Below are positions 1-64,000 of a DNA stretch of 64,000 nt, piece after piece. The notes beneath the pieces were generated by a model that made no database searches, was not told the origin of the DNA, and saw only the letters and a list, made by a program, of their open reading frames with translations. The DNA is from Candidatus Planktophila versatilis (GTDB taxonomy: Bacteria; Actinomycetota; Actinomycetes; Nanopelagicales; Nanopelagicaceae): contig NZ_CP016778.1 in assembly GCF_002288265.1 (NCBI RefSeq), forward strand, positions 310,001-374,000, written 5' to 3'. Within the stretch, counting starts at the first letter, position 1; each line of letters starts with the position of its first letter. Both the position numbers and the translations under genes were made by a program.

Positions 1-29
1 GCCGACAGCCAGCCGGATGGAGATTTGTA

Positions 30-1409
30 ATGGCGGTAGACCGTTTAGAAAATATTGTTTCACTCTCAAAGCGTCGTGGATTTGTATTCCCTTCCTCAGA
101 AATTTATGGCGGCCTTCGAGCATCTTGGGATTACGGCCCACTCGGAGTTGAAGTCAAGAACAACGTAAAGCGCCAATGGTGGAAGTCGATGGTCATGGGG
201 CGCGAAGATGTCGTCGGTCTTGATTCGTCGGTTATTTTGGCCCGTGAAGTCTGGGAAGCATCTGGTCACGTTGCAACATTTAGCGATCCGCTCACAGAGT
301 GCACCGCGTGTCATAAGCGTTATCGCGCAGATCACCTTGAAGAGCAGTATGAAGCAAAGCATAAGAAGAAGCTTGATTCACTTGCTGATATGAACTGCCC
401 GGCATGTGGCAACAAAGGACAATTTACAACACCTAAACAATTCTCTGGCTTACTCAAGACTTTTCTTGGCCCAGTAGAAGATGAGACAGGGCTTGCCTAT
501 TTGCGACCTGAGACAGCCCAAGGAATCTTTATTAACTTTGATAATGTGATGACAACATCACGCAAGAAGCCACCTTTTGGTATTGGCCAGATTGGTAAAT
601 CTTTCCGCAATGAAATTACCCCAGGCAACTTCATCTTTCGTACTCGTGAATTCGAGCAGATGGAGATGGAATTCTTTGTGGTTCCTGGCACTGATGAGGA
701 ATGGCATAAGTACTGGATCGAGACTCGCCTTAATTGGTATAAAGATCTAGGAATTAACCCAGAACGTCTGCGCCTATTCGAGCATCCAAAAGAGAAGCTC
801 TCACATTATTCAAAGGGCACAACAGATATTGAATACAAATTTGAATTCAACGGAACTGAGTGGGGTGAGCTAGAAGGTATTGCTAACCGCACCGATTTCG
901 ACCTCAAGGCGCACTCAGCAGCATCTGGAAAAGATTTGTCCTACTTTGATCAAGAGAAGAATGAGCGCTGGACACCATATGTCATCGAACCTGCAGCAGG
1001 TGTGGACCGCTGCGCGCTCACATTTATGATGGATGCATTTACTGAAGATGAAGCACCGAATGCAAAGGGCGAGATGGAAAAGCGTGCGGTGATGAAATTT
1101 GATCACCGCATTGCTCCCGTAAAAGCTGCGGTATTGCCGCTTTCTCGTAACGCTGATTTATCACCTAAAGCACGTGATTTGGCGACAGAGCTACGCAAGA
1201 ACTGGAATATCGATTTCGATGATTCTGGTGCTATCGGTCGCCGCTATCGTCGCCAAGATGAAATCGGTACTCCGTACTGCATCACCATTGACTTCGAAAC
1301 TTTGGAAGATCAAGCAGTCACAATTCGCGATCGCGACACAATGGGGCAAGAACGTATTGCACTTGATCAAGTTCAAGCATGGCTAGCACCTCGTCTACTC
1401 GGCTGCTAG
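30..1409 (+). CDS. glyS: Glycyl-tRNA synthetase (class II, alpha2 type)
   Basis: Charges tRNA-Gly with glycine in the cytosol. The 459-residue length is normal for the single-chain dimeric enzyme. Class II motif 2 is visible at about residues 191-215 ([19 protein letters not shown]) and motif 3 at about 323-336 ([11 protein letters not shown]). The C-terminal anticodon-binding domain starts at about residue 363. Two CxxC pairs at about 90-126 form the zinc-like insertion seen in this family. The ATG is preceded by GGAG at 19-22 with 7-base spacing. Its end overlaps the dusB start by 31 bases. Family call is secure. Confidence 0.97.
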
Positions 1410-2545
1410 CGCCGCTAGAACTCCCTCTTAAAGATGGAGTTCATTTAATCGATCCGCCGGTAGTTCTGGCGCCGATGGCCGGAATTACCAACGCACCATT
1501 TCGCATGCTCTGCCGCGAACAAGGCGCAGGTTTATTTGTCTCGGAAATGGTGACTGCGCGCGCATTACTAGAGCGCATCCCGGAAACACTTCGCATGATT
1601 GAACCAGGTGCGGGCGAGTGGCCACGTTCGGTGCAGCTCTATAGCGTTGATCCACACCATATGGCCGAAGCGGTCAAAATGATTGGGCGCGAGAATCTAG
1701 CTGATCATATTGATATGAACTTTGGTTGCCCGGTTCCGAAAGTTACTCGTAAAGGTGGGGGAGCAGCGCTTCCCTTTAAACGTAATCTTTTTCGTGAAAT
1801 TGTGAAAGCTGCAGTAGAAAACGCAAAGCCTTATGGAATTCCAGTCACAGTCAAGATGCGTATTGGTATCGATTCAGATCACCACACTTACTTAGAGGCA
1901 GCAAAGTCAGCCGCTGACTTAGGTGTTGCTTGGGTGGCTTTGCATGCGCGCACCGCCCAGCAAATGTATGAAGGTAAATCTGATTGGTCTGCCATTGCCC
2001 AACTTGTTGAACATTTAAAACCAACCGGGGTTCCGGTATTAGGCAATGGTGATATTTGGTCTGGCGCCGATGGCATCGAGATGGTTCGCCAAAGCGGTTG
2101 TGCGGGAGTTGTTGTGGGCCGTGGTTGTCTAGGTCGCCCGTGGCTCTTTGCTGATTTAGTGGCGGCTTTTAACGGTGAAAGTAGCCGCACATTGCCCACT
2201 CTTCATGAAGTTCGGGAAGTCATGTTTCGCCATGGCGAACTCATCGTTGAATACTTTGAATCTGAAGATCGTGGTTGTCGCGACTTACGTAAACATATGG
2301 CCTGGTATCTCAAAGGATTCAGTGTTCCATCAGAGCTACGCCGCCAATTCGGAATGGTCGCTTCCTTAAACGAACTTCGTTCACTACTTAATCAATTAGA
2401 TGATCAGCCCTATCCGGTTGAAATCGGTGACAAACCCCGAGGTCGCACAAGTAGTGGTCGCCCGCCAACTTTGCCTGATGGATGGCTTAATGATCCCGAT
2501 GAAATGATTCATCTTGATGCTGAAGATATGTTCTCGGGTGGTTAA
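1379..2545 (+). CDS. dusB: tRNA-dihydrouridine synthase (DusB family)
   Basis: Flavoenzyme that reduces uridines in the tRNA D-loop. Diagnostic segments are [13 protein letters not shown] near the N-terminus (FMN barrel start), [15 protein letters not shown] around residue 117 with the catalytic cysteine, [16 protein letters not shown], and [11 protein letters not shown] followed by [13 protein letters not shown] (phosphate binding). The length of 388 is typical of actinobacterial members. The ATG lies 31 bases inside glyS. A shorter form is possible, but no better start with a ribosome binding site was seen, so the first few residues are uncertain. Confidence 0.93.
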
Positions 2546-3204
2546 TGTTTAAGTTAATCAGACGAGCAATCTCTTTGGTGCTGGCTGTGGTTCTCATTAT
2601 TCCTACCTATGCACTCTTTGTTACCTGGAACTCGGCTAAGAACCCAACCTTTAGATCTACGGCAGAAGTCATTGTTGTGCCGGGGGCTGCGCAATTAGAT
2701 GGCGCACCAGGTGAGGTATTACTTGCACGTCTGATTGAGGCAAAGCGAATCAAAGATGCTGGATATGCACCACTTATTATCACCGTGGGAGCCGGTGCCC
2801 CGGGAGATCGCACAACTGAAGCAGCCGCTGGAAAATATTGGTTGACCCAAAATGGAGTGGCGAAAAATAAAGTTATCTCAATTCCGGTAGGGCGAGATAC
2901 TTTTTCCCAGACGCAGGCATATATCAAAGAGATGAAGAGTCGAAAGTTATATAACGTCATCATTGCAACTGATGCTTATCACTGCCAGCGCACCATCACG
3001 ATGGCAAAAGACTTAGGAGCAACTGCAACATGTTCACCTGCCAGCACTGGGCCAAATACCCTTACAAAATCACGGTATCGATATTTGATTCGCGAAGCAG
3101 GTGCCTATCTGGCATACATCACGCTAGGCAGACGAGGCATTCATATCAGCGATCACCTGACTAACAGCAAACTTGTAAGGTATGTGTATGACCCAGTTGC
3201 CTAA
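2545..3204 (+). CDS. YdcF/SanA/ElyC-type DUF218 membrane protein
   Basis: A 219-residue protein with one N-terminal membrane segment (about residues 6-28) and an extracytoplasmic DUF218 domain. Conserved features are VIVVPGAAQLDGAPG, the TEAAAGKYWL stretch and IIATDAYHCQRT. Relatives (SanA, ElyC, YdcF) are linked to envelope integrity and some to peptidoglycan precursors, but the reaction is unknown. The start overlaps the dusB stop as TAATG, so translation is probably coupled. The last 17 bases overlap dgt. Family call is good; function is open. Confidence 0.8.
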   Translation: MFKLIRRAISLVLAVVLIIPTYALFVTWNSAKNPTFRSTAEVIVVPGAAQLDGAPGEVLLARLIEAKRIKDAGYAPLIITVGAGAPGDRTTEAAAGKYWLTQNGVAKNKVISIPVGRDTFSQTQAYIKEMKSRKLYNVIIATDAYHCQRTITMAKDLGATATCSPASTGPNTLTKSRYRYLIREAGAYLAYITLGRRGIHISDHLTNSKLVRYVYDPVA

Positions 3205-4432
3205 GGCATATAGCGCTGCCGATCAAGAGAGATTTCTTGATGAACCGGCAAAGCGTGCTGGTCGCACTGAATTCATGCGCGATCGCGCCCGTGTTATTCA
3301 CTCTGCCGCCCTTCGTCGACTAGCTGCCAAAACTCAGGTCGCAGTTCCTTGGGAGAATGATTTTCAACGCACTCGTTTATCTCACTCACTGGAGTGTGCC
3401 CAGATTGGTCGCGAACTAGGCGAGTCACTTGGCGCAGACCCAGATCTACTTGAGACTGCATGTTTGTCACACGATATGGGACATCCACCATTTGGTCACA
3501 ATGGGGAAGAAGCGCTAGCCGATGCTGCGCAATCGTGTGGTGGCTTTGAAGGAAATGCTCAGAGTTTTAGGTTACTCACCCGCATTGAAGCCAAGACTGT
3601 TTCAGCAACTGGAAAAAGTCTTGGACTTAATCTCACCCGAGCATCACTTGATGCGGCAACGAAATATCCGTGGACCAGAGCAGAGAATCCGCGCAAGTTT
3701 GGCGTGTATAGCGATGACACAGAAATCTTCACTTGGGTCCGTGCAGGTGCACCCGATGAGCGCAAATGTATTGAAGCTCAGATCATGGATTGGTCGGATG
3801 ATTGCGCATACTCCGTACACGATTTAGAAGATGCCATCTTTGCTGGCCAAGTGCGGGTAAAGAATTTTGATAACGATTTCGATACTTTATATCAAGAGAT
3901 GACCGCGAACTACGGCAGTGATGCCACCAAGAGCGAGGCCGCAGCTGCCCTTACACGTTTGCAATCACTGACTTGCTGGCCAACTCACTTTGATCGCACA
4001 CATCGCGCCCTTGCTCGTTTAAAAGATACGACTTCACAACTGATTGGCCGTTTTGTGCTGGCTGCCGAACTTGAAACTCGCAATGTTCATGGCGATGGCC
4101 CACTGACTCGCTATAGCGCCAATCTAGAAATTCCACGCGAAGCAAAAGTCGAGGTTGATTTCCTGAAGGCTGTTGCTGGGCATTACTTGATTAGCGCTGC
4201 GGCGTCGCAAGAGCGCTATGCAAAACAACAAGTAGTCATTCATGATTTGGTGCAGATGCTCTTCGATGCAGCCCCCAGCGAACTCGACCCAATCTTTGAA
4301 GACGATTGGAAGCAGGCCACAAATGATTCAGAGCGGTTACGTATTGTCATTGACCAAATTGCTAGCCTGACCGACCCCGGCGCATATGCCTTACACGCCC
4401 ATCTCTCGCAAGCTCCCACAAAGCGTAGATAA
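3188..4432 (+). CDS. dgt: Deoxyguanosinetriphosphate triphosphohydrolase-like protein
   Basis: HD-domain dNTP triphosphohydrolase, expected to control dNTP pools. The metal site is visible: H at about 64 (RLSHSLECAQIG), HD at about 94-95 (CLSHDMGHPPFGHNG), and the later aspartate in DWSDDCAYSVHDLEDA. The length is usual for the actinobacterial form. I prefer the ATG at 3188 to the one at 3182, because AAGG at 3177-3180 sits 7 bases before it. It overlaps the end of the YdcF-like gene and lies 9 bases before dnaG, the same dgt-dnaG order as in mycobacteria. True substrate preference cannot be read from sequence. Confidence 0.92.
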   Translation: MTQLPKAYSAADQERFLDEPAKRAGRTEFMRDRARVIHSAALRRLAAKTQVAVPWENDFQRTRLSHSLECAQIGRELGESLGADPDLLETACLSHDMGHPPFGHNGEEALADAAQSCGGFEGNAQSFRLLTRIEAKTVSATGKSLGLNLTRASLDAATKYPWTRAENPRKFGVYSDDTEIFTWVRAGAPDERKCIEAQIMDWSDDCAYSVHDLEDAIFAGQVRVKNFDNDFDTLYQEMTANYGSDATKSEAAAALTRLQSLTCWPTHFDRTHRALARLKDTTSQLIGRFVLAAELETRNVHGDGPLTRYSANLEIPREAKVEVDFLKAVAGHYLISAAASQERYAKQQVVIHDLVQMLFDAAPSELDPIFEDDWKQATNDSERLRIVIDQIASLTDPGAYALHAHLSQAPTKRR

Positions 4433-4441
4433 GGTAGGAAC

Positions 4442-6277
4442 ATGAGCGGGCGGATTAAGGCTGATGACATTGTCTATGTGCGCGAGCATGCACATATCGA
4501 CGAAGTTGTTTCAGCAGCCGGCGTTGCACTTAAAAACGCAGGCGGGGGACAGAAGAAGGGGCTTTGCCCGTTCCATGATGAAAAATCTCCTTCCTTTCAC
4601 GTCACACCTTCTAAGAATTACTATCACTGCTTTGGTTGCGGCGCCGGCGGGGATGTCATCGATTTTATGATGAAGACAGAGCATTTGAGTTTTACCGAAA
4701 CAATTGAACGGCTTGCCTCTCAAATTGGTTACACCCTTCGTTATGAAGAAGGTGGACCAGCACAACCGACTTCCCAACGTTCACGTTTATATTCAGCCCA
4801 CCTAGCTGCAGCAAAGTTCTATCAAGAACTGATTAATACTTCCCCCGATGCCGCCCATGCCCGTGATCTGCTTACTAAACGTGGATTTGATAAGGCGGCA
4901 TGTGATTTATTTGGCGTGGGATATGCCCCCAATAGTTGGGATTCACTGACTAAGCATCTGCGCGCTGCCGGATACACCATTGAAGAATTAGAAGAAGCGG
5001 GACTTTCTAAGATGGGTGAGCGCGGGCCGATCGATAAGTTTAGAAATCGCATCATGTGGCCAATTAAAGATATCTCAGGCGATATCGTCGGATTCGGAGC
5101 TCGTAAATTAGCCAGCGATGAAGAGGATCAAGGTCCTAAGTATTTAAATACCTCGGAAACTCCTATCTATAAGAAGTCACAAGTACTTTATGGCCTTGAT
5201 ATGGCTAAGAAAGAAATTGCCAAGAGCCGTCAGGTAGTTGTGGTTGAGGGCTATACCGATGTGATGGCATGTCATTTGGCTGGAATAACAACTGCCGTTG
5301 CAACCTGTGGCACAGCCTTCGGTGATGATCACATCCGCATTATTCGCAGATTACTGATGGATGCCGATACCTTCCGCGGTGAAGTGATCTTCACCTTCGA
5401 TGGCGATGCCGCCGGACAAAAAGCTGCCATGAAAGCTTTTGGTGATGACCAGAAGTTTGTGACCCAAACTTTTGTTGCAGTTGAACCAGATGGCCTTGAC
5501 CCATGCGACCTTCGCCAACATAAGGGCGATCTGGCCTTGCGTGATTTGATTGCAAAGAGAGTGCCACTCTTTGAATTCGCGATTCGCACCGAACTTAAAA
5601 AACATGATCTGAACACCGCCGAAGGACGCGTGAATGCGCTCAACACCGCAGCCCCGCTGGTCGCAGCCATTCGCGATAAGTCACTACGCCCGGAATACAT
5701 CAAATCTTTATCAGGGTGGTTAGGAACAGAGACCGAAGTTGTCACCGCAGCAGTGAACACGGCCCTGAAAAAGGTGAGCACAACTCAGGTTCAGAGCGAG
5801 GCACCGGCTGCCGATGCGCAGTGGCGACCTAATCCGACTGAGCCAACGTTGATGTTAGAGCGAGAGGTATTAAAAGCTAAGTTACAGATGTCAGGACTTG
5901 TCTTTGGCTGGAGCACTATTGAAGATGAAGCATTTACTCATCCGGCCTACCGGGAACTACGCCGCATTATCGATTCATTTGGCACCGAACCGCTAGCTCT
6001 GGAAAAAGTTGACGATGATCGCATGAAGCAGCTATTTACTGAACTCTCGGTGGAACCAGTGCGCACAGATGGGGCGGTCTCTGAAAAGTATGTTTCTAGT
6101 ATCGTCGCCAGATTACGAGAAGTACTTGTCAGTCGAAAGATTGCAGATCTGAAATCAAGTCTGCAGCGCCTTAACCCGGTTGAAAATCAGGAGCAGTACA
6201 ACGCAGCATTTGCAGAGTTGGTTGCCCTGGAAACCCAGAAACGTGGGCTGCACGAACTCTCCATTAGTTCGCTCTAA
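4442..6277 (+). CDS. dnaG: DNA primase
   Basis: Makes RNA primers at the replication fork. It has an N-terminal CHC2 zinc ribbon (C42, H45, C63, C66), the catalytic core with the TOPRIM signature VVVVEGYTDVMACH at about 265-278 and FDGDAAGQKAA after it, and a C-terminal helicase-binding region. The length of 611 is normal. AAGG/AGGA just upstream of the ATG (about 4433-4439) serves as ribosome binding site. It is cotranscribed with dgt by position and is followed at once by tRNA-Asn. Confidence 0.97.
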   Translation: MSGRIKADDIVYVREHAHIDEVVSAAGVALKNAGGGQKKGLCPFHDEKSPSFHVTPSKNYYHCFGCGAGGDVIDFMMKTEHLSFTETIERLASQIGYTLRYEEGGPAQPTSQRSRLYSAHLAAAKFYQELINTSPDAAHARDLLTKRGFDKAACDLFGVGYAPNSWDSLTKHLRAAGYTIEELEEAGLSKMGERGPIDKFRNRIMWPIKDISGDIVGFGARKLASDEEDQGPKYLNTSETPIYKKSQVLYGLDMAKKEIAKSRQVVVVEGYTDVMACHLAGITTAVATCGTAFGDDHIRIIRRLLMDADTFRGEVIFTFDGDAAGQKAAMKAFGDDQKFVTQTFVAVEPDGLDPCDLRQHKGDLALRDLIAKRVPLFEFAIRTELKKHDLNTAEGRVNALNTAAPLVAAIRDKSLRPEYIKSLSGWLGTETEVVTAAVNTALKKVSTTQVQSEAPAADAQWRPNPTEPTLMLEREVLKAKLQMSGLVFGWSTIEDEAFTHPAYRELRRIIDSFGTEPLALEKVDDDRMKQLFTELSVEPVRTDGAVSEKYVSSIVARLREVLVSRKIADLKSSLQRLNPVENQEQYNAAFAELVALETQKRGLHELSISSL

Positions 6278-6287
6278 CGTGGGCATT

Positions 6288-6317
6288 TTGGCGCAGGCTT
6301 ACCCCCTGCGGTAGAGT
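6288..6317 (+). promoter_or_regulatory. Predicted promoter of tRNA-Asn
   Basis: TTGGCG at 6288-6293, an 18-base spacer and TAGAGT at 6312-6317 put the transcript start a few bases before the tRNA at 6328. The promoter sits in the short gap after the dnaG stop. Read by eye from the sigma70-type consensus. Confidence 0.6.
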
Positions 6318-6327
6318 CAGCACTCAT

Positions 6328-6402
6328 TCCCTGATAGCTCAACGGCAGAGCAGTCGACTGTTAATCGACAGGTTCTTGGTTCGAATCCAAGTCAGGGAGC
6401 CA
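6328..6402 (+). tRNA. tRNA-Asn (GTT)
   Basis: The acceptor arms TCCCTGA (6328-6334) and TCAGGGA (6392-6398) pair fully, with discriminator G at 6399 and an encoded CCA at 6400-6402. The anticodon stem is GTCGA/TCGAC with loop CTGTTAA, giving anticodon GTT at 6360-6362. The T arm GGTTCGAATCC is canonical. Unlike the other two tRNA genes in this window, the CCA end is encoded. Confidence 0.97.
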
Positions 6403-6419
6403 CGCGCCACGGCTCGCGA

Positions 6420-6425
6420 TATCCT
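6420..6425 (+). promoter_or_regulatory. -10 hexamer, leaderless DoxX-Rieske start
   Basis: TATCCT ends 6 bases before the ATG at 6432, and there is no Shine-Dalgarno sequence. The expected transcript start is at or next to the A of the ATG. Confidence 0.5.
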
Positions 6426-6431
6426 AAAGTT

Positions 6432-7325
6432 ATGAACGCATTGCAGAGTATTTCCCGAGGTGCAATGAGTTCATGGGCCACGCAGAATCGAGCCCCTCGC
6501 CTGTTACGTGTATTTCTCGGTGCCACCTTTATCTATGCCGGATGGGATAAAGCATCTGATCCTGGATTTCTCACACAAGGTGAGCCCACATATATCGGCA
6601 CCCAGTTAGCTGCCTTTGCCGCAAATTCACCGATCGGATTCTTACTTAATCGCATTCTAGATCATGCAACCTATGTCGGAATCTTGGTCATGGTTGCAGA
6701 GTTTGCAGTTGGAATTGCAACGTTACTCTGGGTTGCACCAGCAACAGCTGCCTTTGGCGGATTTTTACTTTCAGTTACGCTCTGGCTTTCTAGCTCTTTC
6801 TATACAACTCCATATTTCTTGGCAGGTGATAGCGCATACGCAGTGATGTGGCTTGCTTACTTACTACTACTGATTGGAAATCGACGAATGCCTGCTACAA
6901 ATTTTCAGCGCCGAAGTGTCTTGCGCACAGCGATTGTGGGCGCCCTAGCCGTAGCCGCAACCTTTGCCGGAAGAGCCTTACCAAAGAGTTCGGCCTCAGT
7001 GAAATCTTCAACGAAAGGTAAGGGAGCGCAGATAATTAAAGTTGCCGAACTGCCTGTGGGAAAGACATTTAATTTTGTGCATTCTGCACAAGGGGTCCCA
7101 GCAATCCTCTTTCGCACCAAGGCTGGCTTCTTTGCATACTCAGCAATCTGCACCCACGAAGGTTGCTCAGTTACCTATAAATCTTCATCGAAGAAACTCA
7201 TCTGCCCTTGCCACGCAGCACAATTTGATCCATTTGCTAGCGCTAAAGTCGTTTCCGGACCAGCTGAAAGACCGCTGGATAAAGTAAAAGTAAAAATAAG
7301 TGGTGCGTGGGTGGTTGAAGCCTAA
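6432..7325 (+). CDS. DoxX-like membrane domain fused to Rieske [2Fe-2S] domain
   Basis: A 297-residue fusion. The N-terminal half (about 20-155) is a four-helix DoxX/TQO-small-like membrane domain (LRVFLGATFIYAGWDK, later AYAVMWLAYLLLLIG). A further basic-hydrophobic segment (RRSVLRTAIVGALAVAATFAG, about 160-180) resembles a Tat-like anchor. The C-terminal Rieske domain carries CTHEGC at about 237-242 and CPCH at about 255-258, the full set of cluster ligands. It probably passes electrons between the quinone pool and an unknown partner on the outer face of the membrane. Neither a substrate nor a partner is encoded nearby. The single ORF is intact, so the fusion is not a frameshift artefact within this sequence. 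Confidence 0.8.
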   Translation: MNALQSISRGAMSSWATQNRAPRLLRVFLGATFIYAGWDKASDPGFLTQGEPTYIGTQLAAFAANSPIGFLLNRILDHATYVGILVMVAEFAVGIATLLWVAPATAAFGGFLLSVTLWLSSSFYTTPYFLAGDSAYAVMWLAYLLLLIGNRRMPATNFQRRSVLRTAIVGALAVAATFAGRALPKSSASVKSSTKGKGAQIIKVAELPVGKTFNFVHSAQGVPAILFRTKAGFFAYSAICTHEGCSVTYKSSSKKLICPCHAAQFDPFASAKVVSGPAERPLDKVKVKISGAWVVEA

Positions 7326-7383
7326 ACTCTCTCAACGCTCTCACTGCTCTAACAGGAAAATCACAGAAGAATAGGGAAGCATC

Positions 7384-8490
7384 ATGGTTATGAAGAACGC
7401 CAAAGTTATCGCAGCCTTTATTGCAGGAGCTGCCATTGCGGGCTCAGTTGCAACTGCCTCAACAAACTCAACCAGTGTTGTGAAGGCATGTGCTGATAAG
7501 CGCACCAATGCGCTCTATCTCTCGCCTACCGGCACCTGCTCTTCGTCGAGAACACTTGTTGAACTCGGTGGCAGTGAAATGAATGCAAAGACCATTGCTT
7601 CGCTGGTAACTCCATCGGTCGTCTCGATTAGCGTTACCGCTCCTTCGGGTTCTGGCACCGGTTCCGGATCGGTCTATCAGAGCACATCTGCATTTAGTTA
7701 CATCATCACCAATAACCATGTGATTGATACGGCTGTGACATCAGGAACAATTAAGATAGAACTGACCAATGGCAATCAGTATTCAGCAACGATTGTGGGA
7801 CGAGATCCTGGATATGACCTAGCAGTACTCAAGGTGCAAATGGGAAATCTTCCAGCCATTACCTTGGGAGACTCTTCTAAACTCAGTGTTGGAGATCCTG
7901 TTCTAGCGATCGGTTCTCCACTCGGCTTGGCTAGTACAGTCACAAGCGGAATCGTCTCTGCACTTAATCGCCCGGTATCAACTGGCACAGAAGATGCACA
8001 GTCTTATGTCAATGCAATCCAAACAGATGCCGCCATTAACCCTGGAAACTCAGGCGGAGCACTCGTCGATGCCGCAGGAAGGCTCGTTGGAGTGAACTCT
8101 GCAATTGCCACAATATCTTCAGGTGCGGCAAGTGGAAATATCGGACTTGGATTCTCAATTCCTATCAATGAAGCAAAACGTGTGATTGATGAAATCATTG
8201 CAACTGGAAAATCAAAGCGTCCGGTACTTGGCGTTTACTTTGATCCTGCCTACACAGGAGTTGGTGCCAAAATTACTCAGCTCAGCCCCGGTGAAGGAGC
8301 AGAGAAAGCTGGCATCCCAGTGAACTCAGTTCTTCGTAGTATCGATGGCGTGAAGGTTGCTAACTCGGAAGCGGCAATTGTGCGCATTCGCTCTTATGCA
8401 CCAGGTAGCACAGTAACTGTGGTGGTGGATCTACCAACGGGTGCCAGCAAGAGCTTTAAGGTAACTTTAGGTTCAGCACCGTCGCTATAG
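7384..8490 (+). CDS. Secreted S1C (HtrA/DegP-like) serine protease with PDZ domain
   Basis: Extracytoplasmic quality-control or processing protease. A signal peptide or anchor covers about residues 1-28. Next comes a short two-cysteine segment (KACADKRTNALYLSPTGTC, about 35-53), then the trypsin-like domain with catalytic H112 (NNHVID), D145 (GYDLAVLKV) and S223 (GNSGGAL), then one C-terminal PDZ domain (about 275-365). The length of 368 fits a single-PDZ HtrA. ATG 7384 lies 4 bases after GGGAAG and ATG 7390 lies 10 bases after it, so either may be the start. It is transcribed alone and convergent with galT. Substrate is unknown. Confidence 0.9.
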   Translation: MVMKNAKVIAAFIAGAAIAGSVATASTNSTSVVKACADKRTNALYLSPTGTCSSSRTLVELGGSEMNAKTIASLVTPSVVSISVTAPSGSGTGSGSVYQSTSAFSYIITNNHVIDTAVTSGTIKIELTNGNQYSATIVGRDPGYDLAVLKVQMGNLPAITLGDSSKLSVGDPVLAIGSPLGLASTVTSGIVSALNRPVSTGTEDAQSYVNAIQTDAAINPGNSGGALVDAAGRLVGVNSAIATISSGAASGNIGLGFSIPINEAKRVIDEIIATGKSKRPVLGVYFDPAYTGVGAKITQLSPGEGAEKAGIPVNSVLRSIDGVKVANSEAAIVRIRSYAPGSTVTVVVDLPTGASKSFKVTLGSAPSL

Positions 8491-8506
8491 GAAGATAACT
8501 TTCTTT

Positions 8507-9619
8507 TTACAGCTTCACATCTTTGAGTTGCTGCGCAGATTGTTCTGGCTTCATATCCATAATAAATGCCCCCATGGCGGATTCAGAACCGGCTAAATAT
8601 TTAAGTTTGCCCGGTGCTCTGCGCACGCTCGTGATCTGCCAATGCAACCTCAGTACATCGCGCCCTTGGCGCACAGGTGCTTGATGCCAGGCAGCGATAT
8701 ATGCCATATCGATACCAAATACTCCATCGAGGCGCTGCATTACTTCGATGGCAATCGATGGAAACGAATCACAGACAGCAGGTGCTAACTCTGCTAAATC
8801 TGCAACAGGTTGCAGTGGGGTGACGTGAATTTCAAATGGATAGCGTGAGGCATAAGGGGTGTAGGCAACCCAATGTTCATTCTTGGCGATAACTCGAGTG
8901 CCATCACGAAGTTCGCGCGCAACTACATCATCAAAGAGCACGCGCCCGGTCTTGGCATGGTGTGCCTTGGCAACTTCAAGCATCTTCACAACACGGGGTG
9001 GTAGATATGAATAAGCATAAATCTGCCCATGCGGATGAGCCAAGGTAACGCCAATTTCTTCACCGCGATTTTCAAAGGGAGCGATATGTTCAATAAATGG
9101 TTGTTGCGAGAGTTCGCGCGTGCGATCACGCCATGCTTCTAGCAGCGTGCGCACTCTTTGGGCAGAGAGTGTTTTAAAAGAGCCACCGTGATTGGCCGTA
9201 AAACAAATTACTTCACACTTTCCGGCAGCCACACCTTCATCAGTATCTGAACCCACCATATCGGGCAAGGCAAAGTCACCATTAGGTGGACGCATTGAAG
9301 GTGAGCGATTATCAAAGACAACAACTTCAAAATCATTTTCTGGAATCTCAGTCAGTAAATCACCTGTGGTGGGACAGAGCGGACAGAGTTCTTTTGGAGG
9401 CAAGAAGATGCGACTCTGGCGGTGAGCTGCCATCACAACCCATTCGTTGACTAATGGATCAAGACGTAGCTCGCCAATACCAGGTTGTTCTTCGGCAGGG
9501 CGTTGATCTGCAACAGTTCGTTTCTGTTCAGCTGTGTCGTAATAACGAATTGTTCGGCCATCGCTCATGGTGCGACTTGTGCGCACTACACCGGCAGATA
9601 GCTCGAGGATTTCATCCAT
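8507..9619 (-). CDS. galT: Galactose-1-phosphate uridylyltransferase
   Basis: Leloir-pathway enzyme that exchanges UMP between UDP-glucose and galactose-1-phosphate. The active-site HPHGQ lies around residue 195 within VTLAHPHGQIYAY. A CPLCP pair near residue 80 is part of the zinc site, and DNRSPSMRPP is also conserved. The length of 370 is normal. Only 26 bases separate it from the muramidase gene upstream, so it may share that transcript. TAAGGT 9 bases before the ATG could also be a promoter element. No galK or galE lies adjacent. Confidence 0.93.
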   Translation of the reverse strand: MDEILELSAGVVRTSRTMSDGRTIRYYDTAEQKRTVADQRPAEEQPGIGELRLDPLVNEWVVMAAHRQSRIFLPPKELCPLCPTTGDLLTEIPENDFEVVVFDNRSPSMRPPNGDFALPDMVGSDTDEGVAAGKCEVICFTANHGGSFKTLSAQRVRTLLEAWRDRTRELSQQPFIEHIAPFENRGEEIGVTLAHPHGQIYAYSYLPPRVVKMLEVAKAHHAKTGRVLFDDVVARELRDGTRVIAKNEHWVAYTPYASRYPFEIHVTPLQPVADLAELAPAVCDSFPSIAIEVMQRLDGVFGIDMAYIAAWHQAPVRQGRDVLRLHWQITSVRRAPGKLKYLAGSESAMGAFIMDMKPEQSAQQLKDVKL

Positions 9620-9645
9620 AGTGCGAGAACCTTATCGCGGGGGAG

Positions 9646-10941
9646 TTAATTCTTAATCTGATTTCGGCAGCCATCAGTGGCCGGTTTGCTCGGAGCCTTC
9701 TTAGTTGGTTTAGGCACAGGTGCTTCTCCCTGCGTAATCGTCAGTTCAACTAGCGTCTTTGCATCTGCGTGAGTTCCAGAGGGATCTTTATATGCAACGC
9801 TGCCAAACCAGGTTCCAGCAGGAAGCCCAGAAATTGAAAGCGTCCACGACCCACTAGATTCGCGCTCAACTTTCTGCTCAACAGTAGGCTTAATTGCATT
9901 TGCAGATGTGAAATATAACTTGACCGAACCGGTGACAACAGGTGAACTGTCTGGACGTGTGACCTCAATGGCAATCACCGCACTCTTATTCGTTGTCGTT
10001 GCCTTAACTGATGAAATTATGATGGTTGAACTTTCACCGACTGGCATCAGATCTGCTGGATCTGGGGACCACGAGCCCGTGAGCAGTGATTCAAATTTCT
10101 CAGAGGTGCCACCAAAGACATTGAGATCTAAGCGATTACCTGGAACGCCATACTTAGGTGCGATTCCACACGAGGTGTATTGCCACATCGTCCAATTAGC
10201 TGAGCATTGCGCCGTGGTCCACGAGTGCACATAACAACCACCTGGTTTCACATTGGGTCTAGCCTCGGGCTTAGCTGGATCAATTGTGTATTGGGCGATC
10301 CATAACGGATATTGTGAAAGTTCTTTGTCCCGGTTCAAGGCATTTTCCAGAAAATGTGGCGAAGAATAAATCAAGGGTGTGCGACCAGTCTTATCTTTGA
10401 GTGTGGCAAGGAAGGTCTTACTCCAGAGCGTTGCTTGTGCGCGAGTTGCGTATTTACTACAGGAGCCAGAAGAACTGACTTTGACGCAGTTATTTTCAAG
10501 ATCAAGTGCGTATGGCAAATCTAAATCATTAAAGCCGCCCAGCGCCTCAACTCTCCAGATAACTTTCTGAGCTTGCGCCCGAGCATCTCGTTGAACTGCG
10601 GCCGTAGTTGTCACATTGGGTAAGAGCGCATAGTGATAAAAACCAGTGTGAATTCCAGCTTCTTGTGCGCCAACGCGATCAGCCTTCACATATTTCAGAG
10701 CTAGGCGATCAGAATATTCTCTGGTATCTGATGCTTTAATCATCACGAAATCAATTCCAGCAGCACGCATTTTCTTGAAGTTAATTGGCTTATCGTTTGG
10801 ATGCTGCCACCTGCTGATATCTGCGCCATGAATCTTTCCAGCAGGACCTGCTTCTACTAATTCTGCAGCACGTGCTGGGCTGGCATGAAAGGCAAATGAG
10901 AGAAATGAGAGTGAGAGCAGGATTGTAAGAAATTTTCTCAT
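9646..10941 (-). CDS. Secreted GH25 muramidase (lysozyme-like)
   Basis: Predicted peptidoglycan hydrolase. A signal peptide (residues 1-26, ending SPARAAE) is followed by a GH25 barrel with D41 (GADISRWQ) and the D147/E149 pair (YALDLEN), the usual catalytic acids. MWQYTS near residue 250 is another family hallmark. The C-terminal 150 residues form a beta-rich Ig-like module and end in a Pro/Lys-rich tail that may bind the wall. The start overlaps the stop of the upstream small gene as ATGA. A role in cell wall remodelling is inferred. Confidence 0.88.
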   Translation of the reverse strand: MRKFLTILLSLSFLSFAFHASPARAAELVEAGPAGKIHGADISRWQHPNDKPINFKKMRAAGIDFVMIKASDTREYSDRLALKYVKADRVGAQEAGIHTGFYHYALLPNVTTTAAVQRDARAQAQKVIWRVEALGGFNDLDLPYALDLENNCVKVSSSGSCSKYATRAQATLWSKTFLATLKDKTGRTPLIYSSPHFLENALNRDKELSQYPLWIAQYTIDPAKPEARPNVKPGGCYVHSWTTAQCSANWTMWQYTSCGIAPKYGVPGNRLDLNVFGGTSEKFESLLTGSWSPDPADLMPVGESSTIIISSVKATTTNKSAVIAIEVTRPDSSPVVTGSVKLYFTSANAIKPTVEQKVERESSGSWTLSISGLPAGTWFGSVAYKDPSGTHADAKTLVELTITQGEAPVPKPTKKAPSKPATDGCRNQIKN

Positions 10942-11207
10942 TTTTCTACGATCACAACCGATTCACCGAAAACATCAAGAAAAGCACTTTGCAATACTGA
11001 GCGATGACGCAGGCGTGCCTCTTGATAATCATGGCCGGTTGCCAACTTATTGCTATCACTGAAATCTAAGGTCAGGCGCCCGTTATCAAATGATTCAAGG
11101 CGAGCATCAAAGTAGGCAATCCAAATAACTCGGTCTTGGCTTTCAACTAGATCAAGGACTTCATTCCAGCGCACCCGGATTTTTGCCAGGGTAAGAGCGG
11201 AAGACAT
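10938..11207 (-). CDS. Small protein resembling the DnaX (gamma/tau) C-terminal domain
   Basis: An 89-residue stand-alone protein. Its pattern (VRWNEVLDLVES, then IAYFDARLESFDNGRLTLDF, then a helix and LQSAFLDVFGESVVIV) closely follows the domain III/C-terminal segment of actinobacterial DNA polymerase III gamma/tau subunits. It has no ATPase part. The ATG is preceded by TAATCT at 6 bases and no ribosome binding site, and its stop overlaps the muramidase start (ATGA). It could bind a polymerase or clamp-loader component, or be a domain detached from DnaX. The likeness is from memory of the family and needs a profile search. Confidence 0.6.
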   Translation of the reverse strand: MSSALTLAKIRVRWNEVLDLVESQDRVIWIAYFDARLESFDNGRLTLDFSDSNKLATGHDYQEARLRHRSVLQSAFLDVFGESVVIVEK

Positions 11208-11213
11208 GCGCAG

Positions 11214-11219
11214 AGATTA
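11214..11219 (-). promoter_or_regulatory. -10 hexamer, leaderless start of DnaX-C-like gene
   Basis: On the reverse strand TAATCT ends 6 bases before the ATG at 11207. No Shine-Dalgarno is visible. Confidence 0.5.
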
Positions 11220-11231
11220 CCGCAAGGCGCC

Positions 11232-11918
11232 TTAATGTCTTGGCGCACCGAGCCACTTAAAGTATTCGCCGGCTAAGACAACGCGCAGATTACGGCGACG
11301 ATCTGGGGTTATAGATAGGTGTTGTGCGATGCGCGCCACAATCTGCTCAACTGACTTTTCTGAGACAAAGCGCACCTTAGCAATTTCAGAGTTACTTAGC
11401 CCCTGTGCAACAAGGCGCAGCGTCTCGATCTGAATATCGGTGAGCTCATTGAGAACTGTGATGAAATCTTCCTTATGAATTGAGGTATGCATATTGATCC
11501 AATTCATCTTTGAGCCATCTGTTGCAGATATCACGCTCTGTGCAAGGGCTCCGGTGATGACCGACAAATCTGAGATGCTGCGCTTGAGAATTATCTTGGA
11601 ACCCGGTGGAATATTTTTTTCCATGAGGCCAAAGAGGCGCAGATCAGGACAGGATGTTGTAATAACTATTCCCAGTGCTGGGTTTACGTTACGCAGCTTC
11701 TGTAATAAGACAATCGCTGCTTCACCTGAGAATTGCAGGTCAATTAAGACAGCTTCAGGTTCAAGTGAGCGAAATAAGTTCTCGGCCATGAACTTATCTG
11801 GCGCTTCTCCCACAACATTGACGCTATGAAGGCGAAGTGAGGCGGCCATCGTGGCAAGCTCAAAGGAATCATCGTTAACGAGCAAGACTCGAACTGTTGA
11901 TCCTTGTCGTGTGAGCAC
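11232..11918 (-). CDS. LuxR/NarL-family response regulator
   Basis: A 228-residue two-domain regulator. The receiver domain has the acidic pair D16-D17, phosphoacceptor D60 (AVLIDLQFSG) and K112 (IILKRS). The C-terminal LuxR helix-turn-helix is at about 165-220 (LTDIQIETLRLVAQGLSNSEIAK). The best start is GTG at 11918. No histidine kinase is directly paired with it, so it may be an orphan or partner a distant kinase. It lies next to, but is separate from, regX3. Target genes are unknown. Confidence 0.85.
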   Translation of the reverse strand: MLTRQGSTVRVLLVNDDSFELATMAASLRLHSVNVVGEAPDKFMAENLFRSLEPEAVLIDLQFSGEAAIVLLQKLRNVNPALGIVITTSCPDLRLFGLMEKNIPPGSKIILKRSISDLSVITGALAQSVISATDGSKMNWINMHTSIHKEDFITVLNELTDIQIETLRLVAQGLSNSEIAKVRFVSEKSVEQIVARIAQHLSITPDRRRNLRVVLAGEYFKWLGAPRH

Positions 11919-11981
11919 ATGTAATGATAGGACGCATCGCGCCCTTTGTATCCTGGGGGTATCCCTATCGAAGCACCAGGC

Positions 11982-12671
11982 TTAAGCCTCGAACTTATAT
12001 CCAAGCCCGCGGATAGTTTGAATCAGCAGTGGATTAGCTGGATCATCTTCAATCTTTGAACGCAGACGCTTGATATGAACATCCAGAGTCTTGGTATCCC
12101 CGTAATAATCTCCGCCCCAGACGCGGTCGATGAGTTGGCCACGAGTGAGCACCCGGCCAGCATTGCGCATGAGAAATTCGAGAAGTTCAAATTCTTTCAG
12201 AGGTAAGTTGATCAGAATCTCATTGACAGTCACTTGGTGACGGTCGATATCCATCCGGATGCGACCAGCTGCTTGAATGGAAGAATTGGCATCTGATCCT
12301 GATTCATCGGGTACACCACGGCGCATCACAGCTTTGATTCGCGCAACTAATTCACGCGATGAATAAGGCTTAGTTACGTAGTCATCAGCGCCAAGTTCAA
12401 GACCAACAACCTTATCGACCTCTGAATCTTTAGCGGTGAGCATGATGATGGGAACAGGAGATGTTGTGCGAATTGCGCGGCAGACATCTATTCCAGAAAC
12501 TTCCGGAATCATGAGGTCTAACAAGATGAGGTCGTAATGATTTTTCTTAAAGAGCTCGAGGGCAACACGTCCGTTTTCCGCAATTTCACTCTCAAATCCT
12601 TCTTTTCCAAGAAGAAAGGAGATTGCCTCTGAAAATGATGTCTCATCTTCAACAATCAGTATTTTGGTCAT
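11982..12671 (-). CDS. regX3: OmpR/PhoB-family response regulator (RegX3-like)
   Basis: Phosphate-responsive transcription factor. The receiver domain has phosphoacceptor D52 (DLILLDLMIPE) and K in YVTKPYSSREL. The winged-helix domain ends KTLDVHIKRLRSKIEDDP and IRGLGYKFE. It overlaps the upstream senX3 stop as ATGA, so the pair is cotranscribed and coupled. Divergence from phoU with PHO-like repeats between them supports a RegX3/PhoP role rather than a generic OmpR regulator. Confidence 0.92.
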   Translation of the reverse strand: MTKILIVEDETSFSEAISFLLGKEGFESEIAENGRVALELFKKNHYDLILLDLMIPEVSGIDVCRAIRTTSPVPIIMLTAKDSEVDKVVGLELGADDYVTKPYSSRELVARIKAVMRRGVPDESGSDANSSIQAAGRIRMDIDRHQVTVNEILINLPLKEFELLEFLMRNAGRVLTRGQLIDRVWGGDYYGDTKTLDVHIKRLRSKIEDDPANPLLIQTIRGLGYKFEA

Positions 12672-13729
12672 TGTGTAACGCCTCCGTTAGGTGTGTAAAT
12701 CGGCAAACGTAGCGCAAAGGAAGAGCCAACATTGGGCGAGCTCCATACCTTTACTTCTCCGCCATGATTTGAAGCTACGTGCTTAACAATTGAGAGCCCG
12801 AGTCCGGTGCCACCAGTTTCGCGTGAGCGCGCAGGATCCACGCGATAAAAGCGCTCAAAAATACGATCTTGTGCTTCCTCTGGAATTCCAATTCCTTGAT
12901 CCGCCACGACGATTTCCACAATGCCATCACTTGTATTGGAGGAGACAGATACCTTTGTATTCTCTGGCGAATAGTTAATAGCATTTTCAAGGAGATTGTG
13001 AATTGCCATAATCAGTTGTTCGCTATCACCGAGTACGACTACTGCTGGGATATCTCCAGCAGCGACTGAAATTCCTTTAGCTTCCGAAGTTGTCTTGACC
13101 AAGTCAATCGCCTCATTAATCAGGTCAGCCACGTTATTTTCAGTCGCCACTTGAAGTGGATCTGAATCCTGGAGCCGAGAAAGATTGATGATCTCTTGCA
13201 CAAGGTCAGTCAGGCGCTTGGCTTCAAGCTGCATACGTGTAGCAAACTTAACGACAGATGCGGGTTCATCGGCTGCCGAGAGAACAGCTTCACTTAAGAG
13301 TGAGAGGGCGCCGATTGGAGTCTTTAGTTCGTGTGAGATATTTGCAACAAAGTCTCGGCGTACCTCGTGCACGCGTTCTGCTTCACTCTCATCACTAAGA
13401 AGAACAACGATGTTATCGACATCTTCTAAATAGATTGCGCGCACAGTGAGCTCTCGCAAACCTTCACCAATGGGTCCTCGTGGAATTTCAATCTTTCCGA
13501 TATGTCGCTGATGTGTGCGCCTGACAACGCGAATTAAGGCGACTAATTCAGGGCTAGTGATACGACCATCGCGCAATAGATTGAGCGTTTCAACGCCATC
13601 GGTTGCAAATCGAACGACCTCACCCGGGGCGACAAGCATCGCATCTTGATCGAGTTGCGATAACACATTGAGAAAAGTAGGAGAAATCTCATCTACGACA
13701 ACGTCATTTTCATCGCGACGAAACCACAT
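12668..13729 (-). CDS. senX3: Phosphate-sensing histidine kinase, SenX3-like, lacking membrane segments
   Basis: Sensor kinase paired with RegX3. Residues 1-115 form a PAS-like domain. The dimerisation motif FVANISHELKTPIG contains phospho-His133. The ATPase domain shows the N box (NLLENAINYS), DQGIGIP and GGTGLGLSI. At 353 residues it is shorter than mycobacterial SenX3, which starts with two membrane helices; here no hydrophobic helix precedes the PAS domain. No alternative start with a membrane segment lies upstream, because the PHO-box region begins within 30 bases. It is therefore probably a soluble sensor that hears the Pst/PhoU state through protein contact. Confidence 0.9.
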   Translation of the reverse strand: MWFRRDENDVVVDEISPTFLNVLSQLDQDAMLVAPGEVVRFATDGVETLNLLRDGRITSPELVALIRVVRRTHQRHIGKIEIPRGPIGEGLRELTVRAIYLEDVDNIVVLLSDESEAERVHEVRRDFVANISHELKTPIGALSLLSEAVLSAADEPASVVKFATRMQLEAKRLTDLVQEIINLSRLQDSDPLQVATENNVADLINEAIDLVKTTSEAKGISVAAGDIPAVVVLGDSEQLIMAIHNLLENAINYSPENTKVSVSSNTSDGIVEIVVADQGIGIPEEAQDRIFERFYRVDPARSRETGGTGLGLSIVKHVASNHGGEVKVWSSPNVGSSFALRLPIYTPNGGVTQ

Positions 13730-13735
13730 GGCAAT

Positions 13736-13741
13736 AGCCTA
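13736..13741 (-). promoter_or_regulatory. -10 hexamer, leaderless senX3 start
   Basis: Reverse-strand TAGGCT ends 6 bases before the senX3 ATG. There is no good -35, in keeping with activation through the adjacent PHO-like repeats. Confidence 0.45.
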
Positions 13742-13757
13742 ACCTCTGCCTGGGACG

Positions 13758-13801
13758 GTTTACCGTCCGTTCACCTTTAGTCATTGCGAAATTCACCCGC
13801 T
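13758..13801 (+). promoter_or_regulatory. PHO-box-like array of four 11-bp repeats between senX3 and phoU
   Basis: Consecutive 11-base units begin GTTTACC (13758), GTTCACC (13769), GTCATTG (13780, degenerate) and ATTCACC (13791). Streptomyces PhoP sites are direct 11-bp repeats built on GTTCACC, and there too they lie between the kinase/regulator operon and phoU. The third unit contains TTGCGA (13784-13789), which is also the -35 of phoU. A perfect inverted repeat GGACGGT-TT-ACCGTCC at 13753-13768 overlaps the first unit. Binding by RegX3 is inferred. Confidence 0.65.
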
Positions 13802-13812
13802 TCGCCTACCTT
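13784..13812 (+). promoter_or_regulatory. phoU promoter, leaderless
   Basis: TTGCGA at 13784-13789, a 17-base spacer and TACCTT at 13807-13812, ending 7 bases before the phoU ATG at 13820. The -35 lies within the PHO-like repeats. Confidence 0.6.
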
Positions 13813-13819
13813 AACCCCC

Positions 13820-14482
13820 ATGGCACTCATCCGGTCGGTCTTTCAAGAGGAACTCGACGGGGTATCACAGTCACTCGTTGATCTATCAAATATGGTCTCT
13901 GACTCTATTCATAGCGCTACCCAGGCACTTATTGAAGCCGACCTAAAGATTGCCGAAGAAGTTATCTCCAACGATGAAAAAATCGATCTATACCAACACG
14001 ATTTAGATTCACGCATCATCGACATTATTGCTCGCCAACAACCAGTTGCCTCAGATTTGCGTGCACTAGTCACCGCGCTACGTATGAGCGCTGATTTAGA
14101 ACGTATGGGCGATCTTGCTCACCACATTGCTAAAGTGACGCGACTTCGCCATCCGGAGAAAGTTGTTCCGGCTGAACTTAATGATCTCGTTAACCACATT
14201 GGCTCTGTCGCTGAAAATATCTCTCGCAAGATTCCTACTGTAATTGAAACACGCGATACCGAGTTAGCTCTTCAGCTGGAAAAAGATGACGATGAAATGG
14301 ATAAATTGCACCGTCAGCTCATTGGATTACTGACCAACAACACTTGGAAGCATGGCGTCGAGGCTGCCGTGGATATCACCTTACTTGGTCGCTACTACGA
14401 ACGATTTGCAGACCATGCCGTCTCGGTCTCCCGCCGTGTCTATTTCTTAGTTACAGGAACTTTCGCTAACTCAACTCGCTAG
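13820..14482 (+). CDS. phoU: Phosphate transport regulator PhoU
   Basis: Two PhoU three-helix repeats (start IRSVFQEELDGVSQSLVDLSN; second repeat from about residue 110). PhoU links the Pst transporter to the SenX3-type kinase and restrains the Pho response when phosphate is plentiful. I start at ATG 13820, giving 220 residues, because that matches the family N-terminus. The frame stays open back to a TTG at 13784, but that TTG is the -35 element of the promoter. It is followed 9 bases later by ppx and lies divergent from senX3. Confidence 0.93.
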   Translation: MALIRSVFQEELDGVSQSLVDLSNMVSDSIHSATQALIEADLKIAEEVISNDEKIDLYQHDLDSRIIDIIARQQPVASDLRALVTALRMSADLERMGDLAHHIAKVTRLRHPEKVVPAELNDLVNHIGSVAENISRKIPTVIETRDTELALQLEKDDDEMDKLHRQLIGLLTNNTWKHGVEAAVDITLLGRYYERFADHAVSVSRRVYFLVTGTFANSTR

Positions 14483-14491
14483 ACTTCGGTA

Positions 14492-15406
14492 GTGAGATTA
14501 GGCGTATTAGATGTCGGTTCTAACACCATACATCTGCAAGTAGTTGATGCGCACTTAGGTGCCCCGCCGATTCCAAACTCTTCACATAAATCAATTATTC
14601 GTCTGACTGAATATCTGGATGAATCAGGTGCAATTACTCAATTGGGTATCACCAAGATCACCGATGCGATCCTTACCAACATGAAGGATGCAGCCCACCT
14701 AAATATTGATGAACTTCTCGCCTTTGCTACCTCTGCCATCCGTGAAGCAGTTAATGCAGATGAAGTGTTGGCGCACGTTAACCGAGAATGTGGAATTGAT
14801 TTACAGGTACTCAGCGGTGAAGAAGAAGCACGATTTACATTTCTCGCCGCCCGCCGTTGGCTCGGATGGTCAGCGGGAGATTTATTGGTGCTCGACATTG
14901 GGGGAGGTTCTCTGGAAATTGCTCGTGGAACCGATGAGAACCCCGCTTTCAAGACATCTGTGCAATTAGGTGCGGGCCGCCTTACCCGAAAATTCCTGAG
15001 GGGCGATCCTTTCACAGCCAAATCACTGCGCACACTGGAAGAGTATCTTCAAGATGCAATTGCACCGCTTTCGCAATCACTTTCAACTTATGAAAAAGAT
15101 GTTGCCACAGGGACCAGTAAAACATTTAGAACGCTGGCAAAGATTGCAACCACTTTCTATCCAAAGTTTGGTCCACACTTAACTTACAGCGCACTGGAAG
15201 CGATGGTGCCTAAACTGCAATCACTTGATATTGAGGGCAGAAAAGCCATGCAATCCATTTCGGCAGAGCGCGCCCCACAGATAGTTGCGGGAGCAATGGT
15301 TGCCAAAGAGCTGATGAAGACACTTAATTTGCAAGAGATTCAGATCTGCCCATGGGCGCTACGCGAAGGGATCGTCTTGCATCGCCTTGATTGGATAGAG
15401 CGCTAA
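14492..15406 (+). CDS. ppx: Ppx/GppA family exopolyphosphatase
   Basis: Hydrolyses terminal phosphates of polyphosphate, or the 5' phosphate of pppGpp in some relatives. N-terminal LDVGSNTIHLQVVD and LDIGGGSLEIARG (about 135) are the two phosphate-binding loops of the ASKHA fold. At 304 residues it is the short form common in actinobacteria, without the C-terminal HD domain. It starts with GTG 9 bases after phoU and should be cotranscribed under the PHO-like promoter. It converges on mutT1. Confidence 0.9.
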   Translation: MRLGVLDVGSNTIHLQVVDAHLGAPPIPNSSHKSIIRLTEYLDESGAITQLGITKITDAILTNMKDAAHLNIDELLAFATSAIREAVNADEVLAHVNRECGIDLQVLSGEEEARFTFLAARRWLGWSAGDLLVLDIGGGSLEIARGTDENPAFKTSVQLGAGRLTRKFLRGDPFTAKSLRTLEEYLQDAIAPLSQSLSTYEKDVATGTSKTFRTLAKIATTFYPKFGPHLTYSALEAMVPKLQSLDIEGRKAMQSISAERAPQIVAGAMVAKELMKTLNLQEIQICPWALREGIVLHRLDWIER

Positions 15407-15429
15407 TACTTAAAGGAGTGCGGTATTAG
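15403..15429. terminator. Possible bidirectional hairpin between ppx and mutT1
   Basis: CTAATAC at 15403-15409 is complementary to GTATTAG at 15423-15429 with a 13-base loop. The arms contain the stop codons of both convergent genes. The stem is short and AT-rich, so the terminator call is weak. Confidence 0.3.
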
Positions 15430-16304
15430 TTAGAAATGCTTAAGTAATCAAGGCCCACAATTTCACCGCGCACGCGGTGCACAATCCAGGCATCACCCGG
15501 TTCAAGTTTAATCAAATCCTTATTCTTTAACTTGGTGTTAAGGATCCCGCGTAGCATCGAAGGAATCACAGGGTTGTGGCTGCAGATGAGAATGTTCTTC
15601 TCATCTTGTTTGAGCGCATTAGCAAAGGAAATTGCCTTCTCTGGATCTAATTCAAAACTCTCTTCATTCAGACTTGGCACAGTGGTAATCGATAATCCGC
15701 GAGCATGAGCAAGGGGAGTCACAGTCTGCACGCAGCGGGTGTAGTCCGAGGTATAGAGCTCATCGATGGCGAAAGGCTCGAGGTGTTTAATCAATAGTTG
15801 TGCCTGATCAAATCCAGTTTCATCTAAGGTGCGATGAGAATCTGCTTCATCCCAGTCACCGCGCTCAAGGGATTTTGTATGGCGCAAGATAATCAAGGTA
15901 TCTGTATGTTGCTCTTGATTCATAAATGTTTCAATAATTGATTTATCAGAGTCATGAGTTGCCTGCTCCAGTGCTTGGGTTGCAGGTAGCCATTTCATCT
16001 GATCAACTTCATCGTTAGCAATAAAATCACTCTGATCAAGGGCGCAGTAGGCGGCCCAGTACTTCACGCGCTTTTGCTGGCCTGACTCTTCGTATTCAAC
16101 AGCGCCAAGCTGGCGAGTAAATGAGGCACGGATTCCAGTCTCTTCTAAGACTTCCCGGTAAGCGCATTGCAGCGCCGTCTCACCCATTTCAACTTTACCT
16201 TTAGGTAGTGACCAATCGTCATAGCGCGGGCGGTGAATCAGTGCCACCTCGATAGCAAGATCAGAATTCTCGCGCCAGAGAAGTGCTCCGGCTGCTCTTA
16301 TCAT
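15426..16304 (-). CDS. mutT1: Nudix hydrolase fused to histidine phosphatase (MutT1-like)
   Basis: Two-domain protein. The N-terminal Nudix domain has a complete box from G36 to I58 (E42, R50, E51, E54, E55, G57). The C-terminal histidine phosphatase domain begins LIILRHTKS with R141-H142 and ends with SHNPVIP. Mycobacterial MutT1 has the same architecture, acts on oxidised guanine nucleotides and diadenosine polyphosphates, and is a neighbour of ppk1. The start overlaps the ppk stop as ATGA. It likely cleans the nucleotide pool in step with polyphosphate metabolism. Confidence 0.88.
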   Translation of the reverse strand: MIRAAGALLWRENSDLAIEVALIHRPRYDDWSLPKGKVEMGETALQCAYREVLEETGIRASFTRQLGAVEYEESGQQKRVKYWAAYCALDQSDFIANDEVDQMKWLPATQALEQATHDSDKSIIETFMNQEQHTDTLIILRHTKSLERGDWDEADSHRTLDETGFDQAQLLIKHLEPFAIDELYTSDYTRCVQTVTPLAHARGLSITTVPSLNEESFELDPEKAISFANALKQDEKNILICSHNPVIPSMLRGILNTKLKNKDLIKLEPGDAWIVHRVRGEIVGLDYLSISN

Positions 16305-18364
16305 GAACGGTTATGTCTATCGACGAAGTGATCTTGAAAGTTAACTAGGAGATTTCCATCATGATCTTTAATATTTCGAACCCACTTGTTTTCATCCGTT
16401 AGTTTCCATGTTGAATACTTATCTGAGACCGAGTCATCAAGAATTGCAGCAAGTCGCTGCTTATGCTTTTCAGATTCGATGAGCACCAGTGATTCCACTC
16501 GGCGATCGAGGTTTCGGTGCATCATGTCGGCGCTGCCGATGTAGTAATCCTCAGCTCCACCGTTGCGGAAATAATAAATACGTGAGTGCTCTAAGAATCT
16601 TCCTAAAATTGAGCGAACCTTGATGTTCTCCCGGCGAGCTTGGGTATTTAAGCGAATTGAGCAAATACCACGCACCACAATTTCAACTTTTACACCTGCG
16701 TCAGCTGCTTCATAGAGGTGATCGATAATCTCTTCATCAAGAAGTGAGTTGAGTTTAAATCTAATCCAGGCCGGCTTGCCATCGAGGTGATTGCGGGTCT
16801 CTCGCTTGATTCGAGCAATCAATCCTTTTCGCATACTGTGTGGGGCAACGAGAAGACGGGAATACTCATGCTTAGTTGAGTAACCAGAGAGTTCGTTAAA
16901 GAGACGAGAGAGATCTTCGCCCAAAATAGGATCAGCGCTAAGGATTCCAAGATCATCATAGAAACGGGCAGTCTTTGGGTTGTAGTTACCTGTGCCCACA
17001 TGGCAGTAACGGCGCAAATTCTCGCCTTCTTCACGCACCACTAGAGATAACTTCGCATGTGTTTTAAGACCCATAAGTCCATAAACAACATGCACGCCGA
17101 CTTCTTCTAGCTTTCTAGCCCAGCGCACATTTGCCATTTCATCAAAGCGAGCACGGATTTCAATCACCGCAAGTACTTGCTTGCCGGCTTCGGCAGCTTC
17201 AATCAGCGCCTGCACGATGGGTGAATCACCTGAAGTTCGGTAGAGGGTCTGCTTAATTGCCAATACATGTGGGTCTCGTGCTGCATTTTCTAGGAAATTC
17301 ACAACGGAGGTAGTAAAGGATTGATACGGGTGATGCAGCAGAATCTCACCTTTTCGAAGCGCGGTGAAGAAAGAATCACTTGAATCTAGATCAACATCGC
17401 GCAGCTCAGGTGCAGTCTCACTTCTAAATGGCGCATATTTCAGCTCCGGGAAATCAAGATCTGCAATCTGGTTCAGGCTGCGCAGATCAAGCGGCGAGTC
17501 ATATTTCAAGACATCGATAGGTTCGATTTTTAACTCATCCATGAGTTCGTTCAGAACTTCAGGATGAATGACCTTATCTACCTCAAGGCGCACGGGAGGC
17601 CCAAAGCGACGACGAGTAAGTTCCTTCTCCATCGTTTCCAGGATGTCATCGGTCTCATCTTCATCAAGGTCGAGGTCTTGATTTCGGGTTACGCGAAAGA
17701 AGAAGTGATCTTTGAGTGTGACACCGGGGAAGAGCTCCGAGAGATGCTCGGCAATAAGTTCGTCGATGAGCACAAAGCGAATCTTTGACTGATCTGAGGT
17801 GCGAATAAAGCGCGGAAGGTTGGTGGGGATTTTTACGCGCGCAAAGCTAATGTCTTGATCTTCACTAGATTCGATATTGATACCGATATTAAGTGAGAGC
17901 CCGGAAATATATGGAAATGGGTGTGATGGATCCACAACTAGGGGAGTCAGCACTGGAAAGACTCGCTTATCGTAATAATCCTTCAGCTGACTACGTTCTT
18001 CATCCGTGAGTTCGCTAATCTTGCAAAATTCAATGCCATGGGTAGCAAGCTCAGGGATGATGACATCTTTAAATCGCTCGGCTTGGATATTTACTAAATT
18101 CTGGGTGCGCTCAAGGACAATTTTCAGCAATTCTCTTGGTGTGTAACCGGCAGAGTTGGGTGTCGTCACGCCTCGCTCAATTTTTGCTTTCAGTGAGGCA
18201 ACGCGCACCATAAAGAATTCATCTAGATTTGAAGAGAAGATCGACAGAAAGCGCACTCGCTCGAGAAGTGGAATAGTGGGATCTTCTGTCAGTTCCAGCA
18301 CCCGAGTATCGAAATCGAGCCAGGTTAATTCTCTATCCTGGTAATTCGCTAACTGATCTCTCAC
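16301..18364 (-). CDS. ppk1: Polyphosphate kinase 1
   Basis: Makes polyphosphate from ATP. The 687-residue length and the order of N, head, C1 and C2 domains fit PPK1. The autophosphorylated histidine is at about residue 455 in CHVGTGNYNPKTARFYDD. The second conserved region DRRVESLVLIE lies near the C-terminus. It starts with GTG at 18364 without a ribosome binding site, behind CATTCT at 6 bases and a PHO-like triple repeat. mutT1 follows with an ATGA overlap. Polyphosphate storage under phosphate control is inferred. Confidence 0.95.
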   Translation of the reverse strand: MRDQLANYQDRELTWLDFDTRVLELTEDPTIPLLERVRFLSIFSSNLDEFFMVRVASLKAKIERGVTTPNSAGYTPRELLKIVLERTQNLVNIQAERFKDVIIPELATHGIEFCKISELTDEERSQLKDYYDKRVFPVLTPLVVDPSHPFPYISGLSLNIGINIESSEDQDISFARVKIPTNLPRFIRTSDQSKIRFVLIDELIAEHLSELFPGVTLKDHFFFRVTRNQDLDLDEDETDDILETMEKELTRRRFGPPVRLEVDKVIHPEVLNELMDELKIEPIDVLKYDSPLDLRSLNQIADLDFPELKYAPFRSETAPELRDVDLDSSDSFFTALRKGEILLHHPYQSFTTSVVNFLENAARDPHVLAIKQTLYRTSGDSPIVQALIEAAEAGKQVLAVIEIRARFDEMANVRWARKLEEVGVHVVYGLMGLKTHAKLSLVVREEGENLRRYCHVGTGNYNPKTARFYDDLGILSADPILGEDLSRLFNELSGYSTKHEYSRLLVAPHSMRKGLIARIKRETRNHLDGKPAWIRFKLNSLLDEEIIDHLYEAADAGVKVEIVVRGICSIRLNTQARRENIKVRSILGRFLEHSRIYYFRNGGAEDYYIGSADMMHRNLDRRVESLVLIESEKHKQRLAAILDDSVSDKYSTWKLTDENKWVRNIKDHDGNLLVNFQDHFVDRHNRS

Positions 18365-18370
18365 GGTCTA

Positions 18371-18376
18371 AGAATG
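18371..18376 (-). promoter_or_regulatory. -10 hexamer, leaderless ppk1 start
   Basis: Reverse-strand CATTCT ends 6 bases before the GTG start and lies just downstream of the PHO-like repeats. Confidence 0.45.
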
Positions 18377-18381
18377 TCCTA

Positions 18382-18414
18382 ATTCGGTAAATGGTAGGTA
18401 ACCAACTGGTGAAC
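18382..18414 (-). promoter_or_regulatory. PHO-box-like triple repeat upstream of ppk1
   Basis: On the reverse strand three adjoining 11-base units begin GTTCACC (from 18414), GGTTACC (from 18403) and ATTTACC (from 18392). They match the units at the senX3/phoU promoter and point towards ppk1, ending 5 bases before the -10 element. This suggests RegX3 activation of ppk1. Confidence 0.6.
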
Positions 18415-18472
18415 TACCCACTTTACAAGCACTCCACCCATTATGAGAAAAGAGCGCTGAGCCTAAGCCTGG

Positions 18473-19420
18473 CTAGAACCTGGCGCGAAGTTGATCAAGG
18501 GCTCTTTGCACAAAGAGTGAAGTCTCCAGTGGAAGCACCCAACTCTCTTGTCCTTGAATTTTCTTGCCAAAATTTTCAATCATGAGCTGGTAGGGATCAA
18601 CTGCATCAAATTCTTCAATGTTTTCACCTAAGCGCAATTGACTTTGTGAGTTCCACGATGTGAATGCTTCTTTGCCAACAAGTTCAACTGATTCTTTCTC
18701 GCCGTGCACAATCAAGCTTTGATTTTCTGGCATCTCAAAGGAGGCCACACCTTGTGCAGTAATAGAGCCAGCAAAGCGCAGCTGCCAGGTGGTGGTCAGA
18801 TCAATTCCGGTCGGCCCCGTCGTGACATCACACTTTTGAATCTCCATCTGCGCGTTATCACCAACTAAGGCTGCCATGGCATGCAGTGGATACACGCCAA
18901 CATCAAAGAGCGCTCCACCTCCCATAGCCGGTGAGAGTCGATAGTTGCCGTCAATGTTTGCTGGGAAAGTAAATGATGACTCAATCGAGTGCAACTTTCC
19001 GATATTTCCAGCTTTCACATAATCAACTAACCGTGCCATGCGTGGATGCCAACGTGACCACACTGCTTCAACGAGCAATCGATCATTTTCTCGGGCAGTC
19101 TTCACCATAAGCTCAACTTCACTTGAGTTAATAGCAAATGGTTTTTCACATAAGACATGCTTACCTGCCTTAAGTGCGGCAACGCTCCACTGGCAATGTA
19201 AGTGATTGGGAAGGCTGATATAGACGGCATCAACTAACGGATCATTGATTAGCGCTTCGTAACTTTCATGAATTGTTACAGGGTTCAGTGCTCGTGATCG
19301 CGCCGAGTCTCGACTAGCCACTGCCTGCACGATCGCATCCGATGCAGCATGCATCGCTGGTGCGATTGCTTTAGTTGCAATCCACCCTGCACCCAGCAGC
19401 CCCCAGCGAGTGTTCGTCAT
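18473..19420 (-). CDS. Gfo/Idh/MocA family oxidoreductase
   Basis: NAD(P)-dependent sugar or cyclitol dehydrogenase. The Rossmann start RWGLLGAGWIATK and the CEKPFAINSSE motif (about 93) with the catalytic lysine are clear. The C-terminal domain is of the Gfo type, and the length of 315 is normal. Its start overlaps the stop of a second Gfo/Idh gene (ATGA), so the two are coupled. Substrate is unknown; the wider neighbourhood points to carbohydrate or sugar-acid use. Confidence 0.85.
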   Translation of the reverse strand: MTNTRWGLLGAGWIATKAIAPAMHAASDAIVQAVASRDSARSRALNPVTIHESYEALINDPLVDAVYISLPNHLHCQWSVAALKAGKHVLCEKPFAINSSEVELMVKTARENDRLLVEAVWSRWHPRMARLVDYVKAGNIGKLHSIESSFTFPANIDGNYRLSPAMGGGALFDVGVYPLHAMAALVGDNAQMEIQKCDVTTGPTGIDLTTTWQLRFAGSITAQGVASFEMPENQSLIVHGEKESVELVGKEAFTSWNSQSQLRLGENIEEFDAVDPYQLMIENFGKKIQGQESWVLPLETSLFVQRALDQLRARF

Positions 19421-20448
19421 CGCAATAGTGAAGGTGTTATGGAACGGCCATTTGATTGCGCTGACTCTTCAGCTGCCTGCATGATTGCAACAACATCTCG
19501 GGATTGGGCGGTGGTGACATTCATTGGGATGTTGTTCTGTAAATAGGCGACAACGCTTTGGTGGAATGAATAAGGAGTAGGGGCGGTGTTGGTGATTACT
19601 TCCGATGTGCCATCGGCGCGATGGATTGTCAGAATTGCCGGTAAATCAGCGGGGGCTGACCCGGCAGCTGGATCCCAGTTACCGATAATCGCTCCCGTTG
19701 TTCCTAATACATAGAACTTTGGTTTACGAGCTGCGGCAAGATCTGAATTGGTAAAAGTTGCGCGAGCCCCACCTGCGAAGGTGATTGAAACATCTGCGTG
19801 GTCGGCATTTGTGACATGGGTCCAGAGTCGTTTTTGATTAATTCCGGTGACTGAATCCACCTTCCCCGGAATGATTGCCAAAATTTGATCAATGAAGTGA
19901 CTGCCCCAGTCAAAGATGGCACCACCTGAGACTTCGACCATTGAGTGCCAATATGAACATGGCTTGGAGTAACCGCCGACAAAGCTCTCGTAAGAGAAGA
20001 CTTCACCGATACTTCCATCATCAATAAGTTTCTTCATCGTCACAAAATCGGCATCAAAGCGACGGTTTTGATAGACAACGAGCAGCAGGTTCTTTGCGGC
20101 AGCCAACTCCATCAATTCGTCACACTCTTGCACCGTCAGCGCCATTGGTTTTTCCAAGATCACATTAATTCCGCGGGCTAGTGACTCCTTCGCCCATTGA
20201 TAATGGCTGTTGGGTGGAGTTGAGATGACAACAAGTTCAAGTAGCCCAGAATCGAGCATCGCAGTTGAATCGGCAAAGGTTGTGACATCAGGTGCTAAGA
20301 GTTGCGCAGCAGCTAATCGCTCCGGATTTGTATCAGCCACAGCTACAAGGTGCAGACCTGGCGTTGCTGCGATTGCACGGTTGTGTTCATCACCGATTGC
20401 CCCATATGCGAGCAAGCCAACGCTTATCGCGCCGGAACTTTTGGACAT
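19417..20448 (-). CDS. Gfo/Idh/MocA family oxidoreductase
   Basis: Second NAD(P)-dependent dehydrogenase of this superfamily, 343 residues. It has VGLLAYGAIGDEHNR at the nucleotide-binding loop and LEKPMALTVQE with the catalytic lysine near residue 100. YQNRRFDADF after it is common in myo-inositol or scyllo-inositol type members, but substrate cannot be fixed. AAGGGG about 6 bases before the ATG is a fair ribosome binding site. First gene of a two-gene unit with the dehydrogenase downstream. Confidence 0.85.
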   Translation of the reverse strand: MSKSSGAISVGLLAYGAIGDEHNRAIAATPGLHLVAVADTNPERLAAAQLLAPDVTTFADSTAMLDSGLLELVVISTPPNSHYQWAKESLARGINVILEKPMALTVQECDELMELAAAKNLLLVVYQNRRFDADFVTMKKLIDDGSIGEVFSYESFVGGYSKPCSYWHSMVEVSGGAIFDWGSHFIDQILAIIPGKVDSVTGINQKRLWTHVTNADHADVSITFAGGARATFTNSDLAAARKPKFYVLGTTGAIIGNWDPAAGSAPADLPAILTIHRADGTSEVITNTAPTPYSFHQSVVAYLQNNIPMNVTTAQSRDVVAIMQAAEESAQSNGRSITPSLLR

Positions 20449-20485
20449 TCAAACCCCTTTTTATTGTGCACTATTGCACTTCGAG

Positions 20486-20559
20486 TGAGGCGGGTCGGGC
20501 TCGAACCGACGACGACCAAATTATGAGTTTGGGGCTCTAACCAACTGAGCTACCGCCTC
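20486..20559 (-). tRNA. tRNA-Met (CAT), elongator-like
   Basis: On the reverse strand the acceptor GAGGCGG (20559-20553) pairs with CCGCCTC (20493-20487), with discriminator A at 20486 and no encoded CCA. The anticodon stem CCAAA/TTTGG holds loop CTCATAA, giving CAT at 20525-20523. The D arm TAGCTCAGTTGGTTAGAGC and T arm GGTTCGAGCC are canonical. The same anticodon is used by tRNA-Ile2 after lysidine modification, so that identity is not excluded. It does not look like initiator tRNA. Confidence 0.9.
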
Positions 20560-20569
20560 GTCGGGCGCA

Positions 20570-20575
20570 ATCTTA
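20570..20575 (-). promoter_or_regulatory. -10 hexamer of tRNA-Met
   Basis: Reverse-strand TAAGAT lies 10 bases before the mature tRNA 5' end. The -35 is poorly defined. Confidence 0.4.
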
Positions 20576-20662
20576 CGGGGTGGGGCCACGAGTATCGAGC
20601 CAAGGATTTCTGCAGAGCTTTTATGAGTTGTAAAACCACTTTAATTGGTGGAGCGCAGACCT

Positions 20663-21403
20663 TTACCCGCGTCCACTAAATGGCATCTTGGTAGCCATCA
20701 CAGTTATAAATGGCACATTTGAAGTCAAGGGCAAACTAGCCATGAAAGCTACGGCATCTGCCACATTTTGTGGATCTATCGTTGGCTCAATCTTCGTTGA
20801 TCCATCTGCTTGAGTTGCGCCAACTCGCATCACTTCAGCCATATCTGTATTGGCATTACCAATATCTATTTGGCCAACGGCGATATCAAAAGCGCGACCA
20901 TCGAGTGAGGCGGTCTTGGTTAGTCCGGTCACAGCGTGTTTTGATGCTGTGTATGCCGATGAATTCGGGCGAGGAATTTGGGCAGAGATAGAACCGTTGT
21001 TGATGATGCGCCCACCCATCGGCGATTGAGTTTTCATGAGAGCAAATGCTTGTTGGGTGCAGTAGAAGACGCCAGAGATGTTTACATCCACTACCTTCTG
21101 CCAATCTTCAACTTTTACATCCTCTAACGGAACTCCCGGAATCACTACCCCAGCATTATTAAAAAGTAGGTCTACCCGACCGAAACTACTTTTGATTTGT
21201 GCAAAAAGAGATTTAACTGATTCGGGATCACTCACATCGCAGACAATGCCGACAGATCCGCCACCTGCTTCTTTAGCGACAGCGTCGATTGCAACCTTGT
21301 CACGTCCTGCAGCAACTACTAGCCAACCCTTTTGTGCCAGGGTAATGGCAGTAATACGACCCACGCCACGGCCTGCTCCTGTTACGACTGCAATCTGCTT
21401 CAT
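20663..21403 (-). CDS. Short-chain dehydrogenase/reductase (SDR)
   Basis: Classical SDR of 246 residues: TGAGRGVG cofactor loop near the N-terminus, NNAG at about 87-90, catalytic serine in NNGSIS and YTASK (about 152-156). It overlaps the stop of the upstream DenD-like gene as ATGA, so the two are coupled. It probably oxidises or reduces a sugar, sugar acid or polyol handled by the same pathway. Specificity is not readable from sequence. Confidence 0.85.
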   Translation of the reverse strand: MKQIAVVTGAGRGVGRITAITLAQKGWLVVAAGRDKVAIDAVAKEAGGGSVGIVCDVSDPESVKSLFAQIKSSFGRVDLLFNNAGVVIPGVPLEDVKVEDWQKVVDVNISGVFYCTQQAFALMKTQSPMGGRIINNGSISAQIPRPNSSAYTASKHAVTGLTKTASLDGRAFDIAVGQIDIGNANTDMAEVMRVGATQADGSTKIEPTIDPQNVADAVAFMASLPLTSNVPFITVMATKMPFSGRG

Positions 21404-22398
21404 TTGCTTCGCCCCGGAATCTTTCCATCTAGTTCGTCATCAATATGGACCTGAATAATCTCATCAAGTGTATTTTCAGCTTTAAAGCCAAGTGCTCTAG
21501 CTCTTGCACTTGTAATGTCGGGGAAGTTCCAGTTAGAGAGCATTTTTTCGATCACAGGATCAGGCTCATCTTTGATGAGTGCAACAATCTCATCTCCCGC
21601 CACCCTGCGAAGTGCATCAATTTCATCACCGACCGTGCCCCAAACCCCAGGCATCATCATTGCTCTGTTATCACCGAGAACCGATGTATCTAAATTCGCT
21701 GCATGGACAAGAAAACCAACTGCCGAACGAGGTGAAGCGAAATAGTTAGTAGCACTCTTTGAAGCAGGAAGTATGGCCTCTATTCCAACAAGTGGCTCGC
21801 GGAGAATATTTGAGAAGAATCCAGAGGCAGCCTTATTAGGTTTTCCTGGGCGAACGCAGATTGTGGGAAGTCGCAGACTTACGCCGTCGACAAAACCCCG
21901 TCGGCTATAGTCGTTGACAAGCAGCTCTGAAATTGCTTTCTGAGTGCCATAACTAGTACGAGGCTGCAGATGAAAATCATCATGGATGATCTCTGGGTAA
22001 GGCCCGCCATAAACGGCGACAGATGAGGTGAAGACTAATCGCGGCATGTAACCGTTACCAGTAAGACGAATTGCCTCAAGGATGTTCTTAATTCCCTCTA
22101 CATTGACGCTGTAACCCTTTTCGAAATTAGCCTCTGCCTCACCTGACACAACAGCAGCGAGATGAAAAATGACATCTGGCTTATTTGTAATGAGAGATTG
22201 TGCAATTACGGGGTTTGTAATATCTGCAACTACTGGTTTTATTGGAAATTTTGCCGTGGTCGATAACGCTGGAGCCGCAAAGGCATCTGCCAGTGTAAGT
22301 TCAGCTATCTCTCGATTACCGAGCTTGCCTGAGCGCGCTAAGTTGTGGGCTAATTTCTGCCCGACCATGCCGCCACCACCGATAATCAAAATTCTCAT
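21400..22398 (-). CDS. denD: NAD-dependent epimerase/dehydratase-fold dehydrogenase, DenD-like (D-erythronate dehydrogenase)
   Basis: Extended SDR of 332 residues. GGGGMVGQ is the cofactor loop, with FHLAAVVSGEAEANFEKG, SSVAVYGG, SYGTQKAISELLVNDYSRRGFVDG (YxxxK site) and LRLPTICVRPGKPN. The run SYGTQK to VDG and VRPGKPN is characteristic of the DenD branch, whose described members oxidise D-erythronate. No erythronate kinase, isomerase or decarboxylase partner is in the window. It heads a two-gene reverse unit with the SDR, behind a leaderless-type promoter. Confidence 0.75.
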   Translation of the reverse strand: MRILIIGGGGMVGQKLAHNLARSGKLGNREIAELTLADAFAAPALSTTAKFPIKPVVADITNPVIAQSLITNKPDVIFHLAAVVSGEAEANFEKGYSVNVEGIKNILEAIRLTGNGYMPRLVFTSSVAVYGGPYPEIIHDDFHLQPRTSYGTQKAISELLVNDYSRRGFVDGVSLRLPTICVRPGKPNKAASGFFSNILREPLVGIEAILPASKSATNYFASPRSAVGFLVHAANLDTSVLGDNRAMMMPGVWGTVGDEIDALRRVAGDEIVALIKDEPDPVIEKMLSNWNFPDITSARARALGFKAENTLDEIIQVHIDDELDGKIPGRSK

Positions 22399-22404
22399 AT
22401 CTTT

Positions 22405-22410
22405 ACCCTA
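22405..22410 (-). promoter_or_regulatory. -10 hexamer, leaderless denD start
   Basis: Reverse-strand TAGGGT ends 6 bases before the ATG at 22398. Confidence 0.5.
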
Positions 22411-22586
22411 GAGGAAAAGTTTTAATATTCCAAGGAAAATCGGTGATGGGTGCGATTATGCGGACTGACTCATTTATGAGTTCATCGTTCCCTTTATTTT
22501 TCTTAGCCTCTCAGAACTCGTTCTACATCAATCGGCAAAATAAACGTTAAGGGTGGAGCAACTATGCAAAATTACCCGCATTGAGT

Positions 22587-23624
22587 TCAATACTTTTCTC
22601 TCAACCAATCTCGCCAGATGACCACTTGTTCTTCAATGAGTAATGATTCCCCTAAACCCCTTGGAATTCGCTGATCATGCTCTGGAACATAGGGGATAGT
22701 GATGGGTTTTTTCGCTAAATCTGCGCTGAGATTTTTCACAGGCTTTGAAAAAACTTTACCGACAAGCTCTGCCCAATGACTGAGTTCACGGCCCTTATCT
22801 GAACCAATATGAATCGAACCAGCTTGACCCAACCCCAAGACGTAGATCAAAGCGCTAGCCATGTCAGCGGCGTATTCGTAAGATCTCACGGTAGCTGGGT
22901 TTACTGCGAGGTTAATTTCATCTTCATACATCCCCGAATGCATAAAATTACCTATGGAGTAATGCTCCTGAAGTGGCACTCTCGGGCCCATAAAGGAGAA
23001 TAACCTGGCGTTAATTCCTTTCACTGCCCCTTCAATGGTGGCAGCTTCAATCAATTTCTCGGTTTCAATTTTTGCTCTCGCATACTCGCTATCAACTTCA
23101 TCAGAAGGGTCAAGATCTCGCCTTGGCCAATTGAGGGGAATGTTCTCCAAGGAGCTAGGTGATTTTTCATAGATAGCACCGGAACTTGTATGCAAAAAAA
23201 TCGGCGGGACATCTTGTTTTTTCGCAATCTCAAGTAAATTTTGAGCACCTGTAACACTTGACTCAAAAACATTTCCTAGGTCACCAGCCCGAGTGGCGGT
23301 AGTCGTCGGAGTAGCGGCATGAACAATGTGAGTAAAGGTACCTGCGATTTCTTTGCACACCCTTATATCTGACTCAATGATCTTCACATTTTTCTTTGAC
23401 GTCAGATCAATCCAAGCGTTGACTTTAGATGCATTACGAGTGATCCCAGTGATTTCAATCTTTAAACCGAACTCTTTATTGAGATGCATTAATGATTCAA
23501 CTAACCACGATCCGACAAATCCCGTCATGCCAGAAATCAGAAAGGAGGCTTTCTCAAGATTAATGTCATTTTCTTGGAAATACTTTGCAACCAAATCAAG
23601 ATCGGCTTTCGGCAAAGATTTCAT
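22587..23624 (-). CDS. NAD-dependent epimerase/dehydratase
   Basis: Extended SDR of 345 residues with ISGMTGFVGSWLVESL (cofactor loop), HAATPTTTATRAGD, TSSGAIYEKSP and the active-site EYARAK. The N-terminal 25 residues before the fold are unusual in length. It resembles nucleotide-sugar or sugar-acid epimerase/reductases, but I do not recognise a subfamily. It is transcribed alone, away from the ABC transporter, behind TAGCAT at 6 bases. The 188 bases after its stop towards denD hold no gene I can support. Confidence 0.75.
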   Translation of the reverse strand: MKSLPKADLDLVAKYFQENDINLEKASFLISGMTGFVGSWLVESLMHLNKEFGLKIEITGITRNASKVNAWIDLTSKKNVKIIESDIRVCKEIAGTFTHIVHAATPTTTATRAGDLGNVFESSVTGAQNLLEIAKKQDVPPIFLHTSSGAIYEKSPSSLENIPLNWPRRDLDPSDEVDSEYARAKIETEKLIEAATIEGAVKGINARLFSFMGPRVPLQEHYSIGNFMHSGMYEDEINLAVNPATVRSYEYAADMASALIYVLGLGQAGSIHIGSDKGRELSHWAELVGKVFSKPVKNLSADLAKKPITIPYVPEHDQRIPRGLGESLLIEEQVVIWRDWLREKY

Positions 23625-23630
23625 GTGCTA

Positions 23631-23636
23631 ATGCTA
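23631..23636 (-). promoter_or_regulatory. -10 hexamer, leaderless epimerase start
   Basis: Reverse-strand TAGCAT ends 6 bases before the ATG at 23624. Confidence 0.45.
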
Positions 23637-23872
23637 TGTTCGATTGGAACTAGTTCGCCCCTTGGACTCAGGCGCTTAATAACTCTTTAGATAGGTCATG
23701 CAATCTCATCTGTTTCAAAGCGAGTTGGAGGGATGAAGGCGTGAGGTTTTCTCCACTCAGATGACTCGGCTGGGTTTGTCTCGGGAGGACCTGACCTAGC
23801 GCCACCCCTAGATGATGAGCGTGGGCAGATGAGAGCGGATAGAAGATTGTGGTGAATTCTTGAGAAAAAGGG

Positions 23873-23901
23873 TTGACCTTATTGGCGATAGGGATTTGAA
23901 T
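23873..23901 (+). promoter_or_regulatory. Promoter of the sugar ABC operon
   Basis: TTGACC at 23873-23878, 17-base spacer, TTGAAT at 23896-23901. The transcript would carry a leader of about 40 bases with an AAGGGGG ribosome binding site. Confidence 0.5.
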
Positions 23902-23916
23902 AGCTGAAGTTTCTTT

Positions 23917-23935
23917 TGGAAACGATTCTAGAATC
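23917..23935 (+). promoter_or_regulatory. Candidate operator (LacI-family-like) before the sugar ABC operon
   Basis: TGGAAACGATTCTA (23917-23930) has the central CG and partial dyad typical of LacI-family operators. It overlaps a perfect 12-base palindrome GATTCTAGAATC (23924-23935). The position between promoter and ribosome binding site suits repression. No LacI gene is in the window. Confidence 0.4.
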
Positions 23936-23946
23936 AAGGGGGAAAG

Positions 23947-24987
23947 ATGAAGAGTTTGAAGAAGAAAGCCTCAATGCTCGCAGTGGCCTCACTGCTTGGA
24001 ATGGGTTTAAATAGCACTAGCGCACAAGGCGCTGAAGTTGTAATCGGAATGAGTTCACCATCTCTTGCAGATGCCGGGCAGCAAGTTATTGCAGCTGGCG
24101 TTAAGACCTGGGTGGCAAAGCAAGGCTGGACACTCGTTGCTAAGAACGCAAATGGTGTCGCCAAAGATCAGGCAACACAGATTGAAGCACTCATTGAGCA
24201 AAAAGTTAGCGCGATTATTCTGGTTCCAGCAGATGCAGCAGCAATTTGCGCACCTATAGCTAAGGCTGAAGCAGCTGGTATTCCTGTCTTTGCAATCGAC
24301 AGATTGCCAGATGGCTGCAAAGTTGCAGCAACTGTGTTGGCAGATAATTACCTAGCTGGCCAAGACTCCGGTAAGGCAATGGTCAAACTTCTTACTAAGA
24401 AGTATGGATCAGCAAAGGGTATCGTCCTTGAGATTCAAGGCGACATGTCAAGCATCACCGCCCAAGACCGTGGAAACGGATTTGATGATGTTATTAAGAA
24501 GTATCCAAAGATAACTCTCATCAAGAAGCCAACTAAATGGACTGAGGCTGAATTCTCTAAAGCCACACGTGACGTTGCATCAACTAAAAAACTTGATGGT
24601 ATCTACATGCACTCCGACTGTGTCGGTTCAGTTGTAGTGACAACAGCACTGAAATCCGTTAACAAGCTCTTCAAGCGTGGAAATGCAAAGCATGTATTCC
24701 TTACCGGAGTAGATGGATGCTCAGCCACAATGAAGGTATTCCGCGATGGGTATTTTGATGCAACCTCAAGCCAGGCCTTGCCTGATTTCGGGTCAGTAAC
24801 AAATCTTGTCAAGGTTGTACTTGAAGGTGGATCAATCACTGAAGGCGCTTTTGCTGCTGAAGGTGCTTCAGGACCAATCTCTGGAAAGATCAAGAACGGC
24901 CCAGCTGGCCCAACATTGGCGTTGAAGACAATTCCGGTTACACCGGCAAATGTCGACAACACCGCTTTGTGGGGTAATGCTAAGTAG
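23947..24987 (+). CDS. Sugar ABC transporter substrate-binding protein
   Basis: Periplasmic-binding-protein type (ribose/xylose cluster, Peripla_BP_4 fold), 346 residues. A signal peptide of about 28 residues ends STSAQGAE with no lipobox cysteine, which is odd for a one-membrane cell. The mature part starts VVIGMSSPSLADAGQQ and has IEQKVSAIILVPADAAA and GIPVFAIDRLPDGC. The operon continues with ATPase and permease after a strong hairpin. The ligand is not deducible; neighbours suggest a sugar, polyol or sugar acid. Confidence 0.88.
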   Translation: MKSLKKKASMLAVASLLGMGLNSTSAQGAEVVIGMSSPSLADAGQQVIAAGVKTWVAKQGWTLVAKNANGVAKDQATQIEALIEQKVSAIILVPADAAAICAPIAKAEAAGIPVFAIDRLPDGCKVAATVLADNYLAGQDSGKAMVKLLTKKYGSAKGIVLEIQGDMSSITAQDRGNGFDDVIKKYPKITLIKKPTKWTEAEFSKATRDVASTKKLDGIYMHSDCVGSVVVTTALKSVNKLFKRGNAKHVFLTGVDGCSATMKVFRDGYFDATSSQALPDFGSVTNLVKVVLEGGSITEGAFAAEGASGPISGKIKNGPAGPTLALKTIPVTPANVDNTALWGNAK

Positions 24988-24997
24988 TTGAGTTAAA

Positions 24998-25041
24998 AAT
25001 TCTCCCCGGAGAGATCAGCAATGATCTCTCCGGGGAGAATT
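24998..25041 (+). terminator. Perfect 20-bp hairpin with GCAA tetraloop between binding protein and ATPase
   Basis: Arms 24998-25017 and 25022-25041 are fully complementary around GCAA, a GNRA tetraloop. The bases after it are AATTAACAC, not a U-run. It therefore fits partial termination or protection of the upstream mRNA 3' end better than a full stop. This would give more binding protein than ATPase and permease. Confidence 0.75.
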
Positions 25042-25105
25042 AACACTTTTATATGGATGATTGGCGTAGTCTTTTAATAATTAATCTCTTGGAAAAGGAT
25101 TCGTC

Positions 25106-26629
25106 TTGAAGAATGAAATGTGCTTGGAAGCTATTGAAGCTACCAAGATCTATGGCAAGACTACGGTTTTGCAGAACGTATCTATGAATGTGCTTAAGGG
25201 AGAGGTACACGGGCTTGTTGGTCGCAACGGTGCCGGAAAGTCCACGCTAGTAGGTGGCATCACCGGACTCGTAACGCTAGACCACGGTCATGTAATTTTT
25301 GATGGCGTAAAACTTGAACCAGGCAATCCTGAATTCGCACTTAAAGCGGGCATCGCAATTGTTCCGCAACAAATGAGTTCATTCCGCACGCTTTCGGTAG
25401 GAGAAAATTTATTTGTTGGCCGCCTGCCCATGGGTAAGCACGGCTTGGTTAATTGGACAAAAGTCTGGGAGATGGCTGAAACTTCTCTGAAATTAGTTGG
25501 TCTAGATATTGACCCGAGAGTTCCTATTGCAACTCTTGGTGTTGCATCCCGACAGATGATTGCAATCGCGCAGGCGCTATCTCGATCTGCAAAACTGATA
25601 ATTCTTGATGAACCAACCGCAGCCTTAGCAAAACCTGAAATTGATAGACTCTTCAAATTAATAGAGAATTTATCTGACTCCGGCGTTTCAATTATTTATA
25701 TTTCACACCACCTTCAAGAAGTTTTTGCTATTACAGAGAGAGTGACAGTGCTGCGCGATGGCTTATCGCGAGGGACTTTTCAAACTTCTGAAATTTCATC
25801 CGATGATTTGATTAGGGAGATGGGGGCTAGCTCTGCGCTCACGAAGAGAGCTCGCAAATCAGATAGTCACTCATCAGATTCGGATCTCGGTAAGAGCGCA
25901 GTTGTGCTTGATGTTAAAGATTTAAGTAAGGAAAATGCTTTTAGCCAAATCTCTCTCACGATTCGAACTGGTGAAGTTGTTGGGTTAACCGGGTTAGAGG
26001 GATGCGGAAAGCATGAATTAGTTCAGACACTTTTCGGCTTGCAAGGAGCGACATCGGGTAGCGCTGAATACGGTGGCGCAAGTAGCGTTGCAAAGCGCCC
26101 CAAAGAAGCGATTTCACGGGGAGTGGGATATCTATCGCAGGATCGTCGAGGAGAAAGCGTATTCGAAAAATTCAACGTTGCAGATAATCTCACGATGACA
26201 GTACTTGATAGGTTGCAGAATAAATGGGGCCTGCAATTCCCAAGTAAGGCTAGAAAAGTATCTAAGGATGCAATTAAAACTTACAGCATTGTTTGTACAG
26301 GTCCCGGTCAAATTGTTGGCACATTAAGTGGAGGCAACCAGCAAAAGGTTGCACTTGCCAAAATGTTGCAATCCGGTCCTTCTTTGTTACTTCTTGAGGA
26401 GCCGACGCAAGGTGTTGATATTGCAGCCAAGGCGAGCATTACGACCATCGTTGCAGAGGCTTGTGAGCGTGGCGCAGGAGTGCTACTCATCTCAGATGAA
26501 GTAGAGACTTTGTTACAGGTAACTGACCGAGTCATCGTTCTATATAAGGGCAATAAAGTTAGTGAGTTTGAAACTGAAGATTTAGATGGCGAAACACTTA
26601 TCCGAGCAATCGAAGGGATCAACGCATGA
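25106..26629 (+). CDS. Sugar ABC transporter ATPase (RbsA/XylG type)
   Basis: Tandem ATPase of 507 residues for a ribose/xylose-class importer. Domain 1 has GRNGAGKST, ASRQMIAIAQALSR and LDEPTAAL. Domain 2 has the degenerate Walker A GLEGCGKHE usual in this family, plus LSGGNQQKVALAKML and LEEPTQGVD. I keep the TTG start at 25106, because AAAAGGA at 25093-25099 lies 6 bases before it, whereas the in-frame ATG at 25118 is 18 bases away. The stop overlaps the permease start (ATGA). Confidence 0.92.
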   Translation: MKNEMCLEAIEATKIYGKTTVLQNVSMNVLKGEVHGLVGRNGAGKSTLVGGITGLVTLDHGHVIFDGVKLEPGNPEFALKAGIAIVPQQMSSFRTLSVGENLFVGRLPMGKHGLVNWTKVWEMAETSLKLVGLDIDPRVPIATLGVASRQMIAIAQALSRSAKLIILDEPTAALAKPEIDRLFKLIENLSDSGVSIIYISHHLQEVFAITERVTVLRDGLSRGTFQTSEISSDDLIREMGASSALTKRARKSDSHSSDSDLGKSAVVLDVKDLSKENAFSQISLTIRTGEVVGLTGLEGCGKHELVQTLFGLQGATSGSAEYGGASSVAKRPKEAISRGVGYLSQDRRGESVFEKFNVADNLTMTVLDRLQNKWGLQFPSKARKVSKDAIKTYSIVCTGPGQIVGTLSGGNQQKVALAKMLQSGPSLLLLEEPTQGVDIAAKASITTIVAEACERGAGVLLISDEVETLLQVTDRVIVLYKGNKVSEFETEDLDGETLIRAIEGINA

Positions 26630-27618
26630 AAAGAGTAAAATGGATCAACAGATTGGTTGACCATCTAATTTGGATTGTGTTAGCTGTAACAGTTATTGTG
26701 ATAGCCCTGACAATTGATACCTTCTTCCAGTTCAATAACCTTTCTAATGTGCTGCTTCATGGCACAGTCCTTGGCCTTTTATCTATTGCCGCCGCAACGG
26801 TAATTATCGGCGGAGATCAAGATCTCTCGCTCGGTGTGAATATGGGTTTTGTTGGTTATCTGGTTGCCTGGATATCTTTAGGCGAAGGAGATGTCGGTAG
26901 TGGTTGGAATGTAAATCCAATTCTTGCAGCATTTATCGGCATTGCCGTGGGTATTGGAATTGGCTGGGTAAATGGCTCATTGGTAACTCGACTTAAGATG
27001 GATAGTTTCCTTGTAACTCTCGGAAGTCTTATTGTTTTGGGTGGACTTACCTATGTGTTAAATCAGGCCAGAACTTTGAACGGAATCGACCCGGCCCTGT
27101 TGTTTTTAGGAGGAGAGAAATCATTTGGAGTTCCTAACTCAGTAATTCTTACTGCCTGCGCCTTTGGACTTGCGATAATGATCTCTCGCTTTACCAGTAG
27201 CGGACGTCGTCTTTATGCAGTGGGAAGCAATGCAGTAGCTGCACGAGCTGCAGGTATTGATCCAGGTGCGGTAAAGCGTCGCATGTTTATGGTTGCCGGA
27301 GGAACTGCCGGCGTTGCCGGATTGCTCATCATCGGAGAACTTGGGTCAGCGCCAGCAAATGTTGGTCAGGGTGTGATTTTTGAAGTATTTGCTGCAACAG
27401 TTATTGGTGGGGTAAGTCTTTCCGGAGGACGTGGGTCTTACTTCGATGTCTTAGGAGGAGTGCTTTTGTTATCAATCATCGCAAATGCTCTCAACCTCAC
27501 TACTATCGACCCATTCTGGGTAGAGCCAATTCGAGGATTTATCATTTTGTTCGCCGTCTTCTTGGACTCACAGCGTGAGACTTTGCGCCTGTGGCTCTTT
27601 AAGCATGCAACATCCTAA
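26626..27618 (+). CDS. Sugar ABC transporter permease (RbsC/XylH type)
   Basis: A 330-residue membrane protein with about eight to ten hydrophobic helices. The BPD_transp_2 family pattern is plain: GGDQDLSLGVNMGFVG, GSLVTRLKMDSFLVTLG, GRRLYAVGSNAVAARAAGI and VIGGVSLSGGRGS. Coupled to the ATPase by ATGA. The dehydrogenase gene follows after 7 bases, so all four genes should share a transcript. Confidence 0.9.
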   Translation: MKRVKWINRLVDHLIWIVLAVTVIVIALTIDTFFQFNNLSNVLLHGTVLGLLSIAAATVIIGGDQDLSLGVNMGFVGYLVAWISLGEGDVGSGWNVNPILAAFIGIAVGIGIGWVNGSLVTRLKMDSFLVTLGSLIVLGGLTYVLNQARTLNGIDPALLFLGGEKSFGVPNSVILTACAFGLAIMISRFTSSGRRLYAVGSNAVAARAAGIDPGAVKRRMFMVAGGTAGVAGLLIIGELGSAPANVGQGVIFEVFAATVIGGVSLSGGRGSYFDVLGGVLLLSIIANALNLTTIDPFWVEPIRGFIILFAVFLDSQRETLRLWLFKHATS

Positions 27619-27625
27619 AGTTGCG

Positions 27626-28618
27626 ATGAAAGCACTTTTCATCACTGCTCCTCAAAAGTGGGAGATTTTAGAAGTCCCTACTCCCGAAATCACTCAAGCT
27701 GAGGTGCTTCTTCGTGTTGGCTTTGTCGGACTTTGCGGTACTGACCTGGAGCTACTAAACGGAAAGCATCCATATTTTTCAACAAATAATGCTTCTTTCC
27801 CAATGCAAATTGGGCATGAGATGAGCGGAACAATTGTTCAATCCATGAATCCAGCTTTACCTGTTGGTACGCAAGTGATTATGGATCCAATCGTAGGGTG
27901 CGGAAATTGTGAAGGTTGCAAAAATCGTGCGACGTGGTGTCAGGAGCGCGTTGAGATTGGAGTACGACGCGGGGGACCCGGTGCATTGGCAGAGTATGTA
28001 AAAGTCCCTATGGGAAATGTTTATCCGATTCCACAAGGAGTTTCACTTCGTGATGCAACTCTTACCGAGCCGGCAGTCACTGCCATTAATGGCGTATCTA
28101 GAATTCAAGCCTCTGGGGGTCGCGCACTAGTAGTGGGAGATGGCACTATTGGAATAATTGCTGCGCAAGTTCTTGCACATAGAGGCTGGAAGGTGCAAGT
28201 AGCAGTTCTCAATGAAGTAAGTGCAGAGCGTGTGCGTTCGCTGGGATTTGAACCTGTCATGCCACATCAAATGGAAAGCATTTCAGTCAATGTTGTCGTT
28301 GAGGCTGCAGGCACAAATCGTTCCATCCAATCCACATTTAAGGCTGTATCTGCGGGTGGCGAGGTTGTGCTCCTTGGAGTTCCAGATAAACCTATGGAAG
28401 GTTTCGATATTGCCGATCTCGTATTACGTGAGATCTCTATTTATGGAGTACTCAATGGGCCTGGTTTGTATAACGAGGCACTTGAACTGATTGCTAAGGG
28501 TGTTATTCAGTCATCAAAAATTATTGATCAAGTCTTTGACTTTGCCCAGTTTGGTGATGCAATCAAGTTATTAGCTAACCCAGATAGGAAATTGCCTAAA
28601 ATCCTCATCGGTATGTAA
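27626..28618 (+). CDS. Zinc-dependent alcohol/polyol dehydrogenase (MDR family)
   Basis: Medium-chain dehydrogenase of 330 residues. Catalytic zinc ligands are GLCGTD and GHE. The structural zinc loop has four cysteines, CGNCEGCKNRATWC, and the cofactor loop is VVGDGTIG. It resembles sorbitol, idonate or threonine dehydrogenases. The frame is open 17 codons further upstream into the permease, but the family N-terminus MKALFITAPQKWEILEVP points to ATG 27626. As the last gene of the ABC operon it probably makes the first oxidation of the imported substrate. Confidence 0.85.
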   Translation: MKALFITAPQKWEILEVPTPEITQAEVLLRVGFVGLCGTDLELLNGKHPYFSTNNASFPMQIGHEMSGTIVQSMNPALPVGTQVIMDPIVGCGNCEGCKNRATWCQERVEIGVRRGGPGALAEYVKVPMGNVYPIPQGVSLRDATLTEPAVTAINGVSRIQASGGRALVVGDGTIGIIAAQVLAHRGWKVQVAVLNEVSAERVRSLGFEPVMPHQMESISVNVVVEAAGTNRSIQSTFKAVSAGGEVVLLGVPDKPMEGFDIADLVLREISIYGVLNGPGLYNEALELIAKGVIQSSKIIDQVFDFAQFGDAIKLLANPDRKLPKILIGM

Positions 28619-28654
28619 GTAGCCAGTTAGTTCTGCTTGGTCAGTTGCAGTACC

Positions 28655-28960
28655 TCAGTGGCGCTGCATTCCTCGGCGGCCCCAGAACTCCCAGAGGGCC
28701 ATCACACTCAAAACAAGTGCGAATCCGAAGAGAACATCCTCTGCTGGAGCGGAGAAGAATCGAAGTCCCACAATCGCATCAGGGCTATACATCACGATAT
28801 TTCTTGAGGTGAGCCACCAATTTGTCAGAAACTGGAATGGCAAGATGATTGCATAAGAGGTCCAGAATGCTGGTCGCGTGAGCATGGAAGTTTTAAAGAG
28901 AAAGAGGTCTGCCATAACCGCTATGGCAAATGCGGTAATTGCGATATCAGAGTAAATCAT
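28655..28960 (-). CDS. crtYd: Lycopene beta-cyclase subunit CrtYd-like
   Basis: A 101-residue membrane protein with three hydrophobic helices. FQFLTNWWLTSRNIVMYSP and the SAPAEDVLFGFALVL segment are typical of the second half of heterodimeric actinobacterial lycopene cyclases. It follows crtYc with an ATGA overlap. Together they cyclise lycopene to beta-carotene in the membrane, which the adjacent blh product can cleave. Confidence 0.85.
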   Translation of the reverse strand: MIYSDIAITAFAIAVMADLFLFKTSMLTRPAFWTSYAIILPFQFLTNWWLTSRNIVMYSPDAIVGLRFFSAPAEDVLFGFALVLSVMALWEFWGRRGMQRH

Positions 28961-29292
28961 TCGCCGAACTCATCTTTACGCCAGTGTGGTTTAACGGTGG
29001 TGACGCCCTCAATCGTAAAGATAGCTGCCATCGGAATCACCATAAAGAAAATATATTCCTCTAGCGGAATACTAAACGGTCCATAAATCCCTAACATTTG
29101 TTCCCGATCGAAGAACCAGTGGCCTTGTGCGATTGCATAGGCATCCCAAGCAAGAAAAAAAATACTGATGGGCAAAACGCTAATTGCTACTCGCTTGATG
29201 CGACGCAAGACGCCGGTCTTCAAATAGATCTCTAGCCAGGCCGAGCCGCAGAAGGTAAATATGAGCATCGCCATATAAGACCACTGTTTCAT
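28957..29292 (-). CDS. crtYc: Lycopene beta-cyclase subunit CrtYc-like
   Basis: A 111-residue membrane protein. IYGPFSIPLEEYIFFMVIP carries the paired glutamates conserved in CrtYc. The frame is open back to 29406, but those codons lie antisense inside blh and lack similarity. I take the ATG at 29292 (MKQWSYMAMLIF), leaving a 49-base divergent promoter region. Coupled to crtYd. Confidence 0.85.
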   Translation of the reverse strand: MKQWSYMAMLIFTFCGSAWLEIYLKTGVLRRIKRVAISVLPISIFFLAWDAYAIAQGHWFFDREQMLGIYGPFSIPLEEYIFFMVIPMAAIFTIEGVTTVKPHWRKDEFGE

Positions 29293-29328
29293 GCCTGCAT
29301 TTTTGCATATAACTCTGTGAAAAATTGC

Positions 29329-29334
29329 TACTGT
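29329..29334 (+). promoter_or_regulatory. Extended -10, leaderless blh start
   Basis: TACTGT ends 7 bases before the ATG at 29342 and is preceded by TGC, an extended -10. The 49-base gap also holds the reverse promoter of crtYc. Confidence 0.5.
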
Positions 29335-29341
29335 GTTCGCT

Positions 29342-30292
29342 ATGAGTGAGACTAAATTACGGCTCTTTAGCCGGGTCCGCACTCTCTCCAGCGCGGTGAT
29401 TGCCATTGCTACCGTGCTCTCACTGCTCTTCTCGCAGTGGCTTGGAACAAACTCCCTGGGCTGGCAGTTAGTTCTGGCAACGATCGCCTTAGCTATTGGT
29501 ATTCCACATGGCGCCCTAGATCATCTGGTCACACTTCCTAAGGCAGCTCCTATTCGGATGGCGTTATTTATCATGCTCTACGTCGCCATCGCCCTACTCG
29601 CTATCTATGCAATCCTGCGATGGAACGTCTGGGGATTCATCTTTGTTGTCATCATGAGTGCCACCCACTTTGGAATCGGAGATGCAGCATTCTTAAGTGA
29701 GAAAGATTCACTAGATGGCAGTTCCCGAATTCCGGCTTGGTTCTATGCACCTGCTGCTGGGCTGCTTCCGGTTGCCATCCCGCTGGTAAACAGCCGCAGT
29801 ACCGATGCACTTGAAAAAGTTAATCCTGCGCTGATTAATTGGCATAGTGGGTTCACTACTGAAATTCTGATGGCAGTTGCCGTAGTTACAACTCTTTGCC
29901 TTCTGGCACTGCTCCAACGTAAGCGTTATCGAGATGCACTCGACATTCTGCTCTTGGCCGCCCTCGCCTCCTTTGCACCACCTCTTGTGGCGTTTGCCGT
30001 CTACTTCGGCTGTTGGCATGCAATGCGCCATACCGCTCGTCTTACCTCACTCTTACCTAATTCAGAGAGTGCATACTTGCGGGGACGCCCTGGTCAGGCC
30101 TTTGTGGCCGCCGTTATTCCAGGGCTGCCAGCACTTGTTGGAACATTAATCTTCGTCGTTATCTTGGCTGGCTTTTCACAACAAGATCTCAGTGACAAAT
30201 TCTTATGGTTGACCTTGGTCACAATCTGGGCGCTAACAGTTCCTCACATGATAGTCACAGCCAGATTAGACCGCGCCGCACTCAAGAAATAA
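29342..30292 (+). CDS. blh: Brp/Blh-type beta-carotene 15,15'-dioxygenase
   Basis: Membrane oxygenase that splits beta-carotene into two retinal molecules. About eight hydrophobic helices carry the expected metal-binding histidines: GIPHGALDH near the N-terminus, SATHFGIGD mid-protein and YFGCWHAMRHT in the C-terminal half. The frame allows a GTG three codons earlier, but ATG 29342 fits the promoter spacing. Placed head-to-head with crtYc-crtYd, which make its substrate. This implies a retinal-binding rhodopsin elsewhere in the genome. Confidence 0.88.
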   Translation: MSETKLRLFSRVRTLSSAVIAIATVLSLLFSQWLGTNSLGWQLVLATIALAIGIPHGALDHLVTLPKAAPIRMALFIMLYVAIALLAIYAILRWNVWGFIFVVIMSATHFGIGDAAFLSEKDSLDGSSRIPAWFYAPAAGLLPVAIPLVNSRSTDALEKVNPALINWHSGFTTEILMAVAVVTTLCLLALLQRKRYRDALDILLLAALASFAPPLVAFAVYFGCWHAMRHTARLTSLLPNSESAYLRGRPGQAFVAAVIPGLPALVGTLIFVVILAGFSQQDLSDKFLWLTLVTIWALTVPHMIVTARLDRAALKK

Positions 30293-30304
30293 GTACCGCT
30301 TAGT

Positions 30305-30310
30305 TACTCT
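30305..30310 (+). promoter_or_regulatory. -10 hexamer, leaderless M23 peptidase start
   Basis: TACTCT ends 7 bases before the ATG at 30318, just after the blh stop. Confidence 0.45.
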
Positions 30311-30317
30311 TGCCCAC

Positions 30318-30902
30318 ATGCTTAAGAAAACTCTTGTTGTGCTCTTACTTCTTAGCGCTACGCCTTCAGCACATGCGGCGCCTGTATATGTTTTTCCGGT
30401 AGCAAATTGCGAAGTGAACTATGCACGAGCACATCATGACTATGCCGCGACAGATATTTTGGCAAAGGCGGGCTGCAAATTCGTGGCACCTATTAACGGC
30501 GTTGTTGATGAAGTTAATCGGGTAGATACCTGGCGGAGTCCACCTAATCTAGGAATCACACGAGGTGGTTTATCTGTGTCAATTATTGGTGAAGATGGTG
30601 TTCGTTACTACGGTTCACATCTGCGATCCATTCCGCTTAGCATTCAGCCCGGCGTTGCAGTTACCGCAGGTCGCATCCTCGGAGCAATTGGAGCTACCGG
30701 AAGTGCGCGCGGAACATCGCCACATCTTCACTTTGGAATTTCCTGGCCAACACCGCCAGATACGTGGTGGGTGCGTCGTGGAGAAGTTCTACCGTGGAAG
30801 TATTTAGATGCCTGGAAGAACGGTAATGATTTATCTCCCGCAAAAGCTGTTGCTGCAATGAAAGCTAAAGTTGGCGAGATACCACCGGAGCCTAAGAAGT
30901 AA
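30318..30902 (+). CDS. Secreted M23 (LytM-type) peptidase
   Basis: A 194-residue protein with a signal peptide (residues 1-20, SAHAA). The zinc ligands are H40 and D46 (ARAHHDYAATDI) and the HLHF motif after GSARGTSP. It should cut peptide cross-links of the cell wall or act as a wall-binding activator. The domain fills the mature protein, with no extra wall-binding module. Transcribed alone, convergent with the cold shock gene. Confidence 0.85.
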   Translation: MLKKTLVVLLLLSATPSAHAAPVYVFPVANCEVNYARAHHDYAATDILAKAGCKFVAPINGVVDEVNRVDTWRSPPNLGITRGGLSVSIIGEDGVRYYGSHLRSIPLSIQPGVAVTAGRILGAIGATGSARGTSPHLHFGISWPTPPDTWWVRRGEVLPWKYLDAWKNGNDLSPAKAVAAMKAKVGEIPPEPKK

Positions 30903-30920
30903 TTATTTTTGGGAAAAAAA

Positions 30921-30952
30921 TAAGGCCCGTACGATTTCTCGCACGGGCCTTA
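30921..30952 (-). terminator. Rho-independent terminator of the cold shock gene
   Basis: TAAGGCCCGT (30921-30930) is perfectly complementary to ACGGGCCTTA (30943-30952). Read on the reverse strand, the stem is followed by a T-rich run (TTTTTTT within 30905-30920), so it ends csp transcription. It may also slow readthrough from the M23 gene. Confidence 0.8.
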
Positions 30953-30965
30953 CTTATAAGTGAAT

Positions 30966-31169
30966 TTAGTTAGCGTTCACTGCATCTGCCTGAGGACCCT
31001 TAGGACCCTGGACAACCTCGAATGACACTGACTGACCCTCTTCAAGGGACTTGTAACCGTTTCCTTGGATTGCTGAGTAGTGAACGAAAACATCTTGTCC
31101 GCCACCATCAACTGCAATGAAACCGAAACCCTTTTCAGAGTTGAACCACTTAACTGTACCTGTTGCCAT
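30966..31169 (-). CDS. Cold shock protein (CspA family)
   Basis: A 67-residue single-stranded nucleic-acid-binding OB fold with RNP1 (KGFGFI) and RNP2 (VFVHY), and the usual [10 protein letters not shown] start. It acts as an RNA chaperone. A ribosome binding site AAGGA lies about 11 bases before the ATG. Unlike most lone genes here it has a real leader, and a small dyad TCGAG/CTCGA sits at 31203-31217 within it, possibly structured RNA. Confidence 0.95.
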
Positions 31170-31494
31170 ATTTTTTACTATTCCTTCGATATGTGTAGGT
31201 GTTCGAGAATTCCTCGACCACCAGTCTTCGTCTTGCGTTCAGCCATACCGAGTAAAGAAGTAAATCTAACAACGGGTACTGATTAAAGCGTCCGACTAGG
31301 GAAAAGCGTACCGGCAATACATGGGTATTCCTATTCCGTAAACAGCTCATACCAACCCAGATCACGCTCAAAAAATGGCTGGGGATTCACAAAGTCAGTC
31401 AAAAGTTGTATAAATGAGGTACTCAACTACCAAAGAGTAAGCGTTTGTGGATCGGGGAAGGTCGCACAAGGCAGCCTTGGTAGGAGTTTTTCAT
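31170..31494. other. Divergent intergenic region csp / DUF3145
   Basis: 325 bases without a supported gene. The left part holds the csp leader and promoter, whose exact -10 I cannot fix. The right part holds the DUF3145 promoter and a leader of about 75 bases. An upstream GTG at 31447 in frame with DUF3145 lacks family similarity. Confidence 0.5.
31386..31414 (+). promoter_or_regulatory. Promoter of the DUF3145 gene
   Basis: TTCACA at 31386-31391, 17-base spacer and TATAAA at 31409-31414, one of the best sigma70-type matches in the window. Confidence 0.65.
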
Positions 31495-31980
31495 ATGCAC
31501 GACAAACGCTATGCCGGATTGATTACCATCCACTCGGCGCCATCACCCCTGCGCCAACATATTGAGTGGGGGTTGAATGCAATTCTTGGCATCACACACG
31601 AATACTCATGGCGTGATCAACCACTAGCAACCGGCACCTTGCGCACCATCATTGAATATCGCGCTCCACTTGGAACTGCGGCAAAAATTGCAACAGCGCT
31701 CAAGAACTGGCATTACCTGCGTTTTGAAGTGCAAGAATTTTGTAGCCAAGGCGCTGAGTTCTTTCGCTTCACCCCAGAGCTAGGTATTCATCGCGCCTTC
31801 ACCGATGGAACTGGTTCGATACTTATTTGTGAAAATGTTATCCGTAAGTCTCTTGCCAGCTTTGATGATGTAGAAATTCGTGAGAATTTAGAGGCAGCAC
31901 TCGGAAGTGCATGGGATTTAGCACTCGAGCCAATGCGCGGGGTAGATCTACAGGAAGTTCACAGACTCAGAGCTATATAA
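31495..31980 (+). CDS. DUF3145 family protein
   Basis: A conserved actinobacterial protein of unknown function, 161 residues from this start. Recognisable features are ITIHSAPSPLRQHIEWGLNAILG near the N-terminus, NWHYLRFEVQEFCSQGAEFFRF and FTPELGIHRAFTDGTGS. No catalytic motif or membrane helix is seen. I choose ATG 31495 because TAGGAG at 31481-31486 lies 8 bases ahead and the family begins there. The gene for a SIMPL protein follows after 7 bases. Confidence 0.85.
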   Translation: MHDKRYAGLITIHSAPSPLRQHIEWGLNAILGITHEYSWRDQPLATGTLRTIIEYRAPLGTAAKIATALKNWHYLRFEVQEFCSQGAEFFRFTPELGIHRAFTDGTGSILICENVIRKSLASFDDVEIRENLEAALGSAWDLALEPMRGVDLQEVHRLRAI

Positions 31981-31981
31981 T
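31976..31981 (+). promoter_or_regulatory. -10 hexamer, leaderless SIMPL gene start
   Basis: A consensus TATAAT overlaps the DUF3145 stop and ends 6 bases before the ATG at 31988. Confidence 0.55.
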
Positions 31982-31987
31982 TAATTT

Positions 31988-32746
31988 ATGACTTCACAAG
32001 CACCCATGACTTCCATCGAACGTCGCCGATCAATTCTCTATATTGCAATTGCGCTCATTCTTGCAATTGCCGTCGGCGGGGGACTTGTTAAAGTCGGTGC
32101 CGGTTTTGCAGCACGCAGTGCAAATGGCATCACAGTCACTGGCTCTGCTAAGACATCTGCTACCGCCGATAATGCTGTCTGGACACTCAATGTTTCACTT
32201 ACTCGTCCAACTGTTTCTGAGGCAGTGACCAAGGTGGGTAATGATGTCGCAGCGGTCAGCAAATACCTCACAGATGGTGGAGTTCCGGCCAGCGCACTCA
32301 CACTTGGCTCAGTCTCAACCTATGCCAATGAAGAGTATGCAAATGGAAATAACACCGGAAAGATTCTTAACTACCGCGCCTCCCGTGATGTTGTTGTTCG
32401 CTCGAAAGATGTTGATCTCATCGCTAAGTTAGCTCAAGGCATTGGCACAATTCTGCAAGCCGGAGTAGCGGTCAATAATTACGGACCGCAGTACTACCTC
32501 TCTACTCTCCCGGCATTGCGCCCTCAGCTATTAGAAGAAGCGATGAAAGATGCCAAGATCCGCGCGCAAGCAATTACCAAAGCGGTTGGTGGAAAAGTTG
32601 GTGCGGTGCAAGCTGTGCGCTCTGGTGTATTTCAGGTGACAACGCCGGATTCAACGATGACCCAAGATACTGGGGCATATGACACATCAAGTATTGAAAA
32701 GACTGTGACATCTACCGTCTCAGTTACCTTCGACGTTAAGAAGTAG
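31988..32746 (+). CDS. SIMPL (DUF541/YggE-like) domain protein
   Basis: A 252-residue protein with one N-terminal membrane anchor (about 14-38) and an extracytoplasmic SIMPL domain: ITVTGSAKTSATADNAVWTL at its start, YRASRDVVVRSKDVD in the middle and a helical EEAMKDAKIRAQAI stretch. Relatives are linked to oxidative stress and envelope functions, but no reaction is known. It converges on accD with 3 bases between stops. Confidence 0.82.
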   Translation: MTSQAPMTSIERRRSILYIAIALILAIAVGGGLVKVGAGFAARSANGITVTGSAKTSATADNAVWTLNVSLTRPTVSEAVTKVGNDVAAVSKYLTDGGVPASALTLGSVSTYANEEYANGNNTGKILNYRASRDVVVRSKDVDLIAKLAQGIGTILQAGVAVNNYGPQYYLSTLPALRPQLLEEAMKDAKIRAQAITKAVGGKVGAVQAVRSGVFQVTTPDSTMTQDTGAYDTSSIEKTVTSTVSVTFDVKK

Positions 32747-32749
32747 CCC

Positions 32750-34138
32750 TTAGAGCGGAATGTTGCCGTGAGATCCACGGCGATATTCACTTTCACCTAA
32801 AACTTTAGCAATCGCACTGCGTGTCTTATCAGGCTCAATCATTTCATCGACCGCCCCTATTTCAATGGCGCGGGCAACACCGCCAGATACCTTCTCGTGT
32901 TCGGCGGCAAGTTCAAGTTCCATACCTTCGCGTTGTGCTTCCGGTAGATCTGCCAATAATCTGCGGTGCAGCACGCGCACAGCAGCAACTGCGCCCATCA
33001 CCGAAACTTCAGCCTGCGGCCAAGCAAATACTCGAGTGGCACCCAGTGACTTTGAATTCATGGCAACGAAAGCTCCGCCATAGGCCTTGCGGGTAATGAC
33101 AGTGACTCGTGGAACAACTGATTCAGCAAATGCATGCAGCAACTTGGCGCCACGTCGTACGGCACCTTCCCACTCTTGACCGATACCAGGCAAGAAGCCA
33201 GTGACATCTGCAATCACAATCAGCGGAATACCGAAGGCATCACAGGTGCGCACAAAACGGGCCGCTTTCTCTCCTGCTGCCGAATCAAGCACGCCACCAA
33301 TTACTTGTGGGTTATTTGCAATCACACCCACTGTGCGTCCACCTAGCCTGCCAAGAACAGTTGTCATGTTCTGTGCCCACATATCAAGTAGCTCTAGCTT
33401 TTCGCCATCAGTGTCTAAAATCGCATCAACCAGCGGATGAACTTCATAGACGCGCTTTTTTGATTCAGGTACTAAGTGAGCAAGTGGCACATCTGCCACA
33501 GTTGGCGACATCAGACCTTGATTAGAAAAGAGTGAGACTAAATCTTGAATCTCACTAAAGGCAATATCTTCTGTAGGGGCAATAACGTGAGCAACGCCAG
33601 AGTTCTTGCTGTGTGCCTCCGGGCCACCGAGTAGCGCCATATCCACAACATCGCCGGTAACAGATTTAACGACATCGGGACCGGTAACGAAGATGCGACC
33701 TTCTGGCGCCAGGACAACAACATCTGTCAGCGCTGGACCATAAGCACCGCCACCTGCTGTGGGGCCAACGACTAGAGATAACTGCGGGATGCGACCACTT
33801 GCTGTGACCATCGATTGAAAAACTTCACCGAATGCATTTAAGGATGCAACGCCGTCACTAAGCCGGGCTCCACCTGAATGCCAGATTCCGATAACGGGAA
33901 CTTGGGCGCCCATCGCTGCGCGATATGCCTGCACAATAACTTGCGAACCTTCAATGCCCAGTGCGCCACCTTTAATGGTGGGATCGGAGGCAAAGACAAC
34001 AACTTTATTTCCTTTTACTAACCCGGTCGCTGCAACCATTCCGCAATCTGTGCGCGGTAGCAGAAATTCAAATGCGCCGTCATCAGTAAGTCTGGCAATG
34101 CGAGCCTCAGGATCTAGCGAAGTGACTGGGGGTGTCAT
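32750..34138 (-). CDS. accD: Acyl-CoA carboxylase carboxyltransferase subunit (AccD6-like)
   Basis: Carboxyltransferase that transfers CO2 from biotin to acetyl-CoA or propionyl-CoA. The 462-residue protein shows two crotonase-fold halves with GIWHSGGARLSDG and GPTAGGGAYGPAL in the first, and DVTGFLPGIGQEWEGAVRRGAKLL and TRKAYGGAFVAMNS in the second. It is the last gene after fabD-fabH-acpP-fabF, matching the fabD-acpM-kasA-accD6 operon of mycobacteria and supporting malonyl-CoA supply. It may also have its own leaderless promoter (TAATCT at 6 bases). The biotin carboxylase subunit is not in the window. Confidence 0.9.
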   Translation of the reverse strand: MTPPVTSLDPEARIARLTDDGAFEFLLPRTDCGMVAATGLVKGNKVVVFASDPTIKGGALGIEGSQVIVQAYRAAMGAQVPVIGIWHSGGARLSDGVASLNAFGEVFQSMVTASGRIPQLSLVVGPTAGGGAYGPALTDVVVLAPEGRIFVTGPDVVKSVTGDVVDMALLGGPEAHSKNSGVAHVIAPTEDIAFSEIQDLVSLFSNQGLMSPTVADVPLAHLVPESKKRVYEVHPLVDAILDTDGEKLELLDMWAQNMTTVLGRLGGRTVGVIANNPQVIGGVLDSAAGEKAARFVRTCDAFGIPLIVIADVTGFLPGIGQEWEGAVRRGAKLLHAFAESVVPRVTVITRKAYGGAFVAMNSKSLGATRVFAWPQAEVSVMGAVAAVRVLHRRLLADLPEAQREGMELELAAEHEKVSGGVARAIEIGAVDEMIEPDKTRSAIAKVLGESEYRRGSHGNIPL

Positions 34139-34144
34139 GGTTCT

Positions 34145-34150
34145 AGATTA
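34145..34150 (-). promoter_or_regulatory. -10 hexamer, possible internal leaderless accD start
   Basis: Reverse-strand TAATCT overlaps the end of fabF and ends 6 bases before the accD ATG, so accD may be transcribed independently as well as from the operon. Confidence 0.4.
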
Positions 34151-35386
34151 GAGCGATTTGAATGCAAGCACCACGTTGTGGCCGCCAAAACCGAAAGAAT
34201 CATTGAGCGCTGCGATATCTCCGGCCGGAAGGGCGCGAGGCGTGTCGCGCACAACATCGACTGTCACAGCTGGATCTAAGTTCTCGATATTAATTGTTGG
34301 GGGAGCAAGGCGTTCTTGCAGTGCTTTGACGATAAATACAGATTCAATTGCGCCAGCGCCACCCAGTAAGTGGCCAGTCATTGATTTTGTTGCAGAAACT
34401 GCAACGTGGTCAGCATCGGCACCTAACGCTTTGCGAAGAGCATTTGCTTCGGCCACATCTCCTGCCGGAGTAGATGTTGCGTGAGCGTTTAAGTGAACAA
34501 TATCTTTTGTAGAAAGCCCAGAGTTAGCTAGCGCAAATTTAATTGCGCGCTGTACTCCGCCACCATCAGGATCAGGTGCGGCAATGTGATAACCATCGGA
34601 TGTCAGCCCTTGTCCGGCAATCTCGCAATAAATCTTTGCCCCGCGTGCTTTAGCGCATTCGTATTCCTCAAGAATAAGTACGCCGCCGCCTTCACCGAGT
34701 ACAAAGCCATCTCGATCAATGTCATAGGGGCGAGATGCTGCAGCTGGATTGTCATTACGTGTGGAGAGCGCTTTCATCTGCCCAAAGGCAGCCATGGGTA
34801 GTTGATGAATAGCAGCTTCAACGCCACCAGCGACAATAATGTCGGCGCGATTACTTTTAATCATTTCGAAGGCGTACCCAATTGCTTCGGCACCTGATGC
34901 GCACGCACTCACAGGAGTGTGTACGCCAGCCTTTGCTTGAAGTTCAAGACCAACATTTGCCGCCGGCCCATTGGGCATCAACATCGGAACAGTGTGTGGG
35001 CTCACCGCGCGCGCACCTTTTTCTTTGAAGATATCAAATTGATCAAGGAGGGTGATGACGCCACCAATGCCTGAGGCAATCACAACACCAAGACGTTCCT
35101 TATCGATGTCATCCGGTGAGCCAGCATCTTTCCAGGCTTCCCGGGATGCGATCAGAGCAAATTGTTCGGATCGATCAAGGCGACGCATTTCAACGCGCTC
35201 CATCTGATCTGCCGGTTCGGTCACAACGCGCGCCGCAAAGTGCACAGGTAGGAGTTCTCGCCAATCTTCAGTGAGAAGTCGAACACCACTCTGGCCGGCT
35301 AAAAGCGCCTTCCAGGTTGTGGCAACATCGCCACCGATTGGAGTTGTTACTCCAAGGCCGGTGACGACTACGCGACGTTGTGACAT
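34148..35386 (-). CDS. fabF: 3-oxoacyl-ACP synthase II
   Basis: Condensing enzyme for chain elongation in type II fatty acid synthesis. The catalytic triad is visible: C162 (VSACASGAEA), H at about 302 (HLNAHATSTPAGD) and H at about 338 (SMTGHLLGGAGA). GFGGHN near the end is the glycine loop. The length of 412 is normal. It lies 28 bases after acpP and 9 bases before accD. Confidence 0.96.
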   Translation of the reverse strand: MSQRRVVVTGLGVTTPIGGDVATTWKALLAGQSGVRLLTEDWRELLPVHFAARVVTEPADQMERVEMRRLDRSEQFALIASREAWKDAGSPDDIDKERLGVVIASGIGGVITLLDQFDIFKEKGARAVSPHTVPMLMPNGPAANVGLELQAKAGVHTPVSACASGAEAIGYAFEMIKSNRADIIVAGGVEAAIHQLPMAAFGQMKALSTRNDNPAAASRPYDIDRDGFVLGEGGGVLILEEYECAKARGAKIYCEIAGQGLTSDGYHIAAPDPDGGGVQRAIKFALANSGLSTKDIVHLNAHATSTPAGDVAEANALRKALGADADHVAVSATKSMTGHLLGGAGAIESVFIVKALQERLAPPTINIENLDPAVTVDVVRDTPRALPAGDIAALNDSFGFGGHNVVLAFKSL

Positions 35387-35414
35387 AGAGCTATAAATTC
35401 TTTACCTAAGCTAC

Positions 35415-35663
35415 TTACGCTGCAGCGTTAACGATGAAGTTAACTGCGTCGCCCACTGTTGCAAGCTCAGTTACCTTCTCATCAGGAATCTTCACACCGA
35501 AGCGCTCTTCGCAGGCAACGACAACTTCAACCATGCTCAGTGAGTCAACTTCTAGGTCATCTGTGAAGCTCTTGTTAAGTTCGATTGATGCAGCTGGAAT
35601 ACCCGCTACTTCTTCAACGATCTCTTTAATTCCTGCAAGTACATCTGCTGGTGAAAGCGCCAT
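35415..35663 (-). CDS. acpP: Acyl carrier protein
   Basis: An 82-residue acidic helical protein carrying the growing acyl chain. The phosphopantetheine serine is S41 in DLEVDSLSMVE. AAAGGAA ahead of the ATG is a good ribosome binding site. It lies between fabH and fabF, with a 105-base gap after fabH in which I see no gene. Confidence 0.96.
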   Translation of the reverse strand: MALSPADVLAGIKEIVEEVAGIPAASIELNKSFTDDLEVDSLSMVEVVVACEERFGVKIPDEKVTELATVGDAVNFIVNAAA

Positions 35664-35768
35664 TATTTTTCCTTTACTTAAGTGAACCTACGTATCGGGG
35701 ACAGGTGAGCAATTGTCTATGAAAAAGGGCTCTACTTCCCAGTAAATCGGTAAATATTTGGGAAAAAA

Positions 35769-36797
35769 TTATGGTTTTGGGGGTAATTCAACGACTTGGC
35801 CCGCATAAACGAGACCTGCGCCATAGCCAATGAGCAACGCCAGTTTTCCATGTAGCTCTGGGTGTTGATCAAGGAGAATGTCCATCGCAAGTGGAATAGA
35901 GGCCGCTGATGTATTTCCATTGACGCGAACATCATCTGCAATGACAACTGAATCGGGCATGCCCATCTCTTTCGCCATCGTTTCAATGATGCGCATATTT
36001 GCTTGATGCGGAATAAATGCAGCAATGTCATTCACGGTAAGTCCGGCCGCCTCCATAGCTTTCACCGCCGCTTTGCTCATGGAAAAAACTGCCCATCGAT
36101 AAACTTTCTGACCTTCTTGGGAAATATTCGGCCACTTACTTCCAGCCTTTGTTAATTGTGTTTCGACATCGCGCACATCAATCCAGGAAGGATTCATCTG
36201 GATTGCATCACGGTTATCAGCATCAGAACCCCACTCAACTGGGCCAATGCCAGCTTCGCGTGATTGACCAATGACAACAGCGCCGGCACCATCGGCAAAG
36301 ATAAATGCCGTTGCCCGATCATCAGGATCTGTGAAATCTGAAATTTTCTCCGCGCCCACTACCAGCACAGTCTTGGAAGTTCCGGCCTTGATAAAATCGT
36401 GCGCCATGGAGATGCCGTAGGAAAAGCCAGCACACGCGGCATTGATATCAAAGGCAGCTGCTGTGGGATGGCCGAGTCGTTGCAAGATGGCTGTTGCGGC
36501 AGAGGGCATTTGAAAAGGAAAAGTGACAGTGGCAACGATGAGAGTATCAATATCGCTAATACTTAATTTTGCTTTAGCCAGTGCATCTTCCACAGCCCAT
36601 GTTGCCATATCAAGCACAGATTCTGAATCATCTGCAAAGCGGCGGGATTCAATACCTGTGCGCTGCTGAATCCATTCATCACTTGATTCAATGCGGTCAA
36701 CAATTTCAGAGTTAGGCACCAACCGCTTTGGTCGATAGGAGCCAACGGAAAGTATTCTGCTCTCACTGCCTGACTTTGAAGCAATCACCTTAGACAT
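35769..36797 (-). CDS. fabH: 3-oxoacyl-ACP synthase III
   Basis: Starts fatty acid chains from acyl-CoA and malonyl-ACP. Catalytic C122 (INAACAGFSYG), H at about 259 (PHQANMRI) and N at about 289 (NGNTSAASIP) are all present. The length of 342 is normal. Start and fabD stop overlap as TAATG. In mycobacteria fabH lies elsewhere; here it is inside the operon, closer to the Streptomyces layout. Confidence 0.95.
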   Translation of the reverse strand: MSKVIASKSGSESRILSVGSYRPKRLVPNSEIVDRIESSDEWIQQRTGIESRRFADDSESVLDMATWAVEDALAKAKLSISDIDTLIVATVTFPFQMPSAATAILQRLGHPTAAAFDINAACAGFSYGISMAHDFIKAGTSKTVLVVGAEKISDFTDPDDRATAFIFADGAGAVVIGQSREAGIGPVEWGSDADNRDAIQMNPSWIDVRDVETQLTKAGSKWPNISQEGQKVYRWAVFSMSKAAVKAMEAAGLTVNDIAAFIPHQANMRIIETMAKEMGMPDSVVIADDVRVNGNTSAASIPLAMDILLDQHPELHGKLALLIGYGAGLVYAGQVVELPPKP

Positions 36798-37705
36798 TAC
36801 TTGCCTCCGTGTTGAGCAATGAATTCATGTGCTGATTCTAAGTCTGCCGCAGATTTCAGAGCGAACTGCGCAATACTCGGAGTTGCGCGCTTGATGAGGC
36901 CTACCAGCGTGCCGGCCGGAGCAAGCTCAATCACGCCAGTAACACCTTGGGCTACGAGTGATTGCATACACAAATCCCAGCGCACCGGATTAGCAATCTG
37001 ATTGACGATGCGATCCAGTGTTTCGCGGCCGCTGCTCACAACGCCACCATCTTTATTAGAAAGCAGTGCAACGGCCGGGTCACTGACCTTCATCGTTGCT
37101 GCAAGTTCTCGCATTGGTGCTACCGCTGGCTGCATATAAGAGGTGTGAAATGCGCCAGCAACTGCCAGTGGTCGAACGCGAGCACCATCAGGTGCCAATT
37201 GCGCAAGAGCATCGAGATCACCGGCTGCAACTATTTGTCCACCGCCATTGTCATTTGCCGCAACTAGTCCTAAATCCGTGATTGCGCGCAGCACAACCTC
37301 GCGCTCTCCGCCGAGTACTGCAGCCATTCCGGCAGGAGTGACACTGGCGGCCTTCGCCATTTCAATGCCACGAGCGCGTACTAATTTCATTGCATCAAGT
37401 GGAGTAATCACACCCGCAACAACTGCGGCCGTTATTTCGCCAACAGAGTGGCCTGCTACGCAAGCGAATTTTCCATCTGCGCTAAGTGCGCGAGCGGCAA
37501 GCAAGCCTGCAGCAACAATTAGTGGTTGTGCATTGGCAGTTTCTTTGATTTCTTCGGCATCGGCTGTTGTACCAAGGTGAATCAGATCTAAATCAATGGC
37601 ATCAGACCACTGCTGTAAAAGCTCTTTCGCATCTTTATCTTCTAGCCACGATGTGAGCATTCCCGGAGTTTGCGAACCTTGACCGGGAGCAATGATGGCG
37701 AGCAC
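36797..37705 (-). CDS. fabD: Malonyl-CoA:ACP transacylase
   Basis: Loads malonyl groups onto ACP. GQGSQTPGM near the N-terminus, the catalytic S87 in AGHSVGE and H at about 197 (GAFHTSYM) are in place. The length of 302 is normal. It starts with GTG at 37705 behind TATATT at 6 bases, so it should be the leaderless first gene of the fabD-fabH-acpP-fabF-accD operon. Confidence 0.95.
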   Translation of the reverse strand: MLAIIAPGQGSQTPGMLTSWLEDKDAKELLQQWSDAIDLDLIHLGTTADAEEIKETANAQPLIVAAGLLAARALSADGKFACVAGHSVGEITAAVVAGVITPLDAMKLVRARGIEMAKAASVTPAGMAAVLGGEREVVLRAITDLGLVAANDNGGGQIVAAGDLDALAQLAPDGARVRPLAVAGAFHTSYMQPAVAPMRELAATMKVSDPAVALLSNKDGGVVSSGRETLDRIVNQIANPVRWDLCMQSLVAQGVTGVIELAPAGTLVGLIKRATPSIAQFALKSAADLESAHEFIAQHGGK

Positions 37706-37711
37706 ACACTT

Positions 37712-37717
37712 AATATA
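37712..37717 (-). promoter_or_regulatory. -10 hexamer, leaderless fabD start
   Basis: Reverse-strand TATATT ends 6 bases before the GTG start of the fatty acid operon. Confidence 0.55.
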
Positions 37718-37767
37718 GTAGAAGAGTGCGGCGGAAGTCCGCGCTTACCTGCCGGTAGCGAGAAGTT

Positions 37768-38619
37768 CTAGGAAACTCGCTCATCTTCGAGCATAGGTAT
37801 TGCGACATCTTGCTTCTTGTTAAAGTCTGGGAAGTACACATCTGCTGGCTCTGCCGCACTTTTGTTTCGCACCATATGAATGAGCTCTGTAATTGAAAGA
37901 ATCAATAGCGCTGGCAGTAAATCTACGCTGCGCTTAAGAAACCAGGGTGTGCCATTTTTTAGCATCCATTTAATGGAATCTTTCCGATTTCGATTGTTGA
38001 TTGGATCAATAACAATCTCGTCAATATGAAAACCACGTTGGCGAAGTAGATGTGCAAATTCTTGGGCGATGAACTGATGCCCATGCTTACTTGGGTGCAT
38101 CCGATCCACATGCCACTTATCGCGCTCGTATATTCCTTTCAGTGAGCGAGTCTCGAGCAAGATGGCGCTGTATTTGCGAGCTAACTTACGAGTCACATGA
38201 TTGACAGCAGATACTCGACGACGACACACACGAGCAACCAGGTATGGCATCGGAACAATCTCGGTTGGATCATGGAGTTCAAGGAGCATAACCTGCGCTC
38301 CGCTTTCCACAATGTCTTTGAGGGTAGCGGTGAGGTTTTCTTCAAATACTTTAGGCGAGAAACCATTGCGCAATAGGTCATTGCCACCGACGATAACGCC
38401 GACAAGTTCTGGCTCGTGAATCAAAACTTTTGGAAGTTGCTCAAAGCGAACTTCTTTCGAGCGCGCACCGGGACGAGAAACATTGAGGTATGCCAATGGT
38501 TCGTTAAACGCTTTGACTAGGTGATAGCCCCAACCGTAGTAATTACCGAATGAATCAGAGTCACCCACACCCGATCCTGCGCTATCTCCCACAATTGCGA
38601 AGGTGATTGGCTTTTCCAT
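37768..38619 (-). CDS. SGNH/GDSL-type hydrolase
   Basis: A 283-residue esterase-like protein. FAIVGDSAGSG carries the nucleophile serine, VGGNDLL the asparagine block and DRMHPSKHGH the catalytic D-x-x-H. A hydrophobic helix at about 245-265 may anchor the C-terminal part. The frame continues 20 codons upstream into the glycosyltransferase gene, but MEKPITFAIVGDS is the natural start and follows its stop as TAAGATG. It could deacylate or acylate a glycolipid made by the two glycosyltransferases; that is inference. Confidence 0.8.
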   Translation of the reverse strand: MEKPITFAIVGDSAGSGVGDSDSFGNYYGWGYHLVKAFNEPLAYLNVSRPGARSKEVRFEQLPKVLIHEPELVGVIVGGNDLLRNGFSPKVFEENLTATLKDIVESGAQVMLLELHDPTEIVPMPYLVARVCRRRVSAVNHVTRKLARKYSAILLETRSLKGIYERDKWHVDRMHPSKHGHQFIAQEFAHLLRQRGFHIDEIVIDPINNRNRKDSIKWMLKNGTPWFLKRSVDLLPALLILSITELIHMVRNKSAAEPADVYFPDFNKKQDVAIPMLEDERVS

Positions 38620-38620
38620 C

Positions 38621-39787
38621 TTAGGCCGCACTTTTATTTGTTGGGCGATGTGCAACTGGTGTAAATGCCGGGGCGTCACCCAGTCGACCTAAACGCATAA
38701 TTGTCTCTGACCATGGGAACTGTTCAGCTTGGGTGCGACAGCGATCTGAGAGCGTGGCATCTTCAGTAATTTCATCGAGCAAGATTTGAACAGCATCGGC
38801 AAATGCGCGTCCGTTATTTGCAGCGGTCAGTCCGACAAAGTCGCCATTGTGATCTACAAGAAATTCACCGACCGCACTTGTCTCTGATGCAACTACGGGT
38901 GTTCCACTTGCCAGTGATTCGAGTGCTGCCAGGCAGAAGGTTTCAATCGGACCTGGTGCAAGTGAGATATCTGCGGATGCAATCATTTGGGCAAGTAAGT
39001 TCTTATTTGCCACATAACCCCAGAAGGTCACCGGGATATCGCGCGATGAGTCATATAACTTCTTATGTAGTGGACCGCTACCGATATAGACAAGGCGGGC
39101 GTTAATTCCACGATCTAGGAGCTCGCGCAAGGTTTCTAGTGAACGCTCTGGTTTCTTCTCCGGGGAGAGACGACCACAGTGAACTAGCAGAACATCCCCA
39201 CCCTTAATCATCTTGGTGCGAAGTTCTTCATTGCGTAGTGACGGCGAGAAAGTCTGGAGATCCACACCGAGTGGAACCCGAACGACGTTCGTGGTTCCAA
39301 TCTCATCAAATTCAGCTGCCGCAAAGTTTGTAGTGGTAACCACAAAATCAAAACGTGAAGCCAGCCGAGTGTTATGCCAGCTGACAAATCTCTTCATGGG
39401 TACGCCCAAGTAATTCTTGACCAGACCACGCAAAGTTTCGTGACTAAATACGATTGCCGGAATGTTGCGATCAGCGGCCCACTTACCAAGGCAGGAGAGC
39501 GTGAAGCGATCAGAGACTTCAATGCGATCTGGCTTAAGTGAGTTAAGAATTGTTTTGACGCGATAGGTGGAGCGAATAACGCGATAGCCACCGCTAAAGG
39601 GAATCTGCCATGAAGGAAGTGAGATGCAGGCACCGTGAGTTGTTTCTTCACGTCCAAACTTCTTTCCCGGAACGACATAGATAAATTCGTGGCCTTCGGC
39701 TGTGTAGCCGCTACCAAGGTTATGCAGTGTGGTCTTGATGCCACCTGATTTAGGTCCGTAGAAGTTAGCAATATGAATGATTCTCAT
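38621..39787 (-). CDS. GT4 family glycosyltransferase
   Basis: A 388-residue GT-B fold enzyme. The N-terminal half starts HIANFYGPKSGGIKTTLHNL. The C-terminal half has HCGRLSPEKKPERSLETL and the ASADISLAPGPIETFCLAALE segment that binds the sugar nucleotide (E-x7-E type). Its start overlaps the preceding mannosyltransferase-like gene as ATGA. It probably acts in mannolipid or other envelope glycan synthesis. Donor sugar is unknown. Confidence 0.83.
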   Translation of the reverse strand: MRIIHIANFYGPKSGGIKTTLHNLGSGYTAEGHEFIYVVPGKKFGREETTHGACISLPSWQIPFSGGYRVIRSTYRVKTILNSLKPDRIEVSDRFTLSCLGKWAADRNIPAIVFSHETLRGLVKNYLGVPMKRFVSWHNTRLASRFDFVVTTTNFAAAEFDEIGTTNVVRVPLGVDLQTFSPSLRNEELRTKMIKGGDVLLVHCGRLSPEKKPERSLETLRELLDRGINARLVYIGSGPLHKKLYDSSRDIPVTFWGYVANKNLLAQMIASADISLAPGPIETFCLAALESLASGTPVVASETSAVGEFLVDHNGDFVGLTAANNGRAFADAVQILLDEITEDATLSDRCRTQAEQFPWSETIMRLGRLGDAPAFTPVAHRPTNKSAA

Positions 39788-40938
39788 GCGACTAGTTCAC
39801 CCTTTCTCGCAACTTGGGCAATCGTCTGGCGGTAGTAATCAATTAATTGGGCATTGATGTAATCCCAGGTGCGATGCTCCACTGAACGACGGGCAGCTAC
39901 CTGCATCAGATCAAAAGCGCTGTGACTACGAAGCGTTGATACCGCTTCTAGTAGCGCGTATGAATCAGCGGTATCAATAAGCAGGCCAGTAATGCCATGA
40001 TCGATTAAGTCAACCGGACCACCAGTATCAGGGCCAATCACTGGAACACCTGCTGCAAGTGCCTCTTGGATTGCTTGGCAGAAAGTTTCATGCTTGCCGG
40101 TGTGAACGAAAATATCAAATGAGGCAACGTAGCGACCAAGTTCAGTACCAGATTGATATCCAACAAAACGTGCATTAGGTAGCTCGCGCTTCAGCCTCGC
40201 TTCGGCTGGGCCGCCACCAACAATAACAAGCTGAATATCAGGTTGGCGATCAAGGATGGCAAGATCATCGATACGTTTTTCATTGGCAAGGCGGCCGACG
40301 TAGCCAACAATTAACTTGCCGCTATCTTTTCCGCGAATATTTTCGCGCAGAGATTCATCGCGGCGAGTAGGATCAAATTTCACTAGATCCACACCACGCT
40401 TCCAAATCTCAACGTTCTTCACGCCAGTTGATTCAAGATCGCGCCGAGCCCACTTTGATGGTGCCAGGGTGAGATCTGTTGTTTGATGAATACGCGCTAC
40501 CCACTTCTTCAAAGTGTTGTGGGCGATTGTTAAACCGTAGTGACGAGCAAAGCCCGCGATATCTGTTTGATAGACCGAGACCGTTGGAATTCCGTTCTTC
40601 TTGGCAAAGCGGGCAACGTAATGTCCTAAGAAGATAGGGGATGCCAGGTGAATGACATCGGGAGCGAAACCTTCAAGGTATGGCTCCAGATATTTGCGTG
40701 GAACGCCCATTGGAATAAGCTTTTTCATCGCAATGCTTGGCACATGTTTAATCTTGTAATCTAGATAGGAAGTAGGTGCGCCTTCACTCTCCGGTGCGAT
40801 GATCAGAACTTCGTGACCTTGCACTTTGCAATATTCGAGTAAGCGCAGGACTGAGTTGGTGACGCCATTGACCTGTGGCAAAAATGCCTCAGTCACCACT
40901 GCAATACGCAGTGTGCGCGTGCTATTGATCTCAATCAT
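39784..40938 (-). CDS. GT4 glycosyltransferase, GDP-mannose-dependent alpha-mannosyltransferase-like (MgtA-like)
   Basis: A 384-residue GT-B enzyme. TEAFLPQVNGVTNSVLRLLEY, TDIAGFARHYGL and VGYVGRLANEKRIDDL match the actinobacterial MgtA group that adds mannose to a lipid acceptor. The KHETFCQAIQEALAAGVPV stretch is the donor site. It heads a three-gene reverse unit with a second glycosyltransferase and an SGNH hydrolase, which suggests one glycolipid pathway. CATGAT lies 6 bases before the ATG, a possible leaderless promoter. Acceptor is not known. Confidence 0.82.
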   Translation of the reverse strand: MIEINSTRTLRIAVVTEAFLPQVNGVTNSVLRLLEYCKVQGHEVLIIAPESEGAPTSYLDYKIKHVPSIAMKKLIPMGVPRKYLEPYLEGFAPDVIHLASPIFLGHYVARFAKKNGIPTVSVYQTDIAGFARHYGLTIAHNTLKKWVARIHQTTDLTLAPSKWARRDLESTGVKNVEIWKRGVDLVKFDPTRRDESLRENIRGKDSGKLIVGYVGRLANEKRIDDLAILDRQPDIQLVIVGGGPAEARLKRELPNARFVGYQSGTELGRYVASFDIFVHTGKHETFCQAIQEALAAGVPVIGPDTGGPVDLIDHGITGLLIDTADSYALLEAVSTLRSHSAFDLMQVAARRSVEHRTWDYINAQLIDYYRQTIAQVARKGELVA

Positions 40939-41064
40939 GTAAGAATCATGTGAGGCTCACACATCTAGATTTTCCCCTACGGGTTACATGTCTCTGAATA
41001 GAAGGTGAACCGTTGGTTGAGAGTTTTGCGCTCATTCACCCTTCCGAAAGCGACTACTGACCGG

Positions 41065-41070
41065 TAACAT
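41065..41070 (+). promoter_or_regulatory. -10 hexamer, leaderless etfB start
   Basis: TAACAT ends 7 bases before the ATG at 41078. TTCCGA at 41042-41047 is a weak -35 at 17 bases. Confidence 0.5.
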
Positions 41071-41077
41071 CTGCCCC

Positions 41078-41860
41078 ATGAAGATTGCCGTCTGCATCAA
41101 ACAGGTGCCTGATTCCTGGGCCGAGAAGAAGATGGTCAACGGCGTACTCGACCGCGAGAGCGTTGATGCAGTCCTTAATGACCTTGATGAGTATGCAGTG
41201 GAAGAAGCACTTCGTATTGTTGAAGCACATGGTGGCAATGAAGAAGGTGGTGCGCACACCGTGACCTTGATTTCTATGGGACCAGAGCGGGCAACGGATG
41301 CACTTCGCAAAGGCCTTTCCATGGGGGCAAACGATGCAATCTTGGTAACAGATGCTGCGTTGGCAGCAGCCGATGCGCTCTCAACCTCGCGCGTATTAGC
41401 TCAAGTAATTGGTGATGGCGGATATGACATTGTCATCTGTGGCACCGAATCAACTGATGCTCGCATGAGCGTGGTGCCGGCGATGATCAGCGCTCGCCTT
41501 GGTTGGGCGCAACTGACATTTGCCTCAAAGGTAGTTGTTGATCCGGGCGGAAAAGTTTCCATCACGCGCGTGACAGAGGCTGGCGTTGATGAAATCAGTG
41601 CCGCTTTTCCAGTAGTAATTAGCGTGGTTGAGAAGATTAATGAACCGCGTTATCCATCCTTTAAAGGAATCATGGCGGCGAAGAAGAAGACGATTGAACA
41701 TAAAGATTTAGCAGCAGTGGGAGTCAGCGCCCAAAGTGGTTGGTCACAAGTTATAGATGCCACACCACGTCCGGCTCGCGCAGCGGGTGTGAAGGTTAAT
41801 GATGAAGGTGGCGCCGGTGATGCGCTGGTTAGCTTCTTGGCAGAGAAGAAGTTGATATGA
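41078..41860 (+). CDS. etfB: Electron transfer flavoprotein beta subunit
   Basis: A 260-residue ETF beta chain: MKIAVCIKQVPDSWAEK at the start, LNDLDEYAVEEALRI, and DIVICGTESTDARMSVVPAMIS for the AMP-binding loop. With EtfA it carries electrons from acyl-CoA and other flavin dehydrogenases to the quinone pool. The stop overlaps etfA (ATGA). No ETF:quinone oxidoreductase is adjacent. Confidence 0.94.
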   Translation: MKIAVCIKQVPDSWAEKKMVNGVLDRESVDAVLNDLDEYAVEEALRIVEAHGGNEEGGAHTVTLISMGPERATDALRKGLSMGANDAILVTDAALAAADALSTSRVLAQVIGDGGYDIVICGTESTDARMSVVPAMISARLGWAQLTFASKVVVDPGGKVSITRVTEAGVDEISAAFPVVISVVEKINEPRYPSFKGIMAAKKKTIEHKDLAAVGVSAQSGWSQVIDATPRPARAAGVKVNDEGGAGDALVSFLAEKKLI

Positions 41861-42810
41861 GCACAGTATTTATTCTTGCTGATTTCTCAGGTGAAAAAGC
41901 AAGTAAGACAACAGCAGAGATTGCAACAGCTGCGGCCCGTATTGGCACTGTCACAGCAATAGTTCTAGCTGGCGCCGGGAAAGGTGCGGCACTTGCAGCA
42001 ACTGTGAATCAAGGACCGATTAGTGAGATTATCGTGATTGAATCTGATGATTTCACATCCCATGGTGTTGCAGCATCTGCCGATGCACTAGCAAATCTTA
42101 TTAAAGAGAAGTCTCCAGCTGCAGTTCTCATTGCATCGCATGCATTCGGTAAAGAGATGGCTGGGCGCGTGGCAGTGCTCTGTGATTCTGGGATTATTAC
42201 CGATGCCATTGATATTGCAAGTGATGGCAGTGCCACACAATCAGTCTTTGGTGGATCAACCACGGTGCATTCACAAGTTTCACATGGCACACCAATTATT
42301 ACGGTTCGCCCCAATAGCATCGATGCCGATTTCACATCGTGCGCACCTGCTATTACAAATGCAACTGCCACAATTAGCGCCGATGCAAAGAAAGCAACGG
42401 TTTCATCTACTCAACCTCCGGTAAAGGGTGGTCGACCAGAGTTAACCGAAGCCAACATTGTTGTCTCAGGTGGACGTGGAACAGATGGCAACTTCACGGC
42501 CGTTGAATCATTTGCAGATTCATTGGGCGCAGCAGTAGGTGCATCACGCGCTGCAACCGATGCTGGTTGGTATCCACATTCACATCAGGTGGGACAGACC
42601 GGAAAGACAGTAAGCCCGCAGCTCTATGTTGCCTGCGGAATTTCTGGCGCAATTCAACACCGCGCCGGAATGCAGACTTCTAAGACAATCGTGGTGGTCA
42701 ATAAAGATCCAGAAGCGCCCATCTTTGATATCGCAGATTTTGGTGTAGTCGGAGACTTGTTTAACGTGCTACCTAAGGCCACCGAAGGCGTGGTTGCTCG
42801 AAAAGGATAA
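41857..42810 (+). CDS. etfA: Electron transfer flavoprotein alpha subunit
   Basis: A 317-residue ETF alpha chain. The C-terminal FAD domain shows NIVVSGGRGTDGN, SRAATDAGWYPHSHQVGQTGKTV and LYVACGISGAIQHRAGM, all family hallmarks. It forms the heterodimer with EtfB. The gene order etfBA followed by iscS, mnmA and ligA is shared with mycobacteria. Confidence 0.95.
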   Translation: MSTVFILADFSGEKASKTTAEIATAAARIGTVTAIVLAGAGKGAALAATVNQGPISEIIVIESDDFTSHGVAASADALANLIKEKSPAAVLIASHAFGKEMAGRVAVLCDSGIITDAIDIASDGSATQSVFGGSTTVHSQVSHGTPIITVRPNSIDADFTSCAPAITNATATISADAKKATVSSTQPPVKGGRPELTEANIVVSGGRGTDGNFTAVESFADSLGAAVGASRAATDAGWYPHSHQVGQTGKTVSPQLYVACGISGAIQHRAGMQTSKTIVVVNKDPEAPIFDIADFGVVGDLFNVLPKATEGVVARKG

Positions 42811-42825
42811 GTAGGCCAGACGAAC

Positions 42826-42831
42826 TAGAAT
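42826..42831 (+). promoter_or_regulatory. -10 hexamer, leaderless iscS start
   Basis: TAGAAT ends 6 bases before the ATG at 42838, in the 27-base gap after etfA. Confidence 0.5.
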
Positions 42832-42837
42832 GCTCCC

Positions 42838-43976
42838 ATGAGCGTCTATCTCGATCACGCGGCCACTACGCCGATGTGTGAATCGGCAATTGGCGCCATG
42901 AATACCGCGCTTCGCAAATTAGGTAATCCTTCATCACTTCATACGCAAGGTCGTTCTACTCGCAAAGATGTGGAAGATGCGCGCGAGCAGATTGCACGTG
43001 CTGTGCACTGCCAACCCAGTGAAGTGATCTTTACCGGTTCTGGCACAGAGGCAAATAACGCAGCAATTAAAGGTCTCTTCTGGAATTCTCCGAAGAAAGT
43101 CATTGTTATCTCCAGCATCGAACATCATGCCGTTCTAGATCCGGCGCTCTGGCTCGTTGAACATGAAGGCGCCGAACTGATTCAGATTCCAGTGACAACC
43201 GATGGCATTATTGATCTTGAATTCTTGCGCGCACTTGTTGCCGCGCGCGGATTAGAGATTGCACTGATCTCTGTGATGCATAGCAATAACGAGACCGGGG
43301 TTATGCAACCGATAGCTGAAGTAGTAAATGTGGCCGGAAGTATTCCGGTGCATACCGATGCCGTGCAGAGTTTTTCTAAGGTGCCTCTTTCTTATAAGGA
43401 ACTCGGCCTCTATGCCATGACAATTAGTGGCCACAAAGTTGGTGGCCCACTCGGAATTGGTGCGCTGATCTTGCGCCGGGCAGTTGAGATTCCAGCACTT
43501 CTTCATGGTGGGGGACAAGAGCGCGATATTCGAAGTGGAACCCTAAATGCGCCATCGATTGTGGCACTTGCTGCCGCAATTGCGGCAGGTGTTTATGATG
43601 CATCGGCGGTAGCAAAATTACGTACTGACTTTGAAGAAGGTGTCTTACGTGCTCGCCCTGATGCTGTAATTAATGGCCAAGGTGCACCGCGCTTACCTGG
43701 AATTTCAAATATTACTTTTCCTGGAACACAGAGTGATTCACTGTTGTTGCTGATGGATTCAGAGAAAGTCTCCTGTTCCACCGGCGCTGCCTGCACCGCA
43801 GGTGTTCATAGACCTAGCCATGTATTAATGGCGATGGGCCTTACCGATGTCCTCTCGCAATCTTCGCTGCGTTTCTCATTTGGTGCCACTAATACCCAAG
43901 CAGATGTTGATTATGCGCTCTCGGTCTTGCCCACTGTCATTGAACGTGGACTTGCGGCAAACGCGGTAGGTAAGAA

Positions 43977-43980
<4 letters not shown>
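42838..43980 (+). CDS. iscS: Cysteine desulfurase (IscS/NifS family)
   Basis: PLP enzyme that takes sulfur from cysteine. The PLP lysine is K200 ([11 protein letters not shown]), H96-H97 lies in IEHHAVLDP, and the catalytic cysteine is C319 in [10 protein letters not shown], with an extra cysteine at 313. The length of 380 is normal. The stop overlaps mnmA as ATGA, which argues that its main job is sulfur supply for tRNA 2-thiolation. Confidence 0.93.
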
Positions 43981-47068
<3,088 letters not shown>

Positions 47069-47074
47069 TAATCT
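47069..47074 (+). promoter_or_regulatory. -10 hexamer, leaderless start of 39-codon gene
   Basis: TAATCT, directly after the ligA stop, ends 7 bases before the ATG at 47082. Confidence 0.5.
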
Positions 47075-47081
47075 TCATCCC

Positions 47082-47201
47082 ATGTTAAGACTTAGTGAAG
47101 AAGCGACCCGGGTACTTCCAATGCCTCCTTACGCATTTGGACTTGTTGCATTTGGGATTTTCGGCTTCCTTCTCTACATCACTCTTCGCTTAGATAAGTA
47201 A
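47082..47201 (+). CDS. Small single-pass membrane protein, 39 residues
   Basis: A short gene in the ligA-nadD gap. It starts MLRLSEEATRVLPMPPYAFG, continues with one hydrophobic helix of about 18 residues, and ends in a short LRLDK tail. The LPMPPYAFGL motif before the helix resembles small proteins upstream of nadD in other actinobacteria, as far as I recall. It has a leaderless-type promoter, and its stop lies 5 bases before the nadD start. Function is unknown. Confidence 0.7.
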   Translation: MLRLSEEATRVLPMPPYAFGLVAFGIFGFLLYITLRLDK

Positions 47202-47206
47202 CGCCC

Positions 47207-47758
47207 TTGCGAGTAGGGCTATACGGCGGCACCTTTGACCCGATTCATAACGGGCACGTTCACGTCATTGAACAATTAATTGGGCGCAATATTGTTGATC
47301 GCCTGCTCGTTGTGCCAGCCGGACAACCGCGACTTCGCGAACATGAACCGAAGGCAACCGGGGCTGAGCGCCGGCAGATGTGTCAGTTAGCAGTTAATTC
47401 TTTAGCACCAGAAATTAAAAGCAAGGTGGAAGTTAATCCGATTGAAGTATTGCGCGAGGGCCCGAGCTACACCATTGATACCGTGGAAGCAGTTGCCCAG
47501 ACCTACCCAACAGATTCCATCTTTGTCGTCGTGGGCACCGATGCCTATACCAATATCGATCACTGGCATCGCGCTACTGAGCTCAAAAAAATGGTTGAGT
47601 TCGTTGTGATTGATCGCCCAAATTTTCCTGGCACGCCTAACCTTGATGTCGATGCCATTGCCGTGTCGGCAACCCAGATCCGCGAACACCATTCTGATGA
47701 AGTACCCGCAGCAGTTGCTGCATATATAAAGGAGCACAATCTCTATGCCAGCAAGTAA
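47207..47758 (+). CDS. nadD: Nicotinate-nucleotide adenylyltransferase
   Basis: Makes deamido-NAD from nicotinate mononucleotide and ATP. GGTFDPIHNGHVHV carries the HxGH nucleotidyl transferase motif and VSATQIREH the second signature. The length of 183 is a compact NadD. TTG at 47207 is the only usable start, since a TAA in the same frame lies at 47195. It probably depends on coupling with the small upstream gene. It overlaps rsfS by 14 bases. Confidence 0.93.
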   Translation: MRVGLYGGTFDPIHNGHVHVIEQLIGRNIVDRLLVVPAGQPRLREHEPKATGAERRQMCQLAVNSLAPEIKSKVEVNPIEVLREGPSYTIDTVEAVAQTYPTDSIFVVVGTDAYTNIDHWHRATELKKMVEFVVIDRPNFPGTPNLDVDAIAVSATQIREHHSDEVPAAVAAYIKEHNLYASK

Positions 47759-48119
47759 AGCCTGCGTTGAACGCACCCAAATTGCCGCTCGCGCTGCTGC
47801 CGATAAATTCGGAACCGAACTTGTCGCCCTCGATCTTTCGGAGCAATCAGTATTAAGTGAAGTCTTTCTGATTGTCACTGCCACCAATACCAAGATGGTT
47901 GATTCGATCGCCGATGAGGTGGAAGAGAAGTTACGTCTTGCTGGTGATAAGCCACTACGGCGTGAGGGCACCGCGGAATGGATTTTGCTTGATTACTCAG
48001 ATCTCGTTGTGCACATTCAGTCCAGTGAGCTTCGTCGCTACTACATGCTCGATCGGTTGTGGAATGACTGCCCCAAGATTGAGTTAGAAGTGGTCAAAGA
48101 AGAGGTTGCACGTGGGTAA
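47745..48119 (+). CDS. rsfS: Ribosomal silencing factor RsfS
   Basis: A 124-residue protein that binds L14 and blocks joining of ribosomal subunits in slow growth. DLSEQSVLSEVFLIVTATN, RREGTAEWILLDYSDLVVHI and YYMLDRLWNDCP are family marks. A good ribosome binding site AAAGGAG lies about 10 bases ahead, inside nadD. The order nadD-rsfS-phosphatase matches mycobacteria. Confidence 0.94.
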   Translation: MPASKACVERTQIAARAAADKFGTELVALDLSEQSVLSEVFLIVTATNTKMVDSIADEVEEKLRLAGDKPLRREGTAEWILLDYSDLVVHIQSSELRRYYMLDRLWNDCPKIELEVVKEEVARG

Positions 48120-48771
48120 CCAGATAATTCTCTGGCGTCATGGCCAAACCGATTGGAACGTTGCAAATAAGTTTCAGGGACATACTGATATTGCCTTAAA
48201 TGCAGTGGGTCAGTTTCAAGCACAGCATGCAGCGCCGATGTTGGCAGCTATTGCCCCGACCATGATTATCGCCAGTGATTTAGTGCGAGCACAGAGCACC
48301 GCGCACGAACTAGTAAAACTCACCGGACTTGAAGTATTAACTGATGCACGTTTGCGCGAAACCAATTGCGGAAATTGGGAAGGACTGACCGGTGATGAAA
48401 TACGCAAGGTAGATCTTGATAATTTACGGCAATGGTCGATGGGCGGAGATAACCCAGCCGGTGGAATTGGCGAACGTCGCAGTGAAGTAGGAGCACGTGG
48501 TGTGGCAGCGATTAACGCAGCACTCGCTGGCAAAGATAATCAAAGACTTGTTGTTGCAACACATGGTGGAACAGCGCGCACAATCATTGGCACCTATCTT
48601 GACCTTCCCATTCCATTCTGGTCACGCATCGGCGGACTCTCCAATGCGCAATGGTCGATTCTGGAAGAATCACCAAAAGGTTGGCTTTTGGTTGAACATA
48701 ACGCTGGATCTATTCCAGAGCCTGTTATGGGTGAAGAATCCGGCGGAGTTATCCCGGATTCAGTGCGGTAA
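48112..48771 (+). CDS. gpgP: Histidine phosphatase, probable glucosyl-3-phosphoglycerate phosphatase
   Basis: Histidine phosphatase with LWRHGQTDWN at the N-terminus and ATHGGTAR for the second catalytic histidine. About 219 residues. I choose GTG 48112, because GAAGAGG lies 6 bases ahead. In mycobacteria the gene after rsfS encodes GpgP of the methylglucose lipopolysaccharide pathway, so position suggests the same. The motif alone would also allow a general phosphatase or a phosphoglycerate mutase-like enzyme. Confidence 0.75.
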   Translation: MGNQIILWRHGQTDWNVANKFQGHTDIALNAVGQFQAQHAAPMLAAIAPTMIIASDLVRAQSTAHELVKLTGLEVLTDARLRETNCGNWEGLTGDEIRKVDLDNLRQWSMGGDNPAGGIGERRSEVGARGVAAINAALAGKDNQRLVVATHGGTARTIIGTYLDLPIPFWSRIGGLSNAQWSILEESPKGWLLVEHNAGSIPEPVMGEESGGVIPDSVR

Positions 48772-48794
48772 AGTTCGCACTCCTGAACGACAAC

Positions 48795-48867
48795 GGGGAT
48801 ATGGCGCAATTGGTAGCGCGCTTCCATGGCATGGAAGAGGTTAGGGGTTCGATTCCCCTTATCTCCA
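48795..48867 (+). tRNA. tRNA-Ala (GGC)
   Basis: GGGGATA (48795-48801) pairs with TATCTCC (48860-48866) with one G-U pair; discriminator A is at 48867 and no CCA is encoded. The anticodon stem CTTCC/GGAAG holds loop ATGGCAT, giving GGC at 48828-48830. The A32-U38 pair is the known peculiarity of bacterial tRNA-Ala(GGC). Only one base separates the mature 3' end from the leuS start codon. Confidence 0.95.
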
Positions 48868-48868
48868 C

Positions 48869-51340
48869 GTGAGTACTGAACGCGAACACGCGGCCTACGA
48901 TTTTGCATACGTGCAAGAGAAGTGGCTTCCCATCTGGGACACACTCCAATCATTTAAATCTGGTCGAAAAGAAGATACGCGTCCTAAGAAATATGTCTTG
49001 GATATGTTTCCTTATCCATCAGGTGATCTCCATATGGGCCATGCCGAGGCATACGCACTTGGCGATGTAATTGCTCGTTACTGGATTCAAAAAGGATTTA
49101 ACGTCATGCACCCGATTGGTTGGGATGCATTTGGACTTCCGGCAGAAAATGCGGCAATCAAACGTAATGAAGATCCACGTATTTGGACTTATGAAAACAT
49201 CGCAACGCAGAAAGCCTCTATGCGTCGCTATGCCTGTTCTTTTGATTGGGATCGCGTCTTTAATACCTGTGACCCTGAGTACTACAAGTGGAACCAATGG
49301 CTCTTTACCAAATTACATGAACGTGGCTTGGCCTATCGCAAAGACTCTGCCGTTAACTGGTGTCCTGGATGTCAGACGGTTCTTGCCAATGAGCAGGTAG
49401 TAGCAGGGCTCTGCGAGCGTTGTGATACCGCAGTAACCAAGAAGAAATTGAATCAGTGGTATTTCAAGATTACTGACTATGCCGATCGCTTACTCGATGA
49501 CATGTCTGAGTTAGAAGGCAAATGGCCTGAGAAAGTTCTGATGATGCAGCGCAATTGGATTGGCCGCTCACAGGGTGCCAATGTGCAATTCGTTATTGAA
49601 GGCCGCACCGAACCAGTAACTATCTACACCACCCGCCCCGATACGTTATATGGCGCAACCTTTATGGTCGTTGCTGCAGATTCAGCGTTAGCCGCCGAAC
49701 TTGCTAGTGGCACACCGGTAGAAAAAGAGTTCACCTCTTACTTAGAGAAGATCAAGGCCGCATCCGACATTGATCGCCTAGCCACCGACAGACCTAAATC
49801 TGGTGTTGATCTCAAGCGCTTTGCAATCAACCCAGTAAATGGAGAAAAACTGCCAATCTGGGCATCAGATTATGTTTTAGCTGATTACGGCACCGGCGCC
49901 ATCATGGCGGTTCCGGCTCACGATCAGCGTGACCTTGATTTTGCAAAAGCAATGAAGTTACCCGTGCGGGTTGTCGTTGATACTGGTGAAGAAGATCCAA
50001 GTGAGACCGGAATTGCCACAACTGGTGATGGAAAAATTGTTAACTCAGGCGCACTTAATGGTCTTTCCAAGACAGATGCAATTGCCGCAATTAATAAGCA
50101 GTTAGAAGCTGATGGTCTTGGTAAGAGTGCGCGTAATTATCGCTTGCGCGATTGGCTTGTTTCGCGCCAGCGCTATTGGGGCACACCTATTCCGATCGTG
50201 CACTGCGAAAAGTGTGGCGAAGTAGCTGTGCCAGATTCAGAGCTTCCATTGCTCTTGCCTGATGCAAAAGGGTTAGATTTAAAGCCAAAGGGTCAATCAC
50301 CACTTGCTGCGGCAACTGAGTGGGTCAATACCAAGTGTCCTAAGTGTGCGGGTCCTGCCATGCGCGACACCGACACCATGGATACTTTCGTGGATTCCTC
50401 TTGGTATTACCTGCGTTATCCATCATCTACTAATGCAACTGAACCATTTAACCGCGCAGATATCGAAACCTGGCTACCGGTGGATCAATATGTCGGCGGT
50501 GTCACCCACGCCATCTTGCACCTGCTCTACTCCCGCTTTTTCACCAAAGTACTTTTTGATATGAAGATGCTCTCTTTTACTGAGCCCTTCACACGCCTAC
50601 TGAACCAAGGAATGGTGGTCATGGATGGCTCTGCGATGTCGAAATCGCGCGGCAACCTCGTGCGCTTATCTGATGAACTAGAAAACCATGGCGTCGATGC
50701 CATCCGCTTATCAATGGTCTTTTCTGGTCCACCAGAAGATGATGTTGATTGGTCTGATGTCTCACCATCAGGCTCGGTTAAGTTCTTAAGCCGTGCCTGG
50801 CGTTTATCAGGAGATGTCACCTCAGCTCCCGGAGTTGATTTCACAACCGGTGAAATTAGTCTTCGTAAAGCAACACATAAAGCGCTCAACGATGCGGCCT
50901 TTGCAGTTGAATCATTTAGATTTAACGTAGCTGTTGCTCGTGTGATGGAGCTAGTGAATGCAACGCGTAAGGCAATTGATTCCGGATGTGGACCGGCAGA
51001 TCCTGCGGTGCGCGAGGCAACAGAGGCAATTGCCATCATGCTCTCACTCGTGGCTCCCTTTACGGCAGAGGAAATGTGGGAGCGACTAGGCCATAAGCCA
51101 GCAATAGCAACTGCCGGATGGCCAGTAGTTGACCCAGCGCTATTGGTCGATGATGAAGTAGAGGCAGTTATTCAAATCAACGGCAAGATTGTTGATCGGA
51201 TGAAGGTTTCACCAACAATTGCTGATGCTGATTTTGAGGCTGCCGCGCTTGCCTTGCCTTCAGTTGTGGCGGCGCTAGCGGGTGCCACGCCTAAGAAAGT
51301 GATTGCTCGCGCACCGAAATTGGTCAACATCGTTCTGTAA
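48869..51340 (+). CDS. leuS: Leucyl-tRNA synthetase
   Basis: Class I synthetase of 823 residues. The HIGH motif is HMGH in [14 protein letters not shown] (about 56), the editing domain (CP1) follows, and KMSKS appears as AMSKSRGNL. Zinc-like CxxC pairs lie at CPGC and CERC. The start is GTG at 48869, with no room for a ribosome binding site apart from the tRNA itself. Processing of the tRNA 3' end would leave a leaderless mRNA. Confidence 0.96.
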
Positions 51341-51397
51341 TCAACAGCTACACCCGATTCACCATTTTCCTACTTGGAACTAGACCACCATTTGCGG

Positions 51398-52003
51398 ATG
51401 GAAAATCAATATCTTGAGAAGGCACATAACTGGTGGAGTGATCTCCACTATTCATCAACACAAAAAAGAGCGCTAGCAGTCGTTGCACTGCTGGTTCTAC
51501 TTATCTCTGGCCTCTTTGTTGCCCGCGGAGCTTCGCAAGAAGTAGTTGCCGCACCTGTTGCACTTGAAGTGCAAGAAATTACTCAGGAAATCATCGTCGA
51601 TGTTGCCGGGGCGGTGATAACTCCCGGTGTGTATTCACTGCCGATTAACTCACGCGTTGTGGAGGCAATCAAGGCTGCTGGAGGGCTGAAGAAGGGCGCT
51701 GACACTTCAGATATCAATCAAGCTCGCATCCTTAAAGATGGTGAGCAGATTTATGTATTTGCCGCAACAACATCTTCAGGTGGTGTGGCAAAGCGAGTAG
51801 TGCGCAAGAACGGACCGGTGATGATTAATCGGGCGACGGTGAAAGAGTTTGAAGCACTCGATGGAATAGGGCCAGTGCTTGCAAATCGCATCGTGGCCTA
51901 TCGAAAGATCAATGGTCCATTTACAGCAATTGAAGATGTGATGAAGGTTTCCGGAATTGGAGCGGGAACATTCGCAAAGTTCAAAGAGAAGCTGCGCGTC
52001 TAA
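51398..52003 (+). CDS. comEA: Competence protein ComEA-like DNA-binding protein
   Basis: Receptor for incoming DNA. About 201 residues with one membrane helix (ALAVVALLVLLISGLFVA), an extracytoplasmic SLBB domain (IIVDVAGAVITPGVY) and two helix-hairpin-helix motifs at the C-terminus (FEALDGIGPVLANRIVAYRK, VMKVSGIGAGTF). An in-frame TTG at 51374 could extend it by 8 residues. comEC follows after 32 bases. Confidence 0.9.
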   Translation: MENQYLEKAHNWWSDLHYSSTQKRALAVVALLVLLISGLFVARGASQEVVAAPVALEVQEITQEIIVDVAGAVITPGVYSLPINSRVVEAIKAAGGLKKGADTSDINQARILKDGEQIYVFAATTSSGGVAKRVVRKNGPVMINRATVKEFEALDGIGPVLANRIVAYRKINGPFTAIEDVMKVSGIGAGTFAKFKEKLRV

Positions 52004-52035
52004 TTGATAGCCGCGCCCTTGCACTAGGGGGCGCG

Positions 52036-54120
52036 GTGTGGGTGGGGGCGCTGGCGCAGAGTTGGAGTCCAACCTGGGTAGTGGCAGCTATTGCTGTCAT
52101 TGCCGCAGTTGTTTTATTCAACAAGCGGCGTTTGGCAGTTCTGCTGATTGCCATTGTGCTTGGCGCAACGATTATGTCGATAAGAATTGCCGCCCTTGAT
52201 TCCAGTGCGATTAACCAATTTCGGGGCGCGATTACATCTGTTGAACTACAGGTAACGACAGACCCTAATCGAGTGGTCCCAAAAGTATTTGGTAGCTCCT
52301 TTGCACCTATCACTTATTCATTTATGGGCCAAGCGCTTCGAGTTGATGACAGATATTCAATGCGCATCCCGGTTCGCGTGATTGTTTCCAATAAAAGCGC
52401 GGAAACTTTGTTGCCGGGTCAGAAGATTCGGGTGCAGGCTAAAGTGTTGGAGAGTAAAGAGGGACGAGTTGCAGCTCTACTGATTGTTAAGCAACGCGTT
52501 GAAGTACTCACTCAACCCTCGCGCTGGGCGAGGGGTCTGGCACATATTCGTTTGGGTCTGCGTAGTGCAACTGGCGGCCAAGATGCCGGCGCGCTCATTC
52601 CCGGGATGGTCATTGGCGATACCAGTAAGCAGAGCGTTGAGTTTAAGAACCAGATGCGCAGATCTGGACTCACCCATCTGGTGGCTGTCAGTGGCGCCAA
52701 CTTCGCTATCGTTTCAGCCTTCGTCTTGTGGGGAATGCAATTTGTTTTCCGCAAAGTTAATTATCGCCTGATTGCAACGGCGATAGCGCTGGCTGCATTT
52801 ATCGCACTGGTGCGCCCATCACCTTCTGTTCTGCGCGCCGCTGCCATGGCGGCGGTCTTACTTGTTGCCTTTGGCACCAGACAAGGGCGAGATCCGCTAC
52901 CGGCGTTGGGCTTTGCGATCGCAGCTGTAGTGATTTTAGATCCCTTTCAGGCACGCGATGCGGGTTTTGCTCTCTCTGTTTTAGCAACTGCTGGGTTATT
53001 ACTTCTTGCACCAAAGATAAAACCGAAGTTCTTAGCACCCCCCATTGCAGCGATGGCTTTTTGTGCTCCAGTCATTGTGGCTTTATCTGGATACATCGGC
53101 CCCATGAGCATCATTGCTAATGTCTTCGCTGCACCCGCCGTTGCTCCCATCACCATTGTTGGTTTTATTGCAGCACTTGTTTCACCTTTTGCGCCGTGGC
53201 TTTCGCATCTTCTTATTTTGTGCGTGAAGCCACTTGCGATCTGGATTGTCTGGGTTGCACAGTGGAGCGCTGCTTTTCCAGTCTTTACCTTAAAGACCGG
53301 ACTTTATGGATTCCTCATTGTGGCCGTTCTCATTCTTGCTATCTATCTCGGTCGAGCGAAGGTCGCAATCGCGCTACTGATTGTTGTTATTACCTTTTCC
53401 TGGGCGCAGCGATTTCCAGCAGGGGATTGGCAGATTGCCAACTGCGATATTGGCCAGGGTGATGCGATGGTGATTAATTTGAAGCACCACCGTGCGATTG
53501 TCATTGATGTGGGCCCTGATCCGCAGTTAATAGATAGGTGCCTTCGCCAGCTGGGAGTTAGGGAAATTCCACTCTTGATATTGACGCATATCCACGCGGA
53601 TCATGTGGGGGGATTAGCGGGTGCGGGAAAGAATAGAAAGATTGGAACAACTTGGTATGGGGATGTATTTGCTGGCACCCGAGCCACAATTGAAGATGTG
53701 AAGATAGAGGTGAAGTGGCCTGATCGCGCGGGTGAATACACGCCAAATAACTCCAGTATTGCAGTGCTCTTTACTTCACCAAATTTCACACTCTTCGCCG
53801 CCGGTGATATCGAACCGCCGGTGCAGAGCCAATTGGTTTCACGGATTGGGGAAGTAGATATCTATAAAGTGGCCCATCATGGCTCTAGATTCCAGGATTT
53901 AGATTTAATGCGAGAACTCTCACCACAGGTTGCAGTCATCAGCGTGGGCGCAACTAATACCTATGGACATCCGGCACCTGCCACCATCTCGGCCTTGACG
54001 CAGTTAGGCGCTAAGGTATTGCGTACGGATATTGATGGGGCAGTGGCAATCAAAGCAACGAACCATCAATTTTCACTACAACGCAGCAAGCGCTGGTTTA
54101 GATTCTTCTCATGGAGCTAG
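52036..54120 (+). CDS. comEC: ComEC/Rec2-type DNA uptake channel
   Basis: A 694-residue membrane protein for import of single-stranded DNA. The N-terminal hydrophobic part precedes an OB-like region, the competence domain (THLVAVSGANFAIVSAFV, many helices) and a C-terminal metallo-beta-lactamase domain with LTHIHADHVGG and VAHHGSRF. GTG 52036 is the first standard start; upstream codons in frame (RALALGGAVW) would extend the first helix, so an atypical ATT start at 52003 is conceivable. Confidence 0.9.
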   Translation: MWVGALAQSWSPTWVVAAIAVIAAVVLFNKRRLAVLLIAIVLGATIMSIRIAALDSSAINQFRGAITSVELQVTTDPNRVVPKVFGSSFAPITYSFMGQALRVDDRYSMRIPVRVIVSNKSAETLLPGQKIRVQAKVLESKEGRVAALLIVKQRVEVLTQPSRWARGLAHIRLGLRSATGGQDAGALIPGMVIGDTSKQSVEFKNQMRRSGLTHLVAVSGANFAIVSAFVLWGMQFVFRKVNYRLIATAIALAAFIALVRPSPSVLRAAAMAAVLLVAFGTRQGRDPLPALGFAIAAVVILDPFQARDAGFALSVLATAGLLLLAPKIKPKFLAPPIAAMAFCAPVIVALSGYIGPMSIIANVFAAPAVAPITIVGFIAALVSPFAPWLSHLLILCVKPLAIWIVWVAQWSAAFPVFTLKTGLYGFLIVAVLILAIYLGRAKVAIALLIVVITFSWAQRFPAGDWQIANCDIGQGDAMVINLKHHRAIVIDVGPDPQLIDRCLRQLGVREIPLLILTHIHADHVGGLAGAGKNRKIGTTWYGDVFAGTRATIEDVKIEVKWPDRAGEYTPNNSSIAVLFTSPNFTLFAAGDIEPPVQSQLVSRIGEVDIYKVAHHGSRFQDLDLMRELSPQVAVISVGATNTYGHPAPATISALTQLGAKVLRTDIDGAVAIKATNHQFSLQRSKRWFRFFSWS

Positions 54121-54130
54121 GAGGCAGATG

Positions 54131-55081
54131 ATGAACGCTTTCTATCTCCTGCTCGGTCCGGAAGGAGCTCTCGCTGATCGCGCACTGGCCAAACTTCTAG
54201 CCCAACTTAAAGATGAGAACGCCGAAATCACAACAGTGAGTGCCGCCGATGCCATTGTGGGCGATATTGCAGATGGTCTTGCGCCATCGCTATTTTCCGA
54301 ACGCCGCGCGCTGATTATTAAAGATTTGCAAGATTTGCCCGATGAATCAAAAGATGAAGTCAGTCGCTATCTAGATTCTCCCGATCCCACTATGACGGTG
54401 GTCTTTGTGCATAAAGGTGGCGTCAAAGGCAAGGCGCTGCTGGATGCAATCAAAAAAGTGAAGCCAGAACTCATTGCGTGTGAGGCGATGAAGAAAGAGG
54501 CTGATAAAGAGAGCTTTGTGAAAGATCTTTTTCTTGATGCTGGGCGCAAGGCAACACCAGGTGCCATCAAAGCTTTAGTGGGCGCACTGGGTAATGAACT
54601 GCGCGAGTTGCAATCAGCCGTTTCGCAAATCTCACTTGATGCACCAGCAGGTGCTATCGATGAGGCAATCGTTGATAAATTTCATCAGGGCAGAATTGAA
54701 ACAACGGGATTTGATGTTGCCGATGCCACTATTGATGGCAATCTGCCGGTGGCACTTGTCACTCTGCGTAGTGCACTTGAAACCGGAACAGATCCAGTGA
54801 TGGTCACATCCGCCATCGCATCATCGCTGCGTAGTTTGGCTAAAGTTTCTGGAACAAATAAAGGAAGCAAATCATTTGAATTAGCTGGTCAACTAGGAAT
54901 GGCGCCCTGGCAGATTGATAAAGCCCGTCGTCAGTTGCAATCCTGGACACCTCGTGGAATAGCAACAGCCGTTGAAGCAATTGCTAAGGCAGATGCCGAT
55001 GTGAAGGGGGCAGCATCGGATCCGATATTTGCCCTAGAAAAAGCGCTGGCGACCATCGCCGCCGCTCGCGCAGCGCGCTAA
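54131..55081 (+). CDS. holA: DNA polymerase III delta subunit
   Basis: Clamp-loader subunit that opens the sliding clamp. 316 residues. Features are LLGPEGALADRALAKLL at the start, FSERRALIIKDLQDL and the C-terminal helical collar domain (PWQIDKARRQLQSW). The open frame reaches back into comEC, but AGGAGG at 54119-54124 lies 6 bases before ATG 54131, which fits the family start. Confidence 0.92.
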   Translation: MNAFYLLLGPEGALADRALAKLLAQLKDENAEITTVSAADAIVGDIADGLAPSLFSERRALIIKDLQDLPDESKDEVSRYLDSPDPTMTVVFVHKGGVKGKALLDAIKKVKPELIACEAMKKEADKESFVKDLFLDAGRKATPGAIKALVGALGNELRELQSAVSQISLDAPAGAIDEAIVDKFHQGRIETTGFDVADATIDGNLPVALVTLRSALETGTDPVMVTSAIASSLRSLAKVSGTNKGSKSFELAGQLGMAPWQIDKARRQLQSWTPRGIATAVEAIAKADADVKGAASDPIFALEKALATIAAARAAR

Positions 55082-55103
55082 TTTGAGGGCCATTTTCTCG
55101 ATT

Positions 55104-55132
55104 TTGGGCTGATACCCCTGCGCTGATAACCT
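55104..55132 (+). promoter_or_regulatory. rpsT promoter
   Basis: TTGGGC at 55104-55109, 17-base spacer and TAACCT at 55127-55132, with an extended TGA before it. It gives a leader of about 50 bases that contains GGAG. Confidence 0.6.
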
Positions 55133-55188
55133 ACCCCTCTGCACAAATCACAAGGTTTGGCTAAAAACACACAGACGGAGCTATCAAC

Positions 55189-55458
55189 GTGGCAAATATC
55201 AAGTCGCAGATCAAGCGTATTAAAACAAACGAGAAGGCATACCTTCGCAACAAGTCTGTCTCATCATCTATCAAGACTGCTGTTCGCAAGTTCCGCGACG
55301 CAGTTGCCAAGGGTGATGCCGCAACAACAACTGCTGAACTACGCGCAGCTTCAAAGGCTCTTGATATTGCAGTTGCAAAGGGTGTTCTTCATAAGAACGC
55401 TGCTGCAAATAAGAAGTCTTCAATGGCTAAGGCTGCTGCTAAAGCCGGCGCACGTTAA
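55189..55458 (+). CDS. rpsT: 30S ribosomal protein S20
   Basis: An 89-residue basic helical protein with [17 protein letters not shown] and [18 protein letters not shown], the S20 signature. It binds 16S rRNA. Start is GTG 55189 with GGAG at 55177-55180, 8 bases ahead. Transcribed forward between holA and lepA. Confidence 0.97.
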
Positions 55459-55501
55459 TTCATATCTATCAATTCACGATAGAAAGATAAAGGTCGCATA
55501 A

Positions 55502-57382
55502 GTGCCTGCAATATCCATTGCGAAGGCGCCGCAACCAGCAGCAACTAATCCAGCGCAGATTCGAAATTTCTGCATCATTGCCCATATCGATCACGGTAAA
55601 TCAACGTTGGCCGATCGCATGCTCCAAATTACTGAGGTAGTGGAAGCACGCAATATGCGCGCCCAGTATCTAGACCGCATGGATATCGAACGCGAACGCG
55701 GCATCACCATTAAATCTCAAGCAGTTCGCTTGCCCTGGCGCAGCGCACTTGATGGCCAGGAATACATCCTGAACATGATCGACACCCCAGGTCACGTGGA
55801 CTTCACCTATGAAGTTTCTCGTTCTCTTGCTGCCTGTGAAGGTGCGGTGCTGCTCGTTGATTGCGCCCAAGGCATCGAAGCGCAAACGCTGGCAAATCTG
55901 TATTTGGCGATGGAGAACAACCTCACCATTATTCCGGTGCTCAACAAAATTGATCTACCGAACGCCCAACCAGAGAAGTTTGCGGCAGAACTTGCTGGCC
56001 TGATTGGCTGCAAAGTAGAAGATGTATTGCGTGTTTCCGGAAAGACGGGCGATGGCGTTGCCGATCTTCTTGATCAAATCATCGCTCAAATTCCAGCACC
56101 TGTGGGAGATCCTGATGCACCTGCGCGCGCACTGATCTTTGATTCTGTCTATGACTCATATCGCGGTGTTGTTACCTATGTTCGCGTTGTCGATGGACAC
56201 ATTAAGCCGCGCGAGCAGATTCAAATGTTTTCTACCGGTGTTAAACATGAGGCACTTGAGGTAGGCGTGATTTCACCAGAACCGTTGCCATCTAAGGGTC
56301 TGGGTGTGGGCGAGGTGGGATATTTAATTACTGGCGTAAAAGATGTGCGCCAATCACGTGTGGGTGACACCATTACTAATTTTGTGCGGCCAACGAAAGA
56401 TCCACTCGGTGGCTATAAAGATCCGAAACCAATGGTCTTCTCTGGTCTCTTCCCACTTGATGGCGCAGATTTTCCAGTGCTGCGAGATGCGTTAGAGAAA
56501 TTACAGCTCAACGATGCTGCCCTGGTCTATGAACCAGAGAGCTCAGCCGCGCTCGGCTTTGGTTTTCGTTGCGGCTTCCTTGGCCTATTACATATGGAAA
56601 TCGTGCGCGAACGTTTAGAGCGTGAAGCAAAACTGAATCTTATTTCAACGGCGCCAAACGTGGTCTATCGCGTGACGATGGAAGATGGCAAAGAGTTTGT
56701 TGTGACCAATCCTTCTGAATTTCCTGATGGCAAGATCAATAGCGTGAAAGAGCCAATTGTGAAGTCAACGATTCTGGCACCGGCCGAATTTATTGGCGCC
56801 ATCATGGAGCTCTGCCAAGAGCGCCGTGGCGTCTTGCTTGGGATGGATTACATCTCCGAAGATCGCGTGGAAATCCGTTACACCTTGCCGCTTGCTGAAA
56901 TTGTCTTTGACTTCTTTGATCAACTAAAGAGTCGCACCCGCGGCTATGCCTCCCTTGATTATGAAGAGCTCGGTGATGAAGAAGGTAATTTGGTCAAAGT
57001 CGATATCTTGCTGCAAGGTGAAGCAGTTGATGCCTTTAGCGCCATTGTTCACCGCGATAAGGCCTACTCCTATGGCGTGATGATGACCGGCAAATTACGT
57101 GAACTTATCCCACGTCAACAATTTGAAGTTCCTATTCAGGCAGCGATTGGCTCTCGCATTATTGCCCGTGAATCTATTCGTGCAATCCGTAAAGATGTTC
57201 TGGCAAAGTGTTATGGTGGAGATATTTCACGTAAGCGCAAACTTCTGGAGAAGCAGAAGGAAGGTAAGAAGCGGATGAAGATGGTGGGACGCGTTGAAGT
57301 TCCACAAGAAGCCTTCGTTGCAGCCCTTGCCACCGATGCTGATATCGCCAAGATTAAAGCAGCGCGCAAGCTCGAATCCTAA
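55502..57382 (+). CDS. lepA: Elongation factor 4 (back-translocase)
   Basis: A 626-residue translational GTPase. G1 is [10 protein letters not shown]3 is DTPGHVDF and G4 is NKIDL. The domain order is G, II, III, V and the special LepA C-terminal domain ([15 protein letters not shown] near the end). It starts with GTG 9 bases after AAAGG. hemW follows after 4 bases. Confidence 0.97.
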
Positions 57383-57386
57383 AGTG

Positions 57387-58505
57387 ATGCTCTCGTTCTA
57401 CGTTCATATTCCCTACTGCGTTAGACGCTGCGGGTATTGCGACTTCAATACCTACACGCCATCAGAGCTCCAAGATGGGGCAACGCTAGAAATAGTCTCC
57501 GGTGATTACATCGATGCCGTGCTCAAAGAATTGGCAGCAGCCCCACTAGATGAAGTGCCGACAATCTTCTTTGGTGGCGGAACACCATCGCTACTACCGC
57601 CAAAAGATTTGGGCCGGGTTATTACCGCAATTAAAGAGCGTAATGGCCTCACCGAAGATTGTGAGATTACCCTTGAGGCAAATCCAGATTCGGTGACGCA
57701 AGAAAAGTTGGATCAGCTGATTGCAGCGGGTTTTAATCGCATCTCCTTCGGTATGCAATCATCTAATCCAGAAGTGTTAAAAGTTCTAGATCGCACCCAC
57801 AATCCGGAGAATGTTCGCAAGGCTGTTGATATGGCGCGCGTAGCAGGATTTTCTTCCGTTTCAGTCGATCTGATTTATGGCAGCCCCGGAGAGTCATTGG
57901 CTGATTGGGCGGCAACTATCAAAGAAGCGCTCTCACTTGATATCGACCACATCAGTGCTTACGCACTCATTGTGGAAGAAGGCACAAAGTTAGCTGCCCA
58001 GATTAAACGCGGTGAATACACCATGCCCGATGATGATTTGATGGCTGATATGTATTTACTCATTGATCAACAGTGCTTACAAAAAGGTTTGAAGTGGTAT
58101 GAACTTTCAAATTGGTCAAAGCCTGGCCATCAATGTCGACACAATATTGCGTACTGGAAATCAAGTAACTGGTGGGGACTTGGCCCAGGTGCACATTCTC
58201 ATATTGACAGTAAACGATTCTGGAATGTGAAGCACCCCAATGCCTATAAAGAGAAGGTCTTTGCCGGTGATTCACCGATTAAAGATTCTGAACTGTTAAC
58301 TGATGATCAGAGGAAATCTGAATACATCATGCTCGCACTTCGCATGCCAGAAGGTGTGAAGAAGGCGGCACTGACTGTGGCGCAATACGAGCGCACGATG
58401 GAGTACATCAAGAGTGGGCATGTGATTGAAAAGCACGATGCGCTGGCGCTGACCCCGACGGGTCGCTTGATTGCCGACCGCCTGACACATGAAATGCTCC
58501 GCTAA
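57387..58505 (+). CDS. hemW: Radical SAM HemW-like protein
   Basis: A 372-residue radical SAM enzyme once called an oxygen-independent coproporphyrinogen oxidase; HemW relatives carry heme to targets. The cluster cysteines are C11, C15 and C18 (YCVRRCGYC), with FFGGGTPSLL and the HemN-type C-terminal domain after it. The frame is open into lepA, but MLSFYVHIPYC is the natural start, 4 bases after the lepA stop. A GTG one codon earlier cannot be excluded. Confidence 0.9.
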   Translation: MLSFYVHIPYCVRRCGYCDFNTYTPSELQDGATLEIVSGDYIDAVLKELAAAPLDEVPTIFFGGGTPSLLPPKDLGRVITAIKERNGLTEDCEITLEANPDSVTQEKLDQLIAAGFNRISFGMQSSNPEVLKVLDRTHNPENVRKAVDMARVAGFSSVSVDLIYGSPGESLADWAATIKEALSLDIDHISAYALIVEEGTKLAAQIKRGEYTMPDDDLMADMYLLIDQQCLQKGLKWYELSNWSKPGHQCRHNIAYWKSSNWWGLGPGAHSHIDSKRFWNVKHPNAYKEKVFAGDSPIKDSELLTDDQRKSEYIMLALRMPEGVKKAALTVAQYERTMEYIKSGHVIEKHDALALTPTGRLIADRLTHEMLR

Positions 58506-58531
58506 GGCGCACCGGTTAAGATTAAGACCTC

Positions 58532-59272
58532 ATGACTACCGATAGACGCCTAGAGATTCTTCGAGCAATCGTTGATGAATATGTAGAGACCCAAGAACCG
58601 GTGGGCTCAAAGGCGATTGCTGATAAACGCGCTCTTGGTATTAGCCCGGCAACTATTCGTAATGAGATGGCAGTACTGGAAGAAGAAGGCTTTATAACCC
58701 AGCCTCACACCAGTGCCGGGCGCATACCAACAGATCTTGGATACCGACTCTTCGTCGATAAGTTATCAACGATTAAGCCACTATCCACCGCCGAACGTCG
58801 CGCCATTGAAACATTTCTTGGTGGTGCACACGATCTAGATGACGTTGTAAAGCGCAGTGCGAAGTTACTTGCAGATATCACCAAGCAGGTAGCAGTTGTG
58901 CAATACCCAATTCTTGGTGATTCTCACGGCCGCGACATGATGGCTATCTCAGGAACGGCTAACCTTGCCCGTTCGGGTGATGATTTAGGTTCCACCCTTT
59001 CTCCTATTCTAGAAGCGCTAGAAGAGCAGGTAGTTTTGCTGCGCCTGCTTAGTGATGCTCATCCCACCGTGCACGTAACTATTGGAAGTGAACAGCACGA
59101 AGCAAACTTGCAGACAACTTCGCTTGTCACCGTGGGCTATGGCCAAGGCGAATCACCAATGGGGGCGCTAGGAATCATTGGCCCCACTCGTATGGATTAT
59201 GCAGGATCAATTTCGGCAGTCTCAGCTGTTGCTCGCTATATCGGTCGATATATCACTGAGGGTTCAAGGTAA
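58532..59272 (+). CDS. hrcA: Heat-inducible repressor HrcA, shortened
   Basis: Represses chaperone genes through CIRCE elements. The winged-helix N-terminus ([42 protein letters not shown]) and the C-terminal part ([28 protein letters not shown]) are intact. Usual HrcA proteins are about 340 residues; this one has 246. The join lies just after [17 protein letters not shown], so about 90 central residues are absent without a frameshift. The stop overlaps dnaJ as TAATG. No CIRCE repeat was found nearby. Confidence 0.9.
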
Positions 59273-60375
59273 TGGCTGATTACTACGGCTTGCTTGGTCT
59301 TGATCACGGTGCATCACAAGATGATATTAAGAAGGCCTATCGAAAAATTGCCCGCGAACTACACCCGGATGTTAATCCTGATCCAGAAGTTCAGAATAAA
59401 TTTAAAGAAGTGACTGCTGCCTATGACACCTTAAGTGATCCACAAAAGCGTCAGCAATATGACATGGGCGCACAAGGTGGTTTTGGTGGCGGATTTGGTG
59501 GTGGTGGATTTAGCGACATCATGGATGCCTTCTTTGGTGGCGGTGGAAATCGCGGACCACGTCCACGTATGCGCCAAGGACAAGATGCCTTAATTCGCAT
59601 TGAAGTAGATCTCTTTGAAGCGTGCTTTGGGGTGGAGCGTGAAATTACCTTGGAGTCAGCAGTTGTATGTCAAAAGTGCACCGGGCAGGGAACAGCTAAT
59701 AACAGCGCGCCATCAATGTGTCCGGTCTGTAAAGGTCGCGGTGAAACACAGTTTGTGCAGAAGTCATTCCTTGGTCAAGTGATGACATCTCGTCCATGCA
59801 ATAACTGTTCTGCCTACGGTTCGGTGATTACCGATCCTTGTCGAGAATGTGCCGGCGATGGTCGAGTACGTGCTCGCCAGACAATTAATGTGAAGATTCC
59901 GGCTGGTGTTGAGACCGGAAATAGAATTCAAATGGCAGGACGCGGAGAAGTAGGCGCCGGCGGGGGACCAGCAGGTGATCTCTATGTCGAAATTGTGGAG
60001 ACTGACCACGACTTCTTACTTCGTGATGGCGATAACTTACATATCGCGATTGAAGTTTCCTTTACCGCAGCTGCCATTGGCACCACCGTGAAAGTTGAAA
60101 CTCTAGAAGGTCCGGTCGACCTACAGATTAAGGGCGGCACGCAGAGCGGGGCCACACTTCCAATCAAAGGCAAGGGTATGACTCGCCTTCGCACCACCAC
60201 ACGTGGGGACTTGATTGTCCATGTTGATATCGCAACCCCGCATAAGTTATCTAGAGAACAAGAGAAGTTACTCAAGGAATTTGCGCAATCACGTGGTGAA
60301 AAAGCGGGCGATGTGAAGATTAAGGGACATAAAGAGGGTCTCTTTACTAAATTTAGAGATTCATTCGGTCGCTAA
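59272..60375 (+). CDS. dnaJ: Chaperone DnaJ (type I, DnaJ2-like)
   Basis: Hsp40 co-chaperone of DnaK. The J domain has HPD (RELHPDVNPD), followed by a Gly/Phe-rich stretch (about 72-95), four zinc-finger repeats and the C-terminal substrate domain. Repeats 1, 2 and 4 match CxxCxGxG, but repeat 3 reads CNNCSAYG, with alanine in place of the first glycine. Length 367. Coupled to hrcA and followed directly by rsmE. Confidence 0.95.
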   Translation: MADYYGLLGLDHGASQDDIKKAYRKIARELHPDVNPDPEVQNKFKEVTAAYDTLSDPQKRQQYDMGAQGGFGGGFGGGGFSDIMDAFFGGGGNRGPRPRMRQGQDALIRIEVDLFEACFGVEREITLESAVVCQKCTGQGTANNSAPSMCPVCKGRGETQFVQKSFLGQVMTSRPCNNCSAYGSVITDPCRECAGDGRVRARQTINVKIPAGVETGNRIQMAGRGEVGAGGGPAGDLYVEIVETDHDFLLRDGDNLHIAIEVSFTAAAIGTTVKVETLEGPVDLQIKGGTQSGATLPIKGKGMTRLRTTTRGDLIVHVDIATPHKLSREQEKLLKEFAQSRGEKAGDVKIKGHKEGLFTKFRDSFGR

Positions 60376-61092
60376 GTGCTCACTCTTTTCTTTGTTGATG
60401 ATCTGCCCACCACAGTGGGCACCAAGTATGAATTTGCGAATGAGGATGCCAACCACGCTATTCGCGTGCTGCGTATGCAAAGCGGTGGTTACTTCAACTT
60501 AAGTGATGGCAAAGGCAGATGGTCCCACGTTGAGATTCTGGAAGTACATAAGAAACATCTGACAGTTACTGTCCTTGAATCCGGATTCCAGGAGCCACTT
60601 GAATCTACCTTCACCATCATTCAAGCGATCCCTAAGGGTGATCGCATAAAGGAAGCAATTGAACTCTGCACCGAAGGGGGCGCCGATCGCATTGTGATGT
60701 GGAAAGCAGCGCGAAGTATCGGAAAATCTGAAGACAAAATTGAGAAGTTACAGAACACTGCCAGGGAGGCAAGTAAACAATCGCGTCGATTTAGGATTCC
60801 TGCTGTTGTTGGGGTGGCAACGACTGCCAACATCATCGATGAGATTGCCAAGGTTGATCTGGCAGTTGTTTTTCATGAAAGCGCCACGATGAAACTTTCC
60901 CAAGTGATAGTTCCAGGGGCGAAGAAGATTGCCATCATTATTGGACCCGAAGGTGGGTTAACAGATGATGAAATCGATGCTTTTGCAGCAGCTGGTGCAA
61001 AGGTTGCGCTCATGGGGCGCCCAATTCTGCGCTCGGCCCATGCCGGGTTAGCCGCACTTTCTGCCATCAACACATCGCTTTCCGTGTGGTGA
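60376..61092 (+). CDS. rsmE: 16S rRNA (uracil-1498-N3)-methyltransferase
   Basis: A 238-residue SPOUT methyltransferase. It has an N-terminal PUA-like domain (NEDANHAIRVLRM), QAIPKGDRIKEAIELCTEGG, IGPEGGLTDDEIDAF and MGRPILRSAHAGLAAL, which form the knot and SAM site. It starts with GTG right after the dnaJ stop with no gap. Confidence 0.94.
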   Translation: MLTLFFVDDLPTTVGTKYEFANEDANHAIRVLRMQSGGYFNLSDGKGRWSHVEILEVHKKHLTVTVLESGFQEPLESTFTIIQAIPKGDRIKEAIELCTEGGADRIVMWKAARSIGKSEDKIEKLQNTAREASKQSRRFRIPAVVGVATTANIIDEIAKVDLAVVFHESATMKLSQVIVPGAKKIAIIIGPEGGLTDDEIDAFAAAGAKVALMGRPILRSAHAGLAALSAINTSLSVW

Positions 61093-61124
61093 ATTCACCC
61101 TATTAACGATAGATTTTCAGTTAT

Positions 61125-62108
61125 ATGGAACGCCTGTTGATCACGGTACCTCCCGCCATCTCGATGGTTTCACTGCTCGGAATAAGCGATGCAAATATGT
61201 TGGCAATCGAAGCCGCATTTCCTTCAGTCAATGTCACCGTGCGCGGCAATGAAATTACCTTGCGTGGTCCTCATATTGATTGCATTGCGATGGAAAAGCT
61301 CATTACCGAGATGATGGTCGTTATTCGCTCTGGTCAAACGTTAAATGTGGATGCGGTCTCGCGCAGCATTGCCATGTTAGAAGCGATCCCAGAGCAGAGT
61401 CCGGGCGAAGTACTTTCACTAAATATTGTCTCTAATCGCGGTCGCACCATTAGACCTAAGACTGCCAATCAAAAGCTCTATGTCGATGCGATTGAAGAGA
61501 ACACCATCACCTTTGGAATTGGCCCAGCTGGAACCGGAAAGACATACCTTGCAATGGCAAAGGCTGTTGCTGCGCTGCAAGCGAAGAAGGTTAACCGCAT
61601 CATTTTGTCACGTCCGGCTGTTGAGGCGGGAGAGAAGCTCGGCTTCTTGCCTGGAACGCTCAATGAAAAAATTGATCCATACCTGCGGCCTCTCTTTGAT
61701 GCGCTGCACGACATGATTGATATTGATTCAATTCCGCGCCTGATGCAATCAGGCGTGATTGAGGTAGCACCGCTTGCCTTTATGCGTGGTCGCACGTTAA
61801 ATGACTCATTTATTATTCTTGATGAAGCACAGAACACAACGCCAGAACAGATGAAGATGTTCTTAACTCGCCTTGGCTTTGGCTCAAAGATGGTTATTAC
61901 CGGCGATGTCACTCAGACCGATCTTCCCAACGGTCAGCGTTCCGGTCTTGCCATTATTCGCGACATCTTAAATGGCGTTGATGACATCTCCTTTATGGAG
62001 CTCACCGCAGATGACGTAGTTCGACACCGACTTATTGGTGACATTGTGAAGGCATATGATGCTTACGATGCAACCAAATCGGCTCCTCGTTCACTTCGTA
62101 GCAACTAA
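61125..62108 (+). CDS. phoH: PhoH-like ATPase
   Basis: A 327-residue P-loop protein. Walker A is GPAGTGKT at about 130, followed by LSRPAVEAGEKLGFLPG and Walker B FIILDEAQNTTPEQM, then ITGDVTQTDLP. An N-terminal region of about 100 residues precedes it. Proposed roles are in RNA processing alongside YbeY. TAGATT at 61110-61115 is a possible -10 with 9 bases to the ATG. ybeY follows after 8 bases. Confidence 0.93.
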   Translation: MERLLITVPPAISMVSLLGISDANMLAIEAAFPSVNVTVRGNEITLRGPHIDCIAMEKLITEMMVVIRSGQTLNVDAVSRSIAMLEAIPEQSPGEVLSLNIVSNRGRTIRPKTANQKLYVDAIEENTITFGIGPAGTGKTYLAMAKAVAALQAKKVNRIILSRPAVEAGEKLGFLPGTLNEKIDPYLRPLFDALHDMIDIDSIPRLMQSGVIEVAPLAFMRGRTLNDSFIILDEAQNTTPEQMKMFLTRLGFGSKMVITGDVTQTDLPNGQRSGLAIIRDILNGVDDISFMELTADDVVRHRLIGDIVKAYDAYDATKSAPRSLRSN

Positions 62109-62116
62109 GTCCTGTC

Positions 62117-62551
62117 ATGAGCGTTGAGTTAACAAATCGTTCTGGGGCTTTGGTGCCAGAAAAGCAGATGCATTCACTGCTTGATTTTGGTATCACCTAT
62201 ATGGAACTTCATCCGGATTGCGCCATCTCTCTCACCTTCGTTGATGTCACCGAGATGGAAGAGCTCAACATCAAATGGATGGATGAATCTGGACCGACCG
62301 ATGTGCTCTCTTTTCCCATGGATCTTCCAGAACATGATGGTGAGATTGTGACTCTTGGTGACATTGTTATTGCACCAGCTGTTGCAGCTAAGCAAGCAAA
62401 AGATGCCGGTCACAGCACTGAAGCAGAAATCTATATCCTTGCTACCCATGGCCTGCTTCATATCCTTGGTTATGACCACGCAGATCCTGATGAAGAGAAA
62501 GTAATGTTTGCCCTGCAAGAGAAGATTGTGAAGGAGTGGTCACAGAAGTGA
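62117..62551 (+). CDS. ybeY: Endoribonuclease YbeY
   Basis: A 144-residue metal-dependent RNase for 16S rRNA maturation and ribosome quality control. The zinc motif HGLLHILGYDH is intact, and GPTDVLSFPMD is the second family motif. It lies between phoH and the CorC-like gene, the normal actinobacterial order. Confidence 0.95.
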   Translation: MSVELTNRSGALVPEKQMHSLLDFGITYMELHPDCAISLTFVDVTEMEELNIKWMDESGPTDVLSFPMDLPEHDGEIVTLGDIVIAPAVAAKQAKDAGHSTEAEIYILATHGLLHILGYDHADPDEEKVMFALQEKIVKEWSQK

Positions 62552-63471
62552 ACCAAGTTCGAAAGAGCATCAGCCTTGCCCTGGCATTTATCTACACCCC
62601 GATTGCTAAGAGTGTGATTGCACTCGGTAATCTCATTACTCCCGATAAAGGATTTAAGTGGGGCCTATTTACCAACGAGAACGAGTTCCGAGAACTGATG
62701 GATCACGCCCACGTTCAAGGCCTGGTGGAATCTGATGAACACGAGATGCTACAAAATGTATTTGAACTAGGTGACACCTTGGTGCGCGAACTGATGGTCC
62801 ACCGCACAGATATGGTCTGGATAGAACGAGATAAATCACTGCGGCAAGCACTTTCATTGGCGCTGCGCTCTGGGTATTCACGTATTCCAGTCACCGGTGA
62901 AAACATCGATAACGTGATTGGTATTGCCTATGTGAAAGATTTAGCTAAGCGCGCCTTAGATCACCATGAGGCAGAGACCACCGAAAAAGTAGAGCAGCAT
63001 ATGCGCCCTGCTGTCTTTGTTCCAGAAAATAAAGAGGCGGCAGAGCTCTTAAAAGAGATGCAGCGCGATCAGATTCACTTAGCAATCGTGGTCGATGAAT
63101 ACGGTGGCACCGCAGGCATTATTACGATTGAAGATATTATTGAGGAAATCGTGGGCGAGATTGCCGATGAATATGACGATGGCATTGAAGAGTTTAATTG
63201 GATATCAGAGACAAAAGCGCGCGCCAAGGCTTCGATGCATATTGAAGATTTAGCCGATGAACTTAAAATTGAGATGGACCGCGACGAGTTTGAAGATGTA
63301 GATACGGTGGGTGGATATATGGCTGAAAAACTTGGCCGCGTTCCGATCGCTGGTTCGACCATCAACTTACATGGTTACTCCATTACCTCTGAGCGCCCCT
63401 TAGGTCGCCGTCGCCGAATTAGCTCAGTTATTATTGAGCGGCTGGATAAGGAGGTTGATGAGCATGAATAA
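62548..63471 (+). CDS. CorC/HlyC-type CBS-domain protein lacking the DUF21 membrane domain
   Basis: About 307 residues. A tandem CBS pair spans about 75-190 (REVMV-like RELMVHRTDMVWIERDK, SRIPVTGENIDNVIGIAYVKDL, VVDEYGGTAGIITIEDIIEEIVGEI), followed by the CorC_HlyC C-terminal domain. Relatives at this locus carry an N-terminal DUF21 domain with about four helices; here only its last piece (SLALAFIYTPIAKSVIALGNLITP) remains. I take GTG 62548, 11 bases after AAGGAG; GTG 62536 overlaps that site and is less likely. It may associate with the membrane weakly or through a partner. Ion transport is doubtful. Confidence 0.85.
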   Translation: MNQVRKSISLALAFIYTPIAKSVIALGNLITPDKGFKWGLFTNENEFRELMDHAHVQGLVESDEHEMLQNVFELGDTLVRELMVHRTDMVWIERDKSLRQALSLALRSGYSRIPVTGENIDNVIGIAYVKDLAKRALDHHEAETTEKVEQHMRPAVFVPENKEAAELLKEMQRDQIHLAIVVDEYGGTAGIITIEDIIEEIVGEIADEYDDGIEEFNWISETKARAKASMHIEDLADELKIEMDRDEFEDVDTVGGYMAEKLGRVPIAGSTINLHGYSITSERPLGRRRRISSVIIERLDKEVDEHE

Positions 63472-63775
63472 TCCAGAAGATGCAAAGCTGGTCACCCTTG
63501 CCACATCAACTCTTGCTCGCAGTGGAGCAGAACAAGCGGCAGCGCTGCGTGATTCAACCGGGCGCACCTATGTGGCAGTCAATGTCACATCACCATCACT
63601 GAACCTCGATGCCTTTGAAGCTGTGCTCACAGTTGCCCTCGCATCTGGAATTTCTGGAATTGAAAGCGTGGTGGCAACTGGATCAAGGCCTGAAAATGTG
63701 AAGGCAATTAAAGACTTCACACCAAGTGCGACCGTATTTTTCGTTGCAGTGAGCGGAGAAGTTATCTCGCTTTAG
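63464..63775 (+). CDS. Cytidine-deaminase-like protein without catalytic residues
   Basis: A 103-residue protein at the site where actinobacteria carry a short deaminase-fold gene between corC and era. VTLATSTLARSGAEQAAALRDSTGRTYVAVNV fits the first half of the deaminase fold, but neither HxE nor PCxxC is present, so it should not deaminate cytidine. ATG 63464 follows AAGGAGG (63448-63454) by 9 bases. It overlaps the CorC-like stop. Function is unknown. Confidence 0.7.
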   Translation: MNNPEDAKLVTLATSTLARSGAEQAAALRDSTGRTYVAVNVTSPSLNLDAFEAVLTVALASGISGIESVVATGSRPENVKAIKDFTPSATVFFVAVSGEVISL

Positions 63776-63796
63776 GCATCTGGCGCTAGGAAAAGA

Positions 63797-63802
63797 TAAG
63801 AT
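63797..63802 (+). promoter_or_regulatory. -10 hexamer, leaderless start of FAH-family gene
   Basis: TAAGAT ends 6 bases before the ATG at 63809. Confidence 0.5.
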
Positions 63803-63808
63803 TGTCCA

Positions 63809-64000
63809 ATGCGCGTCGTTCGATTTACTCCTCAACCTGATGCTGGACTAGGAAACGACCCACTCTTTGGAATCCTGGAAGATGATGATCAGATAACAAT
63901 CATTTCCGGAGATCCGATTTATCACGGTATTCAAAAAACGGCAGCAAGAGTGGAGCTGGCAAAGGTGCGACTGTTGGCCCCGGTCATCCCGCGCTCAAAG
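63809..64000 (+). CDS. FAH (fumarylacetoacetate hydrolase) family protein, N-terminal part
   Basis: The first 64 codons of a gene that runs off the window. MRVVRFTPQPDAGLGNDPLFGILED and the later VRLLAPVIPRSK resemble the N-terminal lid region of actinobacterial FAH-family hydrolases, with the catalytic domain beyond the end. The frame is open to the last base. In many actinobacteria era would stand here instead. Confidence 0.6.
   Translation, partial: MRVVRFTPQPDAGLGNDPLFGILEDDDQITIISGDPIYHGIQKTAARVELAKVRLLAPVIPRSK

Follow-up and report, generated by a model that had tools for sequence, protein, structure and literature searches.

Some small bacterial membrane proteins, such as CydX, KdpF and AcrZ, are single-pass subunits or regulators of fewer than 50 residues with one helix, and the microprotein described here, which is likewise below 50 residues and has one helix, is set beside them by description. 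In mycobacteria, leaderless small upstream ORFs of 5-50 amino acids have been described that are often coupled to the annotated gene (Shell et al. 2015, PMC4633059). TA-led leaderless actinobacterial genes carry TANNNT about 12 bp before the start (PMC3160421), and in S. lividans 88.7% of the spacers between the -10 box and the transcription start site are 5-7 nt (PMC8079986). The gene studied here resembles both groups. The last two papers are surveys, unlike the present case of a single gene, and nadD is absent from the main text of the latter. Here we analyse a stretch of 64,000 nucleotides of Candidatus Planktophila versatilis (contig NZ_CP016778.1, positions 310,001 to 374,000), referred to as the window, in which a gene of this kind lies between ligA and nadD.

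A conserved membrane microprotein between ligA and nadD

Positions 47082-47201 of the window encode a real 39-residue single-pass membrane protein, MLRLSEEATRVLPMPPYAFGLVAFGIFGFLLYITLRLDK, which is 100% identical in the chromosome of Candidatus Planktophila versatilis MMS-IA-79. The features of the locus are as follows.

45047-47068, forward strand: ligA, the upstream neighbour; its stop TAG (47066-47068) lies 13 nt 5' of the microprotein ATG
47069-47074, forward strand: TAATCT, -10 box of a putative leaderless promoter, 7 nt before the ATG
47082-47201, forward strand: microprotein gene, ATG at 47082 to TAA at 47199-47201, 39 codons plus stop
47115-47141, forward strand: LPMPPYAFG segment, residues 12-20; L12, P13 and G20 are invariant in alignment A3
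47127-47195, forward strand: predicted membrane helix, residues 16-38, from AlphaFold2, hydropathy and flank charges
47202-47206, forward strand: spacer of 5 nt from the microprotein stop to the nadD start, in which no Shine-Dalgarno (SD) motif was seen
47207-47758, forward strand: nadD, with a TTG start at which ribosomes may reinitiate
47745-48119, forward strand: downstream neighbour, presumably rsfS (named from the sequence), with an ATG start and an AAGGAG motif, overlapping the nadD end

The flanking ligA and nadD were identified by Pfam and NCBIfam, and the overlap between nadD and rsfS is 14 nt (window 47745-47758). Further downstream, the last base of a tRNA-Ala (GGC), which occupies window 48795-48868, immediately precedes GTG 48869, the first of the leuS starts listed, so that leuS may start later than this codon.

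The first-pass annotation had proposed an overlooked short frame at this position, and conservation confirms it. A protein search of 60 genomes matched the microprotein in 29 of the 37 genomes of the genus, its own included, and the eight genus genomes without a match are just 56-84% complete; among family genomes at least 95% complete it is present in 60 of 66. From 138 coding sequences of 138 loci, 106 are distinct, and in all 50 non-overlapping nearest pairs drawn from these, dN is smaller than dS, the loci used for counts here and below being phylogenetically non-independent. Rather than lying near 1, pN/pS is 0.39 when the 50 pairs are pooled, and over the equal-length pairs (n=33) it is 0.17 in frame versus 1.21 and 3.59 when the frame is shifted; among the 37 closest pairs, with dS no higher than 0.3, the median is 0.064. 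Differences at the three codon positions number 329/205/571. In alignment A3, which holds 33 sequences (the window protein and 32 of 76 loci), E7, R10, L12, P13, G20, F24, L31, Y32, L35, R36 and D38 are invariant.

It is well supported by the conserved -10 box, from which the start site is deduced, that the microprotein is made from a leaderless mRNA, as had also been proposed in the first-pass annotation. TANNNT lies 5-9 nt 5' of the chosen ATG in 102 of the 106 distinct loci, or in 105 if another nearby in-frame ATG is allowed, versus 338 of 10,596 other ATGs (3.2%) at the same spacing in the same loci. The distance from the -10 box to the ATG is 6 or 7 nt in the first 29 loci of the genus. 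A search for a promoter with a match to the consensus sigma-70 -35 element found none, so that it is the conserved -10 box that supports the promoter call. An SD-like 4-mer is present upstream of the microprotein in 24 of 106 loci; the six inspected in the genus lie within the TAGGAT hexamer itself. Among 20 more distant class loci judged by eye, TANNNT occurs at this place in five and an SD-like motif in at least eight, and leaderless initiation is therefore not class-wide.

The predicted membrane helix, a further claim of the first-pass annotation, is likewise supported: AlphaFold2 gives one helix at residues 16-38 (mean pLDDT by tens 59, 89, 98 and 93), and hydropathy reaches its maximum of 2.04 over residues 17-35. 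By the positive-inside rule, the flank charges suggest that the N-terminus would lie outside and the C-terminus inside. Thirteen proteins chosen from the 20 class proteins have an acidic or neutral stretch ahead of the helix and a basic or neutral one behind it; the family shows a small difference, with median charges of -1 (N flank) and 0 (C flank), and the C flank equals or exceeds the N flank in positive charge in 80 of 93 distinct proteins.

No function by homology emerged from the Pfam, NCBIfam and PDB searches. The window protein matched zero families of Pfam or NCBIfam at E<=10. Matches of 25 relatives to Pfam were weak and scattered, the best being MRAP (E=0.00072, one member) and Hol_Tox (E=0.0026, one member), and the best to NCBIfam was LrgA (E=0.013, three members). 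An assignment as a holin-like toxin, the basis of which was the Hol_Tox match of that one relative, was set aside. No PDB profile match reached E<=0.001; the best, to PDZK1-interacting protein 1 (E=0.033), covers profile residues 21-39 only. The suggestion that the gene may be widely missed was checked against two family libraries, Pfam and NCBIfam, neither of which appears to contain it. Among the papers listed in literature searches, none was seen to deal with a short gene ahead of nadD in actinobacteria.

Start codons of nadD and possible coupling to the microprotein

The first-pass annotation had further noted a stop 5 bases before a TTG nadD start that has no alternative. This holds: TTG 47207 is the first ATG, GTG or TTG codon in the nadD frame of the window. 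Among the 106 distinct loci of relatives, nadD is the downstream neighbour in all 106 and ligA the upstream neighbour in 105, and the nadD start is TTG in 78, ATG in 10 and GTG in three, with no canonical codon in 15 (an earlier count over a narrower range gave 77, 8, 3 and 18). For reference, UUG accounts for 2,468 of 68,906 reconstructed ancestral starts, or 3.6% (PMC5622118; total summed here from 61,358, 5,080 and 2,468). Of the 91 loci with a canonical nadD start, 69 have it at most 9 nt beyond the microprotein stop, counting also starts that fall as far as 20 nt within the microprotein gene, and the other 22 have it more than 9 nt from that stop. An SD 4-mer precedes none of 88 nadD starts versus 55 of 100 rsfS starts. 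Since TANNNT precedes just 3 of 91 nadD starts, which is the control rate, nadD does not appear to be preceded by its own leaderless promoter. ATG is used at nadD in 3 of the 69 loci with a short gap versus 7 of the 22 with a long gap (Fisher p=0.0015, uncorrected for kinship), and in 10 of 106 loci with the microprotein versus 5 of 5 without it, these five coming from one genus and not being independent. At the microprotein-nadD junction of the mRNA, no structure was found in excess over shuffled sequences (z 0.21).

In 15 of the 106 loci (L036, L049, L050, L097, L098, L099, L100, L103, L104, L106, L112, L124, L128, L129 and L242) the stretch from the last in-frame stop to the GGTFDP motif contains no ATG, GTG or TTG, except for a TTG directly ahead of the motif in L106 and L124. 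Their nadD frames are complete, with 189-193 codons, and in all of them ATC or ATT occurs close to the microprotein stop, at positions ranging from a 1-nt overlap with it to 15 nt beyond. In two loci the following canonical codon falls at residue 7, namely the TTG of L106 and L124, which would retain the GGTFDP motif; in the other 13 it is at residues 22-62, and a start there would lose the motif.

A genus-by-genus sampling, which has some genomes in common with the 106-locus count, found no canonical nadD start within 16 codons in any examined genome of g26 (3/3), g27 (9/9), g28 (2/2), g29 (3/3) and g284 (1/1); in L056 (g28), neither a canonical start nor ATC, ATT, ATA or CTG was present in the range searched. 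Canonical candidates were TTG 45, ATG 4 and GTG 2 in g1, ATG 3 in g285, GTG 1 in g287 and TTG 1 in g288. The candidates of g25 were TTG 3, GTG 1 and ATG 6 (five of these six without the microprotein), with one case without the motif, and those of g286 were TTG 2, located inside the microprotein.

Public genome records may annotate the nadD genes of the 15 loci wrongly. The nadD gene of five or more genera of Candidatus Nanopelagicaceae might have given up a canonical start codon and depend solely on reinitiation, at AUC or AUU (at UUG in Planktophila), by ribosomes that have translated a conserved membrane microprotein, a tentative proposal that we place somewhat below even odds. If it were true, NAD synthesis would be tied to the production of a membrane protein. 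Gene callers that admit only ATG, GTG and TTG would cut nadD short in certain abundant freshwater bacteria, removing GGTFDP in 13 of the 15 loci, and such truncated calls could make these bacteria look NAD-deficient.

Six family genomes at least 95% complete are without the microprotein, among them G601, which is also without a nadD match. In G219, G245, G301, G325 and G610, all of g25, the microprotein is missing and nadD lies directly behind ligA, with its ATG overlapping the ligA stop. Because one of the five (L222) has AGGAGG before the nadD ATG, not all of them would need coupling. It thus seems from these arrangements that nadD may be coupled to whatever frame precedes it and that the microprotein can be lost. 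The proposal that the microprotein may be needed for nadD translation is supported as coupling in cis inside the family, where nadD has TTG or no canonical start, no SD motif and a start near the preceding stop; as a general rule it fails, given nadD without the microprotein in other orders and in these five family genomes. That the microprotein frame would be required in cis for nadD translation within the family is well supported by this comparison of loci.

Distribution across Actinomycetes and separation from nadD

Two profiles were used beyond the genus. Profile A1 is made almost wholly of genus sequences, and when 20 of its class hits were fetched, nadD was downstream on the same strand in all 20. 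Profile A2, built from 25 sequences, was run on 128 class genomes, ten of which had contributed sequences to it, and the hits were set against nadD positions. They lie upstream of nadD on the same strand in 46/46 cases at E<=1e-10, 63/63 at E<=1e-6 and 75/77 at E<=1e-3; 53 of the 63 at E<=1e-6 are from genomes outside the profile. At E<=0.0014, A2 covers 77 of 126 genomes of class Actinomycetes with nadD. We read the upstream gap in 38 profile-negative class genomes (11 others were left out) and found four diverged homologues (L263-L266); no plausible hydrophobic short frame upstream of nadD was found in the remaining 34, among which are counted two whose hydrophobic frames of 356 aa (L184) and 159 aa (L262) were judged spurious. 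The microprotein occurs in 23 of 34 class families sampled. Neither Pfam nor NCBIfam thus appears to include this family, although it extends through much of the class and all its profile hits at E<=1e-6 adjoin nadD.

No credible microprotein was found in 81 genomes of the order of G039, where profile hits in six genomes fell in frames of 389-537 aa and were judged to be chance, as were four hits outside class Actinomycetes in frames of 442-661 aa. The phage records searched gave no match to the microprotein, and 19 pattern matches in IMG/VR yielded no confirmed relative. Five MAG records titled Bifidobacterium breve (L070, L083, L084, L092 and L114) contain a close relative of the microprotein, 44-64% identical, and these labels look wrong. 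The proteins of A2 range from 38 to 78 residues, and 3 of 25 (L140, L144 and L146) have His-rich C-terminal tails, which are perhaps metal-binding. In L136 and L149, two distant class relatives that were checked, the upstream gene encodes an aldehyde-dehydrogenase-family protein and is read as proA.

The spacing to nadD is variable across the class. The microprotein profile ends 14-2365 nt before the nadD profile starts, so that a stop near the nadD start is not the rule across the wider class. Start codons cannot be compared there in the same way because class NadD proteins often have an internal Met before GGTFDP; a second count, over 67 deduplicated class loci, placed a canonical nadD start upstream in 65, at a distance exceeding 25 codons in three of these. 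For 9 of the 77 class hits, nadD is 0.9-2.4 kb away. Three of the class loci, L141, L147 and L154 of family f28, have about 1.4 kb between the microprotein and nadD, filled by an opposite-strand gene, which in L141 tested positive for EAL and HDOD domains and in L147 and L154 is alike by eye. Their microproteins score E=4.1e-9, 1.0e-6 and 1.7e-8 with A1, which excludes them (the E-values are lower with A2, which includes their sequences). Since a gene on the opposite strand separates the microprotein from nadD, coupling cannot explain its conservation in these three loci.

Weighing a proposed dual role, and comparison with known systems

The reading that we favour, with a probability of about 0.68, is that the microprotein has a dual role, a function of its own in trans and coupling in cis to nadD in Candidatus Nanopelagicaceae. 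A single-pass membrane microprotein would be translated from a leaderless mRNA whose 5' end is its own ATG, and would act in trans, a role that we propose to account for the conservation of its sequence over much of the class. Ribosomes ending at its stop would reinitiate at the weak nadD start, usually a few bases on; this start would be TTG or a near-cognate ATC or ATT, in either case without an SD motif.

If the frame were simply a translational leader for nadD and its peptide inactive, one would expect what is seen in nearly every good hit, a frame adjoining nadD, together with nadD starts that are weak and without SD motifs, and a coupled leaderless small ORF with an unconserved sequence has indeed been described in mycobacteria (PMC4633059). 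However, the strong amino-acid selection on the peptide implies that it does more than couple. The distance of nadD in 9 of the 77 class hits, where an opposite-strand gene intervenes in the three loci that were read, also speaks against a leader with an inactive peptide, which we regard as unlikely. We consider equally improbable the converse, a trans-acting membrane protein whose place in one operon with nadD is a matter of history, with coupling immaterial. The persistence of nadD without the microprotein in other orders and the intervening gene in three loci of one family would be in keeping with such a protein; yet shared history does not account for the 15 of 106 nadD genes that have ATC or ATT near the stop and no canonical start upstream of the motif, nor for the contrast in nadD ATG starts between 10 of 106 loci with the microprotein and 5 of 5 without (the five from one genus). 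A dual role fits best because an inactive leader conflicts with the selection data and a function in trans alone with the start codons.

Fusion of the microprotein to NadD by frameshifting or stop readthrough would accord with several loci without a canonical start in which the nadD frame stays open when followed back through the microprotein stop. However, L098 and L112 have a further in-frame stop between the two, and since nadD occupies frame 0, 1 or 2 relative to the microprotein among relatives, fusion cannot be the general answer and is very improbable. The microprotein is a short, testable target for experimenters, including in relatives whose large genomes suggest that they resemble Streptomyces.

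Among described systems, the AUU-started pncA of Borrelia (PMC13398362) is similar in that it is an NAD-pathway gene with a non-canonical start, and its database annotation is truncated. It concerns another enzyme and another phylum, and its start is backed by experiments, whereas that of nadD is supported by comparison. The mycobacterial small ORFs (PMC4633059) are similar in being leaderless and placed as the first gene before an annotated gene, to which they are often coupled, and some are conserved between two species. In contrast to what is described for them, the small gene here encodes a membrane protein conserved over many families, and the start of the nadD coupled to it would be TTG or, apparently, ATC or ATT.
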